64,000 nucleotides of DNA from positions 310,001 to 374,000 of the forward strand of contig NZ_CP037895.1 of NCBI RefSeq assembly GCF_004634385.1, read 5' to 3'. Shown here piece after piece: positions 1-64,000 of this stretch. Source of the DNA: Thermaerobacter sp. FW80. Lineage in GTDB: Bacteria > Bacillota > Sulfobacillia > Thermaerobacterales > Thermaerobacteraceae. Both the position numbers and the translations under genes were made by a program. The notes beneath the pieces are model-generated. The model did not search any database. It was given only the letters and a program-made list of their open reading frames with translations, and was not told the DNA's origin. Every line of letters starts with the position of its first letter. Positions within the stretch are counted from its first letter, which is position 1.

Positions 1-409
1 CTGAAGACGATGTTGTCCTTGAAGTCCACCTCGAGCCCCGCGAAGTCGCGGGAGAAGTTGTTCCCTTCGAGGAACACGATGTGATCGGGATCCACCTCGC
101 GGATGGCGGCGATCCATTCGTTGTAGAGATCGTTGAGCATCTGGATGGAGGGCGCGTTGGGCTCGTTCAAGAGATTGTATCCCGCGACGGCGGGCTCCCC
201 GCGATAGTGCCGCGCGATGTGTCGCCAGAGCTCACGCCCCCGGATCTGATAATTCCGGTCGTGCCACAACAACGAGACGCCGTGGGCGTTGTCCGAGTGC
301 CAGTGTTCGTTCTGCCATCCCGGAGCCGCATGCAAGTCGAGGATCACGTAGATGCCAGCCTCGCGCGCAGCCGCGATGGCCCGGTCGAGGTGATGGAATC
401 CCCGCGCTC
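1..409 (-). pseudogene. GH5 glycoside hydrolase, 3' portion, cut by an IS and running off the window edge
   Basis: Reading leftwards from the IS, the frame gives GFHHLDRAIAAAREAGIYV, then ILDLHAAPGWQNEHWHSDN, then a YNLLNEPNAP segment and FLEGNNFSRDF. The LDLHAAPG strand and the NEP motif, whose Glu is the family's acid/base residue, are typical of family 5 endo/exo-glucanases acting on beta-glucans. The second catalytic Glu would lie beyond base 1. The 5' part of the same gene is at 1827-1972. The gene follows xylB, so it was probably part of a polysaccharide/xylose utilisation unit. It is disrupted by the IS256-type element and cannot make a full protein. Confidence 0.85.
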
Positions 410-1826
410 GGTTAAAGTCCCGGGTAGTGGTGGACTTTCCGGCCAGGGTTTAGGCGTGGCTGGTGGCCGTTGACAGCAGCGGTCACCGGCGGCTTCCCTT
501 CGGGTTGGACAAACCCGAGCACGAAGGGAGGTCGGACCACCGGTGACCGCTGACTTCAGGATGGCACTTCTCGAACTGCTGCGCCAGTACCAGGGCGAGC
601 CCGAGGTCGACGCCCTGCGGGAGGGCCTGCGCTGGCTCGCCCAGCAGCTGATGGAGGTCGAGGTCAGCGAACTCATCGGCGCCCAGCGCTACGAGCGCAC
701 CCCGTCGCGCACTACCTACCGAAACGGGTACCGCCCCCGGCGCTGGGACACGCGCGTGGGCACCATCGAGCTGCAGATCCCGAAGTTACGCCGCGGCAGC
801 TACTTCCCCAGCCTCTTGAAGCCGCGGCGGCGCGCGGAGCGGGCCTTGCTGGCCGTGGTGCAGGAGGCCTACGTGCACGGGGTGAGCACGCGCAAGGTGG
901 ACGAGCTGGTCCAGGCGCTGGGCGTCGGGGGCTTGAGCAAGAGCGAGGTCTCCCGCATCTGCGCCGAGCTGGACGAGCACATGGAGCGCTTTCGGAACCG
1001 GCCGCTGGAAGGCGAGTACCCCTACGTGTGGCTGGACGCCAAGGCGGTGAAGGTGCGGCAAGACGGACGGGTGGTGAACATGGCGGCCGTGATCGCCGTG
1101 GGTGTGCGGGAGACAGGGGAACGGGAGGTCCTGGGGTTCGACGTGGGCGCGGCCGAGACGTACGAGTTCTGGCTGGACTTCCTACGTCGCCTGGTGGCCC
1201 GGGGGCTGAAGGGCGTGCGGCTGGTGATCTCGGACGCCCACGAGGGCCTCAAGCGAGCCATCGGTGAGGTGCTGGCAGGCGCCACGTGGCAGCGGTGCCG
1301 GGTGCACTTCATGCGGAACCTGCTGGCGCGGGTGCCCAAGCACGCCCAGTCCATGGTGGCAGCGCTGGTACGGACCATCTTCGCCCAGCCGGACCGTGCC
1401 TCGGCTCGGCAGCAGCTGGAGCAGGTGGCGGCAAACTTGGAGCGGCGGTTCCCCCAGGTGGCGAGCCTGCTGCGGGAGGCCGCGGAGGAGGTTTTGGCCT
1501 ACATGGACTTCCCGCCGGAGCACTGGCGGGGGATCCACTCGACGAACGTCCTGGAGCGGCTGAACCGCGAGCTGGCGCGGCGGTGCGACGTGGTGGGCAT
1601 CTTCCCGAACGTGGCGGCGGTGCTGCGCCTGCTGGGTGCGCTGCTGGAGGAGCAGCAGGACGAGTGGCTGGTGCAGCGGCGGTACTTTAGCCAGGCGTCG
1701 ATGGCGAAGCTCAAGGGCGGTGACGCGTTGGGGAGTGACTCGGTGAGCGCCTTGGCTGTTGCAGCGAGGTAAGCCCATGGAACCCGAGGGGGAGCCGCTT
1801 TTCCACCACTTGCCGGGACACGGCCC
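410..1826 (+). mobile_element. IS256-family insertion sequence inside the GH5 gene
   Basis: A single transposase gene is bounded by imperfect terminal inverted repeats. The left end reads GGTTAAAGTCCCGGGTAGTG and the right end, read inwards, GGGCCGTGTCCCGGCAAGTG; GTCCCGG and AGTGGTGGA are shared. The layout GRTAAAGTCC resembles the ends of IS256 itself. Flanking GH5 sequence shows only an imperfect 8-10 bp target duplication (GAGCGGGGG beside GAGCGCGGGG on the minus strand), so the insertion is not very recent or one flank has mutated. The exact ends are uncertain by 1-2 bases. Confidence 0.82.
543..1772 (+). CDS. IS256-family transposase
   Basis: A 409-residue DDE transposase of the MuDR/IS256 (Transposase_mut) type, the usual length for the family. 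The N-terminal region carries the ERTPSRTTYRNGYRPRRWDT segment typical of the DNA-binding part. The catalytic Asp candidates are in VWLDAKAVKVR (about residue 165) and VISDAHEGLKRA (about 230), and the conserved RVHFMRNLL and STNVLERLNRE (Glu) blocks follow. Translation can start at GTG 543 or at ATG 561, which gives the more usual MALLELL start. The frame is intact, so the element could still be mobile. Confidence 0.95.
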   Translation: MTADFRMALLELLRQYQGEPEVDALREGLRWLAQQLMEVEVSELIGAQRYERTPSRTTYRNGYRPRRWDTRVGTIELQIPKLRRGSYFPSLLKPRRRAERALLAVVQEAYVHGVSTRKVDELVQALGVGGLSKSEVSRICAELDEHMERFRNRPLEGEYPYVWLDAKAVKVRQDGRVVNMAAVIAVGVRETGEREVLGFDVGAAETYEFWLDFLRRLVARGLKGVRLVISDAHEGLKRAIGEVLAGATWQRCRVHFMRNLLARVPKHAQSMVAALVRTIFAQPDRASARQQLEQVAANLERRFPQVASLLREAAEEVLAYMDFPPEHWRGIHSTNVLERLNRELARRCDVVGIFPNVAAVLRLLGALLEEQQDEWLVQRRYFSQASMAKLKGGDALGSDSVSALAVAAR

Positions 1827-1972
1827 CCGCTCGTCGTACGTCCCTGGATTCATGTCGCTCTCGAACATGCGGTAGTTGAAGGGGATCCGCACGGCGGTCA
1901 CCCCGATGCGCCGGAGGAACACCCTGGCCTGCCCACGCCCCGCGCCCATATCCTCGCGAGGGCATCCGTCAT
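1827..1972 (-). pseudogene. GH5 glycoside hydrolase, damaged 5' portion
   Basis: The stop of xylulokinase overlaps an ATG in an ATGA arrangement (ATG at 1972), so this gene was translationally coupled to xylB. The coupled frame gives MTDALARIWARGVG and then runs into a stop. Another frame gives FLRRIGVTAVRIPFNYRMFE followed by SDMNPGTYDERG, which is GH5 sequence directly upstream of the part at 1-409. The family normally has about 50 residues between these two pieces, so there is a deletion with frameshift as well as the IS insertion. The gene was therefore probably already dead or dying before or after the IS arrived. Confidence 0.7.
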
Positions 1973-3552
1973 CTCCCCTCGTTGGGTGGTCCGATCGGCG
2001 CCTCCCGAAAGACCGGCGCCACCTGGCGATACGCTCCGCGGTACGCCAGCAGCAGGGCCTCGTACAGCGACGGCCACGACGCCGGCGGCTCGGTCACGCT
2101 GCCCAGGCGCACCATCGCCTGGCACGCCGAGCGCACGTCGGCGAAGGCCCCCACGCCCACCGCCGCCAAGATCGCGGCCCCCAACGCCGGTCCCTCGTCG
2201 ACGCCCAGGCGCCGCAAGGGAACCCCGAGGACCGCGGCGATGATCTCCCGCCAGACCTCGCTCTTGGCACCTCCCCCCATGATGCGGACCTCCGCCGGTT
2301 CCCCCGCCAGGCGCCGCACCAGGTCCAGGCAATCCCGCAACCCGAAGGCGATCCCCTCCCGGACGGCGCGGGCCAGGTGCTGGCGCCGGTGGCCGAGGCT
2401 CAGGCCGAGGAAGCTGCCGCGGACGAAGGGGTCGAAGTGGGGCGTCCGCTCGCCGGCCAGGTAGGGGAGGAAGAGGAGCCCCTCGGCACCGGGAGGGACC
2501 TCGGCGGCGTCCGCGGTGATCCGGTCGTAGACGTCGGCGCCCTGCCGGGCGGCCTCGGCGGCCTCGGCCGCGTAGAGGGCATCCCGCAACCAGCGCAGGG
2601 ACCCGCCGGCGCTGAGCATGACGCCCATGGCATGCCACAGGCCCGGCACCGCGTGGCAGAAGCTGTGCACGGTCTTCAAGCTCTCGGGTTCCAGCCCTGG
2701 CGGTGCCGCGACATCGTCGGCCCTGGGGTGCACCGGCTCCTCGCTGGGCAGGAAGACCACCCCCGAGGTGCCGACCGCCACCGCGGCGATGCCGGGTGTG
2801 ACCGCCCCTGCCGCCACGGCCCCCGCCGCCTGGTCGCCCGCTCCGGCCACCACGGGCGTGCCCGCGGCCAGCCCGGTCGCCCGCGCCGCCTCCTCCGACA
2901 CGGCGCCCGTCACGTCGGCGCTCTCGTACAAGGCGGGGAGGATGCGCTCGTCGATGTCCAGGGCGGCGAGGATCTCCTGGGACCACCGCCGGCCGGCGAC
3001 GTCCAGGAGCAGCGTCCCCGACGCATCGGTCACGTCGGTGGCGATCGCCCCGGTCAGGCGGAAGCGCACGTAGTCCTTGGGAAGGAGCAGGTGGGCCAGC
3101 CGGGCGTAGGCGTCGGGTTCGTGCTCCCTCAGCCAGAGGAGCTTGGGGGCGGTGAAGCCCGTCAGTGCCGGGTTGCCCGCCAGGGCGTACAGCCGCTCGC
3201 TCCCCACCCGCGCCTCGATGGCGTCGCACTGCGCCACGGTCCGCTGGTCGTTCCAGAGCAGGGCCGGACGGATCACCGCTCCGCGGCCGTCGAGGAAGAC
3301 GGACCCGTGCATCTGGCCGGTCAGGCCGACGCCCCGGATCGCCCCGGCGCCCACCTGCGCGACGAGGCTGCGCAGGCACCGGACGGCGCCGCTCCACCAT
3401 TCCTCGGGATCCTGCTCCGTCCACCCGGGCCTCGGCATCGCGAAGCCGTATTCCGTGGTGGCCTCCGCCCGCACGACGCCTTCGGCGTCGACGGCCAGCG
3501 CCCGGCACCCGGTGGTCCCGACGTCGATTCCCACGAAGAGCTCGGCGGCCAT
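1969..3552 (-). CDS. xylB: Xylulokinase (FGGY family)
   Basis: Phosphorylates D-xylulose to xylulose 5-phosphate in the cytoplasm. The 527-residue protein has the FGGY N-terminal ATPase signature FVGIDVGTTGCRALAVD, the substrate loop GLTGQMHGSVFLD and LLWNDQRT, and the C-terminal phosphate region GERTPHFDP, IMGGGAKSEVW and EGPALGAAILAA. Length is slightly above the usual 490-500. ATG 3552 has AGGTGAGG upstream and is preferred; GTG 3561 is also open. It follows the xylose isomerase remnant by a few bases and overlaps the GH5 start by ATGA, so it was the middle gene of a xylA-xylB-GH5 operon. With xylA truncated, its xylulose must come from elsewhere. Confidence 0.95.
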   Translation of the reverse strand: MAAELFVGIDVGTTGCRALAVDAEGVVRAEATTEYGFAMPRPGWTEQDPEEWWSGAVRCLRSLVAQVGAGAIRGVGLTGQMHGSVFLDGRGAVIRPALLWNDQRTVAQCDAIEARVGSERLYALAGNPALTGFTAPKLLWLREHEPDAYARLAHLLLPKDYVRFRLTGAIATDVTDASGTLLLDVAGRRWSQEILAALDIDERILPALYESADVTGAVSEEAARATGLAAGTPVVAGAGDQAAGAVAAGAVTPGIAAVAVGTSGVVFLPSEEPVHPRADDVAAPPGLEPESLKTVHSFCHAVPGLWHAMGVMLSAGGSLRWLRDALYAAEAAEAARQGADVYDRITADAAEVPPGAEGLLFLPYLAGERTPHFDPFVRGSFLGLSLGHRRQHLARAVREGIAFGLRDCLDLVRRLAGEPAEVRIMGGGAKSEVWREIIAAVLGVPLRRLGVDEGPALGAAILAAVGVGAFADVRSACQAMVRLGSVTEPPASWPSLYEALLLAYRGAYRQVAPVFREAPIGPPNEGR

Positions 3553-3561
3553 CCGCCTCAC

Positions 3562-4065
3562 CTACGAACGGCTGTACTTGGCCACGACCTGGCGCTCGAA
3601 CTCCTCGTCGAGGCCGAAGGCCCGCCAGAAGGCGCGGTAGGCGCCCACCGCATCGGCGCGGGCCTTGGCCGCGGCCAGGGCCTCGTCATCCATGCGTTCG
3701 GCGATGGCCAGCAGGAACTCCAGCTGGATCACCGACTGGCGCACCGCGGCGATGGGGTCTTCCGTGTAGGGGTAGAGGTCGAAGCCGATGTACCCGTCGT
3801 AGCCGCCCTTGAGCAGCTCCCGCAGCAGGTCCACCTGCTGCTCGATGAACTGCGTGCCGACCATGTTGTCGTCGTCGAACGAGCCCCAACCCGAGTTGGC
3901 GTGCTGGTGCCCCAGGAGCCCCTCCGCCAGCAGCAGCCCGGCGTACTCGCCCAGGGGCTCGCCGTTCATGATCAGGTGCTGCCAGTCCATGTTGATCTTG
4001 ACCCGTGAGACGTCGGTCCCCATCTCGGCCAGCTTCTTGATGATGAACAGGGCCATCCCGATGTT
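3562..4065 (-). pseudogene. xylA: Xylose isomerase, C-terminal remnant
   Basis: The frame reads RNIGMALFIIKKLAEMG and includes VKINMDWQHLIMNGEPLGEY, LLGHQHANSGWGSFDDDN and GYIGFDLYPYTEDP. The last two carry the His and Asp residues that bind the two metals in xylose isomerases. About 165 residues remain of a family length near 390, so the N-terminal half of the TIM barrel is gone. The reading frame ends at the boundary with the truncated ROK gene on the other strand. An internal ATG at 4056 could start a short product, but it would lack the catalytic His of the N-terminal half. The downstream spacing to xylB is intact. Confidence 0.85.
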
Positions 4066-4067
4066 GC

Positions 4068-5153
4068 GAAGAGGTCGGGGTCGGCACCGGACGGGTCGGA
4101 CGACGCCCGCGGCTGCTCCGCCTCAACCGGGGTGCCGGGTTCGTCCTCGGCGGCGAGATCGGGGTCGACTTCCTGAACGTCACGGTGCTGGACCTGACGG
4201 GCCAGGTGGTCTGGAAGGTGCGGGAACAGGCCGACAACCGGCGCCGGCCCGCGGAGACCATGGCGCGGCTGGCCGAGCTCATGGCGGCTGCCGCCGCGCG
4301 CCAGCGGGACACCCCGCGGGGCCTGCTGGGCATCGGCATCGGCGTGCCCGGGCTGGTGGACCAGGAGCGGGGCGTGTTGCTCTACGCGCCCAACCTGCGG
4401 TGGGAAGACGTGGCGGTCGGCCCCTACTTCGCCGAGCGCTTCGGTGTCCCCGTCCAGGTGGAGAACGAGGCCAATGCCGGGGCGATGGCCGAGGCGTGGT
4501 GCGGCGTCGCGCGCGGCACCCGGCACGCGGTCTACTACAGCGTCGGCATCGGCGTCGGCACGGGGATCATCATCCAGGGGGAGCTGGTCCGCGGGAGCGG
4601 CGGGATGGCGGGGGAGATCGGCCACACCACCGTCGACGTCACGGGTCCGCGGTGCGCGTGCGGCAACCGCGGCTGCCTCGAGGTCTACGCCTCGGAGGCG
4701 GCGCTGCGGCGGTTCTACCAGCAGCTGGCGGGGCCGCAGGCCGCGGATCGCGGCCGCCATCCCCGCGGCGAGGAGGCGGCCGATGGCCGGCCGAACGGGG
4801 CAGCGGGGACGGACGACACCCCGCCCAGCACCCACGACATCGTCGAGGCGGCCAAGGGGGGCGACGCGGCGGCCACCGCGGCCCTGAACCGCGTCGCCAC
4901 CTACCTCGGGGTGAGCGTCGCCAACGCCATCAACACCTTCAATCCGGACATGGTGATCATCGGGGGGCCGCTGGTGGAGGCGGGCCGGTTCATCCTGGAG
5001 CCGATCCGGCAGATCGCCACGGAACGCGCCCTCCCGTTGATGCAGCGCCGGACCAGGATCGTGCTGGCCGAGTGCGGCCCCGACGCCTGCGCCATCGGCG
5101 CCGGGGTCATGGCCCTGCAGGACCTGTTCCGGGTACGGGTCGTGACGGGGTGA
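4068..5153 (+). pseudogene. ROK/XylR-type sugar regulator lacking its HTH domain
   Basis: From about 4068 the frame reads EEVGVGTGRVGRRPRLLRLN then GAGFVLGGEIGVDFLNVTVL, which is the point where XylR-type ROK repressors pass from the winged helix to the sugar-kinase-like domain. The ROK zinc motif CACGNRGCLE and the phosphate loops GIGVPGLVD and GIGVGTGIII are present. About 75 N-terminal residues with the DNA-binding helices are missing. The first ATG is at 4185, inside the ATPase fold. A 35-residue low-complexity insert sits near 4735-4830. In the intact ancestor this would have repressed the divergent xylA; the shared promoter region is gone. Confidence 0.82.
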
Positions 5154-5190
5154 GCGCGACGTCGTCACCGGGTGCGCGCCACCGTCCCCC

Positions 5191-5338
5191 GGATCCAGCG
5201 ATGCGCCCCCGCCCGTTGGATCCGGCTGGAGCCCGCGATGCGTCCCCATCCGCGGGGTCCGGCTGGATCCGGCGATGCGCCCCCGTCCGCTGGGTCCGGA
5301 TGGACGCCGCGATGCACCCCCAGGTGCGGGATCCGGTA
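5191..5338. repeat. Four 37-bp tandem repeats
   Basis: Units start at 5191, 5228, 5265 and 5302. Each begins GGAxCCxGCGATGCGxCCCC and ends with a (G)GTCCGG- or GATCCGG-type block. The units differ at several positions, so the array is not new. It lies in the 220-bp gap between the ROK remnant and the convergent thioesterase gene; no gene is supported there. Confidence 0.85.
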
Positions 5339-5376
5339 CGGCGACCGGAGGGAGGTCGGCGGCGGGTGCTGGCCTG

Positions 5377-5943
5377 TCAGTCCGCGACGGGCGCTCCCTC
5401 CACCAGCCGGTAGCGCTCCAGGGCGCGACGCCAGTCGTCGGGGAGGGGTGCGGGCCGCCCGGTGGGCCCCAGGTGGACGGCCACCACCCGCCCGCGGGCG
5501 AGTTCCTCCGCTTCGGGCAGCCGCACGACCCGGTGGCCGAAGGTGATGCTCGTCCGACCCAGCGCCTCGATCCAGGTCTGCACCTCCAACCGATCGTCGA
5601 ACCGGGCCGGCGCGCGATAGTCGCACTCGGCGTGGGCGACCACCAGCGCGCCGATCCCGCCGCCCCTCTCGGCCCCGGCGCCGTTGCCGGACGAACCAGC
5701 CCGGGCAGCGGTGGCCGCCATGCTCTCCCCCGCCGTGGGCACCGCAGCGCCCGCGGGGGCGAGCCGTCCCTCCGGCGAGGCGCCGCGCGCCTCCCGCAGC
5801 AGGTCGACCCGCCCGACCTCGAAGTAGACGAAGTAGTTCCCGTAATAGACCACCCCCTGCGCGTCCGTCTCCGCGAAGCGGACCCGCAGGGGGGAGCGCA
5901 CCACCCGTCCTCGCATCGCATCCGGTGTCGCGCCGTCTGCCAT
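5377..5943 (-). CDS. YbgC-like acyl-CoA thioesterase (hot-dog fold)
   Basis: A 4-hydroxybenzoyl-CoA thioesterase-family protein expected to hydrolyse short or medium acyl-CoA. The catalytic motif is FAETDAQGVVYYGNYFVYFE (residues about 23-42), whose Asp is the family nucleophile/base, and the later strands read CDYRAPARFDDRLEVQTWIE and ITFGHRVVRL. Between the two halves, after about residue 50, is a roughly 40-residue Ala/Gly-rich insert (APAGAAVPTAGES to GNGAGAERGGG) not found in typical 130-150-residue members; the protein here is 188 residues. Start ATG 5943 (MADGATPD) is chosen over an upstream in-frame ATG because it sits just before the conserved domain. Confidence 0.85.
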   Translation of the reverse strand: MADGATPDAMRGRVVRSPLRVRFAETDAQGVVYYGNYFVYFEVGRVDLLREARGASPEGRLAPAGAAVPTAGESMAATAARAGSSGNGAGAERGGGIGALVVAHAECDYRAPARFDDRLEVQTWIEALGRTSITFGHRVVRLPEAEELARGRVVAVHLGPTGRPAPLPDDWRRALERYRLVEGAPVAD

Positions 5944-6025
5944 CGGTCGTCCTCGCCCCCGCCGCCCTCCCGCGGCGGCGCCCCGCACCGCCTCTCCCCG
6001 CCACCATCCCCCGGTGGATGTCCGG

Positions 6026-6331
6026 TCAGAACCCCAGCAGCATCCGGGCCCGTTCCGACATCATGTCGGGCCGCCACGGCGGGTTCCACACCAGCCGGAC
6101 GCGCGCCTCCTTGACCCCCTCCAGGCGCTCGATGGCCTGCTTCGCCTGGCTGACGATCTGATCGCCCAGGGGGCAGCCCAGCGCCGTCAGGGTCATGTCG
6201 ACCTCCACGACGCCGTCGTCGTCGACCTCGCACCGGTAGACCAGCCCCAGGTCGACGACGTTGAGGCCGATCTCCGGGTCGATCACGTCGGTCAGGGCCT
6301 CCCGCACCTGTTCCTCGGTGACCTTGGCCAT
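6026..6331 (-). CDS. MIP18/PaaD-family (DUF59) iron-sulfur assembly protein
   Basis: A 101-residue protein that matches the whole MIP18 domain: VREALTDVIDPEIGLNVVDL (N-terminal helix and DPE motif), GLVYRCEVDDDG, then DMTLTALGCPLGD with the conserved Cys, and a C-terminal RLVWNPPWRPDMMSERAR. Family members (SufT, PaaD) help insert Fe-S clusters into target proteins. ATG 6331 follows GAGGTGAG on the minus strand. It stands alone and is divergent from the transketolase genes. Which cluster or enzyme it serves cannot be told from the sequence. Confidence 0.92.
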   Translation of the reverse strand: MAKVTEEQVREALTDVIDPEIGLNVVDLGLVYRCEVDDDGVVEVDMTLTALGCPLGDQIVSQAKQAIERLEGVKEARVRLVWNPPWRPDMMSERARMLLGF

Positions 6332-6517
6332 GGTCTCACCTCCCGCGCCGGCAAGCCGCGGTCCGCAGGCCCGGGGCACGGGCGACCCCCGACGACGGCC
6401 CGCGGCGGCCGGCTCACCCATAAGGATAACGCAACGGCTCCGCCCGTCGTGTATCCTAGGGGCGGGCCGCGCCGCGGCGGCGGCCGCCGGCCCCCCGGCG
6501 GGACCGACCGCCCCCGG

Positions 6518-6546
6518 TTGAGTCCCGCGGGCAAGCCGGGCATAAT
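6518..6546 (+). promoter_or_regulatory. σA-type promoter for the transketolase pair
   Basis: TTGAGT (6518-6523), a 17-bp spacer, then CATAAT (6541-6546). It lies 80 bp before the transketolase ATG on the same strand. The rest of the gap (6332-6625) shows no gene. Confidence 0.6.
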
Positions 6547-6625
6547 CGGGCCAAGTCCAACCCCTGCGCGGTCCCCCACGCGCAGCGGCCTCGCGTTCCC
6601 CTGGATGCACGGCCGGCAGGAGGCG

Positions 6626-7504
6626 ATGCACGTGCCTGCACCGACGGTTCCGGCAGAGACGCTGGCGTCGCTGGAAGAAAGGGCGCGCCAGCTGCGCCGC
6701 CACGTGATCCGCATGATCGCCGCGGCGGGCTCGGGCCACCCGGGCGGCTCCCTGTCCGCGACGGAGATCGTCACCGCGCTGTACTTCCACGTGATGCGCC
6801 ACGATCCGGCCCGCCCCAACTGGGCGGACCGCGACCGGTTCGTCCTGAGCAAGGGGCACGGGGTGCCCATCGTCTACGCCGCCCTGGCCGAGGCCGGCTA
6901 CTTCCCCGTGGGCTGGCTCGAGACGCTGCGCAAGCTGGGCAGCCCCCTCCAGGGACACCCGTCGCGGCGCGACTGTCCGGGCATCGAGGCATCCACCGGC
7001 TCCTTGGGCCAGGGGCTCTCCATCGCCGCGGGGATGGCCCTGGCCGGCAAGCTGGACGGCAAGGACTACCGCGTGTTCGTCCTGCTGGGCGACGGCGAGA
7101 TCCAGGAGGGCCAGGTCTGGGAGGCGGCGATGTTCGCCGGGCACCACCGCCTGGACAACCTGATCGCGATCCTGGACTACAACCGCTACCAGCTGGATGA
7201 CGCGGTGGACGCCATCGTCTCCCTGGAGCCGGTGGCCGACAAGTGGCGCGCCTTCGGCTGGGACGTGGAGGAGATCGACGGCCACGACCTGGCGCAGGTG
7301 GTCGCGGCCCTGGAGCGGGCGCGGGCGGGCACGGGCCGCCCGGTGATGATCGTCGCCCACACCGTCAAGGGCAAGGGCGTCTCGTTCATGGAGAACAACA
7401 ACGAGTTCCATGGCCGCGCGCCGACACCCGAGGAGACCCAGCGGGCGCTGGCGGAGCTGGAGGGCGGCACGCCGGCGAGCGCCCCGGGCGCCGGTCCGTC
7501 CTAG
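6626..7504 (+). CDS. Transketolase, N-terminal (thiamine-diphosphate) subunit
   Basis: The first half of a split transketolase, 292 residues. It carries AAGSGHPGGSLSATEIV, the FVLSKGHGVPIVYAALAEAG helix and the ThDP/metal-binding block LLGDGEIQEGQVWEAA with a following DYNRYQLD, then AHTVKGKGVSFMENNNEFHG. In such organisms the enzyme is a heterotetramer of this chain and the one encoded 86 bp downstream, acting in the non-oxidative pentose phosphate pathway. ATG 6626 has GGCAGGAGGC ahead of it. A copy of the CCGGTTCGTC element lies inside the gene at 6835. Confidence 0.95.
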   Translation: MHVPAPTVPAETLASLEERARQLRRHVIRMIAAAGSGHPGGSLSATEIVTALYFHVMRHDPARPNWADRDRFVLSKGHGVPIVYAALAEAGYFPVGWLETLRKLGSPLQGHPSRRDCPGIEASTGSLGQGLSIAAGMALAGKLDGKDYRVFVLLGDGEIQEGQVWEAAMFAGHHRLDNLIAILDYNRYQLDDAVDAIVSLEPVADKWRAFGWDVEEIDGHDLAQVVAALERARAGTGRPVMIVAHTVKGKGVSFMENNNEFHGRAPTPEETQRALAELEGGTPASAPGAGPS

Positions 7505-7590
7505 GTCCCCGGCGGTCCGGAGCGCAGGGCGCGCCGCCGACCCGAGGTCGGGCCTCCGCGGACCCGGACGGGACGAAGGGCGAGGAGGGG

Positions 7591-8580
7591 ATGGGGATGT
7601 TCGGCCTCCCAACGGGGAAGCCCACGCGCCAGGCCTTCGGCGAGACCCTGGTCGAACTGGGACGCCAGCGCCCGGAGCTGGTGGTCCTGGACGGCGACCT
7701 GTCCAAGTCGACCTACACGCGGTACTTCGCCAAGGAGTTTCCGGACCGGTTCTTCAACGTGGGCATCGCCGAGGCGAACATGGTCGGCCTGGCGGCCGGG
7801 CTGGCCTCCTGCGGCAAGATCCCGGTCTGCGCGAGCTTCGCGGCCTTCCTCATGTGCAAGGCCTTCGACCAGATGCGCATCGCGGTCAACTACGCCGGGC
7901 TGAACGTCAAGTTCGTCGGCAGCCACGGCGGCATCAGCATCGGTGAGGACGGCGTCAGCCAAATGGCGGTGGAGGACGTGGCCCTGGCCCAGGCGCTGCC
8001 GGGCTTCGTGGTCCTGGTCCCCGCGGACGAACCGGCCACCCGCCGCGTGGTGGCCGCGGCCCTGGACCACCCGGGGCCGGTCTACATCCGGGTGGGGCGG
8101 CCCAAGGCGCCCCTGGTCTACGATTCGCGTCCCTTCGACTTCGCCATCGGCAAGGCGGTCACGGTGCGCGAGGGAAGGGATCTGACCATCGCCGCCAACG
8201 GCCTGATGGTGGCCGCCGCCCTGGTCGCTGCCGAGCGGCTGGCGGCCGAGGGCATCGAGGCGCGGGTGCTGGACTTCGCCTGCGTCAAGCCCCTGGACCG
8301 GGACGCCGTGCAGGCGGCGGCCGAGGAGACGGGGGCCCTGGTGGTGGCCGAGGAGCACCTCAAGGCCGGCGGCCTGGGCAGCGCCATCGCCATGGCCCTG
8401 GCGGAGACGGTCCCGGTGCCGGCCGAGTTCGTGGCCATCCAGGACACCTACGCCGAGTCCGGGGACCCGGAGCAGCTGATGCAGAAGTACGGCCTCAGCC
8501 CCGACGCCATCGTGACGGCGGCCCGGCGGGCGCTGGAGCGGAAGCGGGCGGGCGTGGCGGGCACTGCCTCGCGGCACTGA
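7591..8580 (+). CDS. Transketolase, C-terminal subunit
   Basis: The second half of the split transketolase, 329 residues: pyrimidine-binding domain (ELVVLDGDLSKSTYTRYFAK, RFFNVGIAEANMVGLAAGLA with the Glu that activates ThDP, and VGSHGGISIGEDGVSQM) followed by the transketolase C-terminal domain (TIAANGLMVAAALVAAERLA, VVAEEHLKAGGLGSAIA). ATG 7591 is preceded by GAGGAGGGG. It is co-directional with the N-terminal subunit, and a GC-rich hairpin follows the stop. The motif element lies at 8026, where it encodes DEPA. Confidence 0.95.
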   Translation: MGMFGLPTGKPTRQAFGETLVELGRQRPELVVLDGDLSKSTYTRYFAKEFPDRFFNVGIAEANMVGLAAGLASCGKIPVCASFAAFLMCKAFDQMRIAVNYAGLNVKFVGSHGGISIGEDGVSQMAVEDVALAQALPGFVVLVPADEPATRRVVAAALDHPGPVYIRVGRPKAPLVYDSRPFDFAIGKAVTVREGRDLTIAANGLMVAAALVAAERLAAEGIEARVLDFACVKPLDRDAVQAAAEETGALVVAEEHLKAGGLGSAIAMALAETVPVPAEFVAIQDTYAESGDPEQLMQKYGLSPDAIVTAARRALERKRAGVAGTASRH

Positions 8581-8596
8581 GGCGGTGGCTCCGCCC

Positions 8597-8639
8597 GCCC
8601 GGGCGCGGCCGGGCTCTGGGAGCCCGGCCGCGCCCGGGC
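8597..8639. terminator. 20-bp perfect GC hairpin after transketolase
   Basis: A 20-bp perfect inverted repeat starting GCCCGGGCGCGGCC with a 3-base loop TGG, 16 bp after the transketolase stop. There is no T-tract, so if it terminates transcription it is not a textbook Rho-independent terminator. Confidence 0.55.
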
Positions 8640-8762
8640 TCCCGGTGGCACCTCGCCCTGCCGGGCCCACGCCGTCCACTCCGCCTGGGTCCGGCCCTCG
8701 CGCCCCCTCCGGCTGCCGCGGGCGGCCGCGCGGCCCCCGGCCCACGGCCGCCCGTGCCGCCC

Positions 8763-8804
8763 CGGCCGGGGCCCGGCCCGGCTGCCCGGGCCGGGCCCCG
8801 GCCG
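8763..8804. terminator. 19-bp perfect GC hairpin facing the convergent gene
   Basis: CGGCCGGGGCCCGGCCCGG pairs with its exact complement across a 4-base loop (CTGC). It lies 94 bp beyond the stop of the minus-strand gene at 8898-9527, as the first hairpin does for the plus-strand gene. It also lacks a T-tract. The gap 8581-8897 otherwise contains no gene. Confidence 0.5.
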
Positions 8805-8897
8805 TCCCAACGCGCCGCCTGACTCGAGCGATCGAGCGTGGCGTGCGTTGCCGTCGACGCCCTCGGGGTTGCCGTGGAGCGCGGGAGGCGGGCGCGA

Positions 8898-9527
8898 TCA
8901 TGGGCGGCCGCCCGCAGGGGTGCCCGCCTCCCCAGCGGGGCCGAGGACCTCCTGGGCGAGGGAGTCCTCGCCCTCCAGGGTGATGGTGACCCCCCAGTAG
9001 TGGCGGTCGCCGCCCGGCACCGTCTCGTGGTTGAACACGAAGTAGTCCAGGTCGTGGACGATGCGATGGGCCACCCGGACGCGATCGGCGTCGCGCCGGG
9101 CATAGCCTTCCTCGAGCGCCTTGGCGAAGGCTTGCAGGTCCCTCCCCACGCTGGCGGGCGTGAGCCGCGGCGCCACGTCGCGCAGGAAGCGCAGGGCGTC
9201 GCCTTCCAGCACCTCGCGCACCGCGTCCCAGGCCGGGCTCTGCCGGTCGCGCAGGAGCGAGAGGTGCCCCCAGCCGGCGATCTGGTTCATCCGCTCGTGG
9301 ACGGCGCGGACGTTCTTCTCGGCCCGTTCGAGCTCCTCGGGCGTGGCGGCGGCGAGGCTCTGGCTGATGGCCTGGATCCGCTCGGCGTCGGGTTCGCGGC
9401 CCCCGCCCAGGACGGCCAGGGCCGCCTCGCGCCAGGCACCGCCGGCCGGCGTGAACAGCCAGGCCACGGCGCCTGCCAGCACCGCGACGGTCAACCCGGC
9501 GGTCACCCGCCGCCACCAGGGGGCCAT
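8898..9527 (-). CDS. Membrane-anchored protein of unknown function
   Basis: A 209-residue protein with one N-terminal hydrophobic segment (VTAGLTVAVLAGAVAWLFTP, residues about 8-27) and a soluble remainder, probably outside the membrane. I do not recognise the family. Visible features are an Ala/Glu-rich helical region (ERAEKNVRAVHERMNQIAGW) and a His/Asp/aromatic-rich C-terminal block, RVAHRIVHDLDYFVFNHE followed by HYWGVTITLEG, which could hold a ligand or metal. ATG 9527 (MAPWWRR) is preferred because it places the hydrophobic segment near the N-terminus; the frame is open further up. It lies downstream of the metal transporter operon, 141 bp away, in the same direction. Confidence 0.7.
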   Translation of the reverse strand: MAPWWRRVTAGLTVAVLAGAVAWLFTPAGGAWREAALAVLGGGREPDAERIQAISQSLAAATPEELERAEKNVRAVHERMNQIAGWGHLSLLRDRQSPAWDAVREVLEGDALRFLRDVAPRLTPASVGRDLQAFAKALEEGYARRDADRVRVAHRIVHDLDYFVFNHETVPGGDRHYWGVTITLEGEDSLAQEVLGPAGEAGTPAGGRP

Positions 9528-9667
9528 CCTCTCCCTCCCCGGCCAGGAACGTCCTGCCAAGGCCATGGTAGCCCGCGGTTAGCGCCGTGCCAAGCCGCCC
9601 GGCGGTGCCAGCGGCGGGCAGGTCGCCGGACCCGCCGCGAGTCCGACCCGCATCCCGTTCAGCGGCC

Positions 9668-10723
9668 TCATCGTCCGGATCGCAGGGCGGCGGTGATGAC
9701 CCGCACGTTGTGGCGCATCATGCCGAGGTACGTCTCCGCGCCGCTGCCCGGCGGCCCCACCGAGTCGGCGTAGAGGCGACCGCCGATGGGTACGCCCGCC
9801 TGGGCCGCCAGTTCTTCCATCAGCTTGGGGTTGATGGTCGACTCGACGAAGGCCGGGACGCCGTAGCGCCGCAGGTTCCCCATCAGGCGGGCCAGGTCGG
9901 CCGCCGACGGCTCCTCTTCGGTGCTGATGCCCCAGACGGTGTCCACCACCCGCAGTCCGTAGCGCCGGCCGAAGTACCGGTAGGCGTCGTGGGTGGTGAC
10001 CAGGAGCCGCCGCTCCGGGGGCACCGCCGCCACCTGCCGCGCGATCCAGCGGTCCAGCTCCGCCAGCTCCGCCCGGTACCGGTCGGCCTGCCGCCGGTAG
10101 AAGGCGGCGCCCGCGGGGTCGATCCCGATCAGGGCGTCGCGGATCACGTCCACGTAGCCCATCACCCGCACCGGGTCCATCCACAGGTGGGGATCGGCGC
10201 GGCCGGGATCGCCGGGCCAGGGCAGGGGATCGGCATCCACGGCCTCCGCGACCCGCACGACCCGGGGAAGCGCCCGGCGGTCCGGGCGTGCGTCCAGCAG
10301 GCGCTCGGCCCAGAGGTCGAGCCCGTACCCGTTGAGCAACACCAGGTGGGCGCGGTGCACGGCCAGGGCGTCCCGCGGCACGGGCTCGTAGCTGTGCGGG
10401 TCCTGGCCGGGGGCCAGCAGGCTGTGGACCCGTACCCGCGGCCCGCCCACCTGGGTGGCGAGGTCCGCCAGGATCGTGGTGCTGGCCACCACCAGCGGCC
10501 GCGGATCCCCGGGGCCGGCGATCTGCGCCCTCCAGCCGCGACCGGCGGCGAGCACCGCGGCGAAGGCCATCAGCACCAGCAGCAGGATCACCGGCAGGGC
10601 CCGGGGGAGGCGGCGCAGGACCCGGTCCACGGCGCGGGGGGTCGAGGCGCCGGCCCCATGGGCCGGCGGGGGGCGGCCTGCCCCACGCCGCGGGGCCGCG
10701 ATGCCCCGTGCCCGGACGAGCAC
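9668..10723 (-). CDS. Metal (Mn/Zn-type) ABC transporter substrate-binding protein
   Basis: A cluster A-I (TroA/ZnuA/MntA) binding protein. A signal-anchor region (LPVILLLVLMAFAAVLAAG) precedes VVASTTILADLATQVGG. Metal-ligand candidates follow in order: His in GQDPHSYEPVP, His in DPHLWMDPV, Glu in the PAFVESTINPK region, and Asp in LYADSV. It lacks the long His-rich loop of many ZnuA proteins, which favours Mn or Fe over Zn. The open frame is 351 residues; GTG 10630 (MDRVLRRLPRALP) would give a more ordinary signal peptide, so the first 31 residues are doubtful. It is the last gene of the operon, 52 bp after the permease-regulator fusion. Confidence 0.9.
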   Translation of the reverse strand: MLVRARGIAAPRRGAGRPPPAHGAGASTPRAVDRVLRRLPRALPVILLLVLMAFAAVLAAGRGWRAQIAGPGDPRPLVVASTTILADLATQVGGPRVRVHSLLAPGQDPHSYEPVPRDALAVHRAHLVLLNGYGLDLWAERLLDARPDRRALPRVVRVAEAVDADPLPWPGDPGRADPHLWMDPVRVMGYVDVIRDALIGIDPAGAAFYRRQADRYRAELAELDRWIARQVAAVPPERRLLVTTHDAYRYFGRRYGLRVVDTVWGISTEEEPSAADLARLMGNLRRYGVPAFVESTINPKLMEELAAQAGVPIGGRLYADSVGPPGSGAETYLGMMRHNVRVITAALRSGR

Positions 10724-10775
10724 GGGTCGCGTCCCTCGGCGGGCAGGGCGTACCCCGTCCGCCGGCCGGTGCCCC

Positions 10776-12629
10776 TCATGGCCGCTTCACCGGGCCGTCG
10801 GCACCGTCGCCCGGCCGCGTCGACCCTTCGCCGGGGGGATCCCCGTCGTCGGCCGTCCCCACCGTCCCCGCCGCCCCCGCCGCCCCACTGGGCGGCCCCT
10901 CGTCCGAGGCGCGCTGCGCCCCCTCGGCAGGCGCCGCGTCCACCGGGGCGACGTAGAGACAGCCCGCCTCCCGGTCGCCCAGCCAGAGGGTGGAGCCGGG
11001 CCCGGCGGGTGCGCCGGCCCCCGGCTGCCCGTCGCCTGCGTCCCGCGGCCGCACCTGGAGCCGGATGCGCCCTGCCTCCCGCCCCAGCACCCGGACCCGG
11101 GCGCCCGGCACCAGGCCGCTGCGGCGGAGCCGGGCCAGGAGGTGCGAGTCCTCGTCGTCCACCCGGACCACCACGGCCTCCCGACCCGCCGGGATTCGAT
11201 CCAGGCCGACCGGCCGGGGCCCCGCCTCCCCCGGGACCTCGCCCGCCGCGGTCGGGATCGGCGCCCCGTGGGGATCCCGCGCGGGATGGCCCAGGGCCTC
11301 GGCCATCTCCTCCGCCAGGTGGGGCGGCGTGGCGTGCTCCAGCTGGTGGGCGACCTCGTGGACGTCCTCCCACGCCATGCCCGCCACGTCCGTCAGGTAC
11401 CGCTCCCAGAGGCGGTGGGTGCGAATGAGCCGGCGCGCCTCCCGCACCCCCGCCGCCGTCAGGCGGGCGCCCCCGGGGACCCCCATGCCGAGCCCGGCGA
11501 GCCGGCCGAAGCGGCCGAGCCGGCGGACGCTTGCCAGTCCCCCGGCGCGGCGGGCACCGGGCCGGGGGCGGTCGCCGGCCTCCCACGTTGCCAGTCCGCG
11601 GGCCACTAGGCGAGCCAGGGCCCCGTGCACCTCGCGCCGGGAGAGACCCGTCCAGGCCACCAGGGCCTCCACTGCCACGGGCGCAGCCGACCTGCCGTCC
11701 GCCGCGCCCTCCTCGGTGCCCAGCTCGTGGAGCGCCTTGAGCACGTCCTCCGCCGCCACCACTCGCGCCAGGCGACGACGCTCCAGGGTGCGGGCGAGCA
11801 GCCCCTGTTCCGGCGCCAGGACCAGCGCCACGGCGAACGCCCCCATGGCCACCAGCACCATGGCCGGTCCCGAGGCCACGTTGAGGTAGAACGAGAGGTA
11901 GAGCCCCGTGATGGCGGCCACGACGCCGAGCCCCACCGCCAGCCCGATCATCGCCGGGAAGCGTCGCACGAGGAGATACGCCGTGGCCGGCGGTGTCACC
12001 AGCATGGCCAGGGCCAGGACCACCCCGACGGCCTGCAGGGCGGCGACCAGCGTCGCCGAGACGAGCAGCATCATCAGGTAGTGCAGGGCGCGGGTGGGCA
12101 GGCCCGCCACCTCGGCGGTCAGGGGATCGAAGGCCCACAGCTGCAGCTCCTTGAAGAGCAGCAGGACCAGCCCCACGGCGGCCGCGGCCACCCCGACCAT
12201 CAGCACCAGGTCCGTCCGCGACACGCCGAGCACGTTGCCGAACAGGATGTGGAACACGTCCACGCTGCTGCGGGCGCGGCTCAGGATGGCGAGACCCGCG
12301 GCGAAGGCGCCGAGGAACAGCAATCCCGTCGCCGCGTCGGACTTGAGGCGGGTGTTGCGCTCGAGGAAGCCGATGCCGACCGCCGTCAGGAGGGCGCTGG
12401 CGAGGGCGCCGGTGAAGTAGGGCCAGCCGAGCAGGTAGGCGACAGCGACGCCGGGCAGCACCGCGTGGGAGATGGCGTCGCCCAGGAGGGACCAGCGGCG
12501 GACCAGGAGGAAGCTGCCGGTGACGGCGCCGGCCACGGCCACCAGCACGCCGGCCAGCAGGGCGCGCACCATGAAGGGGTACCGCAGCGGCTCCACCAGG
12601 ATCCCCAGCCAGCCGGGCTCACCGCTCAC
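10776..12629 (-). CDS. Mn/Fe ABC permease fused to a DtxR/MntR-type regulator with FeoA-like domain
   Basis: A 617-residue fusion. Residues about 1-280 are an ABC-3 permease with eight or so membrane segments (LLVRRWSLLGDAISHAVLPG, LKSDAATGLLFLGAFAAGLA, AVGVVLALAMLVTPPATAYL). Residues about 285-360 form a winged helix (VEALVAWTGLSRREVHGALA). Residues about 395-470 are a DtxR dimerisation/metal domain: THRLWERYLTDVAGMAWEDV then HEVAHQLEHATPP and PHGAPIP, with His, His, Glu and His in the places of DtxR His79, Cys102, Glu105 and His106. A FeoA/SH3-like domain (LLARLRRSGLVPGARVRVLG) follows, then a disordered Gly/Asp tail. GTG 12629 overlaps the ATPase stop (GTGA). Chlamydia has a comparable YtgC-YtgR fusion that is cleaved to release the repressor. 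Confidence 0.93.
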   Translation of the reverse strand: MSGEPGWLGILVEPLRYPFMVRALLAGVLVAVAGAVTGSFLLVRRWSLLGDAISHAVLPGVAVAYLLGWPYFTGALASALLTAVGIGFLERNTRLKSDAATGLLFLGAFAAGLAILSRARSSVDVFHILFGNVLGVSRTDLVLMVGVAAAAVGLVLLLFKELQLWAFDPLTAEVAGLPTRALHYLMMLLVSATLVAALQAVGVVLALAMLVTPPATAYLLVRRFPAMIGLAVGLGVVAAITGLYLSFYLNVASGPAMVLVAMGAFAVALVLAPEQGLLARTLERRRLARVVAAEDVLKALHELGTEEGAADGRSAAPVAVEALVAWTGLSRREVHGALARLVARGLATWEAGDRPRPGARRAGGLASVRRLGRFGRLAGLGMGVPGGARLTAAGVREARRLIRTHRLWERYLTDVAGMAWEDVHEVAHQLEHATPPHLAEEMAEALGHPARDPHGAPIPTAAGEVPGEAGPRPVGLDRIPAGREAVVVRVDDEDSHLLARLRRSGLVPGARVRVLGREAGRIRLQVRPRDAGDGQPGAGAPAGPGSTLWLGDREAGCLYVAPVDAAPAEGAQRASDEGPPSGAAGAAGTVGTADDGDPPGEGSTRPGDGADGPVKRP

Positions 12630-13471
12630 GGGCGCACCACCCCCGCCAGGGCGACGCGATCGAGGTAGGTCAGGCGGCCGCCGTAGGTCTGGCGCAGCCG
12701 CTCGGGAGTCATGACCTCGGCCGGCGGCCCGAAGGCGATGATGCGCCCGTTGACCAGCGCCACCCGGTCGTAGTGGTCGATCCCGCCCAGGTCGTGGTCG
12801 ACCACCAGGATCGTCCGGCCCGCGTCCCGCAGCCGGGCCAGCAGCCGCCGCACCACCTCCTGGGTGGCCGCGTCCACGCCGGCAAAGGGCTCGTCGAGGA
12901 GGATGAGATCGGCGTCCTGGGCCAGGGCGCGGGCGATGAACACCCGCTGCTGCTGGCCGCCGGAGAGGGCGGCCAGGGGCCGGTCGGCGTAGGCCGCCAT
13001 CCCCACCTCCTCCAGGGCCTCCGCGACCCGGCGACGGTCGGCGGGGCCGGGGCGGCGCAACCACCCCAGGTGCGGCACGCGCCCCATCATGACCACGTCG
13101 GCCACAGTGGCCGGGAAGTCCCAGTCGATCAGCTCCCGCTGGGGCACGTAGGCGATGCGCCGCCGCTGGGTGGCCACGGGCTTGCCGAAGATGCGCACCG
13201 TGCCCGCCGCCGGCCGCACCAGTCCCAGGATCGCCTTGAAGAGCGTGGACTTGCCGGCCCCGTTGGGGCCGACGAAGGCCACCAAGAGCCCCGGCGGCAC
13301 GGTCAGGCGGACGCCGCGCAGCACGGGTCGGTGATCGTAGGCCACGTAGAGGTTGCGCAGCTCGACGGCGGGCGGCGGTGCGGACGCCGAATCCCCCCTG
13401 GACGGCGCCCACGCCCGTCGTGCCTTGGCCGCGGGGGATCTCGGCCCGTCGCGGCCCTTCGGGTCATCCAT
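12626..13471 (-). CDS. Metal ABC transporter ATPase
   Basis: A 281-residue ATPase of the metal/TroB group. Walker A is GPNGAGKSTLFK, the Q-loop is in YVPQRELIDWDFPATVADVV (typical of Mn/Zn importers), the signature is LSGGQQQRVFIARALAQ, Walker B LILLDEPFAG, and the H-loop VVDHDLGGID. About 35 residues before VELRNLYVAYDHRP are charged and low-complexity. It is the first gene of the operon. ATG 13471 lies 69 bp downstream of the palindrome at 13540-13555, so the operon is probably controlled by its own fused regulator. Confidence 0.95.
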   Translation of the reverse strand: MDDPKGRDGPRSPAAKARRAWAPSRGDSASAPPPAVELRNLYVAYDHRPVLRGVRLTVPPGLLVAFVGPNGAGKSTLFKAILGLVRPAAGTVRIFGKPVATQRRRIAYVPQRELIDWDFPATVADVVMMGRVPHLGWLRRPGPADRRRVAEALEEVGMAAYADRPLAALSGGQQQRVFIARALAQDADLILLDEPFAGVDAATQEVVRRLLARLRDAGRTILVVDHDLGGIDHYDRVALVNGRIIAFGPPAEVMTPERLRQTYGGRLTYLDRVALAGVVRP

Positions 13472-13539
13472 GGCGATGCCCCCGTTTCCTTCGACGGATG
13501 CGCTGCGGAATCGCTGCGGAATTCGCTTCACCCAACATT

Positions 13540-13555
13540 TTTGCACAAGTGCAAA
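13540..13555. promoter_or_regulatory. Palindromic operator candidate for the metal operon
   Basis: TTTGCACAAGTGCAAA: two perfect 7-bp arms around AA, set in an unusually AT-rich stretch 69-84 bp before the ATPase ATG. Size and symmetry fit an MntR/DtxR-family box. The fused regulator in the same operon is the obvious candidate to bind it. This is inference; no binding data exist here. Confidence 0.6.
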
Positions 13556-13629
13556 TCCGGGGCAAGCCCCGTCGCCCCGAGTGCCGCCGGCGAGGCGCAG
13601 AGGCGGGCCGCGGCGTGTCGCCGGCGACC

Positions 13630-14286
13630 CTAGCCGTCCCAGCCCGTCGGTCCGCCCTGGGGGCGCGGGACCGCGGGTCGGACGCGCGCGTCGGCGGGGA
13701 CGCGGCCGTTGCGGCCGGGTTCGTCCGCCATGCGGTCCCGTCCGCCTTGGGCGGTCCGCCTGGGGGCAGCCCCGCCGGTCCCGGGGCGGGACGAACCGGC
13801 CTCTCCGCCGCCGGGATCCGCGTCGCCGCCGTCTTCGGGAGGGCGCGCGTTGGGCCGCGGCACCTCGATCACGGCGATCTCCATCCAGCGGCCGTCCATC
13901 CAGGTGTTGGCGTAGATCAGGTCGGGCTGCCCGTCCGCCTCCAGGCGGGGGTAGAGGTGAAAGCGCAGTCCCGCGACGTCCGCCGCGTTGTAGAAGCCGG
14001 AGTAGTACAGGATGTCCAACACCTGCTCCGCCAGGGCCAGCGCCTCCCGGCGGTCGGGGCGGACCACCGTGCCGTCTTCCCGCAGCGTGGTCTCCATGAA
14101 GACCTGGGCCAGATCGTTCAGCACCCGCGGGTCGTAGGGGTGGTCGCGGCGCGGGCGGGAGTAGCCCTGGCGCACCGGCCGCCCCGCGCCGGGGCGGCGG
14201 CCGGGCTCGGCGCCGGGTCCTTCGCCTCCGGCCTCGGGAGACCCGTCGGGGGAGGGTGCCCCGTGGTCCCCGTGCTCTCGATCCAT
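13630..14286 (-). CDS. Conserved-looking hypothetical protein
   Basis: A 218-residue product that I do not recognise. Its ends are low-complexity (Gly/Pro/Arg-rich), but the middle third looks like a folded domain: DPRVLNDLAQVFMETTLRED, AEQVLDILYYSGFYNAADVA, RFHLYPRLEADG, and IYANTWMDGRWMEIAVIEVP. Mixed hydrophobic and polar composition, with Trp, Tyr and Phe, makes this more credible than the shadow frames around it. ATG 14286 is the first start after upstream low-complexity sequence. It lies upstream of the metal operon on the same strand, but with the operator between them it is probably a separate unit. The motif element is at 13790. Confidence 0.6.
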   Translation of the reverse strand: MDREHGDHGAPSPDGSPEAGGEGPGAEPGRRPGAGRPVRQGYSRPRRDHPYDPRVLNDLAQVFMETTLREDGTVVRPDRREALALAEQVLDILYYSGFYNAADVAGLRFHLYPRLEADGQPDLIYANTWMDGRWMEIAVIEVPRPNARPPEDGGDADPGGGEAGSSRPGTGGAAPRRTAQGGRDRMADEPGRNGRVPADARVRPAVPRPQGGPTGWDG

Positions 14287-14694
14287 GACACGTCGCCTCG
14301 CTTGTCGGCCCGCGGCAGGGCGGGACGCCCTCCCGGCCTGCACCCGGACCGCGGACGCCTTCGGGCGACGGTGCCGCCCGCCGCGCCGGGCAGGCCGCCC
14401 GCGCTGGCCCGCCCCGCCGGCCGACCCGGGTGCCGCAGCGGACGCTCGGGCGGGTTCCGCCCTGCCGGACCCGGGGCGAGCCGAGGGCGGGTCTCGCGCC
14501 GGATCCGGGAGCGGGGCCAGGTCGCGTCCGGGGCGGATCCCGCTGGCCCTGGGGCCGCCCGTCCACGGGCCGGCGGTCCCGAGCCCGGGCCCTGGCCGAC
14601 CTCGGCCGGCGGGCCCCTGGTCGGCCTGGCCTCGCGGCCCCCTGGCCGACCGGGGCTCGCCTCCGTCGCCTAACGATGAATGATAGCACAGCCT
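14287..14694. other. Gap of about 400 bp with no supported gene
   Basis: Very GC-rich sequence between the hypothetical gene and the C-rich repeat block. All six frames give Arg/Gly/Pro-rich shadow translations. I see no promoter, RNA or conserved peptide. Confidence 0.5.
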
Positions 14695-15060
14695 TCCCCC
14701 CGCAGGCCCGACGACGGCCCCCACACCCCCACGACCCGCGGCCCCCTGACGGCCGTCCGCCACACCCATGCCCTCCACCCCGTCCCGACGCCCGCTCGTC
14801 GCCCCCACGACCCCCGGCCGCCCCGACGGCCGTCCCCCACCCCCACACCCCCCACCCCGTCCCGACGCCCGCCCGTCGCCCCCGCGACCCTACACCCCGC
14901 CCCGACCACCCCACGGCCCCGCACGACCCCACGGCTCCGTCCCCACGACCCCACGTCCCCGGCCGACCCCACGCCGATCCCCCGCGCCCGATGCGCGGCG
15001 GCCCGAGACCCCACGCTCGACGCCCGACAAGCCGAGGCCGCACGTCCCCATATGACCCCA
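14695..15060. repeat. C-rich (plus) / G-rich (minus) block with a 77-bp duplication
   Basis: The plus strand is dominated by runs such as CCCCACGACCCC. Two about 77-bp units, near 14729-14804 and 14806-14882, share GACGGCCGTCC, then CACCCCGTCCCGACGCCCG, then TCGTCGCCCCC-type segments. Short CCCACGACCCC copies continue to about 15020. The minus strand therefore has many G-tracts with quadruplex potential. No gene is supported in the block; the Mur ligase gene ends at 15182. Confidence 0.75.
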
Positions 15061-15181
15061 GGTGACGCCCCCGCGCCCGAGCGGGCGCCGGTTCGACCGC
15101 CGGCGGAAAGGCAAAACGCCCTGCTCCGGCCCACCCACCACCGGCGCGGCCCCCTCTACCGCCCATCCCACCCGGCCCAGG

Positions 15182-17035
15182 CTACGGCCGGTCGCCGCCG
15201 GGGGTCCGTGCCAAGGCCTGACGGGCGGGCATCGTCACCGCCCCGCGGGCCGGCCCGGCCGCCCCGCCTGGGACGACCCGGCGACCCGCCGCAGGGGGGA
15301 CGGCCTCGGCAACGGAGCCGTCCAGCGCCGCGGCGGCATCGGGCCCGTGCCGTCGCCCGTCGGCACCCCGGCCCTCGGCAAGGATGGCGCGTAGATAGGC
15401 GGCCCCCGCATCCATCCCCTGCGCCCCGAGGAGCAGCAGCAGGTCCCCCGCTCCAAGGCGCGCGACGGCCGCGGCCACGGCGTCGGGCAGCCGGGCGAAG
15501 GTGAGGACCTGCGGCGGTTCGAGGCCTCCGGCTGCCAGGCCCGCCAGACACGCCTCCCATTCGCCGGGCTGCACCGCATCACGGGGCGCCGTGTCGCCGT
15601 GGCTGGCCGTCACCACGACCTCCGCCCCCGTCCGCCGCGCCTCGCAGGCCAGCTGCAGCCCGTTGGCGTAGTTGATCGCCTCCCCGCGTCCACCGCGCAC
15701 GGCGTAGACCGCCACCAACCGCCGGTGGGGCAGGCGGGAGGCCACGCCGAAGCAGGCCGCCAGGCTGTCCGGCCGGCCGGCGGTGTCGTCGATCACCGTG
15801 AACGGTTCGCGCAGGACCACCTCGGTGCGCCGCCGTGGCGGGCGAAAACGCGGCACCGCCTGGGCCACCTGCTGCGGACTGAGGCCAAGCCACAGGGCGG
15901 CGCCGACGGCCGCCACCACGTTCAGCGCGTGGTGGGAGCCCAGCAGCTGGGTGTCGACGGCAAGGCGCCGCGCCGCGGTCCCCTCTTCCGGACGAACCCG
16001 GCCCGCCGGCGGCGCCAGGTCGGCCGCGCGCCTACGCACGGACGACGGCCACCCGGACGGCAGCTCCAGCCAGAGCCGGTTCGTCCAGGGGAGGGAGGCC
16101 GGGGCCGGCCCCTGCGCACCGTGGGGGAGGGCGCCGTCGCGCCGCGGGGGAGTGCCATCGCGGCAGGCCCCGGCCCCGTGCCCGCCGGGTTCCGCCAACG
16201 GCACCATCGCCTCGGCGAGCAGCCGCAGCGCTCCCTGGGGGCCCCGTCCAAACGGGACCACCGGCGCCCGGGCGAAGCGACCGAGCCGCAGGGCCGCCTC
16301 CCCGGCGTGCATCAACAGGCCGCCGTCGGCGGGCACCATCGCCACGAATCGTCCCTTGGCGGCGGCGTAGTGCTCGTAGGTGGGATGGTATTCCAGGTGC
16401 TCGAGCGGCGCGAGGTTCGTCACCACCCCGAGGTCGAAGGCCACGTCGTCGACCCGTCCCTGATCGGCGCCCTGGGACGACACCTCCATGACCGCCGCCC
16501 GACAGCCGTCGTCCACCATCTCCCGGAGATGGCGGTGGAGGTCGAGGGGGTCCGGGGTCGTCAAGTGGCCCGGCCGGCGGCGACGGCCGGTGTCGACCAC
16601 CAGTGAGCCCATCACGCCGGTCGCGATCCCCGCCGCCGTCAGCAGGTGGTGCAACAGCAAGGTGGTGGTCGTCTTCCCCGTGGTGCCCGTCACGCCGACG
16701 ACCACCAGGCGGCGGGAGGGATGGCCGTAGCGGTTGGCCGCCAGCCGCGAGAGGGCCCTGCGCGCCGAGGGGGCCCGGAGCCAGGTCACGCCGGGCGGAA
16801 GCGGCAGCGCCGGCGCCTGCTCGGCGACCACCACCCGCGCGCCGCGGCGCAGCGCCTCGCCCGCGAAGGCCGCGCCGTCGTGACGACGACCGGGGACCGC
16901 GACGAAGAGGTCGCCGGGTTCGACCTGCGCCGAGTGGCTGCGGATCTCCGCCACCCGCGCCGGCAACGGATCGCCGCTGGCGACGAAGGTCAAGCCGTCG
17001 AGCAGCTGCCCGAGGTCCAGCGCCATCGAGCCCAT
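15182..17035 (-). CDS. MurE-like Mur ligase, divergent paralogue
   Basis: A 617-residue ATP-dependent amide ligase with MurE architecture: N-terminal domain (ALDLGQLLDGLTFVA, HSAQVEPGDLFVAVPG), central ATPase with the P-loop GVTGTTGKTTTTLLLHHLL, TPDPLDLHRHLREMVDDG, AVMEVSSQGADQGR and VTNLAPLEHLEYHPTYEHYA, and a C-terminal domain. The C-terminal domain departs from MurE: where MurE has DYAHTPDSL and the amino-acid-selecting DNPR motif, this protein has IDDTAGRPDSLAACF and no DNPR. Its substrate may therefore not be the standard UDP-MurNAc dipeptide and diamino acid. A roughly 40-residue disordered insert and a Gly/Ala-rich tail are present. ATG 17035 follows GGGAGGGGGG. Confidence 0.85.
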   Translation of the reverse strand: MGSMALDLGQLLDGLTFVASGDPLPARVAEIRSHSAQVEPGDLFVAVPGRRHDGAAFAGEALRRGARVVVAEQAPALPLPPGVTWLRAPSARRALSRLAANRYGHPSRRLVVVGVTGTTGKTTTTLLLHHLLTAAGIATGVMGSLVVDTGRRRRPGHLTTPDPLDLHRHLREMVDDGCRAAVMEVSSQGADQGRVDDVAFDLGVVTNLAPLEHLEYHPTYEHYAAAKGRFVAMVPADGGLLMHAGEAALRLGRFARAPVVPFGRGPQGALRLLAEAMVPLAEPGGHGAGACRDGTPPRRDGALPHGAQGPAPASLPWTNRLWLELPSGWPSSVRRRAADLAPPAGRVRPEEGTAARRLAVDTQLLGSHHALNVVAAVGAALWLGLSPQQVAQAVPRFRPPRRRTEVVLREPFTVIDDTAGRPDSLAACFGVASRLPHRRLVAVYAVRGGRGEAINYANGLQLACEARRTGAEVVVTASHGDTAPRDAVQPGEWEACLAGLAAGGLEPPQVLTFARLPDAVAAAVARLGAGDLLLLLGAQGMDAGAAYLRAILAEGRGADGRRHGPDAAAALDGSVAEAVPPAAGRRVVPGGAAGPARGAVTMPARQALARTPGGDRP

Positions 17036-17422
17036 CCGCCCCCCTCCCTGGGGTTCCCCGATAGGCGTATGTCGCATCCGCCGGGCGGGTGTCACGGGCC
17101 AGGGCAATGGGCTCCTCCCGCACCGGCACCTCGGGGCCGAAGGCGCCGCCCGCGGACGGAAGCGAGGTCGGAGGCGAGAGGCGGCACCGCCGAAGGCCCG
17201 CGGCCCGGACGAGCCGGCCGTCCACGGGCGTCGCGAACCGACACGGGCGTCGCGAACCGAGTCGAGGGGTCGGGGGTCGAGGGGATGCCCCGAGGACCGA
17301 CAGGGCGGGCGGCCAGCCGCACGGCGTCGGCCGGTCGGGGACCAGGGCGGGTTCAAGGCAGAGGCCCGCGAAGGCGCCGAGGGCCGTTCGCCGGCGCCGC
17401 GCGCTGCGGCGCGACGAGGGCG

Positions 17423-17642
17423 GGGCGGGTCAGGCCGGCGATGAAGGCTGCAGCGAGGCACGTTAAGGGCGGGTCCGGCAGCCGATGAAGGCCGCACCGA
17501 GGCGGGCTACCGGGCGGGTCAGGCAGCCGATGGGGGGCCGCACCAAGCCGGGCTACCGGAGCGGGTCAGGCAGCCGATGAAGGGCCGCACCGAGGCGGGC
17601 TACGGGCGGGCCAGCCAACCGATCAGGGCCGGAGCGGCCAGG
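17423..17642. repeat. Five 44-47-bp repeats derived from the end of the lysO-like gene
   Basis: Units begin at 17423, 17467, 17512, 17559 and 17604 with GGGCGGGTCAGGCAGCCGAT or close variants, followed by GAAGGCCGCACCGAGGCGGGCTAC-type sequence. The last unit is the 3' coding end of the exporter gene, whose tail reads ALIGWLARP then stop. Each extra unit is a decayed copy of that coding tail plus about 20 bp after the stop. The remaining gap 17036-17422 has no supported gene. Confidence 0.82.
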
Positions 17643-18778
17643 GTGAGCACCAACCCGTGGACGAAGGCCAGGGCCGTGATGCCGGCATCGCGGACGGCGG
17701 CGGCGATGACCGGCAAGGTCGTGTCCATGGTGGTCGCGCCGCCCGGCAGCACCGTCAGCCACGCCCGGCCGCCCGCCCGGCGGGCGAGCAGGGGGACGGC
17801 CACCACCGTGAGCAGCTCGCGGAACACGTTGGCCAGGAAGGCGAGGGCACCGGCGGCCGGTCCCCATAGCTGGGCGACCACGACGCCCGCCATGCTGTAC
17901 CACCCGAAGGCGGCGGCGACGGCCAGGGCGAGGCCGGGCGGCTCGCCCAGCAGCCGACCGGCCAGCCAACCGCCGCCCAGGCTGCCCAGCCCGCCCACCA
18001 CCGGGAGGACCACCGCCTTGGCCCGGGCCGCCCGCAGGCTGGCGCGGGTCGCGGGCCACTGCCGACCGAACTCCCAGCCGAAGAGGGCCATCAGCAGGAG
18101 CAGGGCGTAGCCGGCAGCGGCTCCCGCCATCCGGCGGACCCAGTGCACCAGGGCGATCCCCGGCCCCGCCCCGTCCCTGGTCGGGTCGGCGACTGCGGAC
18201 GAACCGGCTGCGACGGCCCCGGCATCGAAGCCGCTCGCGACCGGGGTCCCGGCCAGGGTTCCGGCCACCGCGTCCGGCGAGCCCGCCAGGTGGAGGACGA
18301 GCCCTCCGGCCGCCCAACCGGCGGCCACCGCCAGCACGGCCGCCCCGCTCATCCGCAGCGCCGCGACCGCGGGGCCCGGTGCCACCGGGCGGGGCGCCCC
18401 TGCCCCGGCCGCCGTCCCGTCGGCCCCCGAGTCCGTCCTTGACGCCGTGGGAGCGGTCCCGCGCCCCGGGACCCGTCGCGGCGCGATCCGGCCCCGTGCA
18501 AGCCGCCTCCGCACCAGGGCCATCCCGCCCGCCGCGAGGATCCCCGCCACCACCGCGCCGCCGGCCGTCGCGACCGCGAACACCGCGGCCTGGACGCCCA
18601 GCCGACCGAGCTGCCCGCCGACCGCCGGATCGAGGCCCAGCCGCAATCCGATGCACGCCAGCATGAGCCCCAACGCCCAGCGGGATGCCGTCGGCCCCCA
18701 GGCCTCGACGCGGTGCCGGACGAGGCCGGCCCGCCCCGCCGCCATGCCGGCGGCGAGGGCGATCAGGACGCCCGCCAT
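17600..18778 (-). CDS. LysO-family (DUF340) lysine exporter-like membrane protein
   Basis: A 392-residue integral membrane protein with about ten hydrophobic segments. Family signatures include AAAFGWYSMAGVVVAQLWGP, ALAFLANVFRELLTVVAVPL and LPGGATTMDTTLPVIAAAVR, all strongly conserved in the YbjE/LysO group, which exports lysine and toxic analogues. A polar loop of about 55 residues (RRVPGRGTAPTASRTDSGAD and onwards) separates the first four segments from the rest. The start at ATG 18778 overlaps the upstream small membrane gene by 16 bp, suggesting translational coupling. Its 3' end has been duplicated four times downstream. Confidence 0.88.
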   Translation of the reverse strand: MAGVLIALAAGMAAGRAGLVRHRVEAWGPTASRWALGLMLACIGLRLGLDPAVGGQLGRLGVQAAVFAVATAGGAVVAGILAAGGMALVRRRLARGRIAPRRVPGRGTAPTASRTDSGADGTAAGAGAPRPVAPGPAVAALRMSGAAVLAVAAGWAAGGLVLHLAGSPDAVAGTLAGTPVASGFDAGAVAAGSSAVADPTRDGAGPGIALVHWVRRMAGAAAGYALLLLMALFGWEFGRQWPATRASLRAARAKAVVLPVVGGLGSLGGGWLAGRLLGEPPGLALAVAAAFGWYSMAGVVVAQLWGPAAGALAFLANVFRELLTVVAVPLLARRAGGRAWLTVLPGGATTMDTTLPVIAAAVRDAGITALAFVHGLVLTLAAPALIGWLARP

Positions 18779-19122
18779 GGGCCTCCCCCGCTCTTCCGGG
18801 TGGGGCGCCGGGGACGGCGGGAGCCGGCGACGGCCGCTCCCCGACCTCGACGGGCGGGGGAGCCGCCCCGGTCGCCCGCGCCAGCCGGGGGCCACGGTCC
18901 CGCCGGCACCCCGCCCGCACCCACCTCCGCGCCCCGCCGCTGGAGTCCGGACATCACCCGGGCGAAGAGCGCCACCGCGGCCACCAGCGCCACCGCCATC
19001 CCCGCCGTCGCCACCACCAGCCCGGCGACGGAGCCGCCGGTGCGCCGCTGCCACAGCACGGCGATCGCCGCGAACGCCACCAACGCCATGCCCCGGACCA
19101 GGGGCTTCAGTCGTTCCCGCAC
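18763..19122 (-). CDS. Small two-helix membrane protein upstream of the LysO-like gene
   Basis: A 119-residue product with two predicted membrane helices (GMALVAFAAIAVLWQ and GLVVATAGMAVALVAAVALF) and an Arg/Gly-rich C-terminus. I do not recognise it. GTG 19122 is preceded by GAGGG at good spacing, and the end overlaps the exporter start by 16 bp, so the two are probably co-translated and this may be an accessory chain of the exporter. A chance open frame cannot be excluded for the C-terminal half. Confidence 0.55.
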   Translation of the reverse strand: MRERLKPLVRGMALVAFAAIAVLWQRRTGGSVAGLVVATAGMAVALVAAVALFARVMSGLQRRGAEVGAGGVPAGPWPPAGAGDRGGSPARRGRGAAVAGSRRPRRPTRKSGGGPWRAS

Positions 19123-19503
19123 GTCGTTCCCTCGCTTCCCCGGCGTCCCGCCGGTGCTCGCCGTCGCGTCCCCAGGCGCGTCGGACCGCTGGGTGCGTCG
19201 GCGGCCCCGCTCCGTCGGACGCGCCCTGGTTCCCGCCCCCGCGCTGCCGGGGCGTCGGGCTGACCGCTGCTTTCCTTGCACGTCCGTTCTCCCCTCACCC
19301 CGGTCACCGCGGTTCCCGCCCACCCGCCGTGCGACCGTTGCGCGCCGCTGCCCGGCCGCCGCGGCCGGCGCCGCGCGCCGCCCCCCCAACGCCGCGACCG
19401 CGCCGCGCGGGCGGGTCACCCTGGCGCCCTTCATCGTGGACATGCCGCCGGTGGCGGCCCCCGCCGCGACGGCGCTCGACGGGCGGGTCGGGCGACGGCT
19501 CGG

Positions 19504-19600
19504 GCTCCCGTTCGCGGGGTCGGGCACCGGTTGCGACTCCCGCTCGCGGGGTTGGGGTACCGGTCCCCACTCCCGCTCGGGCGGGGCAGGCGCCGATTCC
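19504..19600. repeat. Degenerate ~33-bp tandem repeats in the divergent gap
   Basis: Three units, beginning near 19504, 19535 and 19568, share CTCCCGYTCGCGGGG followed by a variable GGGYACCGG block. They lie between the divergent lysO-side gene and the thi promoter. The gap 19123-19622 has no supported gene. Confidence 0.55.
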
Positions 19601-19622
19601 GACCCCCGTCGACCGGGAGCCG

Positions 19623-19651
19623 TTGACCTGGGGCCGGCGGGATCCGATACT
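19623..19651 (+). promoter_or_regulatory. σA-type promoter of the thiamine operon
   Basis: TTGACC (19623-19628), a 17-bp spacer, GATACT (19646-19651). Predicted transcription starts about 7 bp downstream, directly at the first stem of the TPP riboswitch. Confidence 0.75.
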
Positions 19652-19661
19652 GGAGATGGTA

Positions 19662-19758
19662 GCACCGTGGGGGTGCTGGCGTCACGCCGGCTGAGACGAG
19701 CCCAGCGGCTCGAACCCCTCGAACCTGACGTGGGTAATGCCACCGGAGGGAACGGTGC
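19662..19758 (+). ncRNA. TPP riboswitch (thi box) of thiDWME
   Basis: The conserved core CTGAGA (19691-19696) and GAACCTGACGTGGGTAATGC with CCGGAGGGA are present in correct order. A closing stem GCACCGT/ACGGTGC joins 19662-19668 to 19752-19758. It lies on the strand of thiD and is followed by an intrinsic terminator, so it most likely switches by transcription termination when thiamine diphosphate is bound. Confidence 0.95.
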
Positions 19759-19801
19759 GGTCCAGCCTCGACGATCGCCGCTCGATCGCTTCCAGGCACC
19801 G

Positions 19802-19830
19802 GGGCCGCGTTCTTCCCGCGGCCCTTCTTT
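19802..19830 (+). terminator. Intrinsic terminator, expression platform of the TPP riboswitch
   Basis: Stem GGGCCGCG / CGCGGCCC with a 7-base loop, followed by TTCTTT. It lies between the aptamer and the thiD start. Confidence 0.85.
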
Positions 19831-19902
19831 CGTGATGCCCCGCACCCCGTCCTTCCCCGGCAGCCGGGACCCCCACCGACGCCATGAAGGGAGCGACGCG
19901 CC

Positions 19903-20904
19903 ATGGTCGCCTCGACCCTCGCCGGTTCCTCCGGACGAACCGGCCCCGCGGCCCCCCCGCCCCGGGCCATGACCATCGCCGGCTCCGACAGCGGCGGCGG
20001 CGCGGGGATCCAGGCGGACCTCAAGACCTTCAACGCCCTGCGGGTCTTCGGCACGTCGGCCATCACCGCCCTGACGGCCCAGAACACCGAGGGGGTGCGG
20101 GATGTCCACCTGGTGCCCCCGGAGATGGTGGCCGCCCAGATCGACGCAGTCCTGGACGACATCGGGACCGACGCCGCCAAGACGGGCATGCTGGGCACCA
20201 CGGCCATCGTCGAGGCGGTGGCCGAGCGCATCCGCTACTGGCGGGATCGCCTGGGTCCCTTCCCCCTGGTGGTCGACCCGGTGATGATCGCCAAGAGCGG
20301 CGCCCCCCTCCTGGACGAACCGGCGCGGGACGCGGTGCGGCGGCTGCTCCTGCCCCTGGCCACGGTCCTGACGCCCAACCGCCACGAGGCGGAGGAACTC
20401 AGCGGCATCCCGGTCCGCAGCCTGGACGACGCGCGGCGCGCGGCCCGGGCGCTCCACGCGCTGGGGGCGCGCTGGGCGGTGGTCAAGGGCGGCCACGTGG
20501 CGGAAGACGCCGCCGAGGCCGTCGACGTGGTCTACGACGGCCGGGAGTGGCACCTGCTCCGGGCGCCCCGCATCGTCACCCGGTCGACCCACGGCACCGG
20601 CTGCACCTTCTCGGCGGCCATCACCGCGTACCTCGCCCGGGGCTACCCGGTCTTGCGCGCCCTGCAGGAGGCCAAGGCGTACATCACCGAGGCGATCCGA
20701 CGCGCGCCGGCCATCGGCCGCGGCCACGGCCCGACGTGCTCCTTCTACCCCTGGGAGCCGGCGGCCGGGCCCGCATCGGCCGCCGCGGCCGCATCCCCGG
20801 CGGACCCCGACGGAGGCACCGGGGGACGCGGCGAGCAGCCCCCCACGTCGAACCAGGAGGGGGCGCCACCGGGTGGTGCGGGCCGGGTGGCGAGGGATGC
20901 GTAG
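19903..20904 (+). CDS. thiD: Hydroxymethylpyrimidine (phosphate) kinase
   Basis: Makes HMP diphosphate from HMP in thiamine synthesis and salvage. Ribokinase-fold signatures: [62 protein letters not shown] and the catalytic anion hole [19 protein letters not shown]. After the usual end (about residue 285, TCSFYPW) there is a 45-residue Gly/Ala/Pro-rich tail. ATG 19903 has AAGGGAG upstream. It is the first gene of the riboswitch-controlled operon, and its stop overlaps the start of thiW. Two copies of the CCGGTTCGTC element lie in the gene (19934, 20314). Confidence 0.96.
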
Positions 20905-21496
20905 GGCTCCCGCCGCGGCCTCGGCGAAGGGCGACGGACCGGCGGAAGCGCCAGCGGGTCCCGCCAGCCAGCTGCGCACCCTGGCCCGGGCCGCGGTGCT
21001 GATCGCCCTCGGCACCGTGCTGGCGGGGATGATCCGCGTCCCCGTCGGCGTGGCCACGGCCACGCCCGTGCAGCATGCCGTCAACGTGCTGGCCGCCGTC
21101 TGGTTCGGCCCCGGCGGTGCCGTCGCCGTGGCCTTCGGGATCAGTCTTCTGCGCAACCTGCTGGGCCTTGGCACGCTCCTGGCGTTCCCCGGTAGCCTCT
21201 TCGGCGCGGCCCTGGCCGGCTTGGCACACCGGGTCTGGCGTCGTCCCGTCGCCGCGATGGCCGGCGAGGTACTGGGGACCGGCCTGGTGGGCGGCCTCGT
21301 CGCCTTTCCCCTGGCCCGGTGGCTCCTGGGCCAGACGACGGGGGCCTGGTTCTTCTACGTGGTGCCCTTCGGCGTCAGCAGCCTGCTGGGGGCCCTGGTG
21401 GCAGGCCTGCTGCTGCGCTGGCTGCCGCCGATGGAGCCCCCTGGCCTGCGATCGACGGAACCCCCTGGCGGCGGGCAGGGGCCGGCCGCCCGCTGA
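20873..21496 (+). CDS. thiW: ThiW, thiazole-type ECF transporter substrate-binding (S) component
   Basis: A 207-residue membrane protein with about five hydrophobic segments. The ThiW core is clear: [59 protein letters not shown], and [19 protein letters not shown]. ThiW proteins act as S components with shared ECF energising subunits and are thought to import the thiazole moiety or a related thiamine precursor. GTG 20873 has AGGAGGGGG 9 bp upstream and lies inside the thiD tail; ATG 20897 is an alternative. The context between thiD and thiM supports a role in salvage. Confidence 0.88.
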
Positions 21497-21519
21497 TGGC
21501 GGGAAGCAGGTGGGGCCTG

Positions 21520-21551
21520 GGGGCCGGTTCGTCCCGCGACGAACCGGCCCC
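21520..21551. repeat. 14-bp hairpin made of two inverted CCGGTTCGTC elements
   Basis: GGGGCCGGTTCGTC, loop CCGC, then the exact complement. It sits between thiW and thiM, 24 bp after the thiW stop. There is no T-tract. Confidence 0.85.
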
Positions 21552-21658
21552 GGCGCTCGGTTCGCCGTCGGCCGCGGGAGAAGGGCGTGCGGCGGAGGCG
21601 GCAGGGGGGCTCGGGCCGGCTGCGGCCTGGGCAGAGCCGTGCGAAGGAGGGGCCCTCG

Positions 21659-22609
21659 ATGATCCATCGCGAAACGCCCGTCGACGACCGGAGCCCGGCG
21701 TCCGCATCCCCGGTGGGACCCCACCCCACCCGGGGGCGGAACCCGGAGGCGTCGCCCGTCCAGCCCGCGTCGACGCCGCCGCCATGGGAGGCGGCGGCGC
21801 GCGAGGTGCTCGGACGGTTGCGCCGGCGTCGTCCCCTGATCCACCACCTGACCAACCAGGTGGTCATGCACTGGACGGCCAACATCACCCTGGCACTCGG
21901 GGCGTCGCCCCTGATGGCCCCCGAACCCGCCGAGTTCCCCACCATCGCGGGGGCCGCCGGGGCCCTGGTCCTCAACATCGGTAGCCTGCGGGCGCACGAC
22001 GCCGCGGTCTTCCGGGCGGCGCAGGCCGAGGCGCGCCGCCGTGGACTGGCGGTCGTGCTGGACCCGGTCGGGGCAGGGTTCACGCCCCTGCGCACCGACG
22101 TCGCCCGGCAGCTGCTGGAGGGCGGGGTGACCGCGCTCCGGGGCAACGGCGGCGAGATCCTCGCCCTGGCGGGCGGCGGGAAGGGCCCCACCCGCGGCGT
22201 CGACAGCGGCCGGGTGGCCGAGGCCGAGGTGGCGGCGGCGGCCCGGACGCTGGCTCGGCGGTACGACTGCGTCGTGGTGGCCAGCGGGCCGGTGGACGTG
22301 GTCACCGACGGGCACCAGGTCTGGCGCGTGGCCAACGGCCACCCGTGGCTGACGGCGGTGACCGGGGGCGGCTGTGGCGCCACCACGGCGGTGGCGGCCT
22401 TCCTGGCCGGGTCGGCGGATCCGCTGCGGGACGCGACCCTGGCCATGGCCGTCTACGGGCTGGCGGCCCAGCGGGCTGCGGCGCGGGCGGCGGGCCCCGG
22501 CTCCTTCCAGCCGGCGTTCCTCGATGCGCTCTACGCCCTCGGCGCGGCGGGGACGGAAGAACCGGAGGGACTTGACATCCGATGGAACGAGGAGGAGGCG
22601 GCGCGATGA
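21659..22609 (+). CDS. thiM: Hydroxyethylthiazole kinase
   Basis: Phosphorylates the thiazole alcohol for coupling by ThiE. The 316-residue protein has the ThiM signatures IHHLTNQVVMHWTANITLAL, GASPLMAPEPAEF, VLDPVGAGFTPLRTD, LRGNGGEILALAGG and TGGGCGATTAVAAFLAG (catalytic Cys region). About 50 N-terminal residues are low-complexity and longer than usual. ATG 21659 follows AAGGAGGGG. The end overlaps thiE by ATGA, so the two are coupled. Confidence 0.96.
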   Translation: MIHRETPVDDRSPASASPVGPHPTRGRNPEASPVQPASTPPPWEAAAREVLGRLRRRRPLIHHLTNQVVMHWTANITLALGASPLMAPEPAEFPTIAGAAGALVLNIGSLRAHDAAVFRAAQAEARRRGLAVVLDPVGAGFTPLRTDVARQLLEGGVTALRGNGGEILALAGGGKGPTRGVDSGRVAEAEVAAAARTLARRYDCVVVASGPVDVVTDGHQVWRVANGHPWLTAVTGGGCGATTAVAAFLAGSADPLRDATLAMAVYGLAAQRAAARAAGPGSFQPAFLDALYALGAAGTEEPEGLDIRWNEEEAAR

Positions 22610-23727
22610 GCGGGCCAAGGTCCATGGGGTCCGGCGCCGCTCCCGGTCCGGCGCCGGTGCCAAGGGAGACGGCCATCCGGCCGGGCGGGCAGCAGCGCAT
22701 GCCGGTGCCGGCGGGGACGGTCATCCGGCCGGGTGGGCAGCAGCGCATGCCGGTGCCGGCGGGGACGGCCATCCGGCCGGGTGGGCAGCAGCGCATGCCG
22801 GTGCCGGCGGGGACGGTCATCCGGCCGGGTGGGTGGTGGACCCCGATGTCACCGGAGGGTCGCGGTCCCGGCGGGGGACCGAGCCGCGGTCCGGAGTCCG
22901 TCGGCGACGCGCCACCCACCGGGGATCCCAGGGGACCGCTCGCGCCCCAGCGCCCGGACCACGGTTCGGCGGATGCGACGGCCAAGGCTCACGAGGGCGC
23001 CCAAGGGCTCACCGGGCTCGAGCCCCCCGCCGCGACCACCGGGGCCGAGGACGCCGCGGGCGCCGACGCCGATGGACGGGCACCGCGGGCGCCGCGTCGG
23101 CGCACCGGCGAGCTGGCGGTGTACTTCGTCTACGACGTCGGCCTGGTGGGGACGGGCGATCCGGCGCCGGTGCTGGAGGCCGTGCTGGGGGCGGGGGTGC
23201 GGGCCGTCCAGTTCCGGGCCAAGGCGGTGCCCGACGGCCTCGCCTACCGGCTGGCGCGCGCCGTGCGCCGGCTCACGGCGCACCACGGCGCCCTGCTGGT
23301 GATCAACGACCGCCTCGACCTCGCCCTGGCGGTGGGCGCCGATGGCGTCCACGTCGGCCAGGACGACCTCCCCGCCGACGTGGTGCGGCGGCTCTGGCCC
23401 GACGGCTTGCTGGGCGTATCGGTGCGAACGCCGGCGGAGGCCCGGGCCGCCGAGACCGCGGGGGCGGACTACGTGGGGGCCGGCGCCCTGCGATCCACCG
23501 CCACCAAGGACGACGCCCGGGTCATCGGCCTCGAGGGACTCGAGCGCGTCGCCACGGCCACCCGCCTGCCGGTGGTGGCCATCGGGGGGATCACCGTGGC
23601 CGACCTGCCCGCGCTGCGGCGGGCGGGCATGGCGGGGGTGGCCGTGGCGTCGGCCATCGCCCGGGCGCCCGATCCCGGCCGGGCGGCGGCCGCGTTCGTC
23701 CGGGCATGGCAGAGGGCATCCGGCTGA
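22606..23727 (+). CDS. thiE: Thiamine-phosphate synthase with a long repetitive N-terminal extension
   Basis: Joins HMP diphosphate and thiazole phosphate. The catalytic TIM barrel starts near residue 170 with ELAVYFVYDVGLVG, followed by AVQFRAKAVPDGLAYRLA, LLVINDRLDLALAVGADGVH, VGQDDLPAD, LGVSVRTPAEARAAETAGAD, GALRSTATKDDA and PVVAIGGITVADLPAL. The first ~165 residues are disordered and contain 16-residue repeats (AIRPGGQQRMPVPAGT and variants) encoded by a 48-bp tandem array. Normal ThiE is about 210 residues; this one is 373. ATG 22606 is fixed by GAGGAGGAGG and the ATGA overlap with thiM, so the extension is probably translated. GTG or ATG starts nearer the barrel remain possible. Confidence 0.93.
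   Translation: MSGPRSMGSGAAPGPAPVPRETAIRPGGQQRMPVPAGTVIRPGGQQRMPVPAGTAIRPGGQQRMPVPAGTVIRPGGWWTPMSPEGRGPGGGPSRGPESVGDAPPTGDPRGPLAPQRPDHGSADATAKAHEGAQGLTGLEPPAATTGAEDAAGADADGRAPRAPRRRTGELAVYFVYDVGLVGTGDPAPVLEAVLGAGVRAVQFRAKAVPDGLAYRLARAVRRLTAHHGALLVINDRLDLALAVGADGVHVGQDDLPADVVRRLWPDGLLGVSVRTPAEARAAETAGADYVGAGALRSTATKDDARVIGLEGLERVATATRLPVVAIGGITVADLPALRRAGMAGVAVASAIARAPDPGRAAAAFVRAWQRASG
22672..22835. repeat. 48-bp tandem repeats inside thiE
   Basis: Units start at 22672, 22720, 22768 and 22816 (last partial), each beginning G(C/T)CATCCGGCCGGG. They are nearly identical, so the array is recent, and they keep the frame. Confidence 0.95.
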
Positions 23728-23884
23728 TGCTGCGTCGCCTTCCGGTGCGGTTCGAGTCCCGGCATGGCGACCTACGCGAACCCGCGTACGACGACGTGCG
23801 GAACGCACGACGATCTCCAGGCTGACGCTGTAACCAGGCTTGCGCCCCGGCCCCCTAGAGGATGGCGTACTTCTTCTTCCAACC

Positions 23885-23900
23885 GATGGCACACGCCATC
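23885..23900. promoter_or_regulatory. Inverted repeat upstream of the MFS gene
   Basis: GATGGC-ACAC-GCCATC, a perfect 6-bp dyad about 95 bp before the transporter start, in the only relatively AT-rich part of the gap. It could be an operator for a TetR- or MarR-type regulator; none is encoded nearby. No clear promoter was matched. Confidence 0.3.
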
Positions 23901-23992
23901 TTGCTCCGTGCTACACTCCCGTTGTGGCCGTGGAGCAGGGGCGGGAGCGACCAGACGCTCCCGGCCGGTTGAGGGATGGGAGATGAGGGGAC

Positions 23993-25486
23993 GTGTCGCG
24001 CCGCCTGTCGTCCTCGTCGGGTCCCAGCGCACCGACCGCGACGGGCCGCGGTGCCGGTTCGTCCACGGTGGGGAACGCTCGCCGGGCCGGGACCGCCCAC
24101 CGCGGCACGCAGGACCGCACCCCGCGTGTGCTCGGGGTCCTGTTGCTGGGCGTCTTCCTGGGCGCGCTCGACATCGCCATCGTCGGGCCGGCGCTGGCCG
24201 CCATCGGGCGGGACCTGGGCGTCAGCGAACGCCAGCTGAGCTGGATCTTCACCACCTATGTGCTCTGCAACCTGGTCGGCAATCCCTTGATGGCCCGCCT
24301 GTCCGACCTCTACGGGCGCCGGCCGATCTACATGCTGGACGTCGGCCTCTTCGCCCTGGGGTCCGTGGTGGTGGCCGCGGCCCCGTCCTTTGCCGTCCTG
24401 CTGGTCGGACGTGCCGTGCAGGGGCTGGCGTCGGGCGGCATCTTCCCCGTGGCCAGCGCCACCATCGGCGAGACCTTCCCGCCCGAGCGCCGGGGGCGCG
24501 CCCTCGGCATGACCGGCGCCATGTTCGGCCTGGCCTTCCTGGTGGGGCCGGTGATCGGCGGCGTGCTGCTGCCCTTCGGATGGCCGTGGCTGTTCCTGAT
24601 CAACGTGCCCCTGGCGGCGCTGATCCTCGTGTGGGCCCGCCGCGTGCTGCCGCCCCCGCGACCGGCAGGGCGCCGGGCCTTCGATGGGTTGGGCATGGCC
24701 TTGCTGGGGGGCGGGCTGGTGGCCATCGCCCTGGCGATCAACCAGGTGGACAGCCGCCAGATCCTGAGCAGCCTCAGCGCACCGCGGGTGTGGGGGTTGC
24801 TGCTGGCGGGCGTCGCCGCCCTGGTGGCCTTCCAACGGGTCGAGAACGCGGCGCCGGCGCCGTTGATCGACCCGGCTCTCTGGCGCAATCGGCAGCTGCG
24901 GCTGGCCAACGGCCTGGCGGGCCTGAGCGGTCTGCTGCAGGCGGGGCTGGTCTTCGTGCCGTCCCTGGCCGTGGCCGCCTTCGGGGTCACGCCCGCCACC
25001 GCCGCGTACCTGCTGGCTCCGGCGGTGCTGGCCAGTGCGGTCGGCGCGCCGGTGGTCGGCCGTCTGCTGGATCAACTGGGTTCGCGGGCGGTCCTCGTGG
25101 GCGGCACCGTCGTGCTGGCGGCGGGCCTGCTGGCGGTCCCCGGGGTCACCGGCAATCTTCCCCTCTTCGTAGCAGACGGGGTGGTGGTGGGATTCGGACT
25201 GGCCAGCCTGACCGGCGCACCCCTGCGTTACGTGGTGTTGAACGAGGCCGGCGGCGAGCATCGGGCGGCCGCCCAGTCCCTCCTGACCGTGGCCAGCAAC
25301 ATGGGACAGATCGTCGGCAGCGCCGCGATGGGGGCCATGGTGGCCTCCCACGCCGGCGACGTGGCGGGTTACGAGCAAGCTTACGTGGTCCTGGGCGTCC
25401 TCGCCGCCGCCGGTGCCCTGGCATCCCTCTTCCTGAAGAACCGGGAGGAGGAGCGGCGGACGGCGCTGCGGAACGCCCCGGCCTGA
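23993..25486 (+). CDS. MFS drug/solute exporter, DHA2-like
   Basis: A 497-residue major facilitator with 12-14 membrane segments. Motif A appears as GNPLMARLSDLYGRRPIYML; the DHA2-type start is LLGVFLGALDIAIVGPALAA, with WIFTTYVLCNLVG and motif C-like GLAFLVGPVIGGVLLPFGW. Homologues export drugs, dyes or biosurfactants; the substrate here cannot be told. About 45 polar residues precede the first helix. GTG 23993 has AGGGG 5 bases upstream. It stands alone; a hairpin with a weak T-rich end follows the stop. The motif element at 24054 lies in the polar N-terminus. Confidence 0.93.
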   Translation: MSRRLSSSSGPSAPTATGRGAGSSTVGNARRAGTAHRGTQDRTPRVLGVLLLGVFLGALDIAIVGPALAAIGRDLGVSERQLSWIFTTYVLCNLVGNPLMARLSDLYGRRPIYMLDVGLFALGSVVVAAAPSFAVLLVGRAVQGLASGGIFPVASATIGETFPPERRGRALGMTGAMFGLAFLVGPVIGGVLLPFGWPWLFLINVPLAALILVWARRVLPPPRPAGRRAFDGLGMALLGGGLVAIALAINQVDSRQILSSLSAPRVWGLLLAGVAALVAFQRVENAAPAPLIDPALWRNRQLRLANGLAGLSGLLQAGLVFVPSLAVAAFGVTPATAAYLLAPAVLASAVGAPVVGRLLDQLGSRAVLVGGTVVLAAGLLAVPGVTGNLPLFVADGVVVGFGLASLTGAPLRYVVLNEAGGEHRAAAQSLLTVASNMGQIVGSAAMGAMVASHAGDVAGYEQAYVVLGVLAAAGALASLFLKNREEERRTALRNAPA

Positions 25487-25528
25487 CGGCTCGGCCACGC
25501 CGCACCGCAGCAACGGTGTCGAGCCGTC
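25485..25528 (+). terminator. Possible terminator after the MFS gene
   Basis: GACGGCTCG pairs with CGAGCCGTC across a 26-base loop and is followed by TTCTG. The left arm starts at the stop codon of the MFS gene. Confidence 0.45.
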
Positions 25529-25583
25529 TTCTGCCCGCCGTATCGGCCCGAGGCCCACGACGCGAAGGTGCACGGCACGCCCG

Positions 25584-25770
25584 TCACCGGCCGGGTGCCC
25601 GCGCCATCTCGGCACCGTCCTTGAAGCCGTGGGAGGTCACCACCAGCACCACCCGGTCGCCGGCGCGCAGCCAGCCCTCGTCCCGCAGGCGCAGGGCCGC
25701 GGCCAGGACGGTGGCCGACGAGGCCTCGGCGTAGACGCCGGCCCGCGCCAGCCTAGACGCCGGCCCGCGG
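25584..25770 (-). pseudogene. thrC: Threonine synthase, C-terminal fragment
   Basis: The minus strand encodes ARAGVYAEASSATVLAAALR, then EGWLRAGDRVVLVVTSHGFKD and a stop. This is the last ~55 residues of a threonine synthase: the glycine/serine-rich E(A/P)SSA segment and the VVLV-TSHG-KD end of fold-type II PLP enzymes. The rest of the gene (about 300 residues) is absent; the next sequence upstream is the stop of the sugar ATPase at 25773. A 16-bp direct repeat, TAGACGCCGGCCCGCG, at 25732 and 25754 marks the truncation point. Confidence 0.75.
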
Positions 25771-25772
25771 GC

Positions 25773-26984
25773 TTAACCGGCCGTGCCCGCGCTCTCTTCG
25801 GCCGGTTCGTCCGCCACCGCATCGCCGGGGGCCGCCGCCATCGGCCCTGCCACCGGCCGGCGCGCCGCCGCGCCCGGCAGAGCCACGCGGCTGCCGTCCG
25901 ACAACCGGAACAGGTGGAGGCGCGACACCGGCAGCCGGACGCCCACCGCCTCCCCCTCGACCACGGCGGCGTCCGCCGGCACCAGGGCCTGCAGCCGCAA
26001 GCCCGCGCCGGCCGCGCCATCCCCGGCGCCGGCCGGCATCGAGGTCACGCTGCGACCGGCTTCCACCGTGACCAGCTTCTCGTGGCCGAGGAGCTCGATC
26101 ATGGTCACCCGGCCGTCCAGGTGCCCGCGACCGGGCGCCACCAGCTGCACGTGGTGCGGCCGGATGCCGATGGCCACCTCGTCGTCCCGCGCCGCCGCCG
26201 GCAGCGGCAGGTACACGGGCAGGCCGTCCACCTGCAGGCGCGTCCCGCTCACCCGACCCTGCAGCCAGTTCATGGGCGGGTGGCCGATGAAGGAGGCGGT
26301 GAAGCGGTTCGGCGGCGTCTGGTAGAGCTCGTACGGGGTGCCCTGGGCGACGCAGCGGCCCGCGTTCATCAGCACGACCCAGTCGGCGATGGTCATCGCC
26401 TCGGTCTGGTCATGGGTGACCAGGACCGCGGTCACGCCCAGCTCCCGCTGGATGCGCCGGATCTCGGCGCGCATGGCCTGGCGCAGCTGGGCGTCCAGGT
26501 TCGAGAGCGGCTCGTCCAACAGGAGCAGGGCCGGCCGCTTGACCAGGGCGCGAGCCAGCGCCACCCGCTGCTGCTGGCCGCCCGAGAGCTGTTCCGGCCG
26601 CCGGTCCAGCAGCGCCTCGACCCGCACGAGCTCCGCCATCTCGTGGACGCGGCGCCGGATCTCCGCCTCGGGGAGCCGCTGCATCCGCAGCGGGAAGGCG
26701 ATGTTCTCGAACACCGTCATGTGCGGGTAGAGGGCGTAGCTCTGGAAGACCATGCCCACGTTGCGCCGCTGGGGCGGCACGTCGTTGACCCGCACGTCGT
26801 CGAAGTAGATGTCGCCCGCCGTCGGCCGCAGCACCCCGGCCAGCATGTACAGGGTGGTGGACTTGCCGCAGCCGGACGGCCCCAAAAGCGCCACCAGCCG
26901 ACCGGGCTCCAGCTCCAGGGTCAAGCCGTCGACGGCCGTCACCGCACCGAAGCGCTTCGTCACGCCGTCCAGCCGGATCCTCAC
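25773..26984 (-). CDS. Sugar ABC transporter ATPase (MsmK/UgpC type)
   Basis: A 403-residue CUT1-type ATPase. Walker A is GPSGCGKSTTLYMLAG, followed by the Q-loop GMVFQSYALYPHMTVFENIA, signature LSGGQQQRVALARALVKRP, Walker B LLLLDEPLSNLD and the switch His in VLVTHDQTEAMTIAD. From about residue 235 come the MOP/TOBE regulatory strands (AIGIRPHHVQL, HLDGRVTMIELLGHEKLVT). The end is a disordered Ala-rich tail containing DEPA, encoded by the motif element at 25802. GTG 26984 overlaps the permease stop (GTGA). ATPases of this group often serve several CUT1 transporters, which may explain why the system at 60.9-64 kb has none. Confidence 0.95.
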   Translation of the reverse strand: MRIRLDGVTKRFGAVTAVDGLTLELEPGRLVALLGPSGCGKSTTLYMLAGVLRPTAGDIYFDDVRVNDVPPQRRNVGMVFQSYALYPHMTVFENIAFPLRMQRLPEAEIRRRVHEMAELVRVEALLDRRPEQLSGGQQQRVALARALVKRPALLLLDEPLSNLDAQLRQAMRAEIRRIQRELGVTAVLVTHDQTEAMTIADWVVLMNAGRCVAQGTPYELYQTPPNRFTASFIGHPPMNWLQGRVSGTRLQVDGLPVYLPLPAAARDDEVAIGIRPHHVQLVAPGRGHLDGRVTMIELLGHEKLVTVEAGRSVTSMPAGAGDGAAGAGLRLQALVPADAAVVEGEAVGVRLPVSRLHLFRLSDGSRVALPGAAARRPVAGPMAAAPGDAVADEPAEESAGTAG

Positions 26985-27817
26985 CGCTTCACACCCCCCG
27001 TGTACAGCACCATCAGGTAGCGCTGCAGGAACAGGTAGACCAGCATGACCGGGATCATGTAGAAGACGGCCACGGCCGTCACGGTGCCGTACCGGGCCAC
27101 GTCGGCCTGGGAGAGCAGCGACCCCAGGTACACCGGCAGGGTCTGGACGTCGGCGCCCGGCGCCAGCACGTAGGGCAGCAGGAACTCGCTCCACCCGGAC
27201 AGGAAGGCGAAGACCGCCGACGCCATCAGGCCCGGCCGGATGATGGGCAGCACCACCCGGCACCACGTGGTCAGGCGGCTGGCGCCATCGAGCAGCGCCG
27301 CCATCTCGTGGTCCCAGGACACCTGGTCGTAGAAGCCCTTGAGCACCCAGACGTGGAAGGGCAGCTCCAGGGCGATCTTGGCCAGCACCACGCCCGCCAG
27401 GGTGTCATAGAGGCCCAGCTGCCGCAGCAGCAGGAACAGCGCGACCAGCAGGGTGATCCCCGGGAACGCGTGGAGGACGATGAGCATCGCCAGCCACAGC
27501 CGCCGCCCCGGCACGGAGAGGCGCGCCAGGGCGTAGGCAGCCGTGCTGGCCAGGAGGACCTCCCCCACGGCCACGAGCGCGGCGAAGAGCAACGTGTTCA
27601 GGGTCAGCTGGGCGATGTTGGGCCCGAAGGGATCGGGCTGCCAAAGGAACGACCAGTTCTCCAGGGTGAATCCCAGCGGCCGGAAGCCCTCCATCCCGTC
27701 GCTCCAGGACGCCAGCAGTAGCCACGCATAGAGCAGCAGCACCGGCAGCGTGACGGGCACCAGCAACAGCCACGCCCACCGCGCCGGCCGCTGGGTCTCG
27801 CTCAGGCTGCCGAGCAC
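26981..27817 (-). CDS. Sugar ABC permease, MalG type
   Basis: A 278-residue inner permease with six membrane segments. The EAA loop, which contacts the ATPase, reads EMAALLDGASRLTTWCRVVL PIIRPGL in two adjacent parts, and the C-terminal segment is VYLFLQRYLMVLYTGGVKR, a usual MalG-type end. It is the third gene of the operon between the MalF-type permease and the ATPase, whose GTG start overlaps its stop. The sugar cannot be told from sequence. Confidence 0.93.
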   Translation of the reverse strand: MLGSLSETQRPARWAWLLLVPVTLPVLLLYAWLLLASWSDGMEGFRPLGFTLENWSFLWQPDPFGPNIAQLTLNTLLFAALVAVGEVLLASTAAYALARLSVPGRRLWLAMLIVLHAFPGITLLVALFLLLRQLGLYDTLAGVVLAKIALELPFHVWVLKGFYDQVSWDHEMAALLDGASRLTTWCRVVLPIIRPGLMASAVFAFLSGWSEFLLPYVLAPGADVQTLPVYLGSLLSQADVARYGTVTAVAVFYMIPVMLVYLFLQRYLMVLYTGGVKR

Positions 27818-27919
27818 GCCGCCACCTCCCTTCCCGCGATCCGCGCCGCGATCCGCTCACCTGAGGGCTCGATCCCCCTCGCGCTCCACCCGCCTCGATG
27901 CCCGCGAGCCGCGCCGCGC

Positions 27920-28909
27920 TCAGCTCACCTCGATGCGCGGCCGCTGGGTCAGCTGCCGGAAGTTGAAGAAGCGCAGGTAGAGCAGCGATGCCACCAGCCC
28001 GATGACCACCAGCACCGTGGCCAGGGCGGCACCGAGGCCGTACTGGGCGTTGCCGAAGTAGTTGGACAGCGCCGTGTGGAAGGCGTAGAGCGCCCAGACC
28101 TCGGTGGTGTAGAAGCCCGGCCCGCCATCGGTGGCCAGCAGGATGTACTCGTAGGAAGCCAGCAGCGACAGGGTCTGGTACGCGGCGACGAACAGCGCCG
28201 GCCACCGCAGCTGGGGCAGCACCACCCGCCGCACCAGCGCCCAGGTGCCCGCGCCGTCCACCTGGGCCGCGATCAGCTGTTCCCGCGGGATGGCCTGGAT
28301 GGCGGCGCTGAAGATGATCATCCCCATGGACGCCCCGACGAAGCCGTTGATGGCGATGACCATGGGCCACGGGTGCTCGTAGAGCCAGTTGCCGCCCGCC
28401 GGCAGGCCCAGCGCGGCCAGCACCTGGTTGATCACGCCGTAGGGCGGCTCGGCCGCGAAGTACTTCCACATCAAGACGTAGACCACCGACGGCGTGATAC
28501 GGGGCAACAGCCACACCGCCCGGAAGAACCCGCCCCAGCGCTGGGGCAGGAACGCCGTGGCCAGCGCCAGCACCAACGCCAGCCCGACGTTGAACAGCGT
28601 CAGGGTGGCGCCCACGTAGAGCAGCGTGTTGCGCAACACCAGGCCCGCCACCGGGTCGGTGAGGATGCGCCGGTAGTTCTCCAGGCCGACCCAGCGGAAA
28701 TCCCGGAGCCCCGTGACCACGCTGACGTCGGTCAGGCTCAGGATCACCGTCAGCACCGCCGGGATCAGGAAGAACACGGCCACCACCAGCGCGAAGGGCA
28801 GGAGGAACCCTGCCCCCAGCCGCCACGGCGCCGCCGGCCGGGCGGCCGCGAGGACCGCGGCCGCCCGGCCATGCGACGCCGCGCCCGTCCCTGCACCCGA
28901 TTCACTCAC
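27920..28909 (-). CDS. Sugar ABC permease, MalF type
   Basis: A 329-residue permease with six or more membrane segments: FLLPFALVVAVFFLIPAVLT near the N-terminus, GFFRAVWLLPRITPSVVYVL, and the EAA loop EQLIAAQVDGAGTWALVRRV followed by VLPQL. GTG 28909 is preceded by GGGAGG and is preferred over a longer frame reaching 29137, which adds only Ala/Gly/Pro-rich sequence. It follows the binding protein gene and precedes the MalG-type permease by about 100 bp. Confidence 0.93.
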   Translation of the reverse strand: MSESGAGTGAASHGRAAAVLAAARPAAPWRLGAGFLLPFALVVAVFFLIPAVLTVILSLTDVSVVTGLRDFRWVGLENYRRILTDPVAGLVLRNTLLYVGATLTLFNVGLALVLALATAFLPQRWGGFFRAVWLLPRITPSVVYVLMWKYFAAEPPYGVINQVLAALGLPAGGNWLYEHPWPMVIAINGFVGASMGMIIFSAAIQAIPREQLIAAQVDGAGTWALVRRVVLPQLRWPALFVAAYQTLSLLASYEYILLATDGGPGFYTTEVWALYAFHTALSNYFGNAQYGLGAALATVLVVIGLVASLLYLRFFNFRQLTQRPRIEVS

Positions 28910-29133
28910 GGGGCCTCCCTGGCCGACCCCAGGGAGCGCCCTCGCCGCGGCGTCGCCGCTCCGGCCCGGTGCCGCCGCGAGGCCCGCCGCCCCGGGCCGC
29001 GCCTCGCGACCCGGGTCCGGGATGGGCCCTTCGCACGCCGTGGCCGCAGCGACCCCGCTCCCCGGCCCGCCGGCGGCGCCGGCCGCGGCCCCGGCCCCGC
29101 CGGCGGCCGGTTCGACCGCCCGCCGAACCCGGC

Positions 29134-30600
29134 TCACCGGATGATCACCTCGTCCCGGAGCTGCGACTGCAGCTGCTGGACCACCGTGTCGACGGCCTGC
29201 TCGGGCGTCATCTGCCCGGCGACGACCGCCGACAGGCCGCGGTAGATGGCCTGGTCGTAGTTGCCGAACTGCTCGTGCAGCGGGACGAACCCGGCGTACT
29301 CGACCATGTACGCGAGGTCACCCAGCAGCCGGTTCTCCTTGTACGCCGGCTGGTCGAGCTGCGACTTCATGATCGCCAGGTGGTTGCTCTCCACCGCGTG
29401 CCGCGTGTTGAACTCGGGATTCGTCGCCTCCAGGATCAGCCGCGCCGCCAGCTCGGGGTGCTGCGAGTACTTCGTCACCATGTACACCAGCGGGTGCGAG
29501 AGGGTGACCCCCGGCTTGCCCTTCTCGCCCGCCGGCAGCAGCGCGTAGCCCAGATCCTGGACGTCGGCGTCGCTCAGGCCGTACTGGTCCTGCCACTCGG
29601 CCACCTGCCAGGAGCCGCCGACCCAGAGGCCCACCTGCTTGCTGGTCACCGTCCGGTGCCAGATGGACCAGTCGGTCCCCAGCAGCGACGGCTTGAGCAC
29701 GCCCAGCTCGCGCGCCCGTGCGAAGAACTGGTACTCCTTCAGGAGCGCCTCCTTGTCCAGCACCAGCTTGCCCGTCTCGGGATCCTGCATCGCGCCGCCG
29801 TAGGCCAGGTAGAACATGTAGAAGTCCACACCCGCCTGCGGCCGCGTCCAGAAGCCCTGCCCCTCCGGCACGATGCCGCGATCCTGCAGCTGCTTGGCCA
29901 GGTCGAGCAGGTCATCCAGCGTGAACTCGCCCTTCTCGATGCGCTCCGGCAGCTGGGCGATCTGCTCGTCGGTCCATCCCAGCTGCTTGAGGTGCGACTT
30001 CCAGAAGTAGAGCGGCCGCGCCTCGGTATCCTGCGGGATGCCCCAGATCTTCCCGTCCAGCGTCACGGACTCCCACAGCGTCGGGAACACGTCCTGGTAC
30101 ACCGGGCTGTCCTTGACGTACTCGTCCAGCGGGATGATGTGCCCCGCCGCGGCCCACGGCGCCACGTCCTCGTGGCCGCTGAGGATGATGTCCGGCGCCT
30201 TCCCGGCCTCCGCCGCCAGGATGAAGCGCTGCTTATACTCGTCCCACGGCCGGTCCTCGTGGGTGCCTTCCAGCTGGACGCGGACGTTGGCGCCCTCCTG
30301 CTCGAGCTTCTGGTTGAGCCGATCGACGGCCTCCTTCAGGTTGTCGAACCGCCAGTGCTCCGTGGGCTTGCCGATGGTCATGGCGCGCAGGGTGACGGTC
30401 TGGACGCCCTGCTCCCCGCCGGACGAACCGGCACCGCCCGCCTCCTGGTCGCCGGCCGGCGCCTGGCTACCCTGGCCGCCGCAACCGGCCAGGAGCACCA
30501 GCGACGCCACGAGCACGGCAGCCAGCGCCCGCCACGGCGCGCGCCCGCCCACGACGCGCAGCGTCCTCCGCGACCTCCGCTCCGTCCACCGACCCACCAC
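29134..30600 (-). CDS. Sugar ABC transporter substrate-binding lipoprotein
   Basis: A family 1 extracellular binding protein, 488 residues, with a lipoprotein signal (ALAAVLVASLVLLAGC, Cys about residue 40) and a Gly/Ala linker. The mature part has VTLRAMTIGKPTEHWRFDNL, then RFILAAEAGKAPDIILSGHE and DVAPWAAAGHIIPLDEYVKD, the usual first-lobe pattern of CUT1 binding proteins, and VGLWVGGSWQVAEWQDQYGL in the hinge region. It heads the operon SBP-MalF-MalG-ATPase. The nearest good promoter is the CIRCE-overlapped one 600 bp upstream; the leader between holds no convincing gene. Confidence 0.95.
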   Translation of the reverse strand: MVGRWTERRSRRTLRVVGGRAPWRALAAVLVASLVLLAGCGGQGSQAPAGDQEAGGAGSSGGEQGVQTVTLRAMTIGKPTEHWRFDNLKEAVDRLNQKLEQEGANVRVQLEGTHEDRPWDEYKQRFILAAEAGKAPDIILSGHEDVAPWAAAGHIIPLDEYVKDSPVYQDVFPTLWESVTLDGKIWGIPQDTEARPLYFWKSHLKQLGWTDEQIAQLPERIEKGEFTLDDLLDLAKQLQDRGIVPEGQGFWTRPQAGVDFYMFYLAYGGAMQDPETGKLVLDKEALLKEYQFFARARELGVLKPSLLGTDWSIWHRTVTSKQVGLWVGGSWQVAEWQDQYGLSDADVQDLGYALLPAGEKGKPGVTLSHPLVYMVTKYSQHPELAARLILEATNPEFNTRHAVESNHLAIMKSQLDQPAYKENRLLGDLAYMVEYAGFVPLHEQFGNYDQAIYRGLSAVVAGQMTPEQAVDTVVQQLQSQLRDEVIIR

Positions 30601-31211
30601 GAACGGTCACCTCCTGTTCCTGCCGACCCGTGCCTTCCGGTCCAGTCCGCAAGGACCCGCGCAGGCGCGCCTGGCTACCCCGCGGGGGTGATCCGCCGCG
30701 GCTTTGCGCTCGATGGGTTCGCCATCGGTTCGGCGATGAGGCGATGAACGGCTTGGCGGGGAGACCCGGCCAACGAGCCCCGCACGGAACGGGCGCCTCG
30801 CACCCGCCCCGGCGCACGGGTCCCTCTCGCCCGGCATGACGAACCGGCCGCATCTGCGCACGCGATCCGCCGCGAGCCGTCGTCCCCCGTCGCGCGGCTT
30901 CGGTCACGACGGGGTGGACCGCCACCGGTTGCGCGACAGGCCGTAGCCGGACATGCCACGCCCGGTCGGCTCGCATGTCGACCCTCTGCCGGTTGGCCCC
31001 GTCCAGGTGGCCGGTTCGTCGGCCGGTTCGGGATGCGATGTGCGCGCTGCGATCGACCCAGCGGGTCGATCCGTTCGGGACGACCTCGCGGCCGCCCACG
31101 CCTGGCGCACCGGTCCCCGGGACGCGCCGGGAACCGGCCGCCGACGAATCTCCGTCAATGACCGCTACAGGAAGGCTCGTGAACGTGACCGGCCTGTCCA
31201 CGACCGGTCTG
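30601..31211. other. Long leader without a supported gene
   Basis: About 600 bp between the sugar operon and the promoter at 31250-31279. All frames give Arg/Gly/Pro-rich translations with no recognisable domain. Two motif elements occur (30838, 31011); the second is followed at once by a partial direct copy (GGCCGGTTCGGG). Confidence 0.5.
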
Positions 31212-31238
31212 TTAGCAGACGAGCGCGACGAGTGCTAA
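31212..31238 (-). promoter_or_regulatory. CIRCE-like HrcA operator
   Basis: On the minus strand TTAGCACTC-N9-GTCTGCTAA. The CIRCE consensus is TTAGCACTC-N9-GAGTGCTAA, so the left arm is perfect, the spacing exact, and the right arm differs at two bases. It begins about 5 bp after the predicted start of transcription of the adjoining promoter, the usual place for HrcA repression. Confidence 0.7.
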
Positions 31239-31249
31239 CAAGCAATTGG

Positions 31250-31279
31250 AATATATCCTCAAGCTAAACGGGATGTCAA
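31250..31279 (-). promoter_or_regulatory. Strong σA-type promoter reading towards the sugar operon
   Basis: On the minus strand TTGACA (31279-31274), 17-18 bp, then ATATAT/TATATT (31256-31250). The surrounding 100 bp is notably AT-rich for this window. It reads leftwards into the 600-bp leader and then the sugar ABC operon. Confidence 0.75.
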
Positions 31280-31443
31280 GTTAAGGCACTCCCTGGCGGA
31301 TCGCGATCCGGGCCGTGACGGGGGACGAGCCGCGCCACGCATTGGCGTCGGGCTCGATCATCTGCGTTGGGCCCGAACGGAAAGGCGGCGCGGTGGTGTC
31401 AATCGGGTGATGACCCGATGCCGCCGGCCGGCCCCGTCACCGT

Positions 31444-31788
31444 ATGATGGTCGTCGTGGTGCCTACGGACAAGCAACCCAACCATCGCAGCGACCGTCGC
31501 AGCCCCGGCCACAAACCCCCGAGTTGGGCAGCGGCTGAATTGCGCAGGCAGATCCGGCACCAGCTCCGGCGATTGAAGGCCCTGCGCGATGCCATGGGTG
31601 CCGAAGGAGACCGCGAGCTCCTGGCCGCGATTCACGATGAGCTCGAGGTCCTGGCTCGTCTGTTGCGCACCCTGGAGATCTTGGAAGCGTTGGAGGGAAA
31701 ACGTGGAGGCAAGGAGCCAGGGGACGAACCGGCCGCTGGCGGTCCGCCCCCGCACGCCGACGACGGTTCCGACCAACGGGCGGATTGA
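31444..31788 (+). CDS. Small helical hypothetical protein
   Basis: A 114-residue product, polar at both ends with a strongly helical middle: AAELRRQIRHQLRRLKALRD and LLAAIHDELEVLARLLRTLE, possibly a coiled coil or helical hairpin. I do not recognise it. The start is uncertain (ATG 31444 or 31447; no good ribosome site). Its 3' part overlaps the start of the Spo0E-like gene in another frame, which suggests coupling if both are real. Confidence 0.45.
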   Translation: MMVVVVPTDKQPNHRSDRRSPGHKPPSWAAAELRRQIRHQLRRLKALRDAMGAEGDRELLAAIHDELEVLARLLRTLEILEALEGKRGGKEPGDEPAAGGPPPHADDGSDQRAD

Positions 31789-32044
31789 GGGCGGGCAGAA
31801 TGAGGGCGATGGCCGTTCCGATGCCGGCCACCGCGCGAGCACCGGCCACCGGGGGGACGGGACACCCCCGTGGGGTCAGCTGGCGCGGGAGGTCGAGGAC
31901 CTGCGGCGCGCCCTCATGAGCGCCGTCCAAGCGCCCACCGATCTCCGCCGGGAAGACGTCCTGGCCCTCAGCCAACGGCTCGACGATCTGATCGTCCGCG
32001 CCCAGCAGGCCCTGGCCGAACGGCGTCCTGTCCGCCAAGGGTGA
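31703..32044 (+). CDS. Spo0E-like aspartyl-phosphate phosphatase family protein
   Basis: A 113-residue product. Its C-terminal 45 residues match the Spo0E family: LAREVEDLRRALMSAV (helix 1), then LRREDVLALSQRLDDLIVRA with the SxxLD signature whose Asp is needed for phosphatase activity. Spo0E proteins dephosphorylate Spo0A~P or related response regulators and delay sporulation. GTG 31703 has GGAGGG 6 bases upstream; the N-terminal 55 residues are Gly/Thr/Arg-rich and may be untranslated if a later start is used. The motif element at 31723 lies in this part. Confidence 0.72.
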   Translation: MEARSQGTNRPLAVRPRTPTTVPTNGRIEGGQNEGDGRSDAGHRASTGHRGDGTPPWGQLAREVEDLRRALMSAVQAPTDLRREDVLALSQRLDDLIVRAQQALAERRPVRQG

Positions 32045-32163
32045 CGGCCGACGGCCCCAGGCCTCCTTCCGTTCGCGTTCCGCCCATCGCCTTCCGGGGG
32101 CCACGCGGCCCGGCAGGGACATGGCGAGGATCGCCGTATTCTACCCACTGTGAGATGAGAGGC

Positions 32164-32256
32164 CGCGGGGGGAGTCCGGGTCAACCGGGCTGAGAGGGCG
32201 ACTGATCGGCGTCGCCGACCCCGATCACCGGATCCGGGTCATGCCGGCGTCGGGAG
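32164..32256 (+). ncRNA. TPP riboswitch of tenA, variant core
   Basis: CTGAGAGGGCG followed by GACCCCGATCACCGGATCC, GGGTCATGCCGGCG and TCGGGAG has the order and spacing of a thi box. It departs from consensus at positions usually well kept: CCGGA for CCTGA, TCATGCC for TAATGCC and TCGGGA for TAGGGA. Its position 120 bp before tenA supports the assignment. Confidence 0.78.
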
Positions 32257-32375
32257 CGCGGTCCAAGGACCGGGCCGTTGGATGCGGCCGGGCATGCCTC
32301 CTGCCGCCGAGCTGCTCGGCGGCCTCTTTCGTTCTCCGCGGTGCTTCCACGCCACGGACGGGGGAGGGAGACGCC

Positions 32376-33062
32376 ATGCCGGCGAGCAGGGGCACGGCCG
32401 AGCCGTTTCACCAGTGGCTCGACGCCCAGACGCGTACCCTTTGGGAGGCCATCTTCCAGCTCCCGTTTCTCCAGGAGCTGGCCGCCGGAACGCTGGCCAG
32501 GGATCGTTTCGCCTACTTCCTCGCCCAAGACGTCCTCTACCTCGAGCAATTTGCCAAGGTGCTGGCCCGCGGGGCCACCCTGGCAGACACCCCGAAGACG
32601 CGCGAGATGTTCCTCCGCCACGCGGCCAACGTCGCCCGGGTGGAAGAACGGCTGCACGCGGAACTGGCGTCGCGTCTCGGGTTGGACTGGGACGCTGTGC
32701 GTCAGAAGGAGCCCGCGCCGGTCACCGTCGCTTACACCGATCACCTGCTCCGAGTCGCCCACACGGGCGGACTCAGCGAGCTGGTCGCGGCGGTGCTGCC
32801 CTGCTACTGGGTCTATGCCCGGGTCGGGGAGCGCCTGGCGAATCGGCTGCCGGAGGACGAGATCTACCGGCGCTGGATCCTGACCTACGCCGATCGCGAT
32901 TTCCACCGCAGCGTCGACGAACAACTGAGGCTGATCGATCGGCTTGCGACGGCCGCCGGCAGCAATGAACGGGAGCGCATGGAGCGGTGGTTCGCCCGCA
33001 GTCTCCGTTACGAGTGGATGTTCTGGGACCAGGCCTACCGCGATCTTGCCTGGCCGGTCTGA
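32376..33062 (+). CDS. tenA: TenA-family aminopyrimidine aminohydrolase / thiaminase II
   Basis: Salvages degraded thiamine by releasing HMP from amino-HMP or formyl-HMP. The 228-residue all-helical protein has TLWEAIFQLPFLQELAAGTL, FAYFLAQDVLYLEQFAKVLA (with the Asp that holds the pyrimidine), the active-site LPCYWVYARVGERLA with its Cys, WILTYADRDFHRSVDEQ, and the C-terminal RYEWMFWDQAYRD. ATG 32376 follows GGGGAGGGAG. It is controlled by its own TPP riboswitch and is 9 kb from the thiD operon. Confidence 0.95.
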   Translation: MPASRGTAEPFHQWLDAQTRTLWEAIFQLPFLQELAAGTLARDRFAYFLAQDVLYLEQFAKVLARGATLADTPKTREMFLRHAANVARVEERLHAELASRLGLDWDAVRQKEPAPVTVAYTDHLLRVAHTGGLSELVAAVLPCYWVYARVGERLANRLPEDEIYRRWILTYADRDFHRSVDEQLRLIDRLATAAGSNERERMERWFARSLRYEWMFWDQAYRDLAWPV

Positions 33063-33092
33063 AGGGGTTCGATAGGTTGGTGAGGCCGCACC

Positions 33093-33461
33093 GTGACCGC
33101 GTTCTGGGCCGCCTTGCGCTTTCTGACGGTCCTGCCTGCGCCCGGCCGGCGCCCCTTGCAGGCACCCGCGCTGGGTCGAGCGGTGGGGTACTTCCCCCTG
33201 GTCGGCGTGATCCTCGGAGGACTCCTCGCAGCCGCCAACGCCGCCGTGACAGAGGTCATCCCCCCCGATGTCCGGGCCGTCCTCGTGGTCGGACTGGGAC
33301 TCGCGTTGACCGGCGGCCTCCACTTCGACGGGTGGTTGGACACGTGCGACGGCTTGTTCGGAGGACACACCCCGGAGGAACGCCTCCGCATCATGCGGGA
33401 TGAGCACGTGGGCGCCTTCGGCGTCGCTGGAGGCGGCCTCCTCCTCCTCGCGAAATCGTAG
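33093..33461 (+). pseudogene. cobS: Cobalamin synthase (CobS), N-terminal fragment cut by an inserted cassette
   Basis: The frame begins MTAFWAALRFLTVLPAP and has GRAVGYFPLVGVILGGLLAA, the metal-binding HFDGWLDTCDGLFGG and RLRIMRDEHVGAFGVAGGG. This is the first ~120 of about 250 residues of adenosylcobinamide-GDP ribazoletransferase. After LLLLAK the frame hits a stop and base composition drops abruptly, so the rest of the gene was replaced. The catalytic region is present but half the membrane helices are missing; activity is unlikely. Confidence 0.88.
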
Positions 33462-33570
33462 ATCGTTGTGGCATGTTGCTAGGTTTCAGGTACAATTCCC
33501 ATAGCGCTCCAACCTACCGTCACGGATACAGGCGTTGTCAATGATGCCAAGCAAAGGAGGGCCAACCCCG

Positions 33571-34512
33571 GTGGGGAGAGTTCCTATCGTTGATACTTTG
33601 CAACGTGTTCCCGGCGGTATGATGCTGATCCCTCTGTTAGCCGGTTCGGTAGTGCGAACTTTCTGGCCTGGTTTCCTTGAGCTTGGATCCTTCACCACGG
33701 CGCTGTTTAAAGACGGAGCGCTGCCCCTCATCGCCCTGCTTATCCTCGCCACCGGCGCTCAAATCAATGTCCGACAGAGCGGGGCTGTACTAGCCAAGAC
33801 GGGCGTCTTGTTGCTGGCCAAGACGGTATTGCCAGCTCTGCTCGTCATTCTTTATGGTTATCTGTTCGGACGAGACGGTATCCTCGGCATTTCGCTTCTG
33901 GCGGCAATGATTGCGTTCATCAACTCCAACGGTGGGCTGTGGCTGGCATTGGCGACCCAGTACGGGGATGACGAGGACCGTGGAGCGTACATCGCAAGTG
34001 CCCTCAACGACGGTCCCTTCTTCACCCTGCTATTCCTGGGCTTGAGTGGGCTTGGGGCCATTCCGTTCGAGTACATTGTGGCTGCCATCCTTCCGTTTCT
34101 TATCGGGTTCATCCTGGGTAACTTGGATGCAAAGTTTGCGGAGATGATGAAGCCGACTGCCGCTATTACAGTACCGTTTTTCGCCTTTGCCCTGGGCGCC
34201 GGCATCGACCTCCGGTCGCTGGCGGTTGGCGGCGTCACAGGGTTGGTGCTGGGCCTTCTAGTCGCGTTTATAACGGGTGCGCTGGGATACTGGGCTTACC
34301 GGTACCTGCTGCGCGAGCGTAGCGCGGTGGGCTTCGCTGTTGGCACCACGGCAGGAAACTCCGTAGCCACCCCAGCAATCGTGGCCCAGGCGGATCCAAG
34401 CTTCACCCCCTTCGTCTCGGTCGCAACGGCGCAGGTGGCGGTTTCGGTGTTGGTGACGGCCGTCGTGACCCCGCTCATCACCCACTACCTGCACCGTCGG
34501 CTACAGAGCTGA
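33571..34512 (+). CDS. kdgT: 2-keto-3-deoxygluconate permease family transporter
   Basis: A 313-residue KdgT-family proton symporter with about ten membrane segments: QRVPGGMMLIPLLAGSVVRT, LELGSFTTALFKDGALPLIA, LLILATGAQINVRQSG, AMIAFINSNGGLWLALATQY and FAVGTTAGNSVATPAIVAQA are family blocks. GTG 33571 is chosen because AAAGGAGGG lies 9 bases upstream and the product then starts just before the conserved PGGMM. With the next two genes it probably imports a C4 acid sugar such as threonate or erythronate rather than ketodeoxygluconate. Codon use and GC content are visibly lower than in the flanks. Confidence 0.92.
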   Translation: MGRVPIVDTLQRVPGGMMLIPLLAGSVVRTFWPGFLELGSFTTALFKDGALPLIALLILATGAQINVRQSGAVLAKTGVLLLAKTVLPALLVILYGYLFGRDGILGISLLAAMIAFINSNGGLWLALATQYGDDEDRGAYIASALNDGPFFTLLFLGLSGLGAIPFEYIVAAILPFLIGFILGNLDAKFAEMMKPTAAITVPFFAFALGAGIDLRSLAVGGVTGLVLGLLVAFITGALGYWAYRYLLRERSAVGFAVGTTAGNSVATPAIVAQADPSFTPFVSVATAQVAVSVLVTAVVTPLITHYLHRRLQS

Positions 34513-34552
34513 CGACCCAACAGAGGCTTCAGACTGTGAAGAAGGGGTAGCC

Positions 34553-35908
34553 ATGGAAAAGCCGCTGTACGCTGTCATTGCCGATGATCTAACGGGAGCG
34601 GGCGACACTGGCGTTCAATTTGCCCGCGCTGGGTTGCGCACCCGCGCGTTAATCGGAACCTGGTCGGTACATGCGGTTCAAGGAGCGGACGTCGTTGTTA
34701 TCAATACGGAGAGCCGAGCGCTAGAACCAGAGGAAGCCTATGAACGGATTGCCCGCACCGCCGCGGAGCTCCGAGCAGCCGGCGCGATCCCAATCTATAA
34801 GAAGATTGATTCCACGATGCGGGGACCCGTGGGCGCAGAACTCGACGCACTGCTGGATATGTTCGGACTGGACATGGCTATCGTGTGCCCCGCCTTCCCC
34901 GACAACGGCCGCATCCTGATAGGAGGGTACTTGCTCGTAAGCGGTCAGCCCGTTGCCCGGACAGCCATCGGTCGTGACCCTGTCGCGCCGGTCAGGGAAA
35001 GCCACGTGCCGACGTTGCTCGCCTCTCAAACGCGGCGTTCCGTGCGCCATATCGGCCTGCAGGTTGTCGAAGCAGGGGCCGAACGTTTGTGCACTGCCTT
35101 GGGCGCTGCACGCCAGCCTGGAGGTAGCGTGGTGGTCATCGACGCCGTTAGCGACGGGGACTTGGAGGTTATCGTCGAAGCAGCTTCTATGGTGGAAAGC
35201 GGGTCGTTTGTGACCCATGCCGGCTCCGTTGTAAACGGACGGAAGGGTGGGGTCGTGCTGGTTGGCTCGGCGGGCCTGGCACGCCCGTTGGCTCGTCGTC
35301 TGACGGCCGGTCTTCGGCGGCATCCTGGAACGAGTCGGGAAGCTCGGCGCATTGTGTTGGTGGTGGTCGGGTCGGTAAACCCTGTCTCGCGAGAACAGCT
35401 GGCCTGGCTGACCTCCCAGCAGGACACCCTGGTCGTGCACCTGGACGTAAACGCCGCTCTGCAGGGGGGAGACGCATGGCAGCAGGCAAAGCACTCGGTA
35501 CGGCAAGTGGTCGGGCGGGCTGCGACCGAAGGCCGTGTGTTAGTGTTGACCACCCGCGGTGACCCCGCGGACGTTGAAGCCGCGCGCCGTGCTGGCTCGG
35601 CGCACAGCCTGGGCGCAGTGGAAGTAGCTAGGCGTATTGCCGAAGCACTGGCTGAGGTTGCGGCAGGAGCTCTGGATCGGCTGAAGGTGGCTGGAGTCGT
35701 TCTCACCGGTGGCGACACGGCCCGGGCGCTTCTGGACCGCCTTGGGGCAGCTGGCATCGACCTGATTTCGGAGGTTCAACCCGGCATCCCGGCTGGCACG
35801 CTCAATAGCGGCCGGCGGCCCGGGTTGTGGGTAATAACTAAAGCGGGTGGCTTTGGAAGCCGGGAGGCTTTGGCCCTGGCAGTGGAGTATCTCTTGCGTC
35901 TTCCGTGA
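34553..35908 (+). CDS. dtnK: Four-carbon acid sugar kinase (DUF1537)
   Basis: A 451-residue DUF1537 kinase, of the type shown to phosphorylate D-threonate or D-erythronate. The N-terminal substrate domain starts with YAVIADDLTGAGDTGVQFAR and has IPIYKKIDSTMRGPVGAELD; the C-terminal nucleotide domain has VLTGGDTARALLDRLGAAGI and PGLWVITKAGGFGSREALAL. It follows kdgT by 40 bp, and its stop overlaps the GTG start of the dehydrogenase. The symbol is by analogy; D-threonate is the likeliest substrate because the partner is a PdxA2, but erythronate or other acids are possible. Confidence 0.9.
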   Translation: MEKPLYAVIADDLTGAGDTGVQFARAGLRTRALIGTWSVHAVQGADVVVINTESRALEPEEAYERIARTAAELRAAGAIPIYKKIDSTMRGPVGAELDALLDMFGLDMAIVCPAFPDNGRILIGGYLLVSGQPVARTAIGRDPVAPVRESHVPTLLASQTRRSVRHIGLQVVEAGAERLCTALGAARQPGGSVVVIDAVSDGDLEVIVEAASMVESGSFVTHAGSVVNGRKGGVVLVGSAGLARPLARRLTAGLRRHPGTSREARRIVLVVVGSVNPVSREQLAWLTSQQDTLVVHLDVNAALQGGDAWQQAKHSVRQVVGRAATEGRVLVLTTRGDPADVEAARRAGSAHSLGAVEVARRIAEALAEVAAGALDRLKVAGVVLTGGDTARALLDRLGAAGIDLISEVQPGIPAGTLNSGRRPGLWVITKAGGFGSREALALAVEYLLRLP

Positions 35909-36987
35909 CGACCTTCCACCGCGTGGTGTGGGGGGATGCAACCTTGGTGGACAACCGTCCCATTCTGGCCATTACCATGGGCGATGCGGCCGGCATCGGG
36001 CCTGAGATCATCGTTAAGGCGCTCGCTCGGCCGCAGGTACAGGCATTGTGTCGCCCCCTTGTAATCGGCGACGTCGGTATCATCGAGGACCACCTGCGGT
36101 ACTGGAGGGGTAAGGAGAGTGTTGGGCGACCCTCCATTCATGCCACCGCTACCCCCGAGGAGGCAGAGTGGCGTCCTGAGGTCATTAACGTGTTGCAGCC
36201 GGGGCCTCCATTGGGCCGTATTGAACCCGGGAAGCTGTCCCCGGTGGCTGGCCGAGGAGCCGTGAGTTACGTGAAAGCCGCCGTCTCGCTAGCAAAGGAG
36301 CGGCGGGTACAGGGCATTGTCACTGCACCGCTCAATAAAGAGGCCATGCACCGGGCAGGCTTCCACTATCCTGGCCATACAGAACTCCTGGCCAAGGAGT
36401 TTGGGGTGGCGCGCTACTCGTTGGTGTTGACCGCGCGGGGGTTGTTTGTCTTTCACGTAACCACTCACGTATCGCTGCGCCAGGCAATTGATCTTATCAC
36501 GAAGGAGCGAGTGCTTGATCAGATTCGCCTTGCCCACCTATTGGCTGTTGCGCTAGGACAGGCAAGTGAGGTCATTGCGGTAGCAGGCCTCAACCCCCAC
36601 GCCGGTGAGGGCGGGCTCTTCGGCACTGAGGAGCGGGACATCATCAGGCCAGCCGTGGCGGCAGCTTTGGAGGAGGGCATCCCCGTGGAGGGCCCTCTGC
36701 CGGCGGACGTGGTCTTTCCTAAGGCTGCAGCGGGTAGGTACCGGTTTGTAGTAGCGATGTATCACGACCAGGGACATGCTGTTTTCAAGAGCCTTTTCTT
36801 CAACGAGGGTGTCAATATCACGGTTGGTCTACCCGTGATCCGGACTTCCGTGGACCACGGCACGGCGTTCGACATCGCGGGCAAAGGTGTCGCCCGCGAG
36901 GACAGCCTGGTGCACGCCGTCGAGCTGGCCGCCCGCCTTGGCCCCAAGTGGAAGCAGATCTGGCATCAGGTGCAGTCCCTCGTTTAG
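35905..36987 (+). CDS. pdxA2: PdxA2-type 4-phospho-D-threonate dehydrogenase
   Basis: A 360-residue PdxA-family oxidoreductase. The motifs are [40 protein letters not shown] (metal His), [37 protein letters not shown] (metal His) and [20 protein letters not shown]. With DUF1537 kinases, PdxA2 enzymes oxidise and decarboxylate phospho-threonate to dihydroxyacetone phosphate. True PdxA for vitamin B6 is very similar, but the operon with kdgT and dtnK favours the catabolic role. GTG 35905 overlaps the kinase stop. Confidence 0.9.
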
Positions 36988-37134
36988 GGTGCCGACGGCC
37001 GCTTACGTGAAGTTGGTCCGGTTTCGTGGAGAGGGCTAAGGGCGTACAGCGCCACCCCTTCCTCGTATAGCCATCGCTTTCAGTCCGTGCTAGGGAAGAT
37101 CCGCATAGGCAGTCGGGGTCAAGCGGCCCATCAC

Positions 37135-37690
37135 TAAGGGGCCGTAGAAGAGCCGGACGACCCCGCCCGATGTCGCTCGGCCCGGACAGGGCCAGGCCCT
37201 CGCCCATCTTGTAGTGCCCGGCCTTCTCCAGTTCCACTCCCAGCGCACCGGCCATGGCGCTCATGGGATGACCGGCGTTGGGACTTGCCGTCTTGCCGGC
37301 GTCTTGCCGCCAGATGCCGAAAGCTCCCCGTGCATCCTCGCCGAGGCAGGCGGCCGCGAGTACCAGCAGGGCCGCGGCCAGCCGTGCGGGGATCAGGTTG
37401 GCCGCGTCGTCGGCTCGGGCCGGCGCCTTGCCCAGCCACTCGCGGGTCGGACCACGGTAGCCCAGCATGGCGTCGGCGGTGTTGAGGAACCGGTACGCCA
37501 GCGCCCCGGGTAGGCCCGCGAGGACGAAGTAGAAGAACGGTGCGACCACGCTGTCCGACGCGGTCTCGGCTAGGGACTCGATCGTCGCTGCCGCCATTCG
37601 GGGAGCATCCAAGCCGCGGGTGTCACGGCTCACCAGGTAGTACCACGCCAGGTACCGGGCCTGGTGCACGTCGCCCCACGGCGCGGCCGA
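37135..37690 (-). pseudogene. cbiB: CbiB/CobD adenosylcobinamide-phosphate synthase, internal-C-terminal fragment
   Basis: The minus strand encodes [20 protein letters not shown], then [59 protein letters not shown] and [20 protein letters not shown]. These are the characteristic blocks of CbiB (RDT, E(N/T)xSDxVVAP, NTxDxMxGY, DDxxNxxPAR, SPNAGxP). The N-terminal ~120 residues are absent and the fragment abuts an alkaline phosphatase remnant. It belongs with the cobS fragment to a former cobalamin locus. Confidence 0.85.
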
Positions 37691-37719
37691 TGACGACCCC
37701 GGCAGGACAGGGCTTCTGT

Positions 37720-37885
37720 GCCATGGCGGCGGGGAACGAGTCACACCGCCATGGCGGTGCCCTTGCTGGCCTCCGGTCCAGGCGCCACGGCCGTGCACGG
37801 CCTGCTTGACAACACGGACATCGCCCGCTTGATCGTGCAGGCCTTTGGATGGGACGAACCGGCGCGCCATCGCAGCGCTCGCTGA
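37720..37885 (+). pseudogene. Alkaline phosphatase, C-terminal fragment
   Basis: The frame [20 protein letters not shown] then [18 protein letters not shown] and a stop matches the extreme C-terminus of alkaline phosphatases, including the His-Thr of the zinc-binding HT motif and the DNT-IA end. At most 50 of about 450 residues are left. The upstream border runs directly into the cbiB fragment on the other strand, so the two remnants were joined by a deletion. The motif element at 37853 lies in the tail. Confidence 0.72.
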
Positions 37886-37937
37886 ACTGCAGAGTCCCCA
37901 CCATCCGTGGCATCATGGAGGTAACGGCTGCTGCGAG

Positions 37938-38345
37938 GTGAGCCCGTTGGATCGCAGCCAGGATTGGTGGGATGAGGCCCTCGGCGACCTCGCCCACGCC
38001 GAGAGCGACCTGGAACGGGGCTTTTATAATTGGGCCTGCTTTTCGGCCCAACAGGCTGCCGAGAAGGCGGTCAAGGCCGTCTGCCAGAGGTTTGGCGCCG
38101 AGGCGTGGGGTCATTCCGTCCATGCCCTTCTCGACGCCCTCGCGGAGCGGATCCCCGTTCCTGCGGACCTCCGCGATCGTGCCCTGGAGCTCGACAAGGC
38201 GTACATCCCCACGCGATACCCCGATGCCCACCCCACGGGAGCGCCCAGGCGGTTGTACACCGCGTCCGAGGCGAGGAGGATGCTGGGCCATGCGAAAGCC
38301 ATCCTCGACTTCTGTGCGCGTTATCTTCCCGGCCCTGAGTCGTGA
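37938..38345 (+). CDS. HEPN-domain protein, putative toxin of a HEPN/MNT pair
   Basis: A 135-residue HEPN protein: SQDWWDEALGDLAHAESDLE, NWACFSAQQAAEKAVKAVCQ, RFGAEAWGHSVHALLDALAE, and TASEARRMLGHAKAILDFCA. The QQAAEKAVKA helix and GHS(V/L)-LL block are typical of the group. The Arg...His pair of HEPN RNases may be RFGAEAWGH, with 7 residues between, slightly more than the RX4-6H rule. Start GTG 37938, or TTG 37947 with GAGGTGA upstream. It overlaps the nucleotidyltransferase gene by 56 bp. In studied pairs the MNT protein AMPylates and silences the HEPN RNase. Confidence 0.88.
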   Translation: MSPLDRSQDWWDEALGDLAHAESDLERGFYNWACFSAQQAAEKAVKAVCQRFGAEAWGHSVHALLDALAERIPVPADLRDRALELDKAYIPTRYPDAHPTGAPRRLYTASEARRMLGHAKAILDFCARYLPGPES

Positions 38346-38682
38346 AGAGGTCATCCAGCGCATCCGGGACGCGTTGCCCAAGCTCGCGGACCAGCTGCCC
38401 CTTCGGGAGGTCACGCTCTTCGGCTCGTACGCGAGGGGCCGGTTCACGGCGTACAGCGACATCGACCTGCTGGTGATCTACGACGACCCGCCCGTTCCCG
38501 ACGCCTTCCAACGGGTGCGGCGGACCATCCCCCTCCGCGCGCTCGAACCCCACGTCTACACCGTGTCGGAGGCGGCATCCGTCGCATCGGTCCTGGGACG
38601 CATGACGCGGGACGGCGTGGTGCTCCTCGACGCCTCCCGCTCCCGCGCCAGCGGGGGTAGGGTCGAGCGGGCCAGGGTCTGA
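38290..38682 (+). CDS. MNT-type minimal nucleotidyltransferase, putative antitoxin
   Basis: A 130-residue protein with the pol-beta-type signature LFGSYARGRFTAYSDIDLLV (GSxARG then SDID, whose Asp residues bind Mg and ATP). ATG 38290 has AGGAGG 12 bases upstream; GTG 38314 is an alternative. The gene overlaps the HEPN gene at its start and the convergent prpB gene by 127 bp at its end, so the last 42 codons are antisense to the prpB C-terminus. The partner order HEPN then MNT is common for HepT/MntA-like systems. Confidence 0.88.
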   Translation: MRKPSSTSVRVIFPALSREEVIQRIRDALPKLADQLPLREVTLFGSYARGRFTAYSDIDLLVIYDDPPVPDAFQRVRRTIPLRALEPHVYTVSEAASVASVLGRMTRDGVVLLDASRSRASGGRVERARV

Positions 38683-39551
38683 TCCAGCTCCTCGTAGGCG
38701 AAATAGCGGATCGTCTCGTAGAGCTCGGCCCGGTCCTGCATCTCGCCCAGGAGCTCGCGGGTCGAGCCGGTCTCTCGCAGATGGCGGTACAGCCGCTCCA
38801 CCGCCCGCGCCGCCACCCGCAGGGACGAGACCGGGAACAGGATGATGTCGTATCCCCAGGCCGCGAGATCCGCCGCGCTGTAGTAGGGTGTCTTGCCAAA
38901 CTCGGTCAGGTTGGCCAGGAGCGGCACGCCGGGCAACGCCTCCCGCACGGCGCGGAATTCGTCCTCCGTGGTCAGGGCCTCGGGGAAGATGGCGTCGGCT
39001 CCCGCCTCGACGTACCGGCGGGCCCGGGCGATGACGGCCTCGAGCCCCTCGACGCCGTGGGCGTCGGTGCGGGCGATGACGTACAGTGTCGGTGCGGTCT
39101 CCTTGAGTACCCGGATCTTCTGCACCATCTCATCCGCCGTGACCAGGCTCTTGCCGCTGAGGTGGCCGCACTTCTTAGGCATCTCCTGATCCTCGATCTG
39201 GACCCCCGCCACCCGCGCCTCCACCATCTCCCGGCCCGTGCGCGCCACGTTCAAGACCCCGCCGAACCCCGTGTCGATGTCGACGATCAGCGGAAGGTCC
39301 GTCGCCCGCACGATGTCGCGGGCTCGTTCGGCCAGCTCCTGGCTCGTGACCAGGCCCAGGTCCGGCAGCCCGCGGCTGGCGGTGTAGGCCGCGCCCGAGA
39401 GGTAGAGGGCCTCGAAGCCCACCCGCTGGGCGATGAGCGCCGAGAGGGCGTCGTGGGCGCCGGGCAGCACCACCGGTCCTCGCTTGACCAGTTGACGAAA
39501 CCGCTCGGCGAGCTCCCGCTGAGGGGACTCCTTCTGCAGCAGCCAGGCCAT
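38556..39551 (-). CDS. prpB: Methylisocitrate lyase (PEP mutase/isocitrate lyase family)
   Basis: Cleaves 2-methylisocitrate to pyruvate and succinate in propionate breakdown. The 331-residue protein has VVLPGAHDALSALIAQRVGF, LPLIVDIDTGFGGVLNVART (metal Asp), GVQIEDQEMPKKCGHLSGK with the KKCGH catalytic Cys, and VIARTDAHGVEGLEAVIARA. The last ~30 residues (after TLARSTLPPLARE) exceed the family length and are read through the antisense of the MNT gene, suggesting that the original stop was lost when the HEPN/MNT DNA arrived. ATG 39551; prpD and prpC lie upstream on the same strand. Confidence 0.94.
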   Translation of the reverse strand: MAWLLQKESPQRELAERFRQLVKRGPVVLPGAHDALSALIAQRVGFEALYLSGAAYTASRGLPDLGLVTSQELAERARDIVRATDLPLIVDIDTGFGGVLNVARTGREMVEARVAGVQIEDQEMPKKCGHLSGKSLVTADEMVQKIRVLKETAPTLYVIARTDAHGVEGLEAVIARARRYVEAGADAIFPEALTTEDEFRAVREALPGVPLLANLTEFGKTPYYSAADLAAWGYDIILFPVSSLRVAARAVERLYRHLRETGSTRELLGEMQDRAELYETIRYFAYEELDQTLARSTLPPLAREREASRSTTPSRVMRPRTDATDAASDTV

Positions 39552-40044
39552 CCGCTGAACCTCCCTCCATCCAGCCTCCGTCGCACCGGCTCGCGACGGC
39601 ACGGCGCGCTTGCTACTCCCGGTCGGACCGCGATCCAACCATCCGTTTGCACGACCTCACCTTTCCAGGATCGGACCCCGCGATGGGATGGGATCTCGCG
39701 ATCTACAGGATAGCCTCCGTCGGGTGAGCTCCCCACGGCCTCACGGTTGACCCCCGTCCCTGGCGACCGGCCGGCTCGGGAGACGAACCGGCCCGCCCAG
39801 GCGGGCAAAACCCCGGGCGGGCCGGTTCGTCCAGGTCAGGTCGGGCACCCGGCTTCCGTGCTGCGGAGACCCGCCGGCTCCCAGGCTCGGATGCCCACCA
39901 TTGGACCGTCCCGCGCCGACTGAGCGCCTCCGCTCTGCGTCCGGGTTGCGACCGGGAGGCGCCGCGGCGAAGGCCAGGTAGGCTGGGCGTCCCGTCTGCC
40001 CGGAACGTGCCGCCTCCCGCCGCGCGGCGTCCCGTCGCCGCCCG
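39552..40044. other. prpB-prpD gap
   Basis: About 490 bp without a supported gene. It contains the 17-bp stem described at 39782-39831 and otherwise GC-rich sequence with no conserved peptide. Confidence 0.5.
39782..39831. repeat. 17-bp stem-loop built from two inverted CCGGTTCGTC elements
   Basis: GACGAACCGGCCCGCCC pairs with GGGCGGGCCGGTTCGTC across a 16-base loop containing CAAAACCCC. It lies 214 bp after the prpD stop and 231 bp before the prpB start. No T-tract follows on either strand. Confidence 0.85.
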
Positions 40045-41511
40045 TCAGGGCCGGTGCAGCTCGTCCAGGAAGCGGTCCACCGCCATCTCCGGCAAGGCCG
40101 GGTCCTCCGCCAGCAGGTGGAACAGCCGCTCCGCCCGCTTGGCCGGGAAGACCTCCCGCAAGGCGCCCCGCACCTTCTCGTGCAGCAGCGGCAGGGCCTC
40201 ATCCCGCCGCCGGCGGTGGCCCAGCGGGTACTCCACCTCCACCCTCTCGGTGGCGGTGCCGTCGCGGAAGAACACCTGCACCGCGTTGGCGATGGAGCGC
40301 TTCTCCGGATCCAGGTAGTCGCGGCTGTACCGCTCGTTCTCCACCACCACCATCTTCTCCCGCAGCGCGTCGATGCGGGGATCGGAGGCGATGGGCTCCT
40401 CGTAGTGCTGGTAGGTCAGCTCCCCGTAGATCAGCGCCACCGCGGTCATGTACTGCAGGGAGTGGTCGCGATCGGCCGGGTTCGTCAGCGGGCCCTTCTT
40501 GTCGATGATACGGATGGCCGGCTCCTGGGTCTCGATGACGATCCGCTCGATCTCCTCGAGCCGGTCCTTGACCTGGGGATGGAGCTTCAGGGCGGCCTCC
40601 ACCGCCGTCTGGCCGTGGAACTCGGCGGGGTAGGCGATCTTGAAGAGCACGTTTTCCATGACGTAGGACCCCAGGGGGCGCGCCAGCACCACTTTCTCGC
40701 CGCGCAGGACCACGTCCTCGAAGCCCCAGCGGGGGGCGCTGAGGGCGGTGGGATAGCCCATCTCCCCCTTGACGGCGAAGAGGGCCAGGCGCACGGCGCG
40801 GCTCACCGCGTCGGCCGCCGCCCAGGACTTGCGCGAGCCCGTGTTGGGGAAGTGGCGATAGGTGCGCAGGGCGGCGCCGTCGATCCAGGCGTTGGAGAGG
40901 GCGTTGACCACCTCGTCCCGCCCGCCGCCCCAGAGGGCCGTCGCCACCGCCGCCGACGCGACCTTCACGAAGTGCACGTGGTCGAAGCCGAACCGGTTGA
41001 GGCTGTTCTCCAGCGAGAGGACGCCCTGGATCTCGTGGGCCTTGATGGCCATGGCCAGCACGTCGCGGACGGTGTAGGGCGCCTCGCCGCGGCTGCGCCG
41101 CAGGCGGCTGACGTGATCGGCCACGGCCAGGATGGCGCCCAGGTTGTCCGACGGGTGCCCCCACTCCTTGGCCAGGAAGGTGTCGTTGTAGTCCAGCCAG
41201 CGGATCAGGGCGGTGATGTTGAAGGCGCCCTCCACGGGATCCAGCACGTAGGGCGTGCCCGGCACCTTGACCCCATGGGGCACAATGGTGCCCGGCACCG
41301 TGGGGCCGAGCAGCTTCGTGCACTCGGGATAGGCCAGGGCGTAGAAGGCCGCCGCCAGCGAGTCCATCAGCACCCAGCGGGCGGTGCGATAGGCCAGCTC
41401 GCTGTCGATGGCCTGGTTCAGGACATAGTCGGCGATCTCCACCAGGACCCGGTCCGGTTCCTGGGGTCTCGTGGCCCCGCCGGCCGGGGCGCTTGCGTCG
41501 TGACTTGCCAT
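40045..41511 (-). CDS. prpD: 2-Methylcitrate dehydratase
   Basis: Dehydrates 2-methylcitrate to methylaconitate. The 488-residue MmgE/PrpD-family protein has [40 protein letters not shown] with [53 protein letters not shown] and [29 protein letters not shown] in adjacent parts, all characteristic of PrpD. Length fits the family. ATG 41511 is preceded by a short gap from prpC (205 bp). It belongs to the prpC-prpD-prpB group read leftwards. Confidence 0.96.
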
Positions 41512-41716
41512 GGTGCCGTCCTGCGACCTCCCCTGCGATGATCGCCACGGGACTCAGCTGCCATCGCCACGGAATTCAACCCTATTCAACCGCCGCTGGT
41601 ACCGCCTTAGCGGCTCGGGCCATCGCCTTCACGGCCGTCGCCATGCAGGGGCACCCATGGCGCATCGCCGCCACAGGCGCCGCCCTGGCGGCCCGCCGCG
41701 GAATGGCCACGACCGC

Positions 41717-42835
41717 TCAGGCCTTGAGCCCCCGCGGCCCCAGGTAGCGCACCCGCGGCCGGTAGAGGCGGTTCTGGGCGTGCTGCTCCACCACGTGGGC
41801 CACGAGGCCCGCCGTCCGCGCGGCGAAGAAGATGGGCGTGTACAGCTCGATGGGGATGCCGAGCACGTAGTAGATCGGCGCGGCGTAGTAGTCCAGGTTC
41901 GGGTAGAGGCCCTTCTCCTCCCGCATGATGTCCTCGCCCCGCTGGCACATGGCGAGCCAGCGGCGGCCCTCCTCGTCGCCGCGTTCGTCCACCAGCCGGG
42001 CCAGGGTCTGCTTGAGGATCCAGGCCCGCGGGTCGAACTTGCGCATGTAGACCCGGTGTCCGAAGCCCATGATGCGCTCCCTGCGGGCCAGCTTCTCGCG
42101 GATCAGGCGGTCCAGGCCCTCCACGTCGCCGGCCTCCAGCATCATGTGGGCCACGGCCTCGTTGGCGCCGCCGTGCAGGGGCCCCTTCAAGGACGCCACC
42201 GCCCCGGTCAGGGCGCCGTACACGTCGGAGAGGGTCGACGCGATGACCCGGGCGGTGAAGGTGGAATTGGGCATCTCGTGCTCGCTGTAGGCGATGAGGG
42301 CCTGGTCGAAGGCCCGCGCCCCGGCGGGGTCCGGCCGCCGGCCGGTGATCATGTACACGAAGTTCTCGGCGAAGCCCAGCTGGGGGTCGGGAAGAACCGG
42401 CTCCCCGCCCTGGGCGATCCGGGTCAGGTTGGCGACGATGGTCGAAACCTGGCCCACCAGCCGCACGCCCTTGGCCCGCTCGGCCTCGGGGTCCGGCGAG
42501 TCCGCCTCGGGGTCGAACCCGGCCAGGGCGGAGACGGCGGTGCGCAGGCGGTCCATGGCGTGCATCGACGCCGGCAACTTGGCGAGGATCTCCCACACGG
42601 CCTGGGGAACCTCGGCGGCCAGGAGCTGCCGCTCCAGCTCCTTGCGCTCTTGGTCGCCGGGCAACCGCTCGTGGATCAGCAGGCCGAGCACGTCCACGTA
42701 GGTCTTCTGGGTGATGAGGTCGAGCAGGTTGTAGCCGCGGACCACGATCTCCTCGTTCTCCACGTCCAGGTAGGAGATGCGGGTCTCGGCGGCGATCACG
42801 CCCTCAAGACCGGGGCGATACTCCTGGTTCTCCAT
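41717..42835 (-). CDS. prpC: 2-Methylcitrate synthase / citrate synthase
   Basis: Condenses propionyl-CoA with oxaloacetate. The 372-residue citrate synthase-family protein has the first active-site His in SEHEMPNSTFTARV, the second region ASLKGPLHGGANEAV and MGFGHRVYMRKFDPRA, and the catalytic Asp in YPNLDYYAAPIYYVLGIP. Context with prpD and prpB favours 2-methylcitrate synthase; the fold alone does not exclude citrate synthase. ATG 42835 has AAAAGGGGTGG upstream. The gap 42836-43279 ahead of it has no supported gene and no clear promoter match. Confidence 0.95.
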   Translation of the reverse strand: MENQEYRPGLEGVIAAETRISYLDVENEEIVVRGYNLLDLITQKTYVDVLGLLIHERLPGDQERKELERQLLAAEVPQAVWEILAKLPASMHAMDRLRTAVSALAGFDPEADSPDPEAERAKGVRLVGQVSTIVANLTRIAQGGEPVLPDPQLGFAENFVYMITGRRPDPAGARAFDQALIAYSEHEMPNSTFTARVIASTLSDVYGALTGAVASLKGPLHGGANEAVAHMMLEAGDVEGLDRLIREKLARRERIMGFGHRVYMRKFDPRAWILKQTLARLVDERGDEEGRRWLAMCQRGEDIMREEKGLYPNLDYYAAPIYYVLGIPIELYTPIFFAARTAGLVAHVVEQHAQNRLYRPRVRYLGPRGLKA

Positions 42836-43279
42836 GACGCCACCCCTTTTGATCTGGTCGGGGTCCGGCCGAGGGGTTGGATTTCCCTGTACATGCCGGG
42901 CGTGTCACCCCTCACGGTCCCCTTGCCGTTCCTGCTGCGTCCCTCTCATTCGTACCCGACGGGAGGGCCGACCTCCTGCCGGGTCGCCGGCGGGGAACCG
43001 GGCGGGTCGGGGCGGCGTCCAAGGGGCGACGGTGCACCCGGCAAGGTTGGCAGGGAGGCGGCCAGGGCCACCGCCCGGCGCCCGCCGGCCGGTGGCTGCT
43101 GGGCCCTGCGTGCACCGTCCAGCACAAGCCCGGGGGTGATCCTGTTGCAACTGCCCGAGTCGGGCCTGCTTTTGCTACCTGAACAACGCACCTCGGGGGT
43201 CAAGGTCGCCGGCCGCAGCGGACGCCACACCAGGCGCCGGCCCGCATGCATCCCAGAGGGAGCAGCCGTTTTGTGCACC

Positions 43280-44110
43280 GTGGGACCGGGTTACAGCCGC
43301 CCTGTTACCCGGATCGCTGGCCGGCCGGCCGTAAGGTGCCGTAAGGCTGGGTGGCTCCTGGGCTGGCTGATGGTGTTGGCGGCGGTGTTGTTGGGACTGC
43401 CCAGCGGCCTCGCCCATGCGTCCACCGGTGGAGCGGATCAGGGCAAGTCGCCCGAGCGGACATCCCCGCAGCGGGCCGGTTCCCCCGACGAGCCCGTATC
43501 CCACTTGGTGGCCCCCGACGACGTGCAAGCAGCTGAGGCGTACTTGCGCCAGCGGTTCGCCGACCGGTTCGGCGGCCTCTACCTGTAGGATGCCGGCAAT
43601 GGCCAGTTCACCGTTGTTGTGGTGGTCACCCGACCCCTGGGGGCCGGCGGCGAGGAGGCCCTTCGCCAGCGCCTGGGCGGCAAGCCGCTGCGGTTCGTCG
43701 AGGGCCGATACACCCTGGCTGAACTCGAGCGGATCCAGGGGACGCTGACCCAGGCCATGCCCCGGCTGCAGGAGCAGGGAGTCCAGGTGGTCTGGAGCGG
43801 GGTCGACGTGCGGACCAACCGGGTCCGCCTGGGCGTCGCCAGCGACCTGGAACAAGCGCAGGCCGCCGTTCGGCATCTCCCCGGGGCGGAAGCCATCGTC
43901 GTGGTGGAGGCCGAGCCCGTGCAGCTCCTGGGTGCCGAGGGCGGCCCGGCCGTGACTCCGGCTCCCTCGCCGGCCGCTACCGTGGCGGACGGCGGGGCAG
44001 AACGGGACGCCGGTGCCGGCGGCGCCCCCGTCCGGCCCGGCGGGTGGTGGGCGGCTTTGCTCACAGCCCTCAGGCGTTGGTGGGCGGCCCTGGTCGCCGT
44101 GTTTCACTGA
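43280..44110 (+). pseudogene. Secreted protein gene interrupted by one in-frame TAG
   Basis: From about GTG 43280 the frame encodes a signal peptide (WLLGWLMVLAAVLLGLPSGL, cleavage near AHA) and a mature region ending VQAAEAYLRQRFADRFGGLY then Leu and TAG (43586-43588). The same frame continues DAGNGQFTVVVVVTRPLGAG, AELERIQGTLTQAMPRLQEQ, VRTNRVRLGVASDLEQAQAA to a stop at 44110. The join reads as one domain of the kind found in S1-protease propeptides and related secreted proteins. Either this is a nonsense mutation or the amber codon is read through. Function unknown. Confidence 0.65.
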
Positions 44111-45023
44111 TTCCGGCAGTGTCTTGGTTCAGCCCTTGATTCGCGCGGCTTGATTCGGCCCTTGCCATGGCTTGATTCGGCTCGTGTTTTGGCCGGTGCG
44201 GCCGCTCCAGCCGGTCTTGGACCAGGTGGAGCGGCCAGTCCACCGGCCAGAGGTCCACGGCGCCACCGGCTTGCAGGAGATCCCATAGGACAGGCACGTG
44301 CTCCAACCCGACGGTCACCAGCACCCGCCGCCGCAGGTGGCGGGTGCCGGCATGGGTGCCGGCACGAAGCACGGAAGCGCAAGCGTCCAGGATGTTTGCC
44401 GCCATGCGGAGGTTCCGCACTGACCAGGTACGAATCTCTTCCGTGGCGTCCAGCTGGAGTTGTAGCCGGTGCTTGGCCCGGATAAGGTCCATCACCCCCT
44501 AATCAAAGATGGCCCGCAGTCCCAGCTCGCGGCGCCCGATCCACTGGAGAAAGGTTTGGGTCACGTCCTGCCACGTCGCCTCCGCGGCGGTCTGCCAGGC
44601 CGCCGGCACCGGCGGGCCGGCCACAGAGGCCAAGGGCATGCCCCCGCCGCCCACCGGCCGCGGCTCCGGCTTCGGATCACCAGGGTCCGCCGGGCCGGCT
44701 CGTTCGCCCGAACCGGCGTCCGGTTCGTCGGGGTAATCATCGACGGGGTGAAAAGGGATTCCCCTCTCACGGCACAGGGGCAAGATGAGCTGCCGGTACT
44801 CCACAGGCCCGCAGTAACCGGGGCGCGTGCCGCCCGCGGTCCGTTGCCAGTCGATGGGCCGCACCTCGCCACAGATGGCATCCGGCCCGAACGCAAGGAT
44901 GATGCGACGGATCACCGTGAAGTCGTAATGGGCAAAGGCCGGCTCCAGGTGTAGCCGGTGTAAGGTGGGAAGTAGCGCCACGGTGATCCGTGGCCCCGCG
45001 GTCGCGGCCGGTGTGTCAGGCAC
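44070..45023 (-). pseudogene. TraB/ChaN-like protein gene interrupted by one in-frame TAG
   Basis: ATG 45023 starts a frame with TVALLPTLHRLHLEPAFAHY, RRIILAFGPDAICGEVRPID and YRQLILPLCRERGIPFHPVD, reaching LGLRAIFD and then TAG (44501-44499). The same frame resumes GVMDLIRAKHRLQLQLDATE, then RNLRMAANILDACASVLRAG and RRVLVTVGLEHVPVLWDLLQ. The two halves fit one TraB-type fold (GE-motif early, VGLEH late), so a single nonsense codon splits an otherwise intact gene. GTG 44495 could restart the second half 4 bp after the stop. The 3' end overlaps the convergent secreted-protein gene by about 40 bp. The family assignment is tentative. Confidence 0.6.
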
Positions 45024-45352
45024 GGTGCCACCTCCACGTACGGTCGATCACGCGAAGCGGGAAGCTGGTTTCAATCTCGGCTGGGTCGACCGGCACCGCC
45101 GGCCCCTAAGTGTTCCTAAATGTTTCGGGTAACACGCGACACCAAAATCACGGGTTGTGGCGAGAGGACCAGGGTAGCCGTCGCAGAACCGTTACCCCAA
45201 GACCACCACATCCGCACCGCCGCAAGACATGGTCACGCTCCTTGCGTAACACCCATGGCTGGGGCCGACATCTCGGGCATCTCGTGGATGACCGTGGCTT
45301 CGGCCGGAGCCGGTGGGCCACGGGAACTGGGCCCTCGAGTGGGGTGCGTCAC

Positions 45353-46018
45353 ATGCCGAACCGCACCGTGCGGCTGATTTCGCGGCTGATTTCGTGGTCG
45401 GTGCTCGCCTTCCTCCTCTTCACAGCGGCCGGTTGCGCGCAATCGGGGACCACGGAACGCCCGGCGGCTTCTGCCGCGGCCACCGGCCCGAACCAGGGCC
45501 AAGCTGGCGACGCCGGCCCGACGTCCCTGGAGGAACCCGGACCCGCATCGCCAGAACCAGCCGGCGGGGGAGCCTCGTCCCCCGCCGGGGCCGACCTGAT
45601 CTCGGTCGAGGCCTTCTTGCGGGCCAACAAGGGGATCATCGCCTTCGTCTCCCAGGGGCTTTCGGATTGGTCGAGCGGGCTCAAGGAGCTCGGGATCTTG
45701 CCCATCAGCCTTGACGGCAGTCCTCTGGAACACGCCACCCCACCGGCGATTCACATCGACCCAGCTCTGACTCCGCCGAGGAACGAGAGTCACCTCCGCG
45801 TGGTTGCCACCCGGGTCACCACCCTAGGGGCGTACATCGCGCGCATCGATCTCCATCCGGATTCCATCGACGTCACCATCGTGCCGCAGGATGGGACGTT
45901 CCACGACGTCGAGATCGACTTGAACCGGTACAAGAACGGCCAGCGCGTTCCTGTCCGCTTCATCGTCACCGGCCCGTACCAGGAATTCCTGGTCGAAAAG
46001 GTGCCGGCACGGGAGTAG
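45353..46018 (+). CDS. Lipoprotein of unknown function
   Basis: A 221-residue product with a lipoprotein signal (SRLISWSVLAFLLFTAAGC, Cys about residue 27), a roughly 50-residue Pro/Ala/Gly linker and a folded C-terminal part: FLRANKGIIAFVSQGLSDWS, LRVVATRVTTLGAYIARIDL, DVTIVPQDGTFHDVEIDLNR and VPVRFIVTGPYQEFLVEKV. I do not recognise the family. ATG 45353 is fixed by the signal sequence. The 330-bp gap before it (45024-45352) shows no gene. Convergent with nrdB, with a hairpin between. Confidence 0.75.
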   Translation: MPNRTVRLISRLISWSVLAFLLFTAAGCAQSGTTERPAASAAATGPNQGQAGDAGPTSLEEPGPASPEPAGGGASSPAGADLISVEAFLRANKGIIAFVSQGLSDWSSGLKELGILPISLDGSPLEHATPPAIHIDPALTPPRNESHLRVVATRVTTLGAYIARIDLHPDSIDVTIVPQDGTFHDVEIDLNRYKNGQRVPVRFIVTGPYQEFLVEKVPARE

Positions 46019-46035
46019 GCCACGCGCCGGCACCT
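45999..46035. terminator. Hairpin between converging lipoprotein gene and nrdB
   Basis: AGGTGCCGGC pairs with GCCGGCACCT across 17 bases that include the lipoprotein stop. On the minus strand it is followed by CTTTTCGACC, so it could terminate the nrd transcript. Confidence 0.5.
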
Positions 46036-46082
46036 GGGCAACAGGTCTGCAACCGCTACCTCACCGTCCAGCGCCTGATCCC

Positions 46083-47258
46083 TCACCGGTTCCGGTCCGC
46101 CGCCACCTCGTAGTGGATGTTGCGCGCCTCGAAGAAGTTGACGATCTCCGGCACGTCCACCTCGGTGGCCATCCACTTGGCCGGGTTGGGCGTGCCGAAG
46201 TGGGGGCCCAGGCCGAGTTCGTCCAGGCGCCGGTCGGTCACGTACTCGACGTAGGCGTTGAGATAGTCGGCGCTGACGCCCAGGATGGGCCGCGGCAGCA
46301 GAGCGCGGTTGTAATCCCGCTCCAGCTCCACCGCCCGCAGGATCAGCCCCTTGACTTCCCGGGCGAAGGCCGGCGTCATCAGCTCGGGGTGCTCTTCCAA
46401 GAGCGCGGTGATCAGGTGGATCCCGAAGGACAGGTGCAGGCTCTCGTCCTTGAGCACCCAATCGACCAGGGTCGCCAGGCCCTTGAGCAGGTTGCGACGC
46501 CGGAAGGTGTAGGCGAACAGGAACCCGCCGTAGAAGAACACGCCCTCCAGCACGATGTAGTAGCCGATCAGGTTGCGCAGGAACGCCTGCCGCCCCTCCA
46601 GGGTCGACACGTCGGGGCGGACCAGCAGCTGGCGGGTCAGCTCCTGCTGGAACGCCTCCTTGGCGCGGATGGCCGGGACGTCGCGGTGGGCGGCGAAGAC
46701 CCGCTCGCGGTCGACGGGCAGGGTCTTGAGCACGTACTCGAAGGCCATGGTGTGGTTGGCCTCTTCCCAGATCTGCCGCGCCAGGTAGAGACGGATCTCC
46801 GGCGGCGTCAGCAGCGGGTAGATGGACATCACCAGGTTGTGGGTGACCAGCGACTCCATCGGGTTGAAGAAGCCCAGCAGCAGCTCGACCGCCCGCCGCT
46901 CGTCGTCCGTAAGGCGCAGCTCCCAGTCGCGGACGTCGTCGGCCAGGGGGATCTCCTCGGGGAACCAGGTGTTGCGCTTACCCTGCTGGGCGTGGGCGTA
47001 GGCCCAGGGATACCGCAGCGGGAAGAGCTGGATGGGCTCCAGGGGGTCGCCGCCCAGCAGGCGATCCCCGGGGACGCGGTCGCCCGCCTCCCCCGCTGGG
47101 GCGTCACCAGGTCGCCGGCCGCCCGGCTGGCGTTGACCGTGGGGTGCACCGTCCGGCGGGCGGTCATCCAGCATGGGACGGCCCCCAGGCCCCTCCTCGG
47201 CCTGATGGTGATGAGCCGGTTGGTCGGCCGATGGGCGGATGATGGGCTCCACAGCCAT
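46083..47258 (-). CDS. nrdB: Ribonucleotide reductase R2 subunit, class Ic-type
   Basis: A 391-residue R2 protein. The six metal ligands are E135 (NPMESLV), E166 and H169 (WEEANHTMAF), E238 (YIVLEGVFF), E272 and H275 (KDESLHL); their spacings equal those of E. coli R2 (31, 3, 34 and 3). Two residues depart from class Ia: the first ligand is Glu, not Asp, and the residue at the radical Tyr position (E. coli Tyr122) is F173. This combination is known from Chlamydia R2c, which uses a Mn/Fe centre in place of a tyrosyl radical. About 70 disordered residues precede the domain. ATG 47258 has AAGGAGGAG upstream. It follows nrdA by 97 bp. Confidence 0.95.
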   Translation of the reverse strand: MAVEPIIRPSADQPAHHHQAEEGPGGRPMLDDRPPDGAPHGQRQPGGRRPGDAPAGEAGDRVPGDRLLGGDPLEPIQLFPLRYPWAYAHAQQGKRNTWFPEEIPLADDVRDWELRLTDDERRAVELLLGFFNPMESLVTHNLVMSIYPLLTPPEIRLYLARQIWEEANHTMAFEYVLKTLPVDRERVFAAHRDVPAIRAKEAFQQELTRQLLVRPDVSTLEGRQAFLRNLIGYYIVLEGVFFYGGFLFAYTFRRRNLLKGLATLVDWVLKDESLHLSFGIHLITALLEEHPELMTPAFAREVKGLILRAVELERDYNRALLPRPILGVSADYLNAYVEYVTDRRLDELGLGPHFGTPNPAKWMATEVDVPEIVNFFEARNIHYEVAADRNR

Positions 47259-47355
47259 CTCCTCCTTGCCTGTTCCGTTGGTGCCTTGCCAGGGGTGGTG
47301 CGATCGCGGTGCACCGGCGCCATCGCGCCCGCGTGGGGCTCGCTGGGTCACCGGC

Positions 47356-50148
47356 TCATTGGCACGACTCGCAGATCAGATCCGGATCTTCGGGACGAAC
47401 GCGGCACGCCGCCTGCGGCAGGCCGTTCGCCCCGCGCCCGCCAAGGCGCCCGTCGGGGCGTCCGTCGAGGTCCGGGGGATCCCCTACCCCCTCACGCTCG
47501 GCAGCCGGCGCATCCACGGCGACCGGCGCTGGGACGCCGGTGGCTGCCGCGGCGCCAGCCGGGCCGGCTTCGGACCCGCCCGGGCGTGCCTCCCCGCCGC
47601 CCGGGTGGGATCCGGGTCGGGCCGGGCTGGTCTCCACCGCGCTCGGGTGGGTCCCGGCTCCGGTCACGCTCACGCTGGCGTGCACGCCACCCGGGCTGGC
47701 CCCCGCTCCGGCCGGTTCGTCCAGGTTCCAGCGCAGTTTGCGGCGCGCCTTGTTCACTCGCACCGTCGAGGGCTCCGCGTACATCCGCGGCGCCATGAAG
47801 AGGTAGTAGGTGGACTTCAGCCCCCGCCGCCAAGCTTCGAGATACACCCGCTCCATGGCCCCCAGGTCCCGGTCGGCCAGGAACAGGTTGCGGCTGATGC
47901 CCATGTCGACCCACTTCTGGGCGCGGGCCGCCACCTCCAGGTAAACCTCGGGCGGCACCTGGTACGCGGTGGGGTAGCGGCGGCGCACATCGGCGGGGAT
48001 CTCGGCGATGGGCTGGAGGTCGCCGCGTTCCTCCACGATGCGGTCGCGGGCGGCCTCCCAGAGGCCCCGCCGCTCCAGCTCCTCCACCAGGACGCGGTTG
48101 ATCTCGAGGAACTTGCCCGAGAGGGTCTGCCGGGAGAAGACGTTGGCGTAGGGCGGATCCAGGCTCGGCGTGGTCCCGGCGATCAGGCTGATGGTGGCGG
48201 TCGGGGCGACGGCCAGCACCGTGCCGTTGCGCATGCCCCGGCGCACCCGGTCCCGGACCGCATCCCAGTCGAGACGGGCCGTGCGGTCGACCGCCACGGG
48301 CTGTCCGCGCCCGGCCTCGAGATCCGCCAGGGTGTCCAGGGGCACCCGGCCGCGGGCCCAGCCGCTCTCGGCGAAGGCGGGGAAGGGGCCGCGTTCTTCC
48401 GCCAGGCGGCACGAGGCCAGGATGGCGTGGTAGCTGATGAACTCCAGCACCCGGTCGGCCAGCTCGGCCGCCTGGGGGTCGGCGTAGCCCCAGCCCAGGC
48501 GGTTGACCGCCTCGGCGAAGCCCATCACCCCCAGCCCCACCGGCCGGTGGCGCAGGTTGGAGCGGCGCGCCTTCTCGATCGGATAGAGGTTGAGGTCGAT
48601 GACGTTGTCCAGCCCCCGCATGGCCACGGCCACCGTCTCGGCCAAGGCGCCCCAGTCGATGCCCTGCGGCCCCAGGTGCCGGGCCAGGTTGACGCTGGCC
48701 AGGTTGCACACCGCCACCTCGTCGGCGGTGGTGGGGAGGAAGACCTCGGTGCAGAGGTTGCTGGAGTGGATCACCCCCGGCAGCAGCGAGCGCAGGTTGC
48801 CGGCGTCCTTGAACACCAGCCAGGGGTGGCTGGTCTCCTGCAGGGTGGCCAGGATCTCCCGGAAGAGCTGGCGCGCGTCCACCCGCTTCCACGCCCGGCC
48901 GGGCAGCGCCCCGGCCTCGGCCTGGCGGATGCGCTCGGCGTAGGCCGCGGCGAAGGCTCGCCCCACCTTCTCGGGCAGCTCCGGCACGTAGGCCGGGTCG
49001 AACAGGTACCACGGCTCCCCGGTCTCCACGCGGCGCAGGAACTCGTCGGGGATCCAGAGGGCGGTGTTGACGCTGTGCGCCCGCAGGTACGGGTCGCCGC
49101 TGTTGCGCTTGAGGTCGAGGAAGGCCTCGATCTCCAGGTGCCAGGGCTCGAGGTACACCGCCAGCGTCCCCCGCCGGCGGCCACCCTGGTTCACCGCCTT
49201 GATCAGGGCGTCGTAGAAGTGGATGAACGGGATGACGCCCGACGACTCGCCGTTGATCCCCCGCACCGGCGATCCCGCCGCCCGCAGCCGCGTCACCGAG
49301 GCCCCGATGCCGCCGGCGTACTTGGCCAGCCGGCCGAAGTCACTGGCCGCCTCCAGGATGTGCTCCATGGAGTCGTGGACGTCGGCCAGGTAGCAGGACG
49401 AGAGCTGGTGGTGGGGCGTGCCGGCGTTGAACAGGGTCGGCGTGCTGGGCAGATAGCGGAAGGTCGACATGGCGTGGTAGAACCGGCGGGCCCAGGCCTC
49501 CCGCTGGCCGGGTTCCTCCGCCAGGGCCAGCCCCATGGCCACCCGCATGAAGAGGAACTGGGGCGTCTCCAGGCACCGGCGGCTCTCCGGCTCCCGCACC
49601 AGGTACCGGTCCATTAGGGTGACGAGGCCGATGAAGGGCAAGGTCTCGTCCCGCTCCGGGTCCAGGGCGGCCGCCAGCGCGTCGAGGTCGAAGGCCAGCA
49701 GCCGCTGGTCCAGGGCACCGCAGGCCACGCCCTTGCGGATGTAGGCCGGGAAGGCGGCCCGGTAGGCCGCCGGGGACGGGTCCGGTTCCCCCAGGACGAA
49801 CCGGTAGAGCTGGCGCAGCCGCGCCCGCACCGCCACCCGTTCCATCCGCGGCTCCCGGTGCAGGTGCTGGGTGGCGGCCTGGACCAGGAGCTCCTCCAGT
49901 TCGGTGGCGGTCCCGGCGGGTTCGGTAGCCGTTCCGACGGGCGCGGTAGCGGTTCCGGCGGGCGCGGCGACGACGCCGGGCGATGCCAAACCGCCGGCGA
50001 GGGAGCCGACCGAGTCGGCTGGGGACGCGGCGAGGATCCCGGCCCCAGGAGAGCCGGCTGCCACCCACTTCAGATCGCGGCGCAGGATCTGCTCGAGGCG
50101 GGCCGCATCGGGTAGGCCGGCGGTCAGCCGGCGGAGGACGTCGTCCAT
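47356..50148 (-). CDS. nrdA: Ribonucleoside-diphosphate reductase alpha subunit
   Basis: A 930-residue class I R1. Catalytic Cys candidates are in QLSSCYLADVHDS, HSSNLCTEVFLPTT and EVAVCNLASVNLARHL, with Glu beside the second; the C-terminal ICESCQ would be the swinging redox pair. Other R1 blocks are RYLPSTPTLFNAGTPHHQLS, AKYAGGIGASVTRLRAAGSP, PTATISLIAGTTPSLDPPYA and LKSTYYLFMAPRMYAEPSTV. Two extra low-complexity parts stand out: a Gly/Thr/Ala stretch with GTAT repeats near residues 50-80 and a ~110-residue linker before the C-terminal Cys pair. ATG 50148 follows GGGGAGGAAG. The operon is nrdA-nrdB behind NrdR boxes and a B12 riboswitch. Confidence 0.96.
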   Translation of the reverse strand: MDDVLRRLTAGLPDAARLEQILRRDLKWVAAGSPGAGILAASPADSVGSLAGGLASPGVVAAPAGTATAPVGTATEPAGTATELEELLVQAATQHLHREPRMERVAVRARLRQLYRFVLGEPDPSPAAYRAAFPAYIRKGVACGALDQRLLAFDLDALAAALDPERDETLPFIGLVTLMDRYLVREPESRRCLETPQFLFMRVAMGLALAEEPGQREAWARRFYHAMSTFRYLPSTPTLFNAGTPHHQLSSCYLADVHDSMEHILEAASDFGRLAKYAGGIGASVTRLRAAGSPVRGINGESSGVIPFIHFYDALIKAVNQGGRRRGTLAVYLEPWHLEIEAFLDLKRNSGDPYLRAHSVNTALWIPDEFLRRVETGEPWYLFDPAYVPELPEKVGRAFAAAYAERIRQAEAGALPGRAWKRVDARQLFREILATLQETSHPWLVFKDAGNLRSLLPGVIHSSNLCTEVFLPTTADEVAVCNLASVNLARHLGPQGIDWGALAETVAVAMRGLDNVIDLNLYPIEKARRSNLRHRPVGLGVMGFAEAVNRLGWGYADPQAAELADRVLEFISYHAILASCRLAEERGPFPAFAESGWARGRVPLDTLADLEAGRGQPVAVDRTARLDWDAVRDRVRRGMRNGTVLAVAPTATISLIAGTTPSLDPPYANVFSRQTLSGKFLEINRVLVEELERRGLWEAARDRIVEERGDLQPIAEIPADVRRRYPTAYQVPPEVYLEVAARAQKWVDMGISRNLFLADRDLGAMERVYLEAWRRGLKSTYYLFMAPRMYAEPSTVRVNKARRKLRWNLDEPAGAGASPGGVHASVSVTGAGTHPSAVETSPARPGSHPGGGEARPGGSEAGPAGAAAATGVPAPVAVDAPAAEREGVGDPPDLDGRPDGRLGGRGANGLPQAACRVRPEDPDLICESCQ

Positions 50149-50282
50149 GGGCTTCCTCCCCTCCCCTGGCGGTTCCGCCCCAGCGCCATCGGCGCGGCAC
50201 GGAGGAGGGGAGGAGCCGGCGGGTGCCCCCGGCCCGCCCCGCCAGGCGATGGAGACCGGCGTGGATGCCGTCGGCTGGCGGG

Positions 50283-50317
50283 AGGGAAACGAAACCCGGC
50301 CCACGGGGGGCCGGGTT
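50283..50317 (-). terminator. Intrinsic terminator of the nrd riboswitch
   Basis: On the minus strand AACCCGGCCC, loop CCCGT, GGGCCGGGTT, then TCGTTTCCC. It lies between the cobalamin aptamer and nrdA, as expected for transcriptional control. Confidence 0.8.
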
Positions 50318-50377
50318 GCATGGCAAGGGAATGCCCGCGCTCGGCCCGCCCTCACCCCTCCGCGGGGGCGGAACGGA

Positions 50378-50694
50378 GGCGCGGTGTGGGTACTCGGGCT
50401 TCCGGCGCCGCCGTCCCCGGGCGCGGGTCGATGGCCTCGCACACCGGGCATCGATCCCGTGCACCGGTTCCGGCGCGCCGGTCACCGTTGCGGGACAGCG
50501 CCGGACTCTCACCGGTCTTCCCCCAGCGGGCCACCGGCGCCGCGGCCGGACCATGGCCCCGCCGCCGCGGTCGCCCTCGCGGACCGCCTGGGAGGACGGT
50601 CCCCGCCAGGATCCGCTCATCGGGAGCGCGATCCCCCGTCGGGGGCGATGCGCTCCGGTGGCCGCGCCCTGCCCTGTCGGACAGGCACCGCGCC
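50378..50694 (-). ncRNA. Cobalamin riboswitch upstream of nrdAB
   Basis: On the minus strand the core GGGGGAAGACCGGTGAGAGT, CCGGCGCTGTCCCGCAACGG and TGA, and the B12-box-like GGAAGCCCGAGTACCCACAC, occur in order. A perfect 9-bp P1 stem joins GGCGCGGTG (50694-50686) to CACCGCGCC (50386-50378). At 317 nt it is longer than most, through an extra GC-rich arm of over 100 nt between P1 and the core. B12 riboswitches are known to repress class I reductase operons in bacteria that also have a B12-dependent class II enzyme. Confidence 0.88.
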
Positions 50695-50740
50695 GTGGCT
50701 GGGTCCTCGCCCTCGGGGGCGCAGCGCGGACCGCAGCCAC

Positions 50741-50788
50741 ATGCCAGATATGGAATTTTGTTCGACGCCATCCTACAACATGTTGTGT
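50741..50788 (-). promoter_or_regulatory. Tandem NrdR boxes
   Basis: Two dyads centred at 80.5 (CTACAACATGTTGTGT, 50773-50788) and 48.5 (ATGCCAGATATGGAAT, 50741-50756), 32 bp apart. The first has a perfect 12-bp palindrome and fits the NrdR consensus well; the second is weaker. The spacing of about three helical turns is the NrdR arrangement. The -10/-35 elements could not be fixed. Confidence 0.75.
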
Positions 50789-50891
50789 TCATTGGCCAAA
50801 CCCGAAGGGCGGCCGCCATCGGCAGCTACGACCGGCGGCCGGCACAGGGCGGGCCGGGAGACGGACAAGCTCACCCGGACGACCCCGGCGC

Positions 50892-51659
50892 CTAGCGGCG
50901 CGCCATGGCGAACTCCCCAAGGGCCTGCGGGTCGTCGGATTGGAGGATGTCCACCCCCCAGCCCGCCAGCTCCCGCAGAACCGCGCGGCTCTCGCCGAAG
51001 CTGTGGACCGCGATCTGCGCCCGGTGGAGCAGGTAGACCTCCTCCGGCGCCAGGTGCTCGGCATCCACGCAGAAGACGTCCGCACCGGCCGACCGCGCCA
51101 CCGCGACCGGGTCGATCAGCCGGGCCTGGCAGATGGCGCCCGTCATGATGTCGGGGGCCACCTCCTTGCACCACCGCAGCACGTAGTGGTCGAAGGACAG
51201 CAGCATCACCTGGTCGTGCATGTCCCGCTGCCGCACCAGCTCGACCACCCGCTCGCATAGGGCGGCGGCGTCGCGGCCGTACGGCTTGAGCTCGATCTGC
51301 AGGTACACCCGGCCCCGGGCCCAGTGGAGCACCTCCGCCAGGGTGGGGACGCGCTCCCCGCGGAACCGGCCGCCGAACCAGGCACCGGCGTCCAGCTGGC
51401 GCACCTCGTCCCACCGGGCCTCGGCCACCCTCCCCTTGCCGTTGGTGGTCCGGCGCAGGTCGGCGTCGTGGAAGACCACCACCTCGCCGTCGGCCGTCAG
51501 CTGCACGTCGAGCTCCACCATGTCGACCCCGGCCGCCACCGCCTCCCGGAAGGCGGACAGGGTGTTCTCCGGGGCCCGCGCGCGGCCGCCGCGATGGGCA
51601 CAGGTCAGCGGCCGCTGCCGCTCGAGGGCCCACGCCAAGGACGGTAGACCGCGATCCAT
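50892..51659 (-). CDS. Glycerophosphodiester phosphodiesterase
   Basis: Hydrolyses glycerophosphodiesters to glycerol 3-phosphate and an alcohol. The TIM-barrel protein (255 residues from ATG 51659) has the GDPD signatures CAHRGGRARAPENTLSAFRE (catalytic His and Glu), MVELDVQLTADGEVVVFHDA (metal Glu/Asp and second catalytic His), LQIELKPYG and a C-terminal GVDILQSDDPQAL. It has no signal peptide, so it should be cytoplasmic (UgpQ-like). The start is uncertain: GGAGG lies 15 bases before ATG 51659, and a TTG at 51686 is in frame. It is not clearly linked to its neighbours. Confidence 0.92.
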   Translation of the reverse strand: MDRGLPSLAWALERQRPLTCAHRGGRARAPENTLSAFREAVAAGVDMVELDVQLTADGEVVVFHDADLRRTTNGKGRVAEARWDEVRQLDAGAWFGGRFRGERVPTLAEVLHWARGRVYLQIELKPYGRDAAALCERVVELVRQRDMHDQVMLLSFDHYVLRWCKEVAPDIMTGAICQARLIDPVAVARSAGADVFCVDAEHLAPEEVYLLHRAQIAVHSFGESRAVLRELAGWGVDILQSDDPQALGEFAMARR

Positions 51660-51686
51660 GGGAACCTGGACCAACCTCCGCCGCAA

Positions 51687-52146
51687 ACTCCGCGGGCCGG
51701 CGCCATCCCGCCGGCCCGTGCGATGGACTGCCCCTTCCCCAGACGCCGCACAACGCCTGGGTCATGGTATTCCGCCGCTCCCTGGCGCATCGCCAGCGTC
51801 GGCACCCAGGGCGCCAGGCCCGCCCCTCGGCACGTCGACACCAAAGGCCCGCGGCCCCACCACCGGCCTCGTTGGCACCGTTGCCGGCGTCGTCGGCACC
51901 GCTGGCCCATGGCCCGACCATCCGCGGTCGCTCGCACCGCGTGACCGGACCCGCCCGACGTCGTCGCGTCCATCGGACCCCTAACGCCGCCCCCTGCTGC
52001 GGACACGCGGCCCGCGCCCGCTCTCTCGCCAGACAGTGTAGCGGCCGCCGTGCCAGCCGGGAAGCCCTCGCGCATGGGCCTTAAGAGGGCACGAGCGCGG
52101 TTCGGCGGGCAGGGCCGCCTCCCGGTTCGCCTGGCCGATCCGGTCC
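51687..52146. other. Gap of about 460 bp with no supported gene
   Basis: Pro/Arg/Gly-rich shadow translations in all frames. I see no promoter or RNA; GTTGGCACCGTTGCCGGC and GTCGGCACCGCTGGCCC are short near-repeats in the middle. Confidence 0.45.
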
Positions 52147-52869
52147 TCAAGAAGGTACGAGGCGCCGGCCCGCCTTCGGCGCGAGGGCCGTGAACAGGGG
52201 CTCGAGGGACCGGATGACCGCCCAGTCCCGGGCGGGGTACCGCGGGTAGAGGCCGTACCGGTCCAGCAGCACGGCCTGGACCCCCAGCTCACGGACGGGC
52301 AGGACATCGTTGAGCAAGTTGTCACCCACCACCAGCATCGAGTCGCGCGGAACGCCGGTGGTCTGCTCCAGCCATGGGATGATGCGTCGCCATCCTTGGG
52401 GCTTGCCGGCCTCGGTGACGCGGTGGCTGAAGGCTCCTTCGAGGCCGATGGCGCCCAGGATCGTTTCGGCGTGGCGCGCGGTCGCATTGGTCACCAGCAC
52501 CCGGAGAGGCTCTGTCCCAAACCGCAGCGCCGTGGCCGTCGCCAACATCCACGCATCCCCGAGGGCCAGGTATCGGCCCGGCGCCCCGACATAGCCACCG
52601 GCGTCGGCGACCGGCCGCCACCGCGATGCCGACGTTCCCTCCCAACCGACCACCACGCCGGGTTCCAGCCGCGGGTGGCCTAGCAGGACGTCCTCGATCC
52701 GGTCGTAGATCCTTCCCATGCGCAGGCGCCGGTTCACGTCGGAGAACGGGAACGCCTCCCGCAGGAAGGCATCGCGAAGGGACTCGGGCAGGTGGGCCGC
52801 CAGCGCCCGCGTATACGCGACAGAGTACAGCAAGTCGTCGTACAGGGTGCCGTCAAGATCGAAGATCAC
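52147..52869 (-). CDS. HAD-superfamily hydrolase
   Basis: A 240-residue HAD phosphatase with all four motifs: IFDLDGTLYDD (nucleophile Asp), VLVTNATARHAE (Thr), Lys in TEAGKPQGWRRII, and MLVVGDNLLNDVLPVRELG (Asp pair). The helical cap lies between motifs I and II, as in phosphoglycolate or 5'-nucleotidase-type members. The start is a GTG at 52869 directly before motif I with a weak ribosome site; an upstream in-frame stop rules out a longer product. Substrate unknown. The short gap 52870-53062 has no gene. Confidence 0.85.
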   Translation of the reverse strand: MIFDLDGTLYDDLLYSVAYTRALAAHLPESLRDAFLREAFPFSDVNRRLRMGRIYDRIEDVLLGHPRLEPGVVVGWEGTSASRWRPVADAGGYVGAPGRYLALGDAWMLATATALRFGTEPLRVLVTNATARHAETILGAIGLEGAFSHRVTEAGKPQGWRRIIPWLEQTTGVPRDSMLVVGDNLLNDVLPVRELGVQAVLLDRYGLYPRYPARDWAVIRSLEPLFTALAPKAGRRLVPS

Positions 52870-53062
52870 CAGCCGTGCCCCACGGGGGTCCGCTCGGACT
52901 GGGGATGCCAGGTGCGTTCACCTCCTTCGGCTGCGCCCCCGTCGTGGTCCCACCCTCCTCTGCCCGCTCCCCGTCCCCACCTTACCGCGGCCGGCCGCCG
53001 CAGCCGTTAAGGGCCCATCAAGGCTTGGGGAAACTTCGGCAACACGGCGACGACCGTTCCTG

Positions 53063-53123
53063 TCGACAAAACGAAAGCTGCCGGCACCAGGCGGCCGACG
53101 GGCCCCCGGCACCGGCAGCCTTC
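53063..53123 (-). terminator. Intrinsic terminator of the acetoacetyl-CoA synthetase gene
   Basis: On the minus strand GAAGGCTGCCGG pairs with CCGGCAGCTTTC (one mismatch) and is followed by GTTTTGTC. It begins 12 bp after the stop codon. Confidence 0.75.
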
Positions 53124-53135
53124 GTCACGACGCCT

Positions 53136-55373
53136 TCAGCTTGCCGCCGACAGCTGCTGGGCGAACTGCTCGAAGAACCCCAGCGCCCCCGGATTGCTCA
53201 TCGAATCCGGGTTCACCGCCTTCTCCCGCGGTACGCCCATGAGGATCTTCTTGATCGGCACCTCGAGCTTCTTGCCGTTCAGCGTCCGCGGCACCTCGGG
53301 GATCGCCACGATGTCGTCGGGCACGTGACGGGGCGAGAGGCTCTCCCGGATCCGCCGCTTGATGCGGTCGCGCAGCTCGTCGTCGAGTTCGACCCCTTCC
53401 CGCAGCACCACGAACAGCGGCATGTACGCCCCCCGGCCCGGCAGCTCGAGGTCGACCACCAGACTGTCCAGCACCTCGGGGATGTCCTCCACCACCCGGT
53501 AGATCTCGCTGGTGCCCATGCGGACGCCGTGGCGGTTGATGGTGGAATCCGACCGGCCGTAGATCACCACGCTGCCCCGGGACGTGATCTTGATCCAGTC
53601 GCCGTGGCGCCAGACGCCGGGGAACATCGCGAAATAGCTCTCCCGATACCGCTTGCCGTCGGGATCGTTCCAGAAGAACAGCGGCATGGACGGCATGGGC
53701 TGGGTGATCACCAGCTCGCCCACCTGGTCCACCACCGGCCGGCCCTCCTCGTCGAAGGCCTGTACGTCGGCCCCCAGGCAGCGGCACTGGATCTCGCCCG
53801 CGTGGACCGGCAGCAGCGGGCAGCCGCCCACAAAGGCCGTGCAGAGGTCTGTGCCGCCGCTCACCGAGGCCACCCACAGATCCCGCTTGACGTGGTCATA
53901 GAGCCACTGGAATCCCTCGGGCGAGAGGGGCGAGCCGGTGGACCCCACGCTCTTCAAGGCGCTGAGGTCGAAGTCCCGCCCGGGTTCGATGCCCGCCTTC
54001 ATGCAGTTCGTGATGTAGGCGGCGCTGGTCCCGAACAGCGTCATCCCCGTCGCCTCGGCGAACCGCCACAGGGCGTTCATGTCGGGATAGCCCGGGCTGC
54101 CGTCGTACAGTAGCACCGTCGCCCCCACCAAAAGGCCGCTGATCAGGAAGTTCCACATCATCCAGCCCGTGGTGGTGAACCAGAAGAACCTGTCCCCCGG
54201 CCCGAGGTCGCTGTGGAGTGCCAGCATCTTGAGGTGTTCGAGGAGGATGCCGCCGTGCCCCTGGACGATGGGCTTGGGAAGGCCCGTGGTGCCCGAACTG
54301 TAGAGCACCCACAGCGGGTGGTCGAAGGGCACCTGCTCGAAGGTGAGCGGACCCCGCTGGCGCAGCAGGTCCGACCAGGGCAGGGTTCGTCCTGGGAAGA
54401 ACCCCGCCCCTGCGACGCCACCCATCCCGGCGCCGCCCGCGGCACGGTCGTTCCCACCCATACCCGTGCCGCCGCTCTCGCGAACCTCTGCCGACGTCCC
54501 ACCGCTGCCCCCCGAGGCCGCCAGGGCAGCGTGCACCGCCGAGCCGGTACGGCCCACGGTGGTGCCACCGCCGCGCCCGGTCCGGTCGGGATCCAGGTAG
54601 GGGATCAGGATGGTGGCCTCCAGGGTGGGAAGCTGCCGCTGGAGCTCCGCCACCACCGCCCGGCGATCGTAGTCGCGGCCGTTGTAGCGATAGCCGTCGA
54701 CGGCGAAGAGGACCCTGGGCTCGATCTGCCGGAAGCGGTCGACCACGCTGGGCGCGCCGAAGTCGGGGGAGCAGCTGGACCAGATGGCGCCCAGGCTGGC
54801 CGTGGCCAGGAAGGCCACCAGGGCTTCGGGGATGTTGGGGACGTAGGCCACCACCCGGTCTCCGCGACCGACCCCCAGCGCCCGCAGCCCGGCGGCCACG
54901 GCCGCCACCTGGGCCGCCAGGTCGGACCAGGACAAGGTCGTGCGGGGCCGCAGCTCCGACTGGAAGATCACAGCCGGACTGGCAGGATCGACCCGCGGAC
55001 CGCCCGCTGCGCCCGCCGTGGGGCCGGGGGACCGGGCGGCGTCCGCACCGCCGTCCGCCGCACCGCCGGCCACGGCCCGCAGGGCGTGCTCCGCGTAGTT
55101 CAGGCGGGCGCCCGGGAACCACCGGGCCCCCGGCATCTGCCGGCTGGCCAGGACCCTCTCGTAGGGCGCCGACGCCTGGACGTCGAAGTACTCCCAGAGG
55201 CTGCTCCAGAAGCCCTCGAGATCCCGGACCGACCACTGCCAGAGGGCGTCGTAGGTCTCGAAGCGCAAGCCCCGGCGCCGCGCCAGCCAATCCATGTAGT
55301 GGCGCATCCGGGACCGTCGCTGGAACTCGGCCGAGGGCGTCCAGAGCAGGGTCCCCTCCTGCACCGCCGCCAT
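53136..55373 (-). CDS. Acetoacetyl-CoA synthetase
   Basis: Activates acetoacetate to its CoA ester with ATP. The 745-residue ANL enzyme starts with SRMRHYMDWLARRRGLRFET and the LNYAEHAL block typical of acetoacetyl-CoA synthetases, and has the ATP loop VLYSSGTTGLPKPIVQGHGG, RFFWFTTTGWMMWNFLISGL, TGSPLSPEGFQWLYDHVKRD, YGRSDSTINRHGVRMGTSEI and the catalytic Lys in VPRTLNGKKLEVPIKKILMG. It is about 90 residues longer than usual because of two Gly/Ala-rich inserts (about 110-135 and 260-310). ATG 55373 has AGGGGGGA upstream. A single-gene unit with its own terminator. Confidence 0.94.
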   Translation of the reverse strand: MAAVQEGTLLWTPSAEFQRRSRMRHYMDWLARRRGLRFETYDALWQWSVRDLEGFWSSLWEYFDVQASAPYERVLASRQMPGARWFPGARLNYAEHALRAVAGGAADGGADAARSPGPTAGAAGGPRVDPASPAVIFQSELRPRTTLSWSDLAAQVAAVAAGLRALGVGRGDRVVAYVPNIPEALVAFLATASLGAIWSSCSPDFGAPSVVDRFRQIEPRVLFAVDGYRYNGRDYDRRAVVAELQRQLPTLEATILIPYLDPDRTGRGGGTTVGRTGSAVHAALAASGGSGGTSAEVRESGGTGMGGNDRAAGGAGMGGVAGAGFFPGRTLPWSDLLRQRGPLTFEQVPFDHPLWVLYSSGTTGLPKPIVQGHGGILLEHLKMLALHSDLGPGDRFFWFTTTGWMMWNFLISGLLVGATVLLYDGSPGYPDMNALWRFAEATGMTLFGTSAAYITNCMKAGIEPGRDFDLSALKSVGSTGSPLSPEGFQWLYDHVKRDLWVASVSGGTDLCTAFVGGCPLLPVHAGEIQCRCLGADVQAFDEEGRPVVDQVGELVITQPMPSMPLFFWNDPDGKRYRESYFAMFPGVWRHGDWIKITSRGSVVIYGRSDSTINRHGVRMGTSEIYRVVEDIPEVLDSLVVDLELPGRGAYMPLFVVLREGVELDDELRDRIKRRIRESLSPRHVPDDIVAIPEVPRTLNGKKLEVPIKKILMGVPREKAVNPDSMSNPGALGFFEQFAQQLSAAS

Positions 55374-55670
55374 GACCCATCCCCCCTGTGGTAGGTCGTT
55401 GGGTGGAGCGGCCGGGACGGTCCCCGACCGCCCACGGCATGGGGTGGAACCCGCCGGCCGGCGCCGCATCTCCCTGGTGGTCGCGACGGGATCCGCCGCC
55501 CGAGGTGACGTGGTGGGAAACAGGTTCTCAGAGGCGGGAAGGGATCCCTGCCGGTGGGCCTCCGAACCGACGTCCGGCCGGCAAGGAGGCGTGTCCCGAC
55601 CCCGTCGCATACCATGTAGAGGGTGAAGAGCGGGACAATCCCGAGGGCCTCCGAGGAGGGTTCGCCGACC

Positions 55671-56300
55671 ATGGCCCCGTCGATGTTCGCAAAGGACCCC
55701 GCAGCCCGGCGGGCCGGCGGCAGCCCGGCTGCGGCCGGCGGCCGGCGGCAAACCGGTTCCACCGGCCGGGGCATGTCGGCGGAGCAGCTGGCCCGGCTGG
55801 GCGAGGTGGCATCCCGGCTGCCCCGGTACGTGAAGCTGGCCCGACTCATCCTAGGCCTCGGGCCCCAAGCCCAGGTGCCGGGCAGCGGCCGGGCACGCCG
55901 GTTCGTCCTGGCCGGCCTGGCCTATCTGTTCGCTCCCCTTGACCCGCTGCCCGGGTTCATCCCCGTCCTGGGCCAGTTGGACGACCTCCTGGTGGCCCTC
56001 TTCGCCCTGCGGCAGGCCCTGCGGTCCCTGCCCGCCCCCGTCCAGGCCCGGGTGTTACGCCAGGCCGGTCTCGATGGGGTCACCGTCGAGCACGACTGGC
56101 GCCTTGTCCGGGATGGGACCCGGGACGTGCTCGCGGCCACGGGACGCGGCGCATGGCACCTGGGCCGGAGGGGGACGGGGGCGCTGGTGCGGTTGGGCCT
56201 GCGGTTGGGCTCGCTGGCCGGCCGTGGCCTCGGCGGTCTGCTGCGCCGGGCCGGCACCCGCCTGCCAGCCGGGCAGAGGCCGGGCCGTCGCCGCTCCTGA
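55671..56300 (+). CDS. DUF1232 (YkvA-like) membrane-associated protein
   Basis: A 209-residue protein with a DUF1232 core, LAGLAYLFAPLDPLPGFIPV then LGQLDDLLVALFALRQALR (residues about 80-120), in which the DxxPGFIPxLGxLDD pattern is diagnostic. Function of the family is unknown; several members are linked to membrane stress. The N-terminal 30 residues and the Arg/Gly-rich C-terminus are low-complexity. ATG 55671 follows GAGGAGGG. The motif element at 55898 lies just before the core. Confidence 0.85.
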   Translation: MAPSMFAKDPAARRAGGSPAAAGGRRQTGSTGRGMSAEQLARLGEVASRLPRYVKLARLILGLGPQAQVPGSGRARRFVLAGLAYLFAPLDPLPGFIPVLGQLDDLLVALFALRQALRSLPAPVQARVLRQAGLDGVTVEHDWRLVRDGTRDVLAATGRGAWHLGRRGTGALVRLGLRLGSLAGRGLGGLLRRAGTRLPAGQRPGRRRS

Positions 56301-56369
56301 AGGCCCGCAGCGGCACCCGCCATCCCGACCGTCCGCGGTGCCGGTGCCCGCGCCCCCGCCCAGCAACGA

Positions 56370-57380
56370 CTAAGCGATGCGGACGAGGATCCGTCCCCGT
56401 ACCCGCCCCGCCAGCACGTCGTCGAAGGCCTGGGGCAACTCGGTCAAGCCAACCTCCCGGTAGACCATCGCCTCCAGCGCCTCCGGCCGCAGGTCCCCCG
56501 CCAGGCGCTGCCAGATCCGCATCCGCAGCGGCATGGGGCAGTAGACGGAGTCGATGCCGAGCAGGCTCACCCCGCGCAGGATGAAGGGGAACACGGTGGT
56601 GTGCAGGTGGCTTCCGCCCGTCAGGCCCACCGCCGCCACGGCCCCGCCGTAGCGGGTGGTGCGGAGCACGTGGGCGAGGGTGTCACCGCCCACGGCGTCG
56701 ATGGCCGCCGCCCACTGCTGCTTCTCCAGCGGCTTGCCGCCAGTCACCGCCACCTCGTCCCGCGGGATGACCCGGCTCGCTCCGAGCCGGCGCAGGTAGT
56801 CGACCGCCTCGGCCTTGCCGGTGCTGGCGACCACCTCGTAGCCGCGCCGGGCCAGGAGGGCCACCGCGATGGAGCCCACTCCGCCCGAGGCGCCGGTGAC
56901 CAGCACCGGGCCCTGCCCCGGCGCCAGGCCGTGGTCTTCCAGGCGGTGGAGGGCCAGGGCCGCGGTGAACCCCGCGGTGCCCAGGATCATGGCCTCCCGC
57001 AGGTCGAGCCCCCGGGGCAGGGGCACGACCCAGCCGGCGGGCACCCGCGCGTACTGGGCGTAGCCGCCGTAGTGGCTGACCCCGAGCTCGTAACCCGTCA
57101 CCAGGACCGGGTCGCCTGGGCGGAACCGCGGATCCGCCGACTCCACGACCTTCCCCGCCAGGTCGATGCCGGGCACCATCGGGTACGACCGCACCACCCG
57201 GCCGTCGGGCCGGCTGGCCAGGCCGTCCTTGTAGTTCACGCCGGAGTAGGCCACGCGGATCGTGACCTCGCCAGGGGGGAGGTCCGCCGCCGTCAGCGTG
57301 CGCACCCCTTGCCGCAGGGTGCCGTCGTCAAGCCGTTCCACGAGATACGCGGAAAAGGCGTCCGCCACCGTGGCCGTCAT
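56370..57380 (-). CDS. YhdH/AcuI-type zinc-free quinone oxidoreductase / acrylyl-CoA reductase
   Basis: A 336-residue medium-chain reductase/dehydrogenase. It has RVAYSGVNYKDGLASRPDGR, YPMVPGIDLAGKVVESADPR, TGYELGVSHYGGYAQYARVP and the nucleotide-binding VLVTGASGGVGSIAVALLAR, then TVFPFILRGVSLLGIDSVYC. The SRxGKVxR-type N-terminus and the C-terminal RGVSLLGIDS mark the YhdH/AcuI group, which reduces acrylyl-CoA to propionyl-CoA with NADPH. With the methylcitrate genes in the same window, a role feeding or detoxifying C3 acyl-CoA is possible but not shown. ATG 57380. Confidence 0.9.
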   Translation of the reverse strand: MTATVADAFSAYLVERLDDGTLRQGVRTLTAADLPPGEVTIRVAYSGVNYKDGLASRPDGRVVRSYPMVPGIDLAGKVVESADPRFRPGDPVLVTGYELGVSHYGGYAQYARVPAGWVVPLPRGLDLREAMILGTAGFTAALALHRLEDHGLAPGQGPVLVTGASGGVGSIAVALLARRGYEVVASTGKAEAVDYLRRLGASRVIPRDEVAVTGGKPLEKQQWAAAIDAVGGDTLAHVLRTTRYGGAVAAVGLTGGSHLHTTVFPFILRGVSLLGIDSVYCPMPLRMRIWQRLAGDLRPEALEAMVYREVGLTELPQAFDDVLAGRVRGRILVRIA

Positions 57381-57481
57381 CCCCCTTCCCTCCCCCGACC
57401 CGCTGGGCGCTCCCGTCCCGGCCCGTCGGCTGCCCGTCGCGCCGGCTGCAGCCCGCCGCGTTCACGTCCATCGGCGCGGCC

Positions 57482-58486
57482 TCACACCTTGCCCTGTGCC
57501 CGTCGGCGGTGGTAGTCGGCGATGCCGTGGGCGCAGATGTCCAGGTCCAGCGCCACCGCCGGTTCCACCTCCGCCCACTGCAGGCCGTGGGCCTCGGCAT
57601 CCCGGCGGATGTGCTCCGCCAGCCGGCGCCGGGTCTCCTGCGGACTCGCGGCCCGGCCGTCCACCACGCCGCAGGCGACGAACCGCGGCACCTGCTCCTC
57701 CATGCGCTGGATCACCTCGTCGGCGGTCAGTCCCGTCGCCCCGAAGTGGGACAGCAGCATGGCCGCCGGGCGCAGCGCCGGCAGGGAGCGGGCCGAGCGG
57801 AGCATGGCGTCAGGGTTGAACTGATTGGGCGCTGTCGAGGGCAGCAGGTAGTCGCGGCCGATGCGCCGGGAGAGGGCGGGGTACCGCACCCCGAGCTCGT
57901 CGCCGCTGAAGAGGACGCCCGTGGCCTCATCGAGGATCATGAACTGGTGACGCGCATGGCCGGGGGCGTCGATGAAGCGCAACCGGTGACCGCCGCCCAG
58001 GTCCAGGGTGCCGTCGGCCTCCGGCGCCAGGATGCGCTCGGCCGGCACCGGCTCGGGGAGGCCGAACAGCTCCTCCAGGCGCTGGCCGAAGACCATGCGG
58101 GCCCCCTCCACCAGCCGCGTGGGGTCCGCCAGGTGCCGGGCGCCGCGGGGGTGCACCACCACCCGGGCCCGCGGCAGGTACCGGGCCAGGGTGCCGGCAC
58201 CGCCGGCGTGGTCCAGGTGGATGTGGGTCACGACGATGTACGCCACCTCGTCTCGCGGGATGCCCTGCTGCTCGAGGGCCTCGAGCCAGGCCTCGACGCC
58301 GGCCTTGCCGCCGGTCTCGATCACCGCCGGGTGGGGCGCGCGGATCAGATAGCCCGCCGTGCGCTCCGCCTGGCCCGCCTCCCGCAGGTCGACCAGCACC
58401 GTGTCGGCTGCGACCGACGCGTCCGCCTTCTGGGCCACGACCTCACCCCCTGCAACGGCCTCCCGGGGAGAGAATACGCGACCCAT
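57482..58486 (-). CDS. Metallo-beta-lactamase-fold hydrolase
   Basis: A 334-residue MBL protein with the metal motif YIVVTHIHLDHAGGAGTLAR (HxHxDH), a third ligand His in IDAPGHARHQFMIL, FSGDELGVRYPALS (Asp), and a C-terminal His in AMLLSHFGATG. The C-terminal helical extension (RRRLAEHIRRDAEAHGLQWA) resembles that of MBL proteins annotated as hydroxyacylglutathione-hydrolase-like. Substrate unknown. ATG 58486 is the first Met; the domain begins near residue 30. It sits 100 bp downstream of treS and 100 bp upstream of the reductase, all read leftwards. Confidence 0.9.
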   Translation of the reverse strand: MGRVFSPREAVAGGEVVAQKADASVAADTVLVDLREAGQAERTAGYLIRAPHPAVIETGGKAGVEAWLEALEQQGIPRDEVAYIVVTHIHLDHAGGAGTLARYLPRARVVVHPRGARHLADPTRLVEGARMVFGQRLEELFGLPEPVPAERILAPEADGTLDLGGGHRLRFIDAPGHARHQFMILDEATGVLFSGDELGVRYPALSRRIGRDYLLPSTAPNQFNPDAMLRSARSLPALRPAAMLLSHFGATGLTADEVIQRMEEQVPRFVACGVVDGRAASPQETRRRLAEHIRRDAEAHGLQWAEVEPAVALDLDICAHGIADYHRRRAQGKV

Positions 58487-58581
58487 CGCCCGGTGCCTGC
58501 CTTGCGGTCCCGCGGCGCCGGAGTCCCTCAGCGCCTCGGCAGGCTCGTCGCATCCGTCGCGGCTTTTGCCCGCCTTGAGGC

Positions 58582-60573
<1,992 letters not shown>

Positions 60574-60725
60574 GCTGTCCGGGCCAACATGCTATGCAGG
60601 CACCTCGCGACCGGTCAAGGACCGCGACCGTGCCACGGTCGCCGACCTGCCCCTCTCCGGCGCCGGCACCGGCGCGCTCCCTGCCGTTTTCCGGCGCACG
60701 CGCCGCCGGGCACCGTCCCTCGCCG

Positions 60726-60905
60726 GCGCACCAGGCCGTGCCGGGGGCCGACCGCCCCCCGGCCGCGCACCCGGCCATGCCGTGGGCCGACCGTCCCCCG
60801 GCCGCGCACCCGGCCATGCCGTGGGCCAACCACCCCCGCCCGCGCACCCGGCGGTGCCGTGGGCCGTCCGTGCCTCGCCCGCGCACCAGGCCTTGGGCCG
60901 CCGGG
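60726..60905. repeat. 39-bp tandem repeats between treS and the permease
   Basis: Units start at 60726, 60765, 60804, 60842 and 60881 (last partial), each beginning GCGCACC(C/A)GGCC. The two middle units are nearly identical. No gene is supported in 60574-60915. Confidence 0.9.
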
Positions 60906-60915
60906 GGTGGACGCC

Positions 60916-61848
60916 TCACTTCAGCGTCCAGCCCACCAGCCCCTTGACGTAGTAGCGCTGCAGCAGCGCGAAGACCAGCACCGGCACCGCCATGACCAGC
61001 ACCGAGGCGGCGGAGAGCAGCCCCCAGTCCACGTGGAACTGCCCCCGCAACAGGGGGATGCGCTGGGTGGCCACCAGCAGGTCGGGCCGGTAGATCAGGA
61101 TCAGCGCCAGGAAGAAGTCGTTCCACACCCAGGTGGACTGGAGCGCGGCCGCCGAGGCCAGGGCGGGCAGGCTCATGGGCAGGATCACCCGGACGAACAC
61201 CTGCCAGCGGCTGGCCCCGTCCAGCAGTGCCGCCTCCTCGACCTCCCGCGGCAGGGTGGCGAAGTAGTTCCGGAAGAACATGATCATCCACGGCAGCGCC
61301 CAGGCGGTGTGGGCGAGCACCAGGCCCGTACGGGAGTTGATCAGCCCCGCGTCCCGCATCATGCGGAAGAGGGGCACCGCCACCATCTGCTGGGGGACCG
61401 CCAGCAGCAGGACCACCGCCAGCAGCAGGGGACGCCGGGCCCGGGATCGGGAGCGGAGCAGCCCGTACGCCGCCAGCGAGCCCAGGAGGAGCGGCAGCAG
61501 GGTGCCGGGGATCGCCACCAGCAGGGAGTTCCACAGGCCCTGACCGATGGCCGCCGTGGGGTGGTCCAGGGCGCGGGTGAAGTTGTCGACGCTCAGGGTC
61601 AGCGGCTGGAGGTGCCACCAGCCGTGCAGCAACTCCTCCTGCGGCCGCAGGGCGCTCATCGCCACCCCGGCGAAGGGGATCACCCAGATCAGGCCGAGCG
61701 CCCAGGCGACCCCATGGCGGAGCAGGCTGCCGACCGCTCGCCGGCGGAGGGGCCGAACCCCGCGTCGGGGCCGGGAGGCCGCCGGGGGGCGCCCGCCGTC
61801 CGGCGTCCGCGGTGCCGGCATGCGCCGCTCCGCCGCTTCCTGGCTCAC
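60916..61848 (-). CDS. Sugar ABC permease, MalG type (second system)
   Basis: A 310-residue permease with six membrane segments: WALGLIWVIPFAGVAMSALR first, then LLLAVVLLLAVPQQMVAVPL and the EAA loop EVEEAALLDGASRWQVFVRV with ILPMSLPAL; the end is FALLQRYYVKGLVGWTLK, usual for MalG homologues. GTG 61848 overlaps the stop of the MalF-type gene (GTGA). No ATPase gene follows; the next gene in the direction of transcription is treS. Confidence 0.93.
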   Translation of the reverse strand: MSQEAAERRMPAPRTPDGGRPPAASRPRRGVRPLRRRAVGSLLRHGVAWALGLIWVIPFAGVAMSALRPQEELLHGWWHLQPLTLSVDNFTRALDHPTAAIGQGLWNSLLVAIPGTLLPLLLGSLAAYGLLRSRSRARRPLLLAVVLLLAVPQQMVAVPLFRMMRDAGLINSRTGLVLAHTAWALPWMIMFFRNYFATLPREVEEAALLDGASRWQVFVRVILPMSLPALASAAALQSTWVWNDFFLALILIYRPDLLVATQRIPLLRGQFHVDWGLLSAASVLVMAVPVLVFALLQRYYVKGLVGWTLK

Positions 61849-62768
61849 GCGCGCTCCCCTCCTTCCGCGGTGCGCAGGAACCAGACGCCGATGGCCAGCG
61901 TGCTGAGGGTCAACAACGTGGCCACCGCCGCCGCCCGGTGGGGATCCAGGGAACGGAACCCGTAGAAGTACATCTGCAGCGCCAGGACCATGGTCGCCCC
62001 GCCGGGCCCGCCCTGGGTGGCCGTGTACACCAGGTCGAAGATCTTCAGCTCCCAGAGCACCGTCATCGCCACGATGACGGCCGTCACCGGCCGGAGGGCG
62101 GGCCAGGTGATGTGGCGGAAGCGCGCCCACCAGCCCGCGCCGTCGACGGCCGCCGCCTCGTAGTAGTCGCGGGGGATCGTGCCGAGGCCCGCCGCGTAGA
62201 GGACCATGGCGAAGCCGGCCCAGAGCCACACGGAGCCGAGCACCAGGGCGGGCAGCGCCAGTTGGGGATAGGCCGTCCACGTCCGGGCCAGGGCGTCGAT
62301 GCCCAGGGCGGCGAACAGGGCGGGGACCACGCCGGCGTTCTCGTCGAACAGGAACCGCACCAGCACGCCGCCGACGATCAGCGGCGTCACCATGCCCAGG
62401 AAGACGAAGGCCCGCAGCAGCGCGGCTCCCCGCACCTCCCGCAGCACCAGGGCCAGGACGAGCCCGACCCCTACCGTCAGGGGGAGGTGGACGACGATCC
62501 ACACCAGGTTGTGCAGCAGCGAGCCCCACGGCGGTGGTTGGCCGGGGAAGCGGCCGGGGGCATAGGTCTCCGGGTCCTGCAGCACGGCGGCGAAGTGCTG
62601 CAGGCCCGCCCATCCGCCGCCGGGGGCGAGGAACGCCAGGACCAGCGTCTCGACCGCCGGCACGACGACCAGCAGCAGCACCAGGGCGAGGGCCGGCGCG
62701 GCCAGCCACAAGGGGTCCCAGCCGCGCCGGCGCCGACGAGGGAGCGCTCCGTTCTCGGCCTTCGCCAC
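61845..62768 (-). CDS. Sugar ABC permease, MalF type (second system)
   Basis: A 307-residue permease. Six segments are visible, beginning DPLWLAAPALALVLLLVVVP; the EAA loop reads DYYEAAAVDGAGWWARFRHI then TWPALRP, followed by VLWELKIFDLVYTATQGGPG, a strongly conserved MalF-type block. ATG 62768 lies 7 bp after the binding protein stop, and its own stop overlaps the MalG-type start, so the three genes form one unit. Confidence 0.93.
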   Translation of the reverse strand: MAKAENGALPRRRRRGWDPLWLAAPALALVLLLVVVPAVETLVLAFLAPGGGWAGLQHFAAVLQDPETYAPGRFPGQPPPWGSLLHNLVWIVVHLPLTVGVGLVLALVLREVRGAALLRAFVFLGMVTPLIVGGVLVRFLFDENAGVVPALFAALGIDALARTWTAYPQLALPALVLGSVWLWAGFAMVLYAAGLGTIPRDYYEAAAVDGAGWWARFRHITWPALRPVTAVIVAMTVLWELKIFDLVYTATQGGPGGATMVLALQMYFYGFRSLDPHRAAAVATLLTLSTLAIGVWFLRTAEGGERA

Positions 62769-62774
62769 GGACCG

Positions 62775-63995
62775 CTACCTCCCGCGCTCCTGCTCAAGGC
62801 GCTCGAGGACCCCCTGCCACTGGTCGGGCTGGACCCACAGGAGCTTGAGCTGGTCCCAGAAGGTGCGCTGCCAGTCGCCGCCGATGGCGTCGTCCAGGTC
62901 GGGCAGCAGCTCCACGCCCTCCAGCAGCTCCGCCACCTGCCGGTCCACATCGGGATGCGCATCGGCGGGCACGTCGGTGCGGTTCGACAGCTTGCCGCCC
63001 TGCTTGGCGCGTAGCTCCATGCCCTCGCGCCCGATCAGGAAGGCCAGCAGCTCCTTGGCCTTGTCGACCCGCGGGCTGTGGCGCGGGATGAAGGCGTAGT
63101 CCGTCGCCGCCACCATGCCCTTCGTCCCCGGCAAGGGGAACACGCCCAGATCCGAGGGGTCGTCCACCATGCCGGTCAGCCAGTTGCCCATGAAGTAGAG
63201 GCCGTACTCGCCCTGCCACCAGAGCTCCGCCGCCTGGGTCCAGTCCATGGGATCGCTGAAGTACTCCAGCGCCGGGACCAGGCGGTCGCGGAACACCGCC
63301 TGCACCTCGGGGTCGGTCCAGGCCACGCGCCCTTCGATCAGGCCGCGCTGCAGGTCGGGACCGCCGAAGGCGATGAGGAAGTGCTCCACCACGTCGGTCA
63401 GGGGCCAGCCGGTGCCGTCGCCGCTGACCACCGGGGCCTGGATGCCCTCGATCCGGTCCAGACGCTGGAGCAGGGCCATGAACTCCTCCCACGTCGTGGG
63501 CGGCTCGAGCCCGTGCTCGGCGAAGAACGACTTGCGGTACCAGAACCCCGGCTTGACGGTCAGGGCGTACGGCACCGCCACCACCTTTCCCTCGGCCTCC
63601 GCCGCCGGCATGCGGAAGGCGGAGGCCTCCGGCTCCCAGATGTCCTTGAGGTCGACGGCGTGATCGGCGTGCTCCTTGACCCACCAGTCCCACATGAAGA
63701 TCACGTCGCCCGGCGCCGTGCCGGCCTCGAACTGCGCCGGCAGCACCTGGGCGAGATCCTCGGCGCGCTGGGTCTGGTAGCGGATCGTGACGCCAAGGCG
63801 CTTCTCCGCCTCTTGCAGCACGGGCAGGAACTGCTCCATCTCGGGACCCGCCCAGGGCCCGATGACCGTCAGTTCACCCCCGCCTTCCCCGGCGGCACCC
63901 TGCTGGTCGCCGGCGCCTGTGCCACCCCGGCCGCAGGCCGTCACCACGAGCGCGACCGCCGCCAGGATGGCCAGCCATCGCCAGATTCCCCGCAT
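62775..63995 (-). CDS. Sugar ABC substrate-binding lipoprotein (second system)
   Basis: A 406-residue family 1 binding protein with lipoprotein signal (AILAAVALVVTAC, Cys about residue 21). The mature domain has LTVIGPWAGPEMEQFLPVLQ, PGDVIFMWDWWVKEHADHAV, PYALTVKPGFWYRKSFFAEH and GEYGLYFMGNWLTGMVDDPS. The aromatic-rich WDWW and FWYRK segments are usual in alpha-glucoside/disaccharide binders. ATG 63995 lies 5 bp from the window end, so promoter and ribosome site are outside. Confidence 0.94.
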   Translation of the reverse strand: MRGIWRWLAILAAVALVVTACGRGGTGAGDQQGAAGEGGGELTVIGPWAGPEMEQFLPVLQEAEKRLGVTIRYQTQRAEDLAQVLPAQFEAGTAPGDVIFMWDWWVKEHADHAVDLKDIWEPEASAFRMPAAEAEGKVVAVPYALTVKPGFWYRKSFFAEHGLEPPTTWEEFMALLQRLDRIEGIQAPVVSGDGTGWPLTDVVEHFLIAFGGPDLQRGLIEGRVAWTDPEVQAVFRDRLVPALEYFSDPMDWTQAAELWWQGEYGLYFMGNWLTGMVDDPSDLGVFPLPGTKGMVAATDYAFIPRHSPRVDKAKELLAFLIGREGMELRAKQGGKLSNRTDVPADAHPDVDRQVAELLEGVELLPDLDDAIGGDWQRTFWDQLKLLWVQPDQWQGVLERLEQERGR

Positions 63996-64000
63996 GTTAC

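Follow-up and report, generated by a model that had tools for sequence, protein, structure and literature searches.

We suggest that a four-gene sugar-type ABC importer operon in Thermaerobacter sp. FW80 is probably driven from a sigma-A-type promoter that carries a CIRCE-like operator for the heat-shock repressor HrcA, and that it would accordingly be induced together with the chaperones on heat. The operator and the compact operon downstream of it (25773-30600, minus strand) lie within the 64,000-nucleotide stretch of DNA analysed here, referred to as the window. The HrcA/CIRCE pair is usually regarded as a near-invariant chaperone switch; an operator kept on an importer across genera and families would mean that the repressor has been recruited to metabolism. 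From the sequence evidence set out below we infer HrcA as the binder, the direction of control and the induction by heat.

Promoter, operator and importer operon

On the minus strand, a TTGACA hexamer (31274-31279) and a TATATT hexamer (31250-31255) separated by 18 nt form a promoter (31279-31250) with 11 of 12 consensus bases, the highest scoring of three sigma-70-like matches between positions 25500 and 34000, where shuffled sequence gives a mean of 0.4. Eleven nucleotides beyond the -10 hexamer lies the operator TTAGCACTC-GTCGCGCTC-GTCTGCTAA (31212-31238, minus strand; left arm 31230-31238, right arm 31212-31220), at which a transcript start is plausible. Measured against the CIRCE consensus used for all mismatch counts, TTAGCACTC-N9-GAGTGCTAA, two of the 18 arm bases depart, both in the right arm, and the half-sites read TTAGCA-N15-TGCTAA. 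It is the only site with three or fewer mismatches in the 64-kb window (0.01 expected from shuffles); in simulated sequence with the dinucleotide make-up of the window, such a site arose once in 19.5 million positions, or about 0.05 per Mb. The HrcA-type layout proposed in the earlier note, TTGACA-17/18-TATATT followed by TTAGCACTC-N9-GTCTGCTAA, is confirmed here on the minus strand.

The same note had described a gene-free leader of about 600 bp followed by a sugar ABC operon, and this also holds: the predicted untranslated leader measures 611 nt (30601-31211, minus strand), and no Pfam-matching gene or terminator-like site is present between the operator and the likely start of the solute-binding gene, a GTG at 30600 with AGGAGGT 8 nt before it. 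Neither the length nor the sequence of the leader is conserved. Judged from the best ribosome-binding sites, the corresponding leaders in the five other genomes described below are about 375 nt (G001), 423 nt (G002 and G003), 198 nt (G004) and 144 nt (G014), so that the 611 nt of the window genome represent a local expansion; alignments between genomes hold only at its two extremes, next to the promoter and at the start of the gene. No Rfam family was found in the leader, the search of positions 30400-33600 returning only the TPP riboswitch of tenA.

The first gene of the operon encodes the solute-binding lipoprotein (29134-30600, minus; PF01547, E 1.8e-29), followed on the same strand by a MalF-type permease (27920-29137; PF00528, E 3.1e-12), a MalG-type permease (26981-27817; PF00528, E 5.8e-13) and a MalK/UgpC-like ATPase (25773-26984), the best NCBIfam match of which is UgpC (NF008653) at 370 bits, under the cut-off of 432. 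Nor did the solute-binding protein or either permease attain an NCBIfam equivalog cut-off, and the PDB sequence matches of the importer are scattered over several sugar-binding proteins, none of them specific. At seven distant homologous loci, with solute-binding proteins 37-44% identical to that of the window, the neighbours identified by Pfam are xylose-isomerase-like TIM barrels (G482, G502), a PfkB kinase (G482) and a GDPD enzyme (G361); no CIRCE-like site with three or fewer mismatches occurs in the 1.5-kb flanks of these loci.

Two further features of the window lie on the far side of the promoter. The TPP riboswitch (RF00059, 54.9 bits) precedes a TenA/THI-4 family gene (riboswitch and gene together 32158-33062, plus strand), and a related strain is predicted to need external thiamine (PMC11008173). 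The segment 33093-37870 carries a CobS gene truncated after roughly 115 of the 207 positions of its profile, then a KdgT/sugar-acid kinase/PdxA block (33535-36987) and, on the minus strand, an incomplete CobD/CbiB gene covering positions 109-256 of a 282-position profile. The arrangement resembles an insertion of catabolic genes into a cobalamin cluster; CobS has no match in the three other Thermaerobacter genomes.

Conservation of the operator across genera and families

Searching the solute-binding protein against 154 genomes of the class (E 1e-60 or better) recovered orthologues in six: the window genome (G000) and three others of the genus Thermaerobacter (G001-G003), one from another genus of the same family (G004) and one from another family (G014). 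The five other proteins are 74-91% identical to that of the window, and each of their genomes carries all four operon genes, permeases and ATPase included, in the same order. A scan of named genomes with the same protein gave one locus, on a MAG contig (L036) with the length (12,483) and match position of G004:C232; it was taken to be the same record and is not counted as a seventh genome. In all six, TTGACA stands exactly 41 bases 5' of a CIRCE-like operator with two (G000, G001) or three (G002, G003, G004, G014) mismatches. The left arm matches CIRCE at nine of nine bases and is identical throughout, and the 9-base length of the inner spacer is kept; the right arms, GTCTGCTAA, GCCTGCTAA, ATCTGCTAA (in two genomes), AGCTGCTAA and GGCTGCCAA, retain six or seven of nine consensus bases. 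The -10 hexamer has the same letters in the four Thermaerobacter genomes and reads TAAATT in G004, where the promoter spacer is 17 nt, and TACAGT in G014.

Pairwise footprinting, computed for seven of the 15 possible genome pairs, gave an agreement of 15-17 of 18 positions in the arms, 1-5 of 9 in the inner spacer and 19-43 of 100 in the flanks. One-sided Fisher p values lie between 4e-5 and 7e-8; the seven pairs share lineages and are non-independent. Between the two promoter hexamers, only 4-8 of the 18 spacer positions agree, with the -35 hexamer invariant.

Different genes adjoin the operon upstream in the genomes compared: a Spo0E-like gene in the window, a HEPN/nucleotidyltransferase pair in G001 (identified by Pfam on the homologous pair of the window) and, named by eye, a lumazine-synthase-like gene in G002, an ArsR-like gene in G004 and a gamma-glutamyltransferase-like gene in G014. 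The HEPN/nucleotidyltransferase pair, directly upstream of the operon in G001 (L011, 7496-8246), lies 6 kb away from it in the window (37845-38682, plus strand), and gene order around the operon has therefore been reshuffled. Because the arms have been kept where spacer and flanks have diverged, and because the operator is present in all six genomes despite their differing upstream neighbours, its sequence record indicates an element that is under selection and belongs to the importer operon. Among the matches listed, G082, which belongs to the genus of G014 and is without the solute-binding gene, has two CIRCE-like sites, against three in G014.

HrcA and competing explanations

HrcA is the best candidate for the regulator of the operon on the evidence of gene content and motif. 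The four Thermaerobacter genomes encode a single HrcA each, and the protein is also present in G014; it was not found in G004, a fragmented assembly of 580 contigs. Perfect CIRCEs stand 5' of groES in all five genomes of the family (G000-G004) and 5' of hrcA in G000-G003, with a promoter layout similar to that of the importer in the same genomes. Overall, 15-16 of the 18 arm bases of the importer sites agree with the consensus. All of these sites share one departure, C in place of G at base three of the right arm, which in reverse gives a TTAGCAG half-site; the two inner bases of this arm also drift among them. The same half-site is present in CIRCEs before groES (G066, G068) and before hrcA (G019, G142), as checked by Pfam, so that all four of the contexts examined among the matches listed are chaperone or hrcA loci. 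HrcA control of the importer had been offered in the earlier note; the footprinting, the occurrence of HrcA and perfect CIRCEs in the same genomes and the half-site variant now lend it weight, and we infer, on these grounds, that HrcA is the protein bound. The importer operon is likely to be a new, non-chaperone target of HrcA.

A different reading is that another dimeric regulator, for example one sensing the imported solute, recognises an operator that merely resembles CIRCE, leaving the importer outside the heat-shock regulon. This agrees with the fixed departure of the right arm in six of six genomes, as expected of a distinct motif, and with the matrix scores of the importer sites (16.3-25.3), which all fall under the weakest (25.8) of 60 distinct CIRCEs from the class, these references having been chosen at two or fewer mismatches, a choice that favours high scores. 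Some of the distant homologous operons also adjoin LacI-type genes, as judged by eye. Against it stand the left arm, which is that of CIRCE at every base in all six genomes, the constant length of the 9-base spacer and the finding of the same right-arm departure at chaperone and hrcA loci; nor does any regulator gene common to the six genomes adjoin the operon. A LacI-type operator in the relatives, which the earlier note had set against its own proposal, was not seen, and it is rejected for half of the genomes, as no LacI-domain match exists genome-wide in G001, G002 or G003 (G000, G004 and G014 do encode LacI-domain proteins). A LacI-type regulon would moreover call for a short palindromic operator, and the half-sites here stand 15 bases apart. 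Overall, we consider control by another regulator unlikely, if worth bearing in mind.

The remaining explanations are far less probable. That the promoter originally served a chaperone gene (groES or hsp20) which was then lost here, leaving the importer downstream of a relic, was an alternative raised in the earlier note, and the length of the 611-nt leader, unique to the window genome among the six, would fit such a loss. Synteny across the six genomes with the orthologous operon leads us to reject it: the order of promoter, operator and importer is the same in all of them, with differing genes upstream, leaders as short as 144 nt and no chaperone seen, and the arms are under constraint, unlike those of a relic. 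It is similarly hard to believe that the likeness to CIRCE is a functionless coincidence. The sites are two to three mismatches off the consensus, and G002 has an unconserved two-mismatch site elsewhere, but the simulated frequency of sites with up to three mismatches has to be set against their occurrence at the same promoter position in six of six genomes. Equally improbable, in our view, is an element acting mainly as a 5' stem-loop of the mRNA, in stability or attenuation, rather than as a DNA operator. Both arms are paired in the predicted folds of the G000 and G002 leaders, followed by a GC-rich stem-loop (31187-31209, minus strand, in the predicted mRNA of the window) directly after the operator, and the z-score reaches -4.1 for G002; however, the predicted folds of G001 and G004 leave the arms unpaired, the GC-rich stem-loop is not the same in G001, G004 and G014, the z-scores are weak in four of the five sequences folded and no terminator-like site follows. 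An RNA hairpin at the operator was rejected for this inconsistency among the five sequences.

Proposed mechanism and implications

With GroE keeping it active, HrcA would occupy the operator at normal temperature and restrain the importer promoter. Once GroE is engaged by unfolded protein, or HrcA loses its own activity, the repressor would leave the operator, and the importer would be induced alongside groESL and the hrcA-dnaK operon. The GroE step draws on the titration model for HrcA, and HrcA has also been reported to be able to sense heat itself (PMC8533110). As the right arm is weak in all importer sites, with the half-site reduced to CTGCTAA, repression is predicted to be less tight here, with more leakage, than at the chaperone promoters. 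A tentative extension, possible but one we would hold loosely, is that uptake is coupled to heat shock in a specific sense: through a leaky, half-degenerate CIRCE, HrcA may induce, along with the chaperones, an importer whose solute serves as a thermoprotectant or a fuel, with folding stress gating uptake.

The conservation pattern suggests that, in Thermaerobacter and some of its relatives, heat stress and the uptake of solutes are connected; for thermophiles, this offers a coupling of folding stress to solute uptake that can be tested. The importer operators also form a natural series of weakened sites for measuring the tolerance of HrcA.

CIRCE-like sites were also seen elsewhere. G002 has one, with two mismatches, close to where a different ABC operon ends (C1:2259546-2259572; L090, about 4547-4573); no counterpart was found in the remaining genomes of the genus. 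CIRCEs with zero or one mismatch lie 5' of genes that, by eye, are FmdB-like zinc-ribbon genes (G142, G143), a glycosyltransferase-like gene (G145) and a nucleotidyltransferase-like gene (G028), at loci L113, L121, L124 and L120. Given these zero- or one-mismatch sites, HrcA may have further non-chaperone targets in the class.

Comparison with known systems

The importer operon shares with the class I HrcA/CIRCE regulon (groESL, hrcA-grpE-dnaK-dnaJ) a sigma-A-type promoter and an operator of TTAGCACTC-N9-inverted-arm form at the start point; it differs in having an importer instead of a chaperone downstream and in its right arm, reduced to CTGCTAA. Its genes resemble the MalEFGK and UgpBAEC importers in combining an SBP_bac_1 protein, two BPD_transp_1 permeases and a MalK/UgpC-like ATPase in one operon; unlike those systems, it reaches no NCBIfam equivalog cut-off and no local sugar regulator was seen beside it.

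For the weakened arm, a close parallel is the groESL CIRCE of S. thermophilus, given as TTAGCAGTT-N9-GAGTGCTAA in PMC3192767, which has two changes in one arm and the same TTAGCAG half as the importer sites. In this CIRCE and in those of G066, G068, G019 and G142, the rest of the arm is nearer the consensus, with a chaperone gene or hrcA as the target. By base counts, the departure of the importer right arm (six or seven of nine consensus bases) is within the range of the S. thermophilus groESL element, and the importer operators are weaker than the 60 CIRCEs of the class.

A sugar importer has been predicted to have an HrcA site before, as in the present case: in L. plantarum, a weak predicted HrcA motif (p 1.7e-6) precedes the sorbitol PTS operon. 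The sections of that study dealing with the operon show that loss of hrcA did not clearly derepress it and, in a further difference, give no cross-species footprint (PMC3842655). Derepression of the dpp ABC genes in hrcA mutants of H. pylori is described in PMC6843607. Our search of the open-licence literature turned up no sugar ABC importer under CIRCE control, and the combination of the CIRCE element with non-chaperone targets gave no match there. The kind of system described here is thus already known, while the importer as its target, and the conservation of that arrangement, appear to be new.

Follow-up and report, generated by a model that had tools for sequence, protein, structure and literature searches.

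Catabolic operons for acid sugars built around a DUF1537 kinase are among the closest described systems to the locus considered here (Zhang et al. 2016 PNAS, as cited in PMC9997740, PMC10580937, and PMC10079672). Within such systems, the KdgT of Ralstonia has been found to import D-threonate in E. coli when co-expressed with the kinase and the dehydrogenase (PMC10079672). DUF1537 kinases and PdxA2 of other bacteria can also recycle 4-hydroxy-L-threonine into vitamin B6 synthesis, according to Thiaville 2016, cited in PMC9997740. The present locus lies in a 64,000-nucleotide stretch of DNA from Thermaerobacter sp. FW80 (hereafter the window; bases 310001–374000 of the 2.95-Mb contig C1 in a genome of 3.04 Mb), where kdgT-dtnK-pdxA2 is an ordinary horizontally acquired operon of a known kind, situated in a rearrangement hot spot (Table 1).

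Table 1. Features of the cassette and its surroundings, in window coordinates
Feature	Position	Strand	Remarks
Last stretch common to all three congeners, left	31209–31288	.	Left edge of variable interval
TPP riboswitch, tenA leader	32158–32273	+	Rfam RF00059, 54.9 bits
tenA (thiaminase II / TenA)	32376–33062	+	G002 and G003 copies inverted, 72–74% nucleotide identical
cobS stub (adenosylcobinamide-GDP ribazoletransferase, first ~120 residues)	33093–33461	+	CobS profile
AT-richer cassette leader	33462–33534	+	Promoter-like site inside
kdgT, 2-keto-3-deoxygluconate-permease family importer	33535–34512	+	PF03812, E 4e-115
dtnK, DUF1537 four-carbon acid-sugar kinase (SBD_N + NBD_C)	34553–35908	+	PF07005, E 2.5e-65; PF17042, E 7.8e-33
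pdxA2, PdxA-family 4-phospho-D-threonate/erythronate dehydrogenase	35905–36987	+	TIGR00557, 351.6 bits, over cut-off
Putative IS3-family element terminus, truncated	37008–37127	.	Outer end 37008, body rightward
cbiB internal fragment, both ends missing	37128–37676	-	Profile positions 109–256 of 282
Alkaline phosphatase gene, C-terminal tail (probable)	37751–37885	+	Pfam E 0.041, profile positions 392–420 of 423
HEPN / MNT-type nucleotidyltransferase pair	37938–38682	+	Right edge of variable interval

All three genes of the cassette are intact. A preliminary description of this DNA had them following one another with small overlaps; the order stands, as does a 4-bp overlap between dtnK and pdxA2, the only one in the cassette, while kdgT and dtnK are in fact separated by a gap of 40 bp. 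The leader contains a promoter-like site (GTGGCA-17-TACAAT, 33468–33496) that is not clearly above chance. The sequence features by which acid-sugar operons are recognized were found, namely a kinase with both the SBD_N and NBD_C domains, an adjoining PdxA2-type dehydrogenase, a co-directional KdgT, and a conserved gene order. Against the D-threonate kinase equivalog NF047819, DtnK scores 289.6 bits for a curated cut-off of 450, so its exact substrate is uncertain; PdxA2 reaches 306.8 against the D-threonate-4-P dehydrogenase model PRK03371, which is below that model's cut-off of 583.

At the end of cobS, where the cassette begins, GC content falls from ~0.70 to 0.59–0.63, just as had been noted beforehand for a cobS ending after ~120 residues. 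The GC3 values of kdgT, dtnK, and pdxA2 (0.68, 0.66, and 0.71) are the three lowest among the 34 genes called in the window, the other 31 having a mean of 0.923 with a standard deviation of 0.034. The GC3 of tenA is atypical as well (0.84), which makes the extent of the foreign segment less certain. A 10-bp element, CCGGTTCGTC, occurs 23 times in the window versus 0.27 copies expected, and its reported absence from the cassette is real; with ~1 copy expected per 3.5 kb and copy-free gaps of about 6 kb elsewhere in the window, however, this absence is uninformative and was rejected as a sign of foreign origin.

Comparison within the genus was based on this genome (G000) and three congeners (G001, G002, and G003). 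In G001, only ~130 bp separate the two flanks, and in G002 and G003 the site is occupied by ~7.6 kb with an inverted tenA and otherwise unrelated genes; where this stretch was read, in G003, it carries ribH/ribD-type genes and an ABC-efflux set besides tenA. The HEPN/MNT pair is largely intact in G001 and eroded in both G002 and G003. Gene content at this site therefore varies among the four genomes, and the interval is a hot spot of the chromosome, bounded by a sugar-ABC binding-protein gene on one side and by a HEPN-MNT/prpB block on the other.

Relatives of the cassette were gathered by a KdgT-family scan, a first scan for named DtnK relatives having returned none. The KdgT scan returned 80 loci, most of them with dtnK and pdxA2 in the cassette's order, from Actinomycetota, Pseudomonadota, Bacillota, Desulfovibrio, and Synergistota. 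KdgT is 73–74% identical to the cassette KdgT of Symbiobacterium and Fermentithermobacillaceae; DtnK shares 42–47% with its nearest relatives and PdxA2 at most 59%, so that the closest relatives of a donor are distant. In a DtnK tree, the window's protein groups with those of the Symbiobacterium, Fermentithermobacillaceae, and Desulfovibrio cuneatus cassettes (support 99/95) and apart from the genus's own DtnK. The latter belongs to a native dtnK-pdxA2-gntP locus at ~383.6–387.7 kb of contig C1, ~40 kb from the cassette; its DtnK is present in all four genomes, and reading of the locus in G000, G002, and G003 showed its pdxA2 and its permease gene as well. The congeners were found to hold this native DtnK locus only, with no orthologue of the cassette. 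No convincing direct repeats or tRNA were seen at the cassette edges, and no integrase or transposase gene was found between 31290 and 37900, where the single IS3 terminus is the only mobile-element trace; the marks of a self-mobile island or transposon (an integrase or transposase, a tRNA, and flanking direct repeats) are thus missing from this interval. Acquisition of a complete importer-kinase-dehydrogenase set through horizontal transfer, as the preliminary description proposed, is nonetheless supported by the GC3 outliers, the gene order shared across phyla, the clade of DtnK, and the ~130 bp found at the site in G001.

On the left side, cobS starts 31 bp downstream of tenA. Its ORF of 122 aa matches the CobS profile from position 1 to 105/115 and then stops, so that only positions 1–115 are represented of the ~207 that make up this full-length membrane enzyme. 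Similarity to the best CobS match extends to about residue 122, which places the break near 33455–33461. Given the TPP riboswitch at tenA, the stub lies within a thiamine-regulated unit and not within a cobalamin operon. On the right side, the preliminary description had placed cbiB beyond the cassette and overlooked the putative IS3-family terminus between them, the outer end of which lies 20 bp beyond the stop codon of pdxA2. Over its first ~58 bp it matches, at 80% identity, the end of a ~1.3-kb IS in G003, where that element has four near-identical copies encoding the transposase domains HTH_21 and rve; beyond ~37063 similarity is weak. Only one terminus of the element is present at the site, truncated where the cbiB fragment starts; a search for an IS terminus on the cassette's left edge found none. 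The opposite-strand cbiB fragment described earlier holds up, as a piece covering a little over half of the ~282 profile positions of a full-length CbiB and 93% identical at the nucleotide level to an intact cbiB on a plasmid of the same strain. The phosphatase tail claimed beyond it is a weak but plausible match.

The cob pieces had been taken for the remains of a wrecked resident cobalamin locus, with loss of B12 genes, and this part of the preliminary description finds little support in the comparisons. Profile searches that find these families in control genomes detected neither CobS nor CbiB in G001–G003, and they found no CobU or CbiD across the four genomes. Moreover, the GC3 of both pieces (0.84–0.85) agrees with that of the plasmid cob genes (0.77–0.87) and not with that of the chromosome (0.92). 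Related Bacillota that possess both genes usually have cbiB next to cobS on the same strand; in the window the two are on opposite strands and 3.7 kb apart, which requires at least one rearrangement beyond insertion of the cassette. The suggested search for intact copies elsewhere in the genome succeeded for cbiB only: a genome-wide CobS profile search returned the stub alone and no second, intact cobS.

The intact cbiB resides on contig C2, which is 77,620 bp long and repeats its first 25,945 bases at its end with 99.9% identity, therefore forming a circle of ~51.7 kb that is most likely a plasmid. The further, frameshifted cbiB seen on C2 lies in the over-run and is a repeat of this one gene, and the idea of two plasmid copies was rejected. 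The plasmid encodes ParB, several IS256-family copies, a cobT-cbiB-cobD set, and a cobQ interrupted by one IS256-family element; no relatives of C2 were found in PLSDB, nor any kin of its cbiB in viral contigs. As for the supply of B12, this genome has a full cobalamin riboswitch upstream of a BtuF-like binding protein, and thus B12 is probably imported; extending import to the whole genus is the economical reading, with one strong and one weak cobalamin riboswitch match in each congener and the riboswitch-BtuF context read in G000. The window itself contains a weak, sub-threshold cobalamin riboswitch match at its class I ribonucleotide reductase genes. The genus does not appear to have lost any capacity for B12 synthesis at this site, and the economical reading of the cob pieces, drawn from composition and the plasmid match rather than from a tree, is that they are foreign debris and not a relic of an ancestral pathway.

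Gene content, the composition break, the absence of cob genes in the congeners, the plasmid match, and the position of DtnK in its tree together make it likely that a kdgT-dtnK-pdxA2 operon was acquired in a hot spot, beside remnants of a cob cluster that is itself foreign and of separate origin. We infer the order of events and the insertion mechanism as follows: a foreign operon would have landed in the variable site between the sugar-ABC binding-protein gene and the HEPN-MNT/prpB block, and the cobS and cbiB pieces would descend from a foreign cob cluster like the one that persists on the ~51.7-kb plasmid, left behind by rearrangements in which the IS3-family element probably took part. On this view, the cassette did not destroy a resident B12 locus, and the pieces are not the remains of one. 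That the cassette did insert into a resident chromosomal cobalamin locus, removing cobS and cbiB and altering B12 supply, is improbable. Cob fragments flank it on both sides, cobS ends where composition changes, and the genome has no other cobS, all of which speaks for such an event, but it fits poorly with a genus without CobU or CbiD and congeners without CobS or CbiB, with opposite strands for genes that most relatives having both keep side by side in one orientation, with a cobS placed downstream of a TPP-riboswitch tenA, with plasmid-like GC3, and with a full cobalamin riboswitch that precedes a BtuF-like binding protein. Artificial joining of the cassette or the cob pieces in an assembly chimera is less probable still. 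The 25.9-kb over-run of C2, with cbiB frameshifts in its repeated copy, does indicate that the assembly is not clean. The region is nevertheless embedded in the 2.95-Mb contig, and its flanks are continuous; a divergence of 7% between the cbiB fragment and its plasmid counterpart shows that the fragment does not come from a mis-joined plasmid read; the IS remnant has itself diverged; and the congeners vary at exactly this interval too. Relatives with the same order and an intact cobS, named beforehand as the mark of an assembly error, were not encountered among the congeners.

The acquired operon would act on a four-carbon sugar acid, with D-threonate and D-erythronate as the likeliest substrates, which we infer from the families concerned, as DUF1537 kinases and PdxA2 convert four-carbon acids to dihydroxyacetone phosphate. 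KdgT would import the acid, DtnK would phosphorylate it on C4, and PdxA2 would oxidise and decarboxylate the phosphorylated acid to dihydroxyacetone phosphate. The recycling reported by Thiaville 2016 (via PMC9997740) shows that a DUF1537 kinase and PdxA2 could instead return 4-hydroxy-L-threonine to vitamin B6, with no sugar-acid catabolism. Such a role is very doubtful here: all four genomes encode PdxS, which allows PLP to be made without PdxA2; PdxA2 is closer to the D-threonate-4-phosphate dehydrogenase of PDB 6e85 (271 bits) than to the PdxA of 1ps6/1ps7 (164 bits); and the cassette encodes its own sugar-acid importer. It is conceivable, if rather unlikely, that two unrelated DUF1537-PdxA2 systems, with KdgT and GntP importers, are kept for different four-carbon acids and that the substrate of the window's DtnK is new to the family.

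A trade of B12 genes for a new operon is a tempting story, and it is corrected here by the congeners and by the strain's own plasmid. The strain also illustrates cleanly how a cob cluster on a plasmid decays, and how one thermophile came to carry, besides its native acid-sugar operon, another that was acquired independently.

Three known systems bear comparison with the locus. The cob cluster of the plasmid (cobQ and cobT-cbiB-cobD) resembles the window pieces in the 93% identity of its cbiB and in a GC3 similar to that of both pieces, and differs in that its cbiB, cobT, and cobD are full length, its cobQ is split by an IS, and it has neither cobS nor cobU. The native dtnK-pdxA2-gntP locus shares kinase and dehydrogenase families, and a chromosome, with the cassette; its DtnK, however, belongs to another clade (34% identity), GntP replaces KdgT, a DeoR-like regulator lies upstream in the congeners, and its GC3 has the normal high value. 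Finally, the DUF1537 acid-sugar operons (DtnK-PdxA2 with KdgT) resemble the cassette in having an importer, an SBD_N/NBD_C kinase, and PdxA2 transcribed in one direction, and the cassette's order recurs in those of Symbiobacterium, Desulfovibrio, Nocardiopsis, Advenella, Promicromonospora, and others. Unlike these operons, the window's cassette has a DtnK that falls below the equivalog cut-off, at 42–47% identity to its nearest relatives, and it stands without an attached regulator gene, surrounded by broken genes.

The tenA gene of the variable interval lies in inverted orientation relative to its counterpart in the congener G003; the two TPP-riboswitch leaders share 92% identity, against only ~73% for the coding parts, and the window gene has a low GC3 (0.84). 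It is possible that the window copy of tenA has been replaced. A small ORF within the same interval (window 31589-32044) carries a Spo0E-like sporulation-regulator domain. The HEPN/MNT-type pair at the right edge is mostly intact in G001 and worn down to fragments in G002 and G003. DtnK of the native locus is encoded by each of the four genomes of the genus.

Each of these genomes has two cobalamin riboswitch matches, a strong one and a weak one. A full riboswitch precedes the gene for a BtuF-like binding protein (stretch L062), and the weak match in the window adjoins the class I ribonucleotide reductase genes. The second contig is a circular plasmid of ~51.7 kb with a 25.9-kb over-run in the assembly; IS256-family copies are abundant on it, and it encodes cobT-cbiB-cobD together with a cobQ split by an IS, with neither cobS nor cobU present on this plasmid.

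Coordinates of the features discussed
Feature	Location	Strand	Remark
tenA with TPP riboswitch	window 32158-33062
HEPN/MNT-type nucleotidyltransferase pair	window 37938-38682
Weak cobalamin riboswitch	window 50413-50521	-	at class I ribonucleotide reductase genes
CCGGTTCGTC, example sites	window 6835, 21524, 37853, 59358
Native dtnK-pdxA2-gntP locus	L056:8455-13692 (G000:C1 ~382.5-387.7 kb)
Plasmid	G000:C2		stretches L007, L008, L009, L011, L057

Finally, the 10-mer CCGGTTCGTC, frequently in the form GCCGGTTCGTCC, was counted 23 times in the window against 0.27 copies expected, on both strands and both inside and outside ORFs. Its density is 1-4 per 20 kb in the sampled congener stretches, and only one copy occurs on the whole 51.7-kb plasmid. 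The repeat resembles a DNA-uptake or Chi-like signal.
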